This document shows, piece by piece, positions 1 through 35,847 of a stretch of DNA of 35,847 nt. The DNA is from Candidatus Allocopromorpha excrementigallinarum (GTDB lineage: Bacteria; Bacillota; Clostridia; Peptostreptococcales; Anaerovoracaceae), in contig DVMP01000156.1 of NCBI GenBank assembly GCA_018714925.1, positions 1-35,847 on the forward strand. The letters run 5' to 3'. Each line of letters begins with the position of its first letter. The first letter of the stretch is position 1. The notes below the pieces were generated by a model, which was given only the letters and a program-made list of their open reading frames with translations, was not told the origin of the DNA and did no database searches. Both the position numbers and the translations under genes were made by a program.

Positions 1-181
1 CCATAACCGGTTTTCTCTCTGTATAAAGGTGCGCCATTATGGCAGTCTCATATCCCATCACCGAATCGAGAAGCTCCATGGTTCTCTGGGCGAAGGTAAA
101 GTCCACCTTGTCGTCAAACTGCAGCTTAAGGAGCTCTCTCTGAAACCTGATTACATTTATTAAAGCTTCATTGTCAAGCAC
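1..181 (-). CDS. Partial N-terminus of a protein divergent from the Fe-ADH/ALDH genes, possibly a regulator
   Basis: Minus-strand reading from a GTG at 181: (M)LDNEALINVIRFQRELLKLQFDDKVDFTFAQRTMELLDSVMGYETAIMAHLYTERKPVM..., open to the window edge. Family not identified. Confidence 0.5.
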   Translation of the reverse strand, partial: MLDNEALINVIRFQRELLKLQFDDKVDFTFAQRTMELLDSVMGYETAIMAHLYTERKPVM

Positions 182-426
182 ATGACCACCTCTTTTCTTT
201 TTTGCGGACTACATCATTAATGTTACCAAATGAAAAAATATAATACAATACGGTGACGGAAAAATCTTATACCACAAAATAGTAAATTACATTAAAGTTT
301 AACCCGATATTATTATTTACATAAATTTGTGAAAATTATAAAATTAATGTTGTGAAATTCCTGTCAGTGTTTTTGCTATATGAACTTGTAAATAAAACTT
401 CAAAGAAAAGGAGGCGCAAATAAATA

Positions 427-1599
427 ATGAGTGTTGTGAATTTTGGACAGGCCTGCCCTGTTGTGTTTGGAAGCGGAGCCCTTGAGGCTCTCCCCGAAAA
501 GGCCAGGAACCTTGGCATGAGCAAGGTTCTCCTGGTAACTGAGGCGGAGCTCATAAGCCTCGGTATTTCTTCGCGGGCAAAGGATGTTCTAGAATCAAAC
601 GGCATAAAGGTGGTTCTCTTTGATAAGGTAACCGCTGATCCAAAGGATGCTTTAATAAATGAAGGCGCGGATTTTCTCGCCTCTGTCCCTGATATTGACG
701 GAATCATCGGCTGCGGCGGAGGAAGCAGCATGGACTCCGCCAAGTGTATAGCAATGGTTAACGCCAACGGCGGAGTTATTTCAGATTACTATTACACTAA
801 TTTTAAAAAGGTTGAAAGAGGTCTGCCTGTAATACTCATACCCACAACCTCAGGCACAGGAAGCGAGACAAGCGCCTGGACTGTGGTTACAGATTCTGAG
901 ACAGGACTGAAAAACAATACATCTCTTTTCCCTGCCGATCTGGCTTTGGTGGATCCCGCTCTCACCTATACCCTTCCCGCGGGGCAGACCAGCTCCACAG
1001 GACTTGACACGCTGGCTCACGGGTTTTCAGCCATAACCGCCGACCCTTCGGATAATCCCTATATCAGACTCATGGGCTGTGAGGTTATAAAGCTGGTCTT
1101 TGAAAACCTCCCTGCCGCGGTCAATGAGCCTTCCAACAGGGATGCCAGAGAAAAAATGTCGCTCGCCGCCTGCTACGGAGGCATGATTCTCTCAGACGGT
1201 CTCGCCCTTCAGTTTGATCACTCCTTCGGCGAGGTCTTCGGAGCCAAATACCACAGGCCTCACGGCCTCTGCTGCGCATGGGGACTTCCGGGAGCCGTGG
1301 CTATGACGGCAAAATATGATCCTGAAAAAACCCGGCTTATCGCGCCTTATATGGGCGTCTGCCTTTCGGGAAATGAATCCGAAGAAGAGACAATAAAGCT
1401 TATGACCGACCGTATAGTACAGCTTATGAGAGACTGCCGCTGTCAGACTCTGAAGGAGGCCGGCTACACTCTTGATGACTGTCTTTCCCTCGCCGGCAAT
1501 ATAATGAGCAGCGGACAGTACGGAGCCTTCCCAAAGAAAAACATGAGCAGGGAAGAGGTGGAATACTATCTTAAGCTGACATATGAAGCATACCAGTAA
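427..1599 (+). CDS. Iron-containing (type III) alcohol dehydrogenase
   Basis: 390 aa; GCGGGSSMDSAK nucleotide-binding motif, IPTTSGTGSETS, metal-ligand region FDHSFGEVFGAKYHRPHG; RBS aaaggagg upstream. Confidence 0.93.
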   Translation: MSVVNFGQACPVVFGSGALEALPEKARNLGMSKVLLVTEAELISLGISSRAKDVLESNGIKVVLFDKVTADPKDALINEGADFLASVPDIDGIIGCGGGSSMDSAKCIAMVNANGGVISDYYYTNFKKVERGLPVILIPTTSGTGSETSAWTVVTDSETGLKNNTSLFPADLALVDPALTYTLPAGQTSSTGLDTLAHGFSAITADPSDNPYIRLMGCEVIKLVFENLPAAVNEPSNRDAREKMSLAACYGGMILSDGLALQFDHSFGEVFGAKYHRPHGLCCAWGLPGAVAMTAKYDPEKTRLIAPYMGVCLSGNESEEETIKLMTDRIVQLMRDCRCQTLKEAGYTLDDCLSLAGNIMSSGQYGAFPKKNMSREEVEYYLKLTYEAYQ

Positions 1600-1613
1600 A
1601 AGGAGGCAGATTT

Positions 1614-3056
1614 ATGGAAATAAAAAAAGTGGAATACAGACCGCTGTTTATTAACGGCAAATGGGTAGAACCGAAATCAGGCATGAAAAAGGATGTTATA
1701 TGTCCTGCCACAGGCCAGGTAATCGGTCAGTACGCTCTAGCGGGAGAGGAAGACGTTGCGGATGCCATTGAGGCCGCTCAGAAGGCTTACGATGACTTCT
1801 GGCGCGGAACTACTCCGGCAGAGCGATCATCCCTTCTTCTGAAGCTGGCAGAGGTAAGCGATGATCATGTAGAGGAACTGGCTTATCTCGAATCAATTGA
1901 CGCGGGAAAGCCTATCTCCGTAGCCCGTGGAGAGGCTGCCTTTTTCAGTGAAATCCTCAGATATTTCGCCGGCATATGCCGAATGCCTGAAGGTCAGTCC
2001 GCCCAGGAATACAATCCCGGAGTTATGAGCCTTATCAGAAGGGAACCGCTTGGAGTAACTGCCGGAATCACTCCATGGAACTATCCTTACGATATTCTCG
2101 GCTGGAAGCTGGGACCGGCTCTCGGAGCGGGAAACACTTCGGTAATAAAGCCTGCTTCCGATACTCCTCTGACTACTCTTTACTTCGCGGAAATTACAAA
2201 GGACATACTTCCGCCGGGAGTGCTCAACGTTGTTACAGGCTCGGGAGGCGTTGTTGGAGAAGCCATCTGCTCAAATCCCCATGTGAAGCTTATTTCCATG
2301 ACAGGCAGCAATGAAACGGGAAAGCACATAGCGCAGGTCGCCGGAAAGCAGCTTAAAAGAGTTCACCTTGAGCTGGGAGGAAAGGCCCCTGTAGTCGTTT
2401 TCAAGGATGCGGACCTTGACGCCCTCCAGGAAACTCTCCGTGATATCTCCTTCAGGAACGCCGGCCAGAACTGCGGACACGCCTGCCGCGTCATAGCTGA
2501 GGCAGGCATATATGAGGAAGTGGTTGAGCGAATGGTTAAAATCGCTCAGTCCCTGAAGGTGGGAGATATCACCGATCCTTCAACTGAAATGGGTCCTCTC
2601 ATCAGCGAGTCTCACAGACAGGCTGTAGACGGCTTTGTTAAGAGAGCTGTTTCCGCGGGAGCTGCTATAAGAACGGGAGGAGAATCCATAGAAGGCAGCG
2701 GCTTTTATTACAGGCCTACCATTATAACCGACTGTAATCAAAAGGATGAGATCATCCAGGAGGAGGTATTCGGTCCTGTTGTCACTGTTCAGAGGTTTAC
2801 CACTGAAGAAGAGGCCCTTTACATGGCCAATGATGTTTCCTACGGCCTCAGCGGCTCAGTATGGACCTCTGATGTAAAGAGAGCCATGAACTTCGCGTGC
2901 GGCCTTGAGTACGGCACTGTAGGAGTGAACTCCCATTCCTATCAGGCTCTTGAAATGCCTTGGGGAGGCTTTAAGGACAGCGGCACAGGCGCCGACATGT
3001 CCCCTTACTCCATAGAGGAATACACTAAAATAAAGCATATCGCCATTACGCTATAA
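1614..3056 (+). CDS. Aldehyde dehydrogenase, betaine-aldehyde dehydrogenase-like
   Basis: 480 aa; ITPWNYP, LELGGKAPVVVFKDADLD, catalytic Cys in FRNAGQNCGHACRV, EEVFGPVV, PWGGFKDSG; RBS aaaggagg, 14 nt after the Fe-ADH stop. Confidence 0.93.
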   Translation: MEIKKVEYRPLFINGKWVEPKSGMKKDVICPATGQVIGQYALAGEEDVADAIEAAQKAYDDFWRGTTPAERSSLLLKLAEVSDDHVEELAYLESIDAGKPISVARGEAAFFSEILRYFAGICRMPEGQSAQEYNPGVMSLIRREPLGVTAGITPWNYPYDILGWKLGPALGAGNTSVIKPASDTPLTTLYFAEITKDILPPGVLNVVTGSGGVVGEAICSNPHVKLISMTGSNETGKHIAQVAGKQLKRVHLELGGKAPVVVFKDADLDALQETLRDISFRNAGQNCGHACRVIAEAGIYEEVVERMVKIAQSLKVGDITDPSTEMGPLISESHRQAVDGFVKRAVSAGAAIRTGGESIEGSGFYYRPTIITDCNQKDEIIQEEVFGPVVTVQRFTTEEEALYMANDVSYGLSGSVWTSDVKRAMNFACGLEYGTVGVNSHSYQALEMPWGGFKDSGTGADMSPYSIEEYTKIKHIAITL

Positions 3057-3143
3057 GCCCTGATCTTATTGACATTTACAAACTCCTTAAAAATCAAAGG
3101 CATCCCCATTAATCCAATGCCGGATAAGAATATTTTTATGCAG

Positions 3144-3183
3144 AGGTACGGTGTAACTCAGTAAAATGGATTACACCGTACCT
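3144..3183. terminator. Hairpin between convergent genes, probable bidirectional terminator
   Basis: Perfect 13-bp inverted repeat AGGTACGGTGTAA (3144-3156) / TTACACCGTACCT (3171-3183) between the ALDH (+) and esterase (-) genes. Confidence 0.65.
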
Positions 3184-3194
3184 TAAATCTGATT

Positions 3195-4241
3195 TTATTC
3201 CTGCATCTGCCGTTCCCAGAAGGATACGGCGTGATCTATCCATCCTTCAGCAGGGGTTCCTTCTCCCAGTCCAAAGCCATGAGGCAGCCCGTCAAAGACT
3301 TCAATCTCGGCATCTGTACCGTTTTCCTGAATGCGCCGCACCCGCCTCTCCATAGTCCGGTAGGAGGCGATACCGTCGCCGGTGCCTACGCAGCAGTATG
3401 TCGGCGGTTCATTCCCGGTTACTTCAGACATGCCGGTGTACTGCATAACAACTGCTGCCGGGCGGGGATATACACCCTCGCCAAAGGTCTCTGTCCCGTA
3501 AGTGCCAAGCCAGGCAGCCATCCTCGCGCCTGCGGAGCCTCCCTAAAGAGAATAACCGGTCATGTCAATGTCCAGTGTATCGGCATTCTCATAGAGGAAC
3601 GCAATGGCACGGGCAAGATCCTCACAGGCAGTATCCGCTCCCGGCCGGTAAATCAGGGCAAATGCATTATACCCTTTCTTTGACAGCTCCAGGGCATGGG
3701 GAAAACTGTCCTGCATTGCCCCCACATATACGAATCCGCCTCCTGCGCTGCAGACAGCGGTCTTACCTCCCGGCTCTCCCCGAAAGAAGAACAGACCGGT
3801 GTTCTCCTTATCCGGATCGGCTGCCTTTTCTTCCTCCGTGTAAATATCATAAAACACCCGGCTGCCCGCCGCAGCCTGTTCGCCCAGATAATTGACAATT
3901 TCAACCGTTTTATCCGGATTGACATAGTTGTACCAGGTCAGAAGATCACCTGCGTCTTCCAGCGTAAGGCCATCGCTGATGCTCCGGTCAACCGGAAACA
4001 TCAGCCTCCCGTAGTCTTCGAACACCGGATTTTGGATAACCTCCCGCACTTTCGTGCCGCGGCTGACTGCGGTAAAAGTCTTCGGCTCCTTGTCTGATTC
4101 TGCCTGAGCCCTATGGCTGTCATTTCCGGAGGAGGATTGCGCCGTCGTGGATATATCCCTTCCGCATCCGCTTAAAACACAAATTAAAATAAAAAACGAA
4201 AGCATCGTGCATATCATTTTCAATGGATTGGATCCTCTCAT
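3195..4241 (-). pseudogene. Lipoprotein alpha/beta hydrolase (acetyl-esterase-like) interrupted by one in-frame TAG
   Basis: ORFs 3543-4241 and 3195-3521 are in the same frame: ...DIDMTGYSL*GGSAGARMAAWLGTYG... The TAG precedes the GGSAG nucleophile elbow. N-terminal lipobox LSGC. Confidence 0.82.
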
Positions 4242-5236
4242 TGCGATGATGTCTCCTCTCTGAAGAAATCCTGCAAAGCATAGTATATATACCGCTCGCA
4301 GGCATCAATGTCGTGCCTTCCGCCCCGGATAACGGCGTAGTGAAGATTCTCCGGAGTAAAGGCGCTGCGTGTAAACATCTCCTGTATCTGGCTGTCCGTC
4401 TGATCCCAGATAGGGTCATCTGTTCCGATGCCCTGATAAATACGGAAATCGCCTTCCCCATAACCGCCTTCGGAAAGTATATTCTCCAGGTAGTCCACTG
4501 TTTCCACCGGATAATACCTGCCTCCGTAGGTCCCCATAATCCAGCAGTCGCCGCTCATGGGCAGGAAGTATTGTATGTAATCCAGGTTATAAATAAATTG
4601 ATACCAGGTTGTAACCGCTCCCAGGGAAAACCCGCCAAAAGCCCGATGCTCTCTCGACGCCTGAAAGGCCTCCGGCGTAGCGGCCTCCGCATAGGTATGG
4701 TAACGGCTTTCGATGTAAGGCATCAGGTTTTCCCGCAGATCATTGTGAAATACAGACAGCTCCTCCACTGATCTGGAAAAGCTCTGGGACTGGTTCCTGG
4801 CATCAAAGGTGGCGCAGACCACGATCAGAGGCGGGATGTCCCCCTTTTCAATCATGTGGTCCAGCATGGGGACGATCCCGCTGCGGGAAGCATCAAAGAA
4901 ATCTCCCGCTGTCATGGTCCAGCCGTGCATCAAATAGAGGATATCATATCGCGTATCCTGATCTGTCTCATCGTAACCATAGGGCAGATAGACATAGGCA
5001 GTCTTTTGAATAGCGGGCTGTGAAGCCTCCGTATAGTCCCGGCTGTCATAGGTAACCTCTATTACCTGTCCGCCATGACGGGAGGCGGTAAAATATTCCT
5101 CCGGCACCGGGCCGATATACTCTGTCTGCTCCTGTTCTGTATTCTCAGTTTCCTGTGTCTGTCTCTCCTGACCGCAGCCTGCCATACAGAAAACAAGCAG
5201 TAACATAAGAGGAAAAATCAGAATATTTCTCTTCAT
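4238..5236 (-). CDS. Secreted lipoprotein esterase (esterase D/feruloyl-esterase-like fold)
   Basis: Lipoprotein signal MKRNILIFPLMLLLVFCMAGCGQE; DILYLMHGW, FGGFSLGAVTTW nucleophile elbow, GGRHDID. ATGA overlap with the next esterase (4238-4241). Confidence 0.85.
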   Translation of the reverse strand: MKRNILIFPLMLLLVFCMAGCGQERQTQETENTEQEQTEYIGPVPEEYFTASRHGGQVIEVTYDSRDYTEASQPAIQKTAYVYLPYGYDETDQDTRYDILYLMHGWTMTAGDFFDASRSGIVPMLDHMIEKGDIPPLIVVCATFDARNQSQSFSRSVEELSVFHNDLRENLMPYIESRYHTYAEAATPEAFQASREHRAFGGFSLGAVTTWYQFIYNLDYIQYFLPMSGDCWIMGTYGGRYYPVETVDYLENILSEGGYGEGDFRIYQGIGTDDPIWDQTDSQIQEMFTRSAFTPENLHYAVIRGGRHDIDACERYIYYALQDFFREETSSQ

Positions 5237-5288
5237 AGAGCACCTCCCTTCAGTAAAGAATAAACGCCTGAACCTCTGTCAGCGGCTG

Positions 5289-6155
5289 TTACTCATGGAT
5301 ATTCATACCGCAGAGCGCCTTAACAAAGCCGGGATCATCATGGTTTACGATTTCGCTGTGACCAAGATCCTTGGAAGCGATCCTCTCCATTTCCTCATCA
5401 GTCAGCCGGAAATCCCAGATGTCGATATTCTGCTCCATTCGCTCCACATGGACCGATTTTGGAATGATAGAAACGCCGCGCTGGGCATTCCAGCGGAGCG
5501 CCACCTGAGCCGCGCTCTTTCCGTACTTTTTACCGATCTCAGTCAGCTCCGGATCGGTGAAAATACCGTGCTTCCCTTCGGCCAGCGGTCCCCAGGCCTG
5601 AGGCACCACACCGTAAGCTCTCATGTTTTCAACAGCTTTTTCCTGGACAAAGAAAGGATGCAGCTCCACCTGGTTGACAGCCGGGATGATTTCCACATTT
5701 TCGCAGAGGTTGGCCAGAATTGCCGGATAGAAGTTGGCCACTCCAATGGCCTTCGTCAATCCATCCCTGTATGCCTTCTCAATCCCGCGGTACGCCGCAA
5801 AGTAATCTCCCATAGGCTGATGAAGCAGCACAAGATCCACATAGTCCATATTAAGCTTTTTCAGGGAAGCCTTCACCGCCTCATAAGCCGTCTCCTCTGT
5901 TTTCTGATCCTGTACCCATACCTTGGTGGTGATAAACAGCTCTTCTCTTGTTGTCAGGCCGTCCGCGATGGCGCGGGCAACACCCTTGCCCAGAGCTTCT
6001 TCATTCATGTAGGCAGCCGCTGTATCCAGCAGACGATAGCCGGTCTTAACGGCGTCATAGACCACCTGCTCACATTGAGCGGGGTCGGGAATCTGAAATA
6101 CGCCAAATCCCTCCAGCGGCATCCTTGCACCTGTGTTCAATGTTATGAATTCCAT
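5289..6155 (-). CDS. Aldo/keto reductase
   Basis: 288 aa; RLLDTAAAYMNEEALG, DLVLLHQP, NQVELHPFF, SIIPKSVHVERMEQN. Confidence 0.94.
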   Translation of the reverse strand: MEFITLNTGARMPLEGFGVFQIPDPAQCEQVVYDAVKTGYRLLDTAAAYMNEEALGKGVARAIADGLTTREELFITTKVWVQDQKTEETAYEAVKASLKKLNMDYVDLVLLHQPMGDYFAAYRGIEKAYRDGLTKAIGVANFYPAILANLCENVEIIPAVNQVELHPFFVQEKAVENMRAYGVVPQAWGPLAEGKHGIFTDPELTEIGKKYGKSAAQVALRWNAQRGVSIIPKSVHVERMEQNIDIWDFRLTDEEMERIASKDLGHSEIVNHDDPGFVKALCGMNIHE

Positions 6156-6236
6156 AAGCTTACCTCCTCTTTTTTAATTATCGTTTCGTTGATTTCTATT
6201 GCAAATCATGGCTGCCGGCCTCGGCGGCCATGAGCT

Positions 6237-6792
6237 TTACCGGCTTTTACTTACGGCATCGTTTTCCCACTGATTATTTGCTTCCACAATCTCACAAAGG
6301 CTGATATTCTCGTTTCGGTATCTGGCGTTGGGGTTTTTCTCCGGGATTTTCAAACGAATCGCCATCATCGGACAGGAATGGATACAGGCCATACAGCTGA
6401 TACAGCCATCACTGTTCCGGATACTCCTTTGTCCATCCAAATGAAAACATTTTTTCGGACAGACCCTCGCGCATATCCCGCAGCCGATACATTCCTCCGT
6501 AATCTCATAAAGGTCATGGCCGGCCAGGGGACCCATCCGGGCGATACAGTCCAGAAACGCCCTGTGCACATTCCGGTTATTTTCTGTGACCGGGGAAAAA
6601 TAGACTTTCTTCTGGTCAATGTCTGACCGGATGCGGCATTTCATGGCCGAATATGGGACACACGATACCGATTCTGTCTGCGGTATATATCTTTTTTCGG
6701 TCATGGACTGCCTGTGCAATGCTTATTCTGTTATCATCCATCTGCTTTGCTGCATACAGACTGTTTCCCGTTGCGGTAAAATAGAATATCAT
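6237..6792 (-). pseudogene. Flavodoxin-ferredoxin fusion (EFR1-type) with a frameshifting internal deletion
   Basis: ATG at 6792 gives MIFYFTATGNSLYAAKQMDDNRISIAQAVHDRKKIYTADRIGIVCPIFGHEMPHPVRH* (6616-6792). ORF 6237-6719 in another frame holds the C-terminal 2x[4Fe-4S] ferredoxin CIGCGICARVCP / CISCMACIHSCP. Most of the flavodoxin domain is missing. Confidence 0.75.
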
Positions 6793-6988
6793 TTTATCTC
6801 CCGCTCCCTTTCATCCTGAGCCTCTAACCGTTAATTGAAAATTCGGCATCAATCTGCTATAATCAGTTTTAATAGTATAAGGCTATGTTTCTTGCTGTTC
6901 TAACTTGATTATAAAAGCTTTAGGCGAAAAGTACACTGCCAATAGAGAATACTGCTATCAGTTTTATTTATACCGGGAGATGAATTAT

Positions 6989-7828
6989 ATGGTTGAGCTT
7001 TACCAATTACGCCAATTTGCGGCATTTGCAAGCGCCGGAACACTTCTGGAGGCTGCGGAGGCTTTGCATCTTTCCCAGCCCGCGCTGAGCAGAAACATGA
7101 AAAAGCTTGAGGATGAGCTGGGGATTTCTCTGTTTATCCGCAGAAAAAACAGACTCGAATTAAATGAAAACGGGAAATATGTATTAACCCTTGTCAGGGA
7201 ATTGCTCGCGGATGCAGATGCTCTTGTTGAAAAGGCACAGAACTACGACCGAAAAAATCGGACGATTTCTTTTGGAGTCTGTTCACCGGCGCCCGGCTGG
7301 TTAATTTCACCGCTGCTCGGAAGCCTGTATCCCAGCAAAATGCTTCAGACAGAAACCGCGGAAGAAAAGGTGCTTTTATCCGGCCTTGAAAAGGGAACCT
7401 ATCAGTTAATTGCTCTTTCACACATGCCGGAAGGCGAACAGTACCATGCAAAAGTATGCGGCAGAGAATCTCTGATGTTTGCCTTACCGAAGGGCCATCG
7501 CTTTGCCCGGCGAAAAAGCCTTTCCTTTGCGGAAATGGACGGGGAAAATATGATTTTAATGAACGATATAGGCTTTTGGGATTTTGTCCGCACCGAGAAA
7601 ATGCCCAACTCACGCTTCTTAACGCAAAGCGACCGTTTCAGCTTCAGTGAACTGGTGCGTTCTTCCTCTTTGCCGTCTTTTACCACGGATCTGGCAAAAA
7701 AGTATTTTGAAACAGAAGACCTTCGGGTTGAAGTGCCTGTCTCTGACCCGGAAGCAAGTGTAACCTACTGTCTCATATGTTTAAAAAGCTCCCTGAAGGA
7801 ATTCCGCGCGTTATTTTCCGCCCTTTGA
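6989..7828 (+). CDS. LysR-family transcriptional regulator
   Basis: N-terminal wHTH MVELYQLRQFAAFASAGTLLEAAEALHLSQPALSRNMKKLEDELGISLFIR; start moved to 6989 within ORF 6905-7828. Confidence 0.9.
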   Translation: MVELYQLRQFAAFASAGTLLEAAEALHLSQPALSRNMKKLEDELGISLFIRRKNRLELNENGKYVLTLVRELLADADALVEKAQNYDRKNRTISFGVCSPAPGWLISPLLGSLYPSKMLQTETAEEKVLLSGLEKGTYQLIALSHMPEGEQYHAKVCGRESLMFALPKGHRFARRKSLSFAEMDGENMILMNDIGFWDFVRTEKMPNSRFLTQSDRFSFSELVRSSSLPSFTTDLAKKYFETEDLRVEVPVSDPEASVTYCLICLKSSLKEFRALFSAL

Positions 7829-8065
7829 CTAACAGCTTTTCAGCCGCTTTGCCCCGCAGCGGAAGCCGTACTGCGCACTGCGCGGGGAATTATCAGGAGC
7901 GTGAATGTGCCGTTTTATTTTCGCCACAGAAAAAGACAGCGTAAAAAGCATTTCTGTCTTCTTCGCTGTCCTTTCGCCTCCGCAACGCCCATAAGCTGTA
8001 TTCAATGTTGATTTCAGATTACCGCCATATGCGGCGTCAGCATTCAGGCTGCCCTTTATTTCCCT

Positions 8066-8470
8066 CTATTCTTCAAAGAGCGAGGCTATGTTGTTGCGTT
8101 TGAATTCCTTTTTAAGCATGGACTGCATTCCGGCAAATGCTTTGTGCCAGCAGCATCCCTCATCGTTATGACTGCACCGGTATCCCGGCTTCATGCACTC
8201 TATTACGAGAAATGTGTTTTCAAAGGCGCTGATAACGTCGTACAGTGTAAGTTTGCTGCAGTCCGCTGCCAGCGAATAGCCTCCGTTTGCTCCCCTTTTT
8301 ATTTTTAATATCCCCTTTCCTTCAAGCTTTTTCAGTATTCTGTAGATAAACGGAGAAGGAATATTCTGCCTTTTGGCTATTTCCGCGGCAGGCAGAGGGC
8401 TTTCCTGATAAAGTTCGTACAATATGCCTACAGCATATTCCACTTCTTTTATTATAAGAATCCTTCTCAC
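8066..8470 (-). CDS. Rrf2-family transcriptional regulator
   Basis: wHTH AAEIAKRQNIPSPFIYRILKKLEGKGILKIKRGANGGYSLA followed by a Cys-rich region (ECMKPGYRCSHNDEGCCW). Confidence 0.9.
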   Translation of the reverse strand: MRRILIIKEVEYAVGILYELYQESPLPAAEIAKRQNIPSPFIYRILKKLEGKGILKIKRGANGGYSLAADCSKLTLYDVISAFENTFLVIECMKPGYRCSHNDEGCCWHKAFAGMQSMLKKEFKRNNIASLFEE

Positions 8471-8570
8471 CTCCTCTGCTGAATTTGCCTTGGTTAAATT
8501 AAATATATCATAGTGTACTTATTTTGTCAAGTATCCCTTCGCGGCAAATCTCAGGCGCGGCTTTATAACA

Positions 8571-8636
8571 AAAAAAGGGAGAAGCAGCCTGTGCCGGCAT
8601 ATGACGTATTATATCCGTACAGGTTTTCTCCCTTTG
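8571..8636 (-). terminator. Intrinsic terminator downstream of the leu operon/nitroreductase
   Basis: Stem AAAGGGAGAA (8574-8583) / TTCTCCCTTT (8626-8635) plus inner CCTGT (8588-8592) / ACAGG (8619-8623); minus strand ends in a T-run (TTTTTTTGTT). Confidence 0.7.
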
Positions 8637-8679
8637 CATCCTTTATGTTACATCTGTTATGGCAAATTATCGAAGCGTA

Positions 8680-9201
8680 TCAGTCTATGTAAAATACACG
8701 ACCCTTTTTTCTGGCGGGAGGCGGCGGATAGTCTCCGTCCGCATATCCCAGAATACAGTGTCCTATACCCTCGTAATCTCCCTCAATCCCCAGGGATTCG
8801 AGAATTTCCTTTCCTTCCGGCAGCTGAAACTCCTCCTTTGCCCTGTGTATCCAGCAGCTTCCTATTCCCAGCTCGTGAGCAGCCAGCATCATGTTTCCTA
8901 TAACCAGGCTGCCGTCGTATATATACGTGCCTCTTGACCTGTCGGCGAGAACCGCCAGGACTACAGGCGCGCCGTAAAAAGGATCTCCGTCGGTTCCCAT
9001 AATCTGCGCGTTAAGCCTGGAAAGCCTGTCTCTCACCTCTTTGTTGGTGACGGCGATTATTATGGGGCACTGCATGCCTCTTCCGCTGGCAGCGTAGGTG
9101 CCGGCTCTTATTATTTTGTCTATGATTTCCTTTGGCACCATATCCGGTTTGTATTTTCTTATGCTTCTCCTGGTTTCTATTTTCTGAAGAAGGTCGCTCA
9201 T
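8680..9201 (-). CDS. Nitroreductase family protein
   Basis: 173 aa; ETRRSIRKYKPD, AGTYAASGRGMQCP, AAHELGIGSCWIHRAKEEF. Confidence 0.92.
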   Translation of the reverse strand: MSDLLQKIETRRSIRKYKPDMVPKEIIDKIIRAGTYAASGRGMQCPIIIAVTNKEVRDRLSRLNAQIMGTDGDPFYGAPVVLAVLADRSRGTYIYDGSLVIGNMMLAAHELGIGSCWIHRAKEEFQLPEGKEILESLGIEGDYEGIGHCILGYADGDYPPPPARKKGRVFYID

Positions 9202-9270
9202 TTTATCTTCTCCTTTCCTTTCAAAAACCCGCGTCGGGCAGGTGTCCCGGTCCGCGGCGGCAGATTTCTC

Positions 9271-10341
9271 CTATATGGCCCCGGCTATAAGCTCTCCGGT
9301 TCTTTCCGTTCCTATGGTTTCCTCTCCCGGCTTTGCTATATCAGGAGTTCTGTACCCCTCGGCCAGCACCTTCTTTACGGCGTTTTCCACAGCATCCGCC
9401 TCTTCTCCCAGGCCGAAGGTGTATCTGAGCATCATGGCCGCGGAAAGTATGGTGGCCATAGGGTTAGCCATGTCCTTTCCGGCAATGTCGGGAGCCGAGC
9501 CGTGTACAGGCTCATACATTCCGAAGTTCCCTTCAGCCAGGCTGGCCGAAGGCAGAAGTCCTATGGATCCCGTTATCATACTGGCCTCGTCGGAGAGAAT
9601 ATCTCCGAAAATATTTCCCGTAACTATTACATCAAACTGCTTGGGATTTTTCACCAGCTGCATGGCCGCGTTGTCTATATAAAGGTTGTTAAGCTCCACC
9701 TGAAGATAGTCCTCGCCCACCTGGGCCACCACCCTCCTCCAGAGACGGGAGCTTTCAAGGACATTGGCCTTGTCCACGCTCGTTACCTTTCCGCCTCTCT
9801 TAACCGCCATGTCAAAGGCCACTCTGGCGATTCTTCTGACCTCTCCTTCCGAGTACTGCTCCACATCGTAGGCCGCCGGACCCATATCCGTATCCTTGAA
9901 GCCTCTTTCACCGAAGTAGATGCCTCCCGTAAGCTCTCTTACCACGACTATATCAAGGCCCCCCTCCACGATCTCAGGCTTCAGAGGACAGGCGTCGGCG
10001 AGAACGTCAAAGAGAAGCGCCGGGCGAAGATTGGCGAAAAGCCCCAGCTCCTTTCTCAGACCCAGAAGAGCCATTTCCGGTCTTTCATTTCCCGGCAGGC
10101 TGTCCCATTTCCAGCCGCCTACAGCTCCCAGAAGAACGGCGTCGCTTTTTTTGCATATATCGACAGTCTCCTGAGGAAGACAGGCGCCTGTGGCGTCTAT
10201 GGCGCAGCCTCCGGCCAGGGCTTTGGTGTATTCAAATTTATGCCCGAACCTTTCTCCCACCTTATCCAGAACCTTCAGGGTCTCTCCCACCACCTCGGGT
10301 CCTATGCCGTCTCCCGGTATTACCGCCAGCTTATAATTCAT
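9271..10341 (-). CDS. leuB: 3-isopropylmalate dehydrogenase
   Basis: 356 aa; [58 protein letters not shown]. Confidence 0.98.
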
Positions 10342-10843
10342 GGTCCGCCTTCTCCTTTCCCTCAGAGGATATTTTGGCGAGAAGTCCGCCCTTTGCCATT
10401 ATCTCCTTGATAAAATCAGGGAACGGAAGAGCCTTATAGGTCTCTCCTCTCGTCTCGTTGGTTATGACTCCCGTATCGAAATCAACGGATACCTTGTCGC
10501 CTGCCTGTATTTTTTCGCTGGCTTCCGGACATTCCAGAATAGGAAGACCTATGTTTATGGAATTTCTGTAGAATATCCTGGCAAAGGTCTTAGCTATTAC
10601 ACAGTCTATTCCCGAAGCCTTTATGGCGATGGGAGCGTGCTCTCTTGAGGAGCCGCATCCGAAATTCTCGCCTCCTACCATTATATCTCCCTTTTTTACC
10701 TTATTTACAAAATCAGCGTCTATGTCGACCATACAGTGGCTGGCAAGCTCCTGATGATCGGAAGTGTTGAGATATCTGGCAGGGATTATTACATCTGTAT
10801 CCACATTATCTCCGTACTTGTGTACTGTTCCTTGCGCTTTCAT
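10331..10843 (-). CDS. leuD: 3-isopropylmalate dehydratase small subunit
   Basis: 170 aa; [35 protein letters not shown]; overlaps the leuB start. Confidence 0.98.
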
Positions 10844-10858
10844 ATTTCCTCCTTCTCT

Positions 10859-12118
10859 TTAAAGCTCGTCCGGACCGCTTATCCTGCCTGTAACCGCTGA
10901 GGCCGCAGCAACTGCCGGACTTGCCAGGTAAACCTCGGACTTAACGTGTCCCATTCTCCCCACAAAGTTTCTGTTGGTGGTAGCTACGCACCTCTCACCT
11001 TCGGCGAGTATTCCCATATGTCCTCCCAGACATGGGCCGCAGGTAGGTGTGGAAACCACGCAGCCCGCGTCTATAAAGGTGTCTATATAGCCTTCCCTTA
11101 TGGAATCCTTGTATATCTGCTGGGTAGCGGGGATTATTATGGCTCTCACGTCAGGATGAACTCTTCTTCCCTTGAGAATCTTCGCGGCGAGGGCCATATC
11201 CTCAAGTCTTCCGTTGGTGCACGAGCCTATAACAACCTGATGAACAGGCACGTCTCCCACCTGATCTATGGTTCTGGTGTTTTCAGGAAGATGCGGGAAG
11301 GATACCGTAGGCTTCAGGTTCGAAAGCTCTATGGTATAGCTTTCCGCGTATTCCGCGTCCTCATCAGGCGCGTATACCTTCCACTCTCCCTTTACTCTTC
11401 CCTTCATATAGCTTTCCGTTATTTCATCAACCATGAAGATGCCGTTCTTTGCTCCCGCCTCTATGGCCATGTTGGCTATGCACAGACGGTCGTCCATGGA
11501 AAGGCTTTTAAGACCCTCTCCCATAAATTCCAGAGATCTGTAAAGAGCTCCGTCCACTCCGATCATACCTATAATATGAAGGATTACGTCCTTTCCCGTA
11601 ACGTTTTCCTTAAGGGCTCCCGTAAGGTTTATCCTTATGGCCTCAGGCACCTTAAACCATGCCTGACCTGTAGCCATGCCCGCCGCCATGTCGGTGCTCC
11701 CCACTCCTGTGGAAAACGCCCCCAGCGCGCCGTAGGTACATGTGTGAGAATCGGCTCCTATGATACAGTCTCCCGCCTTGACGAGCCCCTGCTCCGGAAG
11801 AAGAGCGTGCTCCACTCCCATTCGTCCCACGTCGAAAAAGTTTTCCACGTCAAATTTTCTGGCAAAGGTCCTGCACCTGAGACACTGCTCCGCCGCCTTT
11901 ATGTCCTTATTTGGCGTAAAGTGATCCATTACAAGAGATATTTTTTCTCTGTCAAATACAGAGTCAAAGCCCGCCTTTTCAAACTCGTTTACAGCCACAG
12001 GCGTGGTTATATCGTTTCCCAGCACCATGTCCAGCCTGGCCATTATAAGCTGTCCGGCCTCTACACTCTCAAGGCCGGCGTGGGCCGCCAGTATCTTCTG
12101 GGTCATAGTCATTCCCAT
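10859..12118 (-). CDS. leuC: 3-isopropylmalate dehydratase large subunit
   Basis: 419 aa; [50 protein letters not shown]. Confidence 0.98.
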
Positions 12119-12139
12119 AATAATTTCCTCCTTATTGAT

Positions 12140-13840
12140 TTATTCCACAAAATGATCCTTTCTGTTCTGTCTGTTGAGAGCGCTCACCAGAGCGTTTACG
12201 GAAGCGAGAATTATATCCTCATGGGTTCCCACTCCCCAGAATGTATCGCCGTCGCTGTCCTCTATACATACGTAGGCCGCCGCCTTTGAGGTGGATTCAG
12301 CGGACAGGGCGTGCTCCGAATAGGTGACAAACTTGTAGTCAAAGGTGTACGGAGACATTTTAAGCGCGTTGCTTATGGCGTCCAGTCTTCCATTGCCCAC
12401 AGCCTCAAACTGGAATTCGTCTCCCGCTATACGCACCTCTATTCTGGCTATCATACCGTCGTTTGACTTGTAGTCGGAGGCCTTTCTGAAAACAGCGTCC
12501 GTAATATCTATAGGATCAAATACGTTAACGTATTCTCTCGCGAAGGCCTGATACACCTCTACAGGGGAAAGCTCCTTATGCTCCCTGTCGGAAATATCCT
12601 TTACCATGTATCCTATTTCCTCCCTCATCTGAGGAGGTATCACATAGCCGAAATTCTGCTCCAGTATGTAGGCCACTCCGCCCTTTCCCGACTGACTGTT
12701 TATCCTTATGACGTCAGCCTCATACTCCCGTCCCACATCCTTGGGATCTATGAGCAGATAAGGAACCGACCATGTCTTGAGGTTTTTGTCCTTATGCCAC
12801 TTCATTCCCTTTGAAATAGCGTCCTGATGAGATCCGGAGAAGGCGGCGAACACCAGGCGGCCGCCGTAAGGCTGTCTCGGATGCACCTTCATGTCCGTGT
12901 ATTTTTCGTAGGTTTCCACCACCTCAGGCATGTTGGAGAAATCAAGCCCCGGATCGACTCCGTGGGCGAAAAGGTTCATGGCCAGAGTCACAATGTCCAC
13001 GTTTCCCGTTCTCTCACCGTTGCCGAAGAGCGTTCCCTCGATTCTGTCGCCTCCGGCCAGAAGTCCCAGCTCAGCGTCGGCTACAGCCGTTCCCCTGTCG
13101 TTGTGAGGATGGAGTGAAACAATGACGCTGTCTCTTCTGTGGAGGTTTTCACACATGTATTCCACCTGGGAGGCGTAAACATGAGGCATGGACATTTCCA
13201 CCGTGGCCGGAAGATTGATTATGGCCCTGTGCTCAGGCGTAGGCTCCCATATGTCTATTACAGCATTACATATTTCAACGGCAAAATCAAGCTCTGTTCC
13301 GGTAAAGCTCTCAGGAGAATATTCAAATGAAAAATCCGTTCCAGGGTATTTTTCCGCGTATTCCTTAAGCATGGAGGCCCCGTCTGTGGCGATCTTTATT
13401 ATTTCCGGCCTCTCCTTCTTGAAAACCTGCTCCCTCTGTGCCAGAGACGTTGAGTTATAGAGATGTATAACAGCCTTCTTTACTCCTGCCAGAGAATCAA
13501 AGGTCTTCTTTATTATATGCTTTCTCGACTGAGTGAGCACCTGTATGGTAACGTCGTCGGGAATCAGATTTTCATCTACCAGCTTTCTGAGAAATCTGTA
13601 CTCCGTCTCCGAGGCCGCCGGGAAGCCTACCTCTATTTCCTTAAAGCCCAGCTTAACCAGGTATTTAAAGAATTCCACCTTTTCCTCAAGGCTCATGGGA
13701 ACTATGAGCGCCTGATTGCCGTCCCTCAGATCAACGCTGCACCATATGGGAGCTTTTTCGATATGATCCTTCTCCACCCACTTGTTGTGAGGCGTCTCTG
13801 GAGGGAAATACCCTATTTTGTACTTTTCCACGTTTTTCAT
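12140..13840 (-). CDS. leuA: 2-isopropylmalate synthase
   Basis: Start MKNVEKYKIGYFPPETPHNKW at 13840 within ORF 12140-13894; WCSVDLRDGNQAL, SLHPHNDRGTAVADAELGLLAGGDRIEGTLFGNGERTGN. Confidence 0.97.
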   Translation of the reverse strand: MKNVEKYKIGYFPPETPHNKWVEKDHIEKAPIWCSVDLRDGNQALIVPMSLEEKVEFFKYLVKLGFKEIEVGFPAASETEYRFLRKLVDENLIPDDVTIQVLTQSRKHIIKKTFDSLAGVKKAVIHLYNSTSLAQREQVFKKERPEIIKIATDGASMLKEYAEKYPGTDFSFEYSPESFTGTELDFAVEICNAVIDIWEPTPEHRAIINLPATVEMSMPHVYASQVEYMCENLHRRDSVIVSLHPHNDRGTAVADAELGLLAGGDRIEGTLFGNGERTGNVDIVTLAMNLFAHGVDPGLDFSNMPEVVETYEKYTDMKVHPRQPYGGRLVFAAFSGSHQDAISKGMKWHKDKNLKTWSVPYLLIDPKDVGREYEADVIRINSQSGKGGVAYILEQNFGYVIPPQMREEIGYMVKDISDREHKELSPVEVYQAFAREYVNVFDPIDITDAVFRKASDYKSNDGMIARIEVRIAGDEFQFEAVGNGRLDAISNALKMSPYTFDYKFVTYSEHALSAESTSKAAAYVCIEDSDGDTFWGVGTHEDIILASVNALVSALNRQNRKDHFVE

Positions 13841-13878
13841 AATCTCTTCTTCCTTTCTTTCTTTTGGCCCATTATGCG

Positions 13879-14115
13879 TAAAAAAAGCCTCCATCTCAAA
13901 CTAAGAGACGAAGGCGTAAGCTTCCGCGGTACCACTCTTATTGGCGTGCTGTTTCGGCTTTTCACCGTTTCGGCCCTTTCGGGATCCGAAAGATCACACG
14001 CCCACTCAAATGTTTCTGCTCCCGGCTGAGACACCCGGCTCCGTATACGGTCTCACACCAGACGACCGCTCTCTGAGATACTTCTGCCGAATTTATTTCC
14101 GTTCATCGCAGCTGT
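13879..14115 (-). promoter_or_regulatory. T-box leader upstream of leuA
   Basis: Minus strand contains the T-box GAGTGGTACCGCGGAAGC (core CCGCGGTACCA at 13924-13934 on +), then terminator GCCTTCGTCTC-TTAGTTT-GAGATGGAGGCTTTTTTT. Stem-I-like features AGTA and GGTGTGAGACCG; candidate Leu specifier CUC at 14028-14030. Confidence 0.9.
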
Positions 14116-14133
14116 ATTTTTTTGTATGGTACT

Positions 14134-14162
14134 AATATATAGCATGGCTTTCCATTTGTCAA
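14134..14162 (-). promoter_or_regulatory. Sigma70-type promoter of the leuA operon
   Basis: Minus strand TTGACA - 17 nt - TATATT just upstream of the T-box leader. Confidence 0.7.
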
Positions 14163-14191
14163 TGAAAATCCGTCAGATTTTACCTTCAGTA

Positions 14192-14217
14192 AACAACACA
14201 ATACACATTGTGTTGTT
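14192..14217. promoter_or_regulatory. Perfect dyad, candidate Rrf2 operator
   Basis: AACAACACAAT-acac-ATTGTGTTGTT in the divergent leuA / Rrf2 intergenic region. Confidence 0.55.
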
Positions 14218-14293
14218 AAAGAAGAAAAGTCAACCTTACAGGTTAAGTATAGAATCAAGAGAAGAAAAAGGAAAAGAAGAAAAGAGGAAAGGA

Positions 14294-14911
14294 ATGCAGT
14301 TTAACATAACCACAGGATACGCGGTAAGACTGCTCATATGTCTGGGAGAGGAAGGTGAAATAATGCCGGGAGGGCAGATAGCCCAAAGAGCGGGGATACC
14401 GCCCAAATATCTCATAAAGATAAACTCCAGGCTGAAAAAAGCGGGACTCATAGAATCGGTAGCGGGAAAGAAGGGAGGCTACTACCTGTGCAGAAGGCTT
14501 GAGGACATAACCTTTCTTGAAGTAATAGATATAATGGAGCCGGAGGGAAGAATCAGCCGGTGCCTGGAGGAAGAGGGGATCTGCAGTATGAAGGCGGAAA
14601 AGAAATGCGCCATAAGAAAGTACTACAGAGATATGTATGAGGACATGAAGGAAAAGTGGCTCAAATGCAGCCTGGAAGAGATAAGGACATGGAGGGAGGA
14701 AGGACGGGAAAGGACAGAATGGAAGAGAAAAGAAGAGAAAAACAAAGGGGTAATATATATAAAAGGCGAAAGGCCGCTGCTGCTTGGCCTTGCGGCGGCA
14801 GCGGCGGCTGCGGGCCCGAAGGCGAGAAGGTGTTGGAGGCTTCAGGAAGTACTGTGGAAATGGGTCAGGTTATATTTACTGCAGAAACAAAAGAGTTTCG
14901 CGATCAGGTAG
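14294..14911 (+). CDS. Rrf2-family transcriptional regulator with an atypical read-on C-terminus
   Basis: MQFNITTGYAVRLLICLGEEGEIMPGGQIAQRAGIPPKYLIKINSRLKKAGLIESVAGKKGGYYL; Cys cluster RCLEEEGICSMKAEKKC. RBS aggaaagga. Ends out of frame inside the next ORF. Confidence 0.85.
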   Translation: MQFNITTGYAVRLLICLGEEGEIMPGGQIAQRAGIPPKYLIKINSRLKKAGLIESVAGKKGGYYLCRRLEDITFLEVIDIMEPEGRISRCLEEEGICSMKAEKKCAIRKYYRDMYEDMKEKWLKCSLEEIRTWREEGRERTEWKRKEEKNKGVIYIKGERPLLLGLAAAAAAAGPKARRCWRLQEVLWKWVRLYLLQKQKSFAIR

Positions 14912-15549
14912 CTCCCGAAGAGCCCATGGGATACTGCAATATATACCAGCCACAGGAGGGGTATCGCTACTATGTTATAGCCGGAACAGCTGAAAACACC
15001 GCGGATTTCGATATATCCTCCTCAGCCTTCATCGTGGAAGGAAAAACCCATAACAGCAGGGAAGAAGGAAGGCTTCTTTTTCTGGATGAATATGAAAGCG
15101 ATTTTGTAAACAGCCTGGAATCGGGGCAGACTCAGCCCTGTCTTATTTTCATGCCGGTAAAGGACGGAGATACCCCCGAAAGGCTGAGCGTTTTCTACAA
15201 CAAGGACTATTCACAGGAGGAGGGAACCTCCTTCGACTGCCAGGTGGATATTACCGTTTACATAAATGATTTCGGGGAGAAATCGGCAATGACAGGGCAA
15301 AGCGCATATTATGAAAACGGTAATAGCCGGCTGACGGGCTGTCAAAGCAGGAGAATCGCCGCGGCCGCCGTCAGAATCCCGGATATCCAAATAAAAAGGA
15401 ACTGCCGAAACAGTTCCTTAGCTTATCTGTTCAGGTTATCCCTTGTTACGGGATCTGAAGAGTCTTTCTTCCCTATTCCATTATGGCGCCCTTGGCGGCT
15501 GAGGATACGTTTCGCATGTATCTGGCCAGCCAGCCGGAGGTCACGTTAG
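14656..15549 (+). pseudogene. Lipoprotein paralog of 23871-24380, lacking an in-frame signal peptide and natural stop
   Basis: Segment 14809-15255 (GCGPEGEKVLEASGSTVEMGQVIFTAETKEFRDQVAPEEPMGY...FDCQVDIT) aligns from the lipobox Cys with the lipoprotein at 23871-24380. The upstream hydrophobic stretch PLLLGLAAAAAAAG is in the other frame, and the ORF runs through the ilv terminator. Confidence 0.6.
15391..15420 (-). terminator. Intrinsic terminator of the ilv operon
   Basis: AAGGAACTG (15396-15404) / CAGTTCCTT (15411-15419), with TTTTTAT following on the minus strand. Confidence 0.85.
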
Positions 15550-17131
15550 GAGGAGGCGCCGTGTGGGATTTTTTCCTTTCGGCGAATTCCTCGTCGCTGA
15601 CCCTGGCGTTAATAGAGGAATTAGGGATGTCGATTTCTATTATGTCTCCTTCGCGGAGGAGGCCGATATTTCCGCCTGCCGCCGCCTCAGGACATACGTG
15701 GCCGATGGAGGCTCCCCGGCTGGCGCCGCTGAATCTTCCGTCGGTTATAAGGGCTACAGTCTTGTCCAGCTTCATGCCCGCCAGTGCGCTGGTAGGGTTG
15801 AGCATCTCTCTCATTCCCGGGCCGCCCTTAGGTCCTTCGTATCTGATTACCACCACATCTCCGTCCTTGATCTTTCCGTCGTATATGGCCGCGATGGCGT
15901 CCTCCTCACAGTCAAAGACCCTGGCAGGTCCGCTGTGGGAAAGCATTTCAGGGGCTACGGCGCTTCTCTTTACCACACAGCCGTCACGGGCGATATTTCC
16001 CCACATTATGGCTATGCCGCCTGTTTCGCTGTATGGATTGTCCACAGGTCTTATTATGTCGTAATCCTTTACAAAGGCACCCTTTATATTTTCTCCCACG
16101 GTTTTTCCCGTAGCCGTTATAAGGGATTCGTCTATGAGGCCCTTCTTGGTAAGCTCACTGAATACAGCGGGCAGGCCTCCGGCCCTGTTGAGATCGTGCA
16201 TGTGAGTGCCTCCGGCGGGAGCCAGATGACAGAGATTAGGCACCTTGGCGCTGAACCGGTTGAATATGTCAAGGTTCAGCTCCACTCCGGCTTCATTGGC
16301 AATGGCGAGAAGGTGGAGTACGCTGTTTGAGGAGCAGCCCAGAGCCATGTCGCAGGCCAGGGCGTTTTTCAGAGATTTCTCGTTTATAATATCTCTGGCC
16401 TTAATATCCTTTTCCACCAGGTTCATGACAGCCATTCCCGCGTGCTTGGCAAGTCTTATTCTGCCGCTGTCAACAGCGGGTATGGTGCCGTTTCCCGGCA
16501 GCGCTATGCCTACAGCCTCGGAAAGACAGTTCATGCTGTTGGCCGTATACATGCCTGAGCATGAGCCGCAGCCGGGGCATACGTTCTCTTCAAACTCCTG
16601 AAGCTCCTCGTCGTTTATAATGTCAGCCTTTCTGGCGCCTACAGCCTCAAACATCTTGGAAAGGCTGGTTTCCTCTCCGTTTACGAGGCCCGACATCATA
16701 GGACCGCCTGAGCAGACCACTGTAGGAAGATTTATTCTCACGGCAGCCATTATCATGCCGGGAACGATCTTATCGCAGTTGGGAACAAGCACCAGACCGT
16801 CAAAGGCGTGAGCCATGGCCATGGTTTCCACGCTGTCGGCGATGAGCTCCCGGCTGGCAAGGCTGTACTTCATCCCTATATGTCCCATGGCTATACCGTC
16901 GCAGACTCCTATGGCGGGAACCTCTACAGGCGTTCCTCCCGCCATACGGACTCCTGCCTTTACAGCCTCAGCCACCTTATCAAGGTGTATATGGCCGGGA
17001 ACGATTTCGCTTTTAGCGGAAACCACTCCTATAAGAGGCCGCTCCAGCTCCTCCTTAGTATAGCCCATGGCGTAGAAGAGGCTCCTCATGGGAGCTCTTT
17101 CCACGCCTTTAGTTACTTTATCGCTTCTCAT
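15473..17131 (-). CDS. ilvD: Dihydroxy-acid dehydratase
   Basis: 552 aa; [61 protein letters not shown]. Confidence 0.98.
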
Positions 17132-17146
17132 TTCAGTTTCCCTTCA

Positions 17147-18181
<1,035 letters not shown>

Positions 18182-18245
18182 TTATTATATAGGAAATATC
18201 TCTTTCGATATTTCCTTTACTTCACTTAATCGCTGTTTAAAATTT

Positions 18246-18749
18246 CTACAGATCTTCAGGAATATCTCTGCCTATGCCTGTTATTCCCGTACGGCACACC
18301 TCCACAATGTCGTAGCAGCTCATCATATCCATAAAGCCGTCCAGCTTTTCCGAGGCTCCCGTAAGCTCGATTATCATGCTGTTCTTTGAAAGATCCACTA
18401 TCTTTCCTCTGTAGATCTCCACTATTTCCTTAATTGCCGATCTTTCCGATTTATCCGTTTTCACCTTGAGGAGAAGCAGCTCTCTGTATATGCTGTTTCC
18501 CGCGTTAAGGGTGAATATCTTCTTTACAACCTCAAGCTTTGAGGTCTGGGTTATTATCTGATGAAGCCCCTGCTCGGTGCCTGTGAACACAACGGTTATT
18601 CTGGAAAGCTTCGGGTCGTTGGTAGCGGAAACTGTAAGGGAGTCTATATTAAAGCCCCGCCTTCCGAAGAGGCTGCTGACTCTCGTCAGTACATTTGCCT
18701 GGTTATCCACGAGGATACTGATAACCTCTTTTTTTATCTGTTTATCCAT
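18246..18749 (-). CDS. ilvN: Acetolactate synthase small subunit
   Basis: 167 aa ACT-domain protein; ISILVDNQANVLTRVSSLFGRRGFNIDSLTVSATNDPKLSRITVV. Confidence 0.97.
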   Translation of the reverse strand: MDKQIKKEVISILVDNQANVLTRVSSLFGRRGFNIDSLTVSATNDPKLSRITVVFTGTEQGLHQIITQTSKLEVVKKIFTLNAGNSIYRELLLLKVKTDKSERSAIKEIVEIYRGKIVDLSKNSMIIELTGASEKLDGFMDMMSCYDIVEVCRTGITGIGRDIPEDL

Positions 18750-18760
18750 GGCTTTCCCTC

Positions 18761-20422
18761 CTAACCTATTATCATATCTTCAATGGTGCCGCCGCCCGGT
18801 ATCATTGGAAGAACCCTCTCGTCTCTGGCTATGGCGCAGTCTATCCACACAGGGCCCTTTTCCTTAAGGGCCGCCTTAAAGGCCTCTTCGAATTCCTTCG
18901 GATTTTCCGCGGAAAATCCCTTTGCTCCAAAGGCCTCGGCCAGCTTGGGAAAATTGGTTTTCCTCTCAGGAGTGGTGGCAGCGTAGCGTTTGCCGTAAAA
19001 TGAAGTCTGCCACTGATATACCATTCCCAGAACTCTGTTGTTCATGATTATGGTTATTATGGGAAGCTCCTGGCTTACGGCGGTGCACGCCTCGTTAAGG
19101 TTCATATGAAAGGAGCCGTCTCCCGTAAAGTGTATTACTCTCTTTTCGGGACAGCCTGTCTGCGCTCCTATGGCCGCTCCGTAGCCGAAGCCCATGGTGC
19201 CCAGGCCTCCGCTTGTAATAAAGTCCTTTGTCTTGTCGTGCTTCAGATACTGAGCCACCCACATCTGATGCTGTCCTACGTCCGTAACGTAAATGGTCTC
19301 CTTGTCGGTGAGATCGCATACAGCGTGAATTATCTCGCTTGGATGAAGGTCGGCATCCTGGCACTTCACGTCTCCCGTCTTCTTTTTCCATTCCGTGGCC
19401 TGGGAAACCCATTCCTTATGATCCTTTTTCTTTATTAAAGGAAGAAGCTTTGTAAGGAATTCCTTGGCGTCGGCAGTAACGCCGAAATCCACGAGAACGT
19501 TTTTGTTTATTTCGCTGCAGTCTATGTCTATCTGGACCTTCTGAGCCTTCTTGGCGAATCTTTCGGGATTCAGGGCGACTCTGTCGCTGAATCTGGCTCC
19601 TATGGCGATAACCAGGTCGGCTCTGTCAACAGCCTTGTTGGCGGCTATGCTTCCGTGCATTCCCACCATGCCGAGATTTCTGTCGTTGTCATAGCCAAGA
19701 ATTCCAGCGGCCATGAGGGTATAGGTGGCAGGCATGTCCGCCTTTTCAAGAAGCTCTAAAAGCTCCCTTCCGGCATTGGCGGCGGGAACGCCGCCTCCGA
19801 AATAGACCACTGGTCTTTCCGCGGCGTTTATCATGGAAGCCACCTCCTGAACCTCCTCGTCGGAAAACTCGGGCACAGGGTTTAAAGGCAGCGGCCTGGC
19901 GGCCTTGTAGTCGGTTTCCGCGGCCGTAACGTCCTTGGTAATATCCACAAGAACAGGGCCCTTTCTGCCGCTGTTGGCTATTCTGAAGGCGTTTCTCAAA
20001 GCGTCCGCCAGATCTTCTATTCTGTTTACAAAGAAAGTATGCTTGGTTATAGGCATGGCCACTCCCGTGATACATATCTCCTGGAAAGCGTCTCTTCCAA
20101 TGAGATTGTCGGGAACATTGGCTGTTATGGCAACCATTGGTATGCTGTCCATAAATGCCGTGGCTATGCCGGTAACAAGGTTTGTAGCCCCGGGACCGCT
20201 GGTAGCGAAGACGACGCCTGTTTTCCCCGTTGCTCTGCAATAACCGTCGGCAGCATGGGCGGCGCCCTGTTCGTGGGCCGTAAGTACGTGCTTGATCTTG
20301 TCCCTGTACTCGTAAAGAGTATCATAGAGATTGAGAGCCGTGCCGCCCGGATAGCCGAACACCGTGTCAACGCCGTGCTCCAGTAAGATCTCAGCAACCA
20401 GTTGTGATCCTGTTACTTTCAT
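18761..20422 (-). CDS. ilvB: Acetolactate synthase large subunit
   Basis: 553 aa; TPP enzyme, VFGYPGGTALNLYDTLY, HEQGAAHAADGYCRATGKTGV, FTGDGSFHMNLNE. Confidence 0.98.
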   Translation of the reverse strand: MKVTGSQLVAEILLEHGVDTVFGYPGGTALNLYDTLYEYRDKIKHVLTAHEQGAAHAADGYCRATGKTGVVFATSGPGATNLVTGIATAFMDSIPMVAITANVPDNLIGRDAFQEICITGVAMPITKHTFFVNRIEDLADALRNAFRIANSGRKGPVLVDITKDVTAAETDYKAARPLPLNPVPEFSDEEVQEVASMINAAERPVVYFGGGVPAANAGRELLELLEKADMPATYTLMAAGILGYDNDRNLGMVGMHGSIAANKAVDRADLVIAIGARFSDRVALNPERFAKKAQKVQIDIDCSEINKNVLVDFGVTADAKEFLTKLLPLIKKKDHKEWVSQATEWKKKTGDVKCQDADLHPSEIIHAVCDLTDKETIYVTDVGQHQMWVAQYLKHDKTKDFITSGGLGTMGFGYGAAIGAQTGCPEKRVIHFTGDGSFHMNLNEACTAVSQELPIITIIMNNRVLGMVYQWQTSFYGKRYAATTPERKTNFPKLAEAFGAKGFSAENPKEFEEAFKAALKEKGPVWIDCAIARDERVLPMIPGGGTIEDMIIG

Positions 20423-20531
20423 TTTTTCCTCCTTAAGATTGCGCCGGATTTTGTGCCGCGGCGCTTGTTTTGTCTCAGTGGAAATCCATGCTTAAGGGCG
20501 GATAAACCGCCGGATTTTCCCTGCAACACCT

Positions 20532-20559
20532 ATTATATATGGTTTCGGAAGAAAATCAA
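20532..20559 (-). promoter_or_regulatory. Sigma70-type promoter of the ilv operon
   Basis: Minus strand TTGATT - 16 nt - TATAAT about 110 bp upstream of ilvB; no T-box core in the leader. Confidence 0.65.
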
Positions 20560-20655
20560 TATATTTTTTGTTAAAATTGTGCAAAATCACAAAGAAAAGT
20601 AAAAAATATAGTTTTTTAAAACAAAAATGGCCGATTTTTCTGTTTTTTTGTGAAA

Positions 20656-20690
20656 AGCAAAAAGAGAGGCGTGTCCTTCACCTCTCTTTC
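20656..20690 (-). terminator. Intrinsic terminator downstream of the second Fe-ADH
   Basis: AAAGAGAGG (20661-20669) / CCTCTCTTT (20681-20689), T-rich on the minus strand. Confidence 0.65.
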
Positions 20691-20834
20691 CTCTTCGGAC
20701 AGCAACGGCCCGCCGTATATTCTTCCGGCTGTCTTCCCGCCTGCTCCGGCGGTCAGCTCCCCGGAGGGCGTTTCGTCTCCCGGCCGGGTTTTACCCTTAA
20801 GATGGCAGTTCGCCTTTTGGCGCGGGCTTTTCCC

Positions 20835-22001
20835 TTAAGCAGCCTCTTTGCCTGTTTCGGGCGAATACTCGTATATGGACAGGAGTATTTCCTTTACCTG
20901 CTCAGGAGTAATGTCTACAGGATTGTTATCCATTCTGCCCTTTGTAAAGGTGCCGGACACTATTTCGTCGATACCGGCCTCAGGTATGCCGAAGTCCTTG
21001 AGCCTCAGAGTGACGATGCCTCTGCACACATCGTCCAGCCATTTTCGCAGACCGCCGTGCTTTTCAAGGGTTTCAAAGAGCATATCGGAAAGCTCCGTTT
21101 TTTCCCTGTTTATCTTTGACACGGCGTCCAGAGTGAGCGCGCAGGCGAATCCGTGCTCCACTCCGTACATCATGGTTATAGGATAGCCGATGGAGTGACA
21201 GGCCGTGGTTCTTGTTCGCGCAAAGGCCATCCCGGAAAGGAGGGCGGCTCTGGTCATGGCTGTCCTCAGCTCCAGACTGCCCGGATTGTTGAGAAGCTTC
21301 GGAAGATATGTCATTATCATGTCTATGGCTCTCAGGGCCACGTCCTTTACCAGGTAGGTGGAAGGCTTTGCCCAGAAGGCCTCCATGGCATGGGAAAGAG
21401 CGTCAAGACCTGTGGAGAGAGTAAGCCTTTCCGGAAGAGAAAGGGTCAGCTCCGGTATCATATACGCCTTCTTGGCATAATTAAAAGGAGTATCTATGGA
21501 GTATTTCGCCTTGTTTCCCACATCCCATATGGTGGCGAACTGAGTAACCTCGGAGCCTGTACCGGCGGTGGAAGGTACGGCTGTAATGTCGATAAACCGG
21601 TGAGGCTCCTTATAGCTGCCGGACTTAAGAACATCCGTAATCATTTCTTCCGTGGCTCTGTGTCCGGGGAACATGTAATAGAAGGCGCTTACGGCCTTTC
21701 CTATATCTATGGAGCTTCCCCCTCCTATAGCGATAATGCTTTCAGGCTCAAGATCGCCTACAGCGCCGAGGGCGGCCGCCACCTCTCTCTGAGTGGGATT
21801 GGAGGGGCATTTGTCCAGCCAGGCCAGACGGCCTTCTTCAACGCCCTTTTCTATGAGAGGAGTTATCTCCCAGATATCAGCAGTCATACGATCGCATATA
21901 ACAGCGGTTTTTTTCTTTTCTTTTTTGTCCTCGATGAGATCCTTCAGAGTTCTCATGCTGCCGAAGGCAATATCCACTGAGCAAAAAGGTGTGTATTTCA
22001 T
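20835..22001 (-). CDS. Iron-containing alcohol dehydrogenase
   Basis: 388 aa; IAIGGGSSIDIGKAVSAF, AVPSTAGTGSEVTQFATIWD, STGLDALSHAMEAFW, TACHSIGYPITMMYGVEHG. Confidence 0.93.
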   Translation of the reverse strand: MKYTPFCSVDIAFGSMRTLKDLIEDKKEKKKTAVICDRMTADIWEITPLIEKGVEEGRLAWLDKCPSNPTQREVAAALGAVGDLEPESIIAIGGGSSIDIGKAVSAFYYMFPGHRATEEMITDVLKSGSYKEPHRFIDITAVPSTAGTGSEVTQFATIWDVGNKAKYSIDTPFNYAKKAYMIPELTLSLPERLTLSTGLDALSHAMEAFWAKPSTYLVKDVALRAIDMIMTYLPKLLNNPGSLELRTAMTRAALLSGMAFARTRTTACHSIGYPITMMYGVEHGFACALTLDAVSKINREKTELSDMLFETLEKHGGLRKWLDDVCRGIVTLRLKDFGIPEAGIDEIVSGTFTKGRMDNNPVDITPEQVKEILLSIYEYSPETGKEAA

Positions 22002-22204
22002 GGCCTTCTCCTTTCATTTCCTTAAAACCATTTGAAATGTATCTTTTACCATATTAAATCACACTTTTGCTATATTGTAAATAGTTTTTGCTGTAAAAAT
22101 ATAATTTTATGCAATTTTATTGCGAACTTTTGCTGTTAAATAAAAAATCCTGTGGAATATTCATTCCGCAGGATAGCTGCTTCAAAAGCGACTCAGCCGC
22201 CGTC

Positions 22205-22972
22205 TCAGGAGGCTATAACCCTGATGCCTCTGGCTTCATAAAGCTCCCCCGTTTCTGGAGGAAGCCCTTTATCTGTCAGTATTACATGTATGTCCTCCAC
22301 AGGACATACATTCATACACGCGGGGCTTTTAAGGAATTTTTCATGGTCCGCGGCAACTACACGTCTGGCTGAGGAGGCCAGCATGGCCTTAAACACCTCG
22401 GCCTGATCAAGCCTGAAGTCGGTTACTCCCTTTTCGGGAGAAAGGCTGCTGCCGGAAATAATACACAGATCGGCATTGTACTGGCGTATTTCCTCCTCGC
22501 ACTGGTCTCCGAAGGTGGCGTTTTCCTCAGGATCGAGTATTCCGCCGGCTACGATTACGGTAAAATGCTCCTTTGGGGAAAGAGCCTGTACCACTCCCAT
22601 ATCGTTGGTGATTACGGTGAGACGCTTATAGCTTCGAGCCAGGGCTCCGGCTATTTCAGCGGCAGTGGTGCCGCTTCCCAGGATTATTGTTTCTCCTTCG
22701 GAAACCACCTGTGTTACGCCTTCCGCCAGACTGGCCTTTTCCTTGCCGTTTACCATGGTCCTCATTCCTGAGATCTGCCTGTCCATGTTTTCTTCTTTTC
22801 TCACGGCTCCGCCTCTGACACGCTCAAGGAGGCCGTATCCGTCGAGAGTTTCCAGATCGCGGCGTACCGTATCAACAGACACTCCGTTGAGAGCAGCCAG
22901 CTGAGAAAGCTTTGCCGTACCGTTAGCCTTAAGGTATTCTATTATGTTAAAAAAACGTTCCTCCTGGAGCAT
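22205..22972 (-). CDS. DeoR/GlpR-family transcriptional regulator
   Basis: 255 aa; MLQEERFFNIIEYLKANGTAKLSQLAALNGVSVDTVRRDLETLDGYGLLERVRGGAV; C-terminal sensor with ILGSGTTAAEIA. Confidence 0.92.
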   Translation of the reverse strand: MLQEERFFNIIEYLKANGTAKLSQLAALNGVSVDTVRRDLETLDGYGLLERVRGGAVRKEENMDRQISGMRTMVNGKEKASLAEGVTQVVSEGETIILGSGTTAAEIAGALARSYKRLTVITNDMGVVQALSPKEHFTVIVAGGILDPEENATFGDQCEEEIRQYNADLCIISGSSLSPEKGVTDFRLDQAEVFKAMLASSARRVVAADHEKFLKSPACMNVCPVEDIHVILTDKGLPPETGELYEARGIRVIAS

Positions 22973-22980
22973 TGGTCACC

Positions 22981-23760
22981 TCATTTCCCCTCAGGCGAGG
23001 GCTTTACTATATCCGCCCCTGCCTGCCTGTACAAAAATGCTGTTTCGCTGTCAAGGCCTCCGTCTGTAAGGAAGGCTGAAACATCCTCAAGGGGGCACAC
23101 ATTCATACAGGCAACCCTCTGAAACTTAGTGTGGTCAGCCACTACGAGCGTTCGCCTTGAGGCTGAGATCATAGCCTTTATTATGCCGCATTCCTCCATT
23201 CTGAAATCGGTAATTCCCTTTTCCAGAGAGATGCTGTTAACCGCTACAATGGCGAAATCCATGTTATATCGGGCGATGTCCCTTTCCACCTGCTTGCCTG
23301 TAACCGTGTTTTCCGGCTCAAAATATCTCCCCCCGGGAACAATGAGAGTAAAGCCCGGCTTTTCCTTTAAAAGACTTAGGGCTGTAAGGTTGTTGGTGAG
23401 CACCGTAAGCCGTCTGTAATTATGAGCCAGAAAACGGGCGGCTTCAACTGTGGTTGTGCCTCCGTTGAGAGCTACGGCCTGTCCATCCATTACAAAGCTT
23501 CCCAGGCTTCTTACAAGCTGCCGCTTTTCTTCTCTGTTGATTATGTTTCTTACCTTTGAAACCTGCTTCGTAATATCATCCTGATTCCACACGGCTCCGC
23601 CTCTTGTAAGTCTGACGGCCCCCTTACTGTCCAGAAACGCTATGTCCTTTCTGGCGGTTGCCTCAGATACTCCCAGGTATTGGGCGATTTCCGAGAATTT
23701 GGCTGTTCTGACCTTTTTTAAATAATCGGTTATCTTTAAAAATCTTTCTTCTCTGAGCAT
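22981..23760 (-). CDS. DeoR/GlpR-family transcriptional regulator, tandem paralog
   Basis: 259 aa; MLREERFLKITDYLKKVRTAKFSEIAQYLGVSEATARKDIAFLDSKGAVRLTRGGAV; ALNGGTTTVEAA. Confidence 0.92.
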   Translation of the reverse strand: MLREERFLKITDYLKKVRTAKFSEIAQYLGVSEATARKDIAFLDSKGAVRLTRGGAVWNQDDITKQVSKVRNIINREEKRQLVRSLGSFVMDGQAVALNGGTTTVEAARFLAHNYRRLTVLTNNLTALSLLKEKPGFTLIVPGGRYFEPENTVTGKQVERDIARYNMDFAIVAVNSISLEKGITDFRMEECGIIKAMISASRRTLVVADHTKFQRVACMNVCPLEDVSAFLTDGGLDSETAFLYRQAGADIVKPSPEGK

Positions 23761-23870
23761 AGGATGTAGGATTCTCCTGTAAACACGGATGCAATTATGT
23801 GTAAATATACGGCAAGTATAACATAAAACGCGGCAAAAATAAACATCCTCTCAGGCGGCCGCACCGGAGA

Positions 23871-24380
23871 CTAAAGGGTAATATCCACCTGACAGTCAAA
23901 GGATTTTCCATCCTCCTGTGAATAGTCACTGTTGTAGAAAACACTCAGCCTTTCGGGGACTTCGTCATCCTTTACAAGAACCATCAGGAAGCAGGGGAGA
24001 GTATCCCCCGCTTCTATGGCCTCTGTAAACTCGCTGTTCAGCCTGTTGAGAAAGAGAAGCTTCCCGTCTCTTCGGCTTCCGTCAGTCTCGGCCGTCACTG
24101 TAAAGGCGGAGGAGGGGACAGCGGCACTTCCTGTGTTTTCAACTGTTCCGGATATGACGTAGTAGCGATAACCTTCATGCTCTTCGTAAAATTCATAGTA
24201 GCCTCGCGGCTCTTCCGGCTCAACCAGTTCTCTGAAATCCTTCTCTTCAGCTGTCACCGTAATCTGTCCCAGCTCTATAACATCTCCGGAAACCTCCCTT
24301 ATTTCCTCACTGCGGGAAACGCATCCGGCGAAAATCAGAAGGAGAGAAATAATTGATATGATAATACACGCGGTCTTCAT
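23871..24380 (-). CDS. Putative lipoprotein, unknown function
   Basis: Lipoprotein signal MKTACIIISIISLLLIFAGCVSRSEE; closely similar to the 14809-15255 translation. Confidence 0.8.
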   Translation of the reverse strand: MKTACIIISIISLLLIFAGCVSRSEEIREVSGDVIELGQITVTAEEKDFRELVEPEEPRGYYEFYEEHEGYRYYVISGTVENTGSAAVPSSAFTVTAETDGSRRDGKLLFLNRLNSEFTEAIEAGDTLPCFLMVLVKDDEVPERLSVFYNSDYSQEDGKSFDCQVDITL

Positions 24381-24393
24381 TTATATTCCCCCT

Positions 24394-24580
24394 CTACTCC
24401 ACATTGAGGGTTACCGGTATTTCACCGCCGTTAGTGGCTGACTGATAGTTTTCAAGACTGAAGGTGTTTATCTGCATAGTGGCCCTGTATTCCCCCGGCT
24501 CGAGCTCTGTATTTATTTCCCATCTCGGTACGGCGGTGCCCGGCTCATAGGCACTGGCCTTCCATAATAAATATTTTTGT
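24394..24580 (-). pseudogene. C-terminal remnant of a small surface protein
   Basis: ...KYLLWKASAYEPGTAVPRWEINTELEPGEYRATMQINTFSLENYQSATNGGEIPVTLNVE*; no plausible start or signal peptide, upstream frame overlaps another gene. Confidence 0.5.
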
Positions 24581-24895
24581 TTAGAAGTCGTTTTCCTTCT
24601 TCTCTTTTCTTGCCGCCGTAAGCAGCAGTATGAGAATGGCCGGAGCTGAAAGTCCGAGCATAACGGCGTAGCCCTCCAGCCTGCTCTCATCTCCTGTCTT
24701 TGCGGCTCCTGGGCCGGTTCCCTCGCCTCTGTCAACGGTCTGGCCCGACTCAGGGATATCCTCAGCTTCTATGACAAAGCTCACTTGCGTATCGCCTGAA
24801 GCAGCCTGTACATTATCAGCCGCTCCCCAGAAACCGCTTATAGCTATAAGCAGGCAGAGGGACATCCATGTAATGAGTTTTCGTATTCCTTTCAT
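24581..24895 (-). CDS. Small secreted protein with a sortase-sorting-signal-like C-terminus
   Basis: Signal peptide MKGIRKLITWMSLCLLIAISGFWGAADNVQA; C-terminus AAKTGDESRLEGYAVMLGLSAPAILILLLTAARKEKKENDF (TG motif, hydrophobic span, basic tail); RBS aggagg. Confidence 0.65.
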   Translation of the reverse strand: MKGIRKLITWMSLCLLIAISGFWGAADNVQAASGDTQVSFVIEAEDIPESGQTVDRGEGTGPGAAKTGDESRLEGYAVMLGLSAPAILILLLTAARKEKKENDF

Positions 24896-24913
24896 CTTTT
24901 CCTCCTGCTTTTA

Positions 24914-27198
24914 TCAAGTAGTTCCTGCGTTTTCATCCTGAATGTCAAAGTGATATGTCATGGTACCGCTGTACTGTGAGGACAGCTCAAGATTTTCCGG
25001 AACCCGCGCGTTAAGCCAGAATAAGAGCTCTGTTACAGACGGCGAGGCTTCGTCGTCTAAAATTCCCAGTATAACGTGGCCCTCTCTCTGCTGATCAGCG
25101 GCAAATGTTTTTTCTCCGTTTTCATCGTATACCTCCACCGCGAAGCTTTCGCTGGTGACATCGACATTGGAGATATACATCCGCTCCGCTGTGCTGACGC
25201 TTATTCTCGGCAGAGATGCATCCTGATCTTCACCGTCCGCAGCGGCAAATCTTACATACCCGCTGTTTCCGGCGTAGCCATCGGTTATTTCCGTACCCAG
25301 TCTGGCGTTGGTATCACTGAGGATTATGCTCTAAGGTACCTGCACATACGTGGCCGGATCATTCCAGCCCGGTATTACGGTTCTCATAAGACTAGGTATT
25401 CTTGCGTAGTCGGTATAGCTGCCGCCACTCTGATCAGGGTCTCCCGGATCAAAGTCAGCTGCCGCCACTGAGCGTCCTTCAGTGTTTGTGTTGTTCCACA
25501 TGGCGATACAGTACTGAAAATCCTCATCAGACACATATCCGCCCGCTATGGTAAAGGTAACTGTGGCTGTCCCGTTGCTTTCAACGGATATCTGCGGCGT
25601 TCCCGTCACCTTATTGACAGACCCTGGCCGGAATTATCTATACCGTCTCCCGCGGCTCCTGCTTCAGTGGCACAAAGCTCCCAGGCATCGTCGCCTGCCG
25701 CGGCGTCCTTTCTGTAAAGGGCCAGCTTAAGCCTTATCGCATCTGTTACATCGCTTTCCGCATAGCTGTTGCCTCCCGAAGAGTCATACCATAAATTATC
25801 CACTACGAACCGGGCGCTTACTTCAAGATCGCTGCCCACTATCGCTGCCATTTCAGTCATGGTGCTATGAGTGATGTTTTCAATTCCCGTTTCAGTATGG
25901 GTTCCGCCTGAGGACATATCGCTTGTTACCTTCTGAGGCAGCACATTGACGTAGTTGACTTAGCTTGCCGCCGCTTCTGACGGCGGGGTGCTGTCCACAG
26001 CCGTTATCGCATCCGCGTCGTTGGCGTCAGTCCAGGCGTAGACCGTGTAGTTGGTGCCGTTGACGTCCGTATCCTCCCATCTGTGCTGGATACTGTCTCC
26101 CGAGCTCAGCGTCCTGTTCAGTATTCTGAAGGTGATGGCAAAGGTGTTGAGCCCCAAATCATCATCGTAGCCGTTGTTCACCACGGTAGCTGTCGACTGC
26201 AGCCGTCCGCGTTGCATTTGTGACGCTTCCTATCTCCCCGTACTGAGCCGCATAGTACGGCACCAGTATCAGGTTGCCCGAGCCTTCCGTAGTCCCATTT
26301 CCGAAGATGGCGTCCCAGACTTCCTCTCCCCCCGTCACACTTCCGCTGCCCAGTTCATAGAGGTCTATGCTGCTAGGAGTATAGGTCCCAGCTCCCACGT
26401 TACTGTTACCCCTCGATGACGTGTAGTCGTAAAGGATCAGCTCATCGGTCGTAAGACCGTCTGCTGGAGAACCGGAAGACGTGTCTAACACCTTCCAGCC
26501 CAGGAATTCTCTTTCCACGCCGTCTATGGTGACTGTCTGCGGAAAACTCAGCGCACTTCCGCTGTTTGATGTTCCATTGACATACACATACCTGTCGTTT
26601 CTTCCCGATATGGACGTGTAGTTGCTGCCTGCGTTGGTTTCATTCCAGGAGTCGATGAGGGCTTCCGCATAGTTGAATCCCTCTGCATCTCTAAGCTCCT
26701 GCGGCACATATATCTGCGCCCTGGTGCTCTTCAGATAGTACAGATACCCTATCTCCTGAGGCGGGTCGGTACCCGAAGGCTCTTCTATCATTCCTCCGAG
26801 CACGCTTCCGTATGTGTCGATGATGTAGCTTCCTTGCCCTTCCACATTCTTCTCTGCGTCATATCCTGCCAGGATCACGTCAGAGCCGATGTATCCGGAG
26901 AAGGCGCCCGTTTCCCGGCCGAATGCCCCATTGTTGTAGGTCGACTGGGCTACGCTGAAGCTGGCGTCGCTCGAGCTTAACCAGTCCGGCTGAATGTATA
27001 TGCTGTAGCTTACATCCGTCAATGCTCTGCTGAGCCGCGCTGTCCTAGCTTCCGTCAGCCTGACTCGCTTCGCTCTGTACCCGGCTCTCCTGAGCGAACG
27101 AGCTAACGCTTCCGCCCGCCCCGAAAGCGGGTATCAGCATTACTGCCGCCAGCGCTATGGCCAGTATCCTTCTCCCCTTTTTTCTTTTCCTTTCTCAT
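24914..27198 (-). pseudogene. Large secreted surface protein, multiply frameshifted and interrupted
   Basis: Collinear minus-strand fragments 26162-27022, 25960-26217, 25606-25944, 25331-25609 and 24914-25180 join across stops and frame changes. RBS aggaggtg plus ATG at 27198; signal peptide RRILAIALAAVMLIPAFGAGG in a shifted frame. Confidence 0.78.
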
Positions 27199-27317
27199 CT
27201 TTCTCACCTCCTTTCTGTATAACCTTTAAGCATTATTTTTTACTGTTAATTTAGAGAAAATACAGTGCAGTTTTCGGGTAGGTATAAATATTTTTAGAAA
27301 TTCTGTCAAAAAAGTTC

Positions 27318-27366
27318 TTGACACGGTGGTTATATGCGATATAATTATGATATCAAAATGATATCA
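27318..27366 (+). promoter_or_regulatory. Consensus promoter followed by twin palindromic operator
   Basis: TTGACA (27318-27323) - 16 nt - TATAAT (27340-27345), then ATGATATCA-aa-ATGATATCA (27347-27355, 27358-27366), before RBS aggaggg. Confidence 0.75.
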
Positions 27367-27384
27367 TAACAGGAGGGAAAAACG

Positions 27385-28404
27385 ATGGAAGAGAAAATTA
27401 TCAATCAGGATATTCAGGAAAAGGTTTTAAAGCCCTTTCCCGGAATGGGCATGCTGATCCTTACCGTGCTAGGCTTTCTGGCCGGTATCTGTCTGTGCGT
27501 TTTCAGCATTCTGCTCTTTGATGGCGCTGTAATGGGAATTCTCCTGACGGTGGGGATAATATGCGTCGTGGTGTTTCCCATACTGATGGCAGGACTGAAA
27601 ATAGTGAAGCCCAACGAGGCTCTGGTGCTGACTCTTTTCGGAAAGTATTACGGGACTATTAAGAAGGATGGCTTTTTCTTTGTCAATCCTTTTGCCACCG
27701 GGTTTAATCCTTCCGCCTCAGGCTTTATGGATGAGCTTTCCGCGGATTTTCAGGAGGCCGGCAAAAAAGGCGGATCCCCGGGCTCCGGAAAGAAAAAATC
27801 TCAGTCGGGAGGAAGAACGGTTTCCACTAAGACCATGACTCTCAATAACGCTCAGCAGAAGGTAAATGATGTAGACGGAAATCCTGTGATAATCGGCTCC
27901 GTGGTAATATGGCGAATTGTGAATCCTACCAAGGCGGTTTTCAATGTGGAAAACTACAACGAGTACATTTCCATACAGTGCGACTCCACCATAAGAAACA
28001 TAGCCAGACTTTTTCCTTATGACACCACTGAAAGCGAGGACGATGAAATGACCCTGAGGGGCTCCAGCCTTCAGATCGCCGAAAGAATGAAGGAGGAGCT
28101 TCAGAGCAAGGTTACGGACGCAGGCATAGAAATAATGGAGGTAAGAATAACTCATCTGGCCTACGCTGAGGAGATTGCGGCGGCAATGCTTAAGAGACAG
28201 CAGGCGGCGGCTACTATAGCGGCCAGGGAGAAGATCGTCGAGGGCGCCGTGGGCATGGTTCGTATGGCTCTTGATCAGCTTGAGGAGGATGAGCTTATCG
28301 TCCTGGATGATGAGAGAAAGGCGGCTATGGTCTCCAATCTTCTGGTAGTGCTCTGCGGTGACAGGGAGGCTCAGCCGGTGGTAAACAGCGGCAGTATATA
28401 TTAA
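27385..28404 (+). CDS. SPFH/band 7 domain membrane protein
   Basis: 339 aa; two N-terminal hydrophobic spans, then VKPNEALVLTLFGKYYGTIKKDGFFFVNPF ... VVIWRIVNPTKAVFNVENYNEYI ... ITHLAYAEEIAAAMLKRQQAAATIAAREKIVEGAVGMV. Confidence 0.93.
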   Translation: MEEKIINQDIQEKVLKPFPGMGMLILTVLGFLAGICLCVFSILLFDGAVMGILLTVGIICVVVFPILMAGLKIVKPNEALVLTLFGKYYGTIKKDGFFFVNPFATGFNPSASGFMDELSADFQEAGKKGGSPGSGKKKSQSGGRTVSTKTMTLNNAQQKVNDVDGNPVIIGSVVIWRIVNPTKAVFNVENYNEYISIQCDSTIRNIARLFPYDTTESEDDEMTLRGSSLQIAERMKEELQSKVTDAGIEIMEVRITHLAYAEEIAAAMLKRQQAAATIAAREKIVEGAVGMVRMALDQLEEDELIVLDDERKAAMVSNLLVVLCGDREAQPVVNSGSIY

Positions 28405-28410
28405 CACCCT

Positions 28411-28728
28411 GTGGATTATCCTGTAAATGGCTCTATGGACGTTTCTATGAACAATTCTATGAACGATACAGAAAGAAAAGATTTGGAAAAAAAGGAAGAA
28501 AAGCTGCAGGCGCGCCTTGAACGGCTGAAGGCTCTCGAGGAGGAAATAAAGGAGCGGGAAAAGGCGGTAAAGGAAAAGGAGAAAACGAAAAAGCAGATGG
28601 TGCTGCGCCTTTCGCCGAGTCTGTGGAACGAAATAGCCAAATGGGCGGAGGAAGACTTCCGCTCCATTAACGGCCAGGTGGAGTATCTTCTCAGTCAGTG
28701 CGTCAATGAGCGGCGAAAAAAGCGCTGA
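28411..28728 (+). CDS. Coiled-coil plus Arc-like ribbon-helix-helix protein
   Basis: Charged coiled coil ERKDLEKKEEKLQARLERLKALEEEIKEREKAVKEKEK then RHH-like KKQMVLRLSPSLWNEIAKWAEEDFRSINGQVEYLLSQCV; 6 nt after the SPFH stop; GTG or downstream ATG start. Confidence 0.75.
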   Translation: MDYPVNGSMDVSMNNSMNDTERKDLEKKEEKLQARLERLKALEEEIKEREKAVKEKEKTKKQMVLRLSPSLWNEIAKWAEEDFRSINGQVEYLLSQCVNERRKKR

Positions 28729-28808
28729 CCGCCCGGCCGGCGACAAATGACAAAATCCGGATGACAGCTATATGGCGGCTATGGTGTATCTTGTGCCGGC
28801 ACAGGCGC

Positions 28809-29089
28809 TTTCTCCCTATTTTTCATTATGAAGCCTCCTCTGAGGGAGAAATTTTCCGGGGTTGCCCTTCCTCGGGATTGCACGGCGGCTGTTTTCTACC
28901 TCAACTGTTCCGAAAAAATCAGCTCCAGGGAGAAAAATTTACCGCTTTAAATTGCAAAAGCGGTATTTTTTTACATTAATCCTATAAAATAGAAATATTT
29001 CTCCCTGAATGAGGTTACATAATTAAAATCAGGGAGAAATCACTTATGGACAGAGGTTGCACAGCCCTTTGGGTACATAATTTCTCCCT
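28809..29089. repeat. Six-copy AGGGAGAAA/TTTCTCCCT motif array
   Basis: TTTCTCCCT at 28809-28817, 28998-29006, 29081-29089; AGGGAGAAA at 28843-28851, 28927-28935, 29031-29039. Confidence 0.9.
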
Positions 29090-29123
29090 CTATATGGAGT
29101 TTTCGGAACAGTTGAGGTAGAAA
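28893..29123. repeat. 231-bp palindromic element bounded by 24-bp perfect inverted repeats
   Basis: TTTCTACCTCAACTGTTCCGAAAA at 28893-28916 and its exact reverse complement at 29100-29123; inner AGGGAGAAA lies 10 nt inside each arm. Confidence 0.9.
28940..28972. terminator. Probable bidirectional terminator inside the palindromic element
   Basis: TACCGCTTT (28940-28948) / AAAGCGGTA (28957-28965) followed by T7 on +, and AAATTTTT on the minus strand. Confidence 0.75.
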
Positions 29124-29146
29124 TGGGCTCAAAGCGGAATAAAACC

Positions 29147-29190
29147 GGGTCCGGCGCTTTTCCATGAAGCTTATGAAAAGCGCCGGACCC
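29147..29190 (-). terminator. Intrinsic terminator of the sortase gene
   Basis: 16-bp perfect stem GGGTCCGGCGCTTTTC (29147-29162) / GAAAAGCGCCGGACCC (29175-29190); minus strand continues GGTTTTATTCC. Confidence 0.8.
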
Positions 29191-29222
29191 GTCTGGATCT
29201 TTATGGGAATCAGCCGGAACCG

Positions 29223-29996
29223 CTACTGGGGCCTTACCTGCTTCGCGTCGGTTCTTCTTCCCACAACGAAGAACCTTCCGTCCTTAACATGGTAGGCGCA
29301 GGTGGAGAGGGTTACCAGCTGGTCTCCGTATTCGGGAACTACTCCCGTCTCGTAGAGGGAGAGGGATTTTATTCCCCGAACATAGTCGTTAAACTCTGAT
29401 TCGGTGGTGATTCCGGCATACTGATAATATTTGAATTCCGTGGAGTCGGCAGGATATATCTGTGAATAGCATACCGCTACCACCTCGTAGGTCCCCTGCC
29501 CTCCTTTATATATTGTATCGAATTTAAAGGTTTTGTGGTCCCTGTAAAAGCTTTCCTCCTCGTATTCGAGAAGGTCGTGAAACATGGTTCCGTTCTTCAT
29601 GTTGTGTCCGTATATGAGAAAATTAGACGTGGGAATAAATATGTCGCTGGCTGCGTCCATAAAAGGAATTCCCGAAAGGGCGCTTTCCCTGTAAAAATTC
29701 CTCCTCAGGTAATACTCCGGGTCATCCTGTGTCTGCATAACAGGGTAGTCTATATGAGTATCGTCTACCTGGACCCAGCCTATAATATCATCGTTGGCAA
29801 GATAAAGGTCAACGTATTTTCCTATTACGGTGCCTTTGTCCGTGACCAGATCCTCTCTTTCTGTTTTAAGCCTGGCCAGATCCTCAAGGGAACGCTGCTC
29901 TCTCATGCCGTTTATGACGTAATCCAGGATTACCGCCGCTGATCCCACGAATACTATTATACATATTACAAGGATTATTTTTCTTGTTAAACTCAT
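29223..29996 (-). CDS. Class B sortase
   Basis: N-terminal TM segment; IDYPVMQTQDDPEYYLRRNF, FLIYGHNMKNGTMF (catalytic His), LVTLSTCAYHVKDGRFFVVGRR (catalytic Cys and Arg). Confidence 0.92.
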   Translation of the reverse strand: MSLTRKIILVICIIVFVGSAAVILDYVINGMREQRSLEDLARLKTEREDLVTDKGTVIGKYVDLYLANDDIIGWVQVDDTHIDYPVMQTQDDPEYYLRRNFYRESALSGIPFMDAASDIFIPTSNFLIYGHNMKNGTMFHDLLEYEEESFYRDHKTFKFDTIYKGGQGTYEVVAVCYSQIYPADSTEFKYYQYAGITTESEFNDYVRGIKSLSLYETGVVPEYGDQLVTLSTCAYHVKDGRFFVVGRRTDAKQVRPQ

Positions 29997-30021
29997 TTCC
30001 CTATCCCTTCAGCTCTGTATT

Positions 30022-30447
30022 TTAAACCAGCTCAGGCATACAGAACAGCTTCACGCCTTTTTTCGACAGAACGTCGATGGCCTTCTGGTGATCCTTTACC
30101 TTCATCATTATCACGGCTTCGCCCTCGTCTGAATTAATGGTGGAATAGACATAGTCAACGCCTATGTCCTCGTCGGCCAGTATCTTCAGCACCTTGTGAA
30201 AGCCGCCGGGCTTGTCTTCCAGAGAAACGGCGATTACCTCGGTTATACTGGCGGTAAAGCCTTTTTCTCTGAGTATTCTGGTAGCCTTGTCAGGCTCCTC
30301 AACTATGCACCTCAGGATGCCGAAATCAACTGTGTCGGCAATGGTGCATGCCTTGATGTCTATGTTGTTGTCAGCCAATATCTTTGTAAGCTCTTCCAGC
30401 TTACCTGTTGTGTTCTCCACGAACACTGACATCTGTTTTACTAACAT
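30022..30447 (-). CDS. Tandem ACT-domain protein
   Basis: 141 aa; KQMSVFVENTTGKLEELTKILADNNIDIKAC and second repeat AVSLEDKPGGFHKVLKILADEDIGVDYVYS. Confidence 0.9.
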   Translation of the reverse strand: MLVKQMSVFVENTTGKLEELTKILADNNIDIKACTIADTVDFGILRCIVEEPDKATRILREKGFTASITEVIAVSLEDKPGGFHKVLKILADEDIGVDYVYSTINSDEGEAVIMMKVKDHQKAIDVLSKKGVKLFCMPELV

Positions 30448-30509
30448 TTCCTTTCCTCCTTACTCTTTATCTTCTGCGCGCGCCCCGGGGAGCCGCAAAA
30501 AAGGGGGTT

Positions 30510-31811
30510 TTAGCTGAAGTTTCTGGTGTCCTCCACTCTGACGGCCTTGCCTTCGCTTCTAGGCAGGGTTCCCTCGTTGAGGAATCTTATTTTGCAGCCT
30601 ATTCCCAGCATATCTCTCAGAGCGTGATCCACTCTGGCTCTCAGGTTTTCAACAAAGGCTATATCGTCTATGGCAAGACCCTCGGCCAGCTCTACTGCCA
30701 GCTCAAAGGTATCCGTATTGTTTTCTCTTCCCACGTAGAGCTTGTAATTTATAGTGAGCTCGCTGAACTTGGCTATAACGGTCTCCACCTGTGAAGGGAA
30801 TACGTTGACGCCTCTTATTATAAGCATATCGTCTGTACGTCCGAAGACACGGCTCATCCTTACAGTTGTCCTGCCGCACCTGCACTTTTCCCTGATGAGG
30901 TAGCATATATCTCTCGTCCTGTACCTTATGAGAGGCATTCCTTCCTTGCCTATGGTGGTTATTACCAGCTCGCCTCTCTCTCCGTCAGGAAGCACCTGGA
31001 GAGTATCAGGGTCTATGATTTCAGGATAGAAATAATCCTCCTGTATGTGCATACCCTCATTATACTGACAGCTGGTGGAAACTCCCGGTCCCATTACCTC
31101 GGAAAGTCCGTATATGTCATGGGCCTTTATGTCAAGTCCCTCCTCTATCTTGTCTCTCATGCCCTGGGTCCATGGCTCGGCGCCGAAAACGCCCGCATTG
31201 ACCGCAAGGGTCTTAGGGTCTATTCCCGCCTTTTTCACGGCTTCGGCTATGGTGAGGGCGTATGAAGGAGTGCAGCAGAGTATGGTGCTGTCCATGTCCT
31301 GAAGGAACATAACCTGCTTCTGAGTGTTGCCGCTGCTCATGGGAATAACAGTGGCTCCGATGGTCTCGGCTCCGATGTGGGCTCCCAGACCTCCTGTGAA
31401 AAGGCCGTAGCCGTAGGAAACATGAACCACCGACTTCTTTGTGGCTCCCGCCATTGTCAGACCCCTGGCCACACACTCTCCCCACATTTTAAGGTCGTTT
31501 TCAGTGTATCCGGCGATCTTCGGCTTCCCTGTGGTGCCTGATGAGGCCTGTATTCTCACAATATCCTCCATAGGCATGGCGAAGAGGCCCTTTGGGTAAT
31601 TTTCCGCGAGATCCTCTTTGGTGGTAAAAGGAAGCTTTGTTATGTCCTCAAGGGTTTTAATATCCTCAGGCTTTACTCCCGCTTCATCCATCTTCTTTCT
31701 GTAGGGCGCCACGTTCTCGTACTCATGCTTAACGGTTTTTTGAAGCTTTTCAAGCTGCAGGGCACGCATGGTTTCCCGGTCAGCGCATTCCATCTTTTCG
31801 TTCCAAATCAT
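30510..31811 (-). CDS. Phenylacetate-CoA ligase family protein
   Basis: 433 aa; IQASSGTTGKPKIAGYTENDL, DIYGLSEVMGPGVS, VFGRTDDMLIIRGVNVFPSQVE. Confidence 0.95.
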   Translation of the reverse strand: MIWNEKMECADRETMRALQLEKLQKTVKHEYENVAPYRKKMDEAGVKPEDIKTLEDITKLPFTTKEDLAENYPKGLFAMPMEDIVRIQASSGTTGKPKIAGYTENDLKMWGECVARGLTMAGATKKSVVHVSYGYGLFTGGLGAHIGAETIGATVIPMSSGNTQKQVMFLQDMDSTILCCTPSYALTIAEAVKKAGIDPKTLAVNAGVFGAEPWTQGMRDKIEEGLDIKAHDIYGLSEVMGPGVSTSCQYNEGMHIQEDYFYPEIIDPDTLQVLPDGERGELVITTIGKEGMPLIRYRTRDICYLIREKCRCGRTTVRMSRVFGRTDDMLIIRGVNVFPSQVETVIAKFSELTINYKLYVGRENNTDTFELAVELAEGLAIDDIAFVENLRARVDHALRDMLGIGCKIRFLNEGTLPRSEGKAVRVEDTRNFS

Positions 31812-31841
31812 AATAGGGGTTTCCTTTCCTTTTCTGTATTT

Positions 31842-32423
31842 TTACGCCTGCCTTCCCATGGCAAAGGCTTTTTTGTTAAGTTCCACAAATTTAGGCTTTA
31901 CGTTTTCCTCGATGACCTTTATCCAGGAATCCTCATCAAAAGGAAGATCCTTGGAGGCCGCTCCCAGAAGCACTACGTTTACCGCCTTTACACTGCCGCA
32001 TTCCTCAGCTATGGAAAGGGCGTCGAAGGCCTTTACGCGTCCGGCCTTTTTCTCGATGGTCTCGATTATACGGTCAGGGTATTCAGCCTGCTTCATTATA
32101 ACAGGCATTGGAAGTATCTGCTGTGTGTTGACGTACATGGCGCCGCCCTTTTTAAGGTAGCTGAGCCACCTGTAGGCCTCCAGCTCCTCAAAGGCTATTA
32201 TAACATCAGCGTCCCCCTCCTCTATGAGAGGAGAATTTACCGTTTCATCGCTTATTTTAACGTGAGTCACCACGCTGCCTCCCCTCTGGGCCATGCCATG
32301 GACCTCGGAGAGCTTTACGTCAAGGCCCTTTTTAAGAGCCAGATTTCCCAGAAGGACGCTTGCCAGAAGAGTTCCCTGGCCGCCTACTCCCACTATAAGT
32401 ATGTTCACTTTGCTGCTGCTCAT
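31842..32423 (-). CDS. iorB: Indolepyruvate ferredoxin oxidoreductase beta subunit
   Basis: 193 aa; NILIVGVGGQGTLLASVLLG, KLSEVHGMAQRGGSVVTHVKISD; directly follows iorA. Confidence 0.95.
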   Translation of the reverse strand: MSSSKVNILIVGVGGQGTLLASVLLGNLALKKGLDVKLSEVHGMAQRGGSVVTHVKISDETVNSPLIEEGDADVIIAFEELEAYRWLSYLKKGGAMYVNTQQILPMPVIMKQAEYPDRIIETIEKKAGRVKAFDALSIAEECGSVKAVNVVLLGAASKDLPFDEDSWIKVIEENVKPKFVELNKKAFAMGRQA

Positions 32424-34160
32424 CTATCTGTCCTCCTTTCCGCCGTCTGTTATCTCTATAGCGTCAAAAGGACAGACAGTAGCGCAGAGGCCGCAGCCTA
32501 CGCATCTTTCGGGAACTATGAAAGGTCTTCCATCCTTTTCCTCTATGGCAGGACAGCCTATCTTCATACACATCCTGCAGTTTTTACACCTGTCGGTAAC
32601 AAGATACGGAATATCAGGCTGCTTTACAATGAGGGCGCAAGGTCTCTTTGTTATTATTACCGAAAGCTCATCTCTTGCTGTCTCCGTCTTTATTATCTCT
32701 TCCAGCTCCTCTATGTCAAAGGGATCTATCTCCACAACATGCTTTACACCGCAGGCCCTGCATATTCCGGCTATGTCTATGGCCGGAGCCTCCTGGCCCT
32801 TGGCGTTCTTTCCGGTGGATGGATTGTCCTGATGGCCAGTCATTCCCGTTATTCTGTTGTCAAGAATAATAACGGTGCCTTTGGCCTGATTGTAGTTCAT
32901 GTTAACAAGGCCTGTGATGCCCGAATGGAAGAAGGTTGAGTCTCCCAGAACAGCTACCAGGTCTTTGCTGTCGCCGACAGCCTTTTCGAATCCGTGGGCC
33001 ATGGTAATAGACGCGCCCATGCACAGGCAGGCATCCATGGCTGAGGTAGGAGGCAGCGCTCCCAGAGTGTAGCAGCCGATGTCTCCCATAACCGTCTTCT
33101 TAAGCCTGCTGAGAACATGGAAAAGTCCTCTGTGAGGGCAGCCGGCGCAGAGAAGGGGCGGTCTTCCGGGAGCCGCCTGATTCTCAATTTCAGGGACCTC
33201 AAGTCCGAAGGCCTTTCTTATCATGTTGCCGCTGTATTCTCCCTGTATGGTGAACATGTCCTTGCCGCCGGCAACCTCAACTCCCATGGCTCTTATCTGC
33301 TCCTCAAAGTAAGGGTTTCCTTCCTCTATTATGTAGAGCTTATCCACCTTTGAGGCGAAATCCTTTATCAGCCCCGCGGGAATAGGATTAATCATTCCCA
33401 TTTTAAGAACGCTCACATCGGGCATGGCTTCCTTTACATACTGGTAGCATATACCGCTGGTGATGATTCCCAGGGATGTATCTCCCATCTCCACTCTGTT
33501 AATATCCATGGTATCGCAGTCCCGGGCGATGCGTCCCATTCTTTCTTCCTGCTTTACATGGAGCTTCTTTGCCATAGCCGGCATGGCCACGTATTTCTGT
33601 ATGTCCTTTTTATAAGGGATTCTTTCCTTTTCTACTCTTTCTCCCAGCTCCACAATGCCTCTTGAATGGGATATTCTCGTGTTGGATCTTATGAGAACCA
33701 CTGTGTCGTACTTCTCGCTTATTTCATAGGCCTGCTTTATGTAATCCTTACACTCCTGAGCGTTGGCCGGCTCCAGCACAGGCACTCCGGCGCTTCTGCC
33801 GTAGTATCTGGAGTCCTGCTCGTTCTGACTGGAATGACAGCCGTTGTCATCAGCCACCAGGATTACGGCTCCTCCCGTAACCCCCGTATAGGCCGCCGTA
33901 AAAAATGGATCGGCTGCCACGTTAAGCCCCACGTGCTTCATACACGAAAGTGACCGCACTCCGCCTATGGAGGCGCCTACAGCCACCTCTACGCCCACCT
34001 TTTCGTTGGGCGCCCATTCAACGTAAATCTCATCGTACTTTGCCGCTGTTTCCGTTACCTCTGTGCTGGGGGTTCCCGGATAGGAGGAGACTACTTTTAC
34101 TCCCGCTTCATAGGCTCCCCTGGCAAAGGCCTCGTTGCCCAGCATTATTTTCTTTTCCAT
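32424..34160 (-). CDS. iorA: Indolepyruvate ferredoxin oxidoreductase alpha subunit
   Basis: MEKKIMLGNEAFARGAYEAGVKVVSSYPGTPSTE; TPP domain GDSTFFHSGITGLVNMNYN; C-terminal ferredoxin CKNCRMCMKIGCP / CVGCGLCATVCP. Start chosen at 34160. Confidence 0.96.
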   Translation of the reverse strand: MEKKIMLGNEAFARGAYEAGVKVVSSYPGTPSTEVTETAAKYDEIYVEWAPNEKVGVEVAVGASIGGVRSLSCMKHVGLNVAADPFFTAAYTGVTGGAVILVADDNGCHSSQNEQDSRYYGRSAGVPVLEPANAQECKDYIKQAYEISEKYDTVVLIRSNTRISHSRGIVELGERVEKERIPYKKDIQKYVAMPAMAKKLHVKQEERMGRIARDCDTMDINRVEMGDTSLGIITSGICYQYVKEAMPDVSVLKMGMINPIPAGLIKDFASKVDKLYIIEEGNPYFEEQIRAMGVEVAGGKDMFTIQGEYSGNMIRKAFGLEVPEIENQAAPGRPPLLCAGCPHRGLFHVLSRLKKTVMGDIGCYTLGALPPTSAMDACLCMGASITMAHGFEKAVGDSKDLVAVLGDSTFFHSGITGLVNMNYNQAKGTVIILDNRITGMTGHQDNPSTGKNAKGQEAPAIDIAGICRACGVKHVVEIDPFDIEELEEIIKTETARDELSVIITKRPCALIVKQPDIPYLVTDRCKNCRMCMKIGCPAIEEKDGRPFIVPERCVGCGLCATVCPFDAIEITDGGKEDR

Positions 34161-34229
34161 AGCTTTGTTTACTACCTTTCCTGATATTTTTATCAAAGGG
34201 AGATCCCTTTGCTGCTGTTTGTAAGCTCT

Positions 34230-35540
34230 TTACTTGTGATCTCTTCTGTCTATTACTCTCTTGGCCTTGCCCTCAAATCTCGGCAGGGTTCCCGGTGTTA
34301 CCAGGGTAACCTTGGCGTCTATACCCAGTACCGATTTAAGATTGTGCCTTATTCTGTTTCTCAGACCTTCAAGCTTGTTGTAATCGTCCAGAAGGGAGGC
34401 GTCGGAAAACTCCACTCTCACCTCTATTCTGTCGAGATATTCCTCCGTGGTTACGATTATCTCGTAGAAAGGCTCTATTTCCTTCATGGACATTATAACC
34501 GACTCTATCTGTGAAGGGAATACGTTGACTCCTCTTATTACCATCATGTCGTCTGTTCTTCCCTGAACCTTGGCCATTCTCATGGAGGTTCTGCCGCAGC
34601 GGCAAGGCTCGTCGTTAAGCCACGTTATATCTCTTGTCCTGTATCTGAGCACAGGGAAGGCCTCCCTTACAAGGGGAGTTATTACCAGCTCTCCCTTTTC
34701 TCCCATAGGAAGAGGCTCAAGGGTGTCGGGATCCACTATCTCCGATATAAACTGATCCTCCGCTATGTGGAGTCCCTGCTTAAGATAGCATTCTCCCGAA
34801 TATCCCGGTCCTCCTATCTCCGAAAGACCGTAGTTTTCCGTAGCCAGTATGCCCAGCTGCTTTTCTATCTTGGCTCTCATTTCCTCAGTGTGGCCTTCGC
34901 CGCCGAAAAGAGCCAGTCTCAGCTTAATCGTGCTCTTGTCTATTCCCTTTTTCTCCATTTCATCGGCAAGGTAAAGGGCGTAGGAAGGAGTTGAAATAAG
35001 TATGGTGCTCCCCAGATCCTGCATAAGCATTATCTGTCTGTCGGTGTTGCCGCTGGAAAGTGGCACTACCATGGCTCCTATTTTCTCCATGCCGTAATGA
35101 AGACCGAAGCCTCCTGTAAAGAGCCCGTAGCCGAAGGATATCTGTACTATGTCGTCGGCGGTGCCTCCCGCGGCGCTGATGACTCTGGCCATAATCTCAG
35201 CCCAGTTTTCTATGTCCTGTCTGGTGTACCCTTCTATCTTGGGCTTTCCCGTGGTTCCCGAGGAGCCGTGGAGTCTTACCACCTCTTTCTTGGGAACGGC
35301 AAACATGCCGAAGGGGTAGTTTTCCTTCAGGTCATCGGCCGTTGTAAAGGGAAGATGCCTTACGTCCTCAAGGGTCCTGATGTGTTCCGGTCTTAAACCT
35401 ATCTCATCAAATTTCTTTCTGTAGAAGGGCACTCTCTCATAGCACCTTTCCACCGCGTTCTTAAGTCTTGTCAGCTGAATGGCGTTCTTTGTCTCTCTGT
35501 CCGCGCATTCCATTTCTCTGTTCCAAATAATGTGTTCCAT
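34230..35540 (-). CDS. Phenylacetate-CoA ligase family protein, paralog
   Basis: 436 aa; LHGSSGTTGKPKIEGYTRQD, ENYGLSEIGGPGYSGE, VQGRTDDMMVIRGVNVFPSQIE. Confidence 0.95.
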   Translation of the reverse strand: MEHIIWNREMECADRETKNAIQLTRLKNAVERCYERVPFYRKKFDEIGLRPEHIRTLEDVRHLPFTTADDLKENYPFGMFAVPKKEVVRLHGSSGTTGKPKIEGYTRQDIENWAEIMARVISAAGGTADDIVQISFGYGLFTGGFGLHYGMEKIGAMVVPLSSGNTDRQIMLMQDLGSTILISTPSYALYLADEMEKKGIDKSTIKLRLALFGGEGHTEEMRAKIEKQLGILATENYGLSEIGGPGYSGECYLKQGLHIAEDQFISEIVDPDTLEPLPMGEKGELVITPLVREAFPVLRYRTRDITWLNDEPCRCGRTSMRMAKVQGRTDDMMVIRGVNVFPSQIESVIMSMKEIEPFYEIIVTTEEYLDRIEVRVEFSDASLLDDYNKLEGLRNRIRHNLKSVLGIDAKVTLVTPGTLPRFEGKAKRVIDRRDHK

Positions 35541-35577
35541 TTTCTTCTCTCACCGGGTAAAAATTCTTCTGAAGTAC

Positions 35578-35604
35578 AATAAGGCTTCTTTACAAAGCCT
35601 TATT
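35578..35604 (-). terminator. Hairpin between the porB-like gene and the paaK-like gene
   Basis: AATAAGGCTT (35578-35587) / AAGCCTTATT (35595-35604); weak T-tract. Confidence 0.5.
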
Positions 35605-35629
35605 GATTTCTCTCTATATTCTATATCTT

Positions 35630-35847
35630 TTATCGGCATTTTGCCAGTAGTTTTTCCCACTGATCGTCAACGTATTTCTGAGCCTCTTCTATCATCCATT
35701 CGCTTCCCTTTTTAAACATGTGCTTAAAGCGTCCCTGTTTTATGAGAAATTCCTCTATTGGAAGCTTTTTCTTAGGCTCATGGGTGAGCCTCCACTCTCC
35801 TTCAACTATTTCGTACATAGGCCAGGCGCATGTATCCACCGCCAGCC
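35630..35847 (-). CDS. C-terminus of a pyruvate/2-oxoisovalerate:ferredoxin oxidoreductase beta (TPP) subunit, partial
   Basis: ...DTCAWPMYEIVEGEWRLTHEPKKKLPIEEFLIKQGRFKHMFKKGSEWMIEEAQKYVDDQWEKLLAKCR*, open to the window edge. Confidence 0.75.
   Translation of the reverse strand, partial: LAVDTCAWPMYEIVEGEWRLTHEPKKKLPIEEFLIKQGRFKHMFKKGSEWMIEEAQKYVDDQWEKLLAKCR

Follow-up and report, generated by a model that had tools for sequence, protein, structure and literature searches.

The 315-bp sequence at positions 28809-29123 of the window, the whole 35,847-nucleotide stretch of DNA from Candidatus Allocopromorpha excrementigallinarum that was analysed, is one copy of a new species-restricted repeat that is broadly BIME-like and carries an unusual helical-phase constraint, and this is a better account of it than a chance palindrome. 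The repeat is dispersed in multiple copies with sharp ends, one copy has swapped a module at a half-site, and the half-sites are conserved over linkers that are variable in sequence, fixed in length and phased at 10.5 bp. The reading that we lean towards on the strength of these sequence features is that of a species-specific, BIME-like dispersed intergenic DNA repeat whose functional core would be alternating half-sites arranged in a phased lattice, to which a putative dimeric DNA-binding protein would bind. The usual reading of a short dispersed repeat is either a hairpin for a single-strand transposase or a MITE. In this case the sequence points to selection on the helical phase between half-sites, which is a signature of cooperative protein binding, and the putative partner protein is therefore directly searchable.

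The first-pass annotation had described a 231-bp palindrome bounded by 24-bp inverted repeats. The palindrome holds up, but the unit had been delimited wrongly, as the repeat starts at 28809 (TTTCTCCCTATTTTTCATTATGAAGCCTCCTCTGAGGGAGAAA), 84 bp before that element, and is both multicopy and modular. The repeated unit (28809-29123, + strand) has the order B'-A-B-A', and the flank alignment, the module catalogue and the copies agree that homology starts and stops exactly at these positions. Module B' (28809-28851, +) is 43 bp long, has the half-sites TTTCTCCC and GGGAGAAA and the inner sequence CATTATGAAG, and lies outside the 231-bp element. It is followed by a linker (28852-28892) that is only 55% identical between copies and exactly 41 bp long in all of them, and then by module A (TTTCTACCTCAACTGTTCCGAAAA...AGGGAGAAA; 28893-28935, +), which comprises the left arm and inner block described earlier. 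The next linker is 62 bp (28936-28997; 61-63 in other copies) and holds a terminator-like hairpin shared only with copy C10. Module B (28998-29039, -) is 42 bp long and inverted relative to B', and the linker after it (29040-29080) is exactly 41 bp in every full copy and in some copies has a weak inner stem of the CCTG..CAGG type. The unit ends with module A' (29081-29123, -), an inverted A that contains the right arm and its inner block. The 24-mer TTTCTACCTCAACTGTTCCGAAAA was indeed found at 28893-28916 with its exact complement at 29100-29123, where shuffled sequences lead one to expect none, and it had no further copy in the window at up to three mismatches. Each arm does have its block 10 nt further in, AGGGAGAAA at 28927-28935 and TTTCTCCCT at 29081-29089, and the inner hairpins (28933-28972 and 28997-29040) and the direct repeat GGTTACATAATT were likewise recovered. 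An arm with a conserved block 10 nt inside it is in fact one 43-bp module with a 25-bp non-palindromic interior, so that the A-specific halves of A and A', two inverted modules, make up the 24-bp inverted repeat; the arms extended in this way are 43 nt long with 84% complementarity.

When the host genome (1.98 Mb in 166 contigs) was searched for further copies, the repeat was found to be dispersed over about 15 scattered loci. The inventory was based on pattern, blastn and sequence-model searches; the 231-bp element as query gave 22 matches, and the pattern search found 35 exact modules compared to 0-1 in the reversed control. Modules A and A' are both complete in five composites (C117, C10, C102, C12 and C123), and the full-length copies are C10 (81%) and C102 (71%). 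Other copies are on C12 (two), C29, C96 (two), C123, C159 and C163, single modules are on C31, C51 (at the contig end), C84 and C86, and the sequence model added C108, C8 and a decayed copy in the window. The second C96 copy is truncated by the contig end, and the true copy number is probably higher because several copies sit at contig ends. Similarity between copies starts at TTTCTCCC and stops at GGTAGAAA, spanning 314-316 bp, and the DNA outside is unrelated. In one C96 composite the last module has been replaced by another, exactly from the half-site inward, and the arrays at the second C12 locus (C12b) and on C163 are rearranged. B' is present in every composite with an intact left side, and an A module without B' occurs only in the single-module C31 and in the rearranged C12b and C163. 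All copies are intergenic and mostly adjoin the 3' ends of genes, with one in a divergent region, and the neighbouring genes are unrelated to each other (hydrogenase, UvrC-like, HAD, GNAT). On C159 (L007, 1-133) the left part of the composite is interrupted by what by eye resembles the end of an insertion sequence, with repeated GTGGMTCACTTTC motifs. A stretch ATTGAAAACTTTTGYCYTCTTACCTG precedes the first half-site only in L168 (C86, about 12470-12508) and L169 (C96, about 2575-2613), hinting at additional module types.

The whole element was not found in other genomes of the genus (36 searched with blastn, 48 with the sequence model), the exact A-half pattern had no match in 85,488 GTDB (r220) genomes or in viral contigs, and distant blastn against plasmid and phage collections gave no match. 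Within the genus, the module pattern was clustered, beyond the host genome, only in G061 and G028. G061 has five modules with other interiors, for example TTTCTCCCCCACAGCCTTGATAAAGCTGATTACAGGGGAGAAA, and G028 has an array of 62-bp period that runs past the contig end; both have the same half-sites, different interiors and similar spacings. The tandem 62-bp-period units of G028 are seen at 4185-4408 of L177 (contig C113) as TTTCTACCTG..GATATC..CAGGTAGAAA. Module matches in the 397 other genomes of the order were all single, at a level equal to that of the reversed control. From these sequences the half-site appears to be common to the genus and the interiors to be species-specific. For a lineage of uncultured Clostridia this is a repeat family in which the half-site is conserved and each species has interiors of its own.

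Across six composites the half-site TTTCTMCC is 88-100% identical, the module interiors are 52-81% identical and the linkers 55-74%. Neither of the two 41-bp linkers has an indel in any composite, and the long linker is 61-63 bp. In an unbiased check, any gap of 25-55 bp and then of 56-86 bp was permitted between GGGAGAAA and TTTCTMCC genome-wide; with the shorter range the gap was 41 bp in 15 of the 17 loci, the others being 42 and 52, and with the longer range all six gaps were 61-63 bp. The distances between module centres, including those of G061 and G028, were 84, 104.5, 83.5, 95, 127, 74, 62 and 178 bp, which fall almost exactly at whole multiples of 10.5 bp. The fit to 10.5 bp has a mean cosine of 0.93 and, with the period scanned from 9 to 13, a p-value of about 3.5e-5, which is a guide and not a proof since it assumes independence of the spacing classes, which number only six to nine, are not all independent and come from copies that share descent. 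The 41-bp spacing classes may be one ancestral event, and the G028 spacings (39/23 by anchor) are fitted by the 62-bp period only and not by half-site. Half-site orientation alternates strictly in all arrays. The anchor steps are 42, 42, 42, 63, 41, 42 and 42 in the window copy and 42, 42, 41, 31, 32, 42, 53 and 42 in the rearranged C12 array, where the 31/32 split relies on a half-site with one mismatch, and in C123 an orphan half-site lies exactly 42 bp past the composite. Steps of 31/32 bp in C12b, C96a and C29 mark a candidate half-site hidden midway in the 62-bp linker; this is suggestive and could be chance. The conserved arms around a variable spacer were the right clue at first pass, and of the selection on structure that had been proposed from them, the constraint looks like one on spacing, that is helical phase, more than one on pairing. 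No report of phased half-sites in interspersed repeats came up in a literature search.

A rival reading is that of a structured non-coding RNA, or of a bidirectional terminator or attenuator, that would be transcribed from the repeat loci. Both strands do fold far more stably than shuffles (z -11.3 and -10.7), and C117 and C10 have a terminator-like hairpin with a T run. This hairpin, however, is not conserved beyond these two closest copies, Rfam had nothing above the gathering threshold and only chance-level matches at relaxed thresholds, and the RNAalifold covariation term was unfavourable at +5.03, a value of low power with only six sequences. In the A-A' arms, three of the 24 pairs are changed on both sides (four cells), a score that 25 of 500 shuffles reach, and covariation elsewhere is confined to short, scattered helices. 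In each A module TTTCTACC stands opposite GGGAGAAA, so that the short stem of the module itself contains an A.G mismatch, and because this mismatch is in all A modules the half-sites lack the covariation of a stem. Together the covariation term, the three A-A' pairs and the mismatch weakly disfavour an RNA; with the Rfam result, the unconserved hairpin and a periodicity of 10.5 bp and not 11 bp also counted, we hold this reading to be very improbable, and a double-stranded binding lattice would fit the covariation, the mismatch and the hairpin better. The complementarity of A and A' could come, for instance, from a role as termini or from gene conversion. An invertible switch next to the sortase locus, for which the 183 bp enclosed by perfect 24-bp inverted repeats close to a cell-surface gene would speak, is without support and hardly credible, since, measured against B', the interior points the same way in each of the five full A-A' composites and in the other copies that retain B', A and B, and since the copies lie near the unrelated genes named above.

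Among the three options of the first-pass annotation the MITE-like element came nearest, as the repeat is dispersed and non-coding, ends sharply and has inverted modules at its termini, but neither a consistent target-site duplication nor, in a search for the Y1 family and among nine proteins scanned near copies, a partner transposase was found. A non-autonomous transposon of this kind would be moved by a DDE transposase that recognises A and A' as terminal inverted repeats of about 24-27 bp; these are near-perfect and their complementarity is kept through the three both-sided changes. Yet B' lies outside these inverted repeats on one side, 84 bp from A, wherever the left side of the composite is intact, and although it could be a separate neighbour that was carried along, phased linkers would not be expected of a MITE. 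No target-site duplication of constant length was found, as the best flank matches were 0-6 bp and varied in length. Their nominal excess (p 0.005) owes most to C96a and C12b, where it can be put down to a flanking repeat that is shared and to the self-palindromic CCGG. None of nine proteins scanned near arrays was a transposase, and we regard a MITE as unlikely. Somewhat less likely still is a REP, REPIN or BIME element that a RAYT, a Y1 transposase, would mobilise in the form of single-stranded hairpins. The repeat shares with such an element the alternation of palindromic modules, the mosaic arrays, the location between genes and the lack of target duplication, and Y1 transposases are present in 17 of 49 genomes of the genus, including those of both other array-bearing species. 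Against this, the host genome, which is 91% complete, has no Y1 transposase (Y1_Tnp), and the Y1 contigs of G061 and G028 have no array. The modules are also larger, their A stems are mismatched, and the layout of a 5'-GTAG followed by a hairpin is absent, GTAG/GGAG being in the outermost half-site with unrelated flank beyond it.

The phased lattice that we favour has a skeleton of 8-9-bp half-sites (TTTCTMCC) in strict alternation, mostly four helical turns per step. We infer that a dimeric protein supplied in trans would bind the inverted half-sites along one face of the helix and assemble cooperatively along the array, as alternating sites four turns apart would let it bridge neighbours in either direction and spread. 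The bound protein may be architectural or transposase-like, and whole composites or single modules would be copied into new intergenic sites. The long hairpin would then be mainly a by-product of the inverted half-sites and the A/A' terminal pair. What counts against a pure half-site model is that the interiors of A and A' stay complementary, the pairs changed on both sides included. A wider proposal, which we put forward tentatively and hold to be possible rather than probable, is that a candidate genus-wide DNA-binding protein organises or mobilises chromosome segments on phased TTTCTMCC arrays, each species having interiors of its own and keeping the half-site and the whole-turn spacing.

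Among the closest known systems is the BIME, built of REP palindromic units (PMC2817692), which likewise has palindromic units in alternating orientation, regular spacing, extragenic location and mosaic structure, and which is bound by IHF and gyrase (PMC2817692). The alternation of half-sites in all arrays and the intergenic position of all copies agree with the BIME layout of extragenic palindromic units in alternating orientation with conserved linkers; the REP unit itself, a 5' GTAG or variant followed by a 20-40-nt stem-loop, was not found. Unlike BIMEs, the present repeat has no 5'-GTAG stem unit and no RAYT in the genome, its modules are 43 bp with a 25-bp non-palindromic interior on a whole-turn half-site lattice, and it occupies about 15 loci as against hundreds. 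REPINs (PMC3116915) are similar in having two inverted conserved blocks that flank a length-constrained spacer and in being dispersed and non-autonomous, but they have two modules where this repeat has four and no linked Y1 transposase; compensatory changes are reported as common in REPINs (PMC3116915) and are few here. The pneumococcal BOX (PMC3049150) is also a composite modular Firmicute repeat with separable modules and extensive predicted folding, and is set apart by its description, as BOX varies in the number of tandem boxB whereas here the modules alternate at a fixed phase. MITEs, as described in PMC3049150, are alike in being short, non-coding and dispersed, and A and A' resemble their terminal inverted repeats; this repeat differs from them in that a further conserved module, B', lies beyond the inverted pair on one side, and in that neither a consistent target-site duplication nor a matching insertion sequence was identified.

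As the first-pass annotation had it, the window copy lies between convergent genes, the 105-aa ORF (28411-28728, +) and the sortase (29223-29996, -). In a relative (L072, 5001-7206) the sortase comes before the SPFH gene and the 105-aa gene, all on one strand, and in the window (27385-29996) it is downstream and convergent; since its order and strand differ, the locus has been rearranged with the repeat at the junction. Because the sortase is upstream of the SPFH gene in L072, the intergenic region of the window has no counterpart there, and none of ten relatives has an array downstream of the 105-aa gene. Adjoining the composite, and outside the repeat, is a separate 17-bp perfect inverted repeat with a 12-nt loop (CGGGTCCGGCGCTTTTC; 29146-29191), which is probably the terminator between the convergent genes. 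The second, decayed copy in the window (8561-8642, +; sequence-model search, E 7.9e-6) has half-sites at 8577-8584, with one mismatch, and 8625-8632, with anchors 41 bp apart, and lies upstream of an Rrf2-like regulator ORF (8066-8470, minus strand). Elsewhere in the window, 14656-15549 and 23871-24380 encode paralogous small secreted-type proteins with the common stretches EGYRYYVI.GT.ENT...SSAF.V and PERLSVFYN.DYSQE..SFDCQVDIT, and the start of the ORF at 14656-15549 looks frameshifted.
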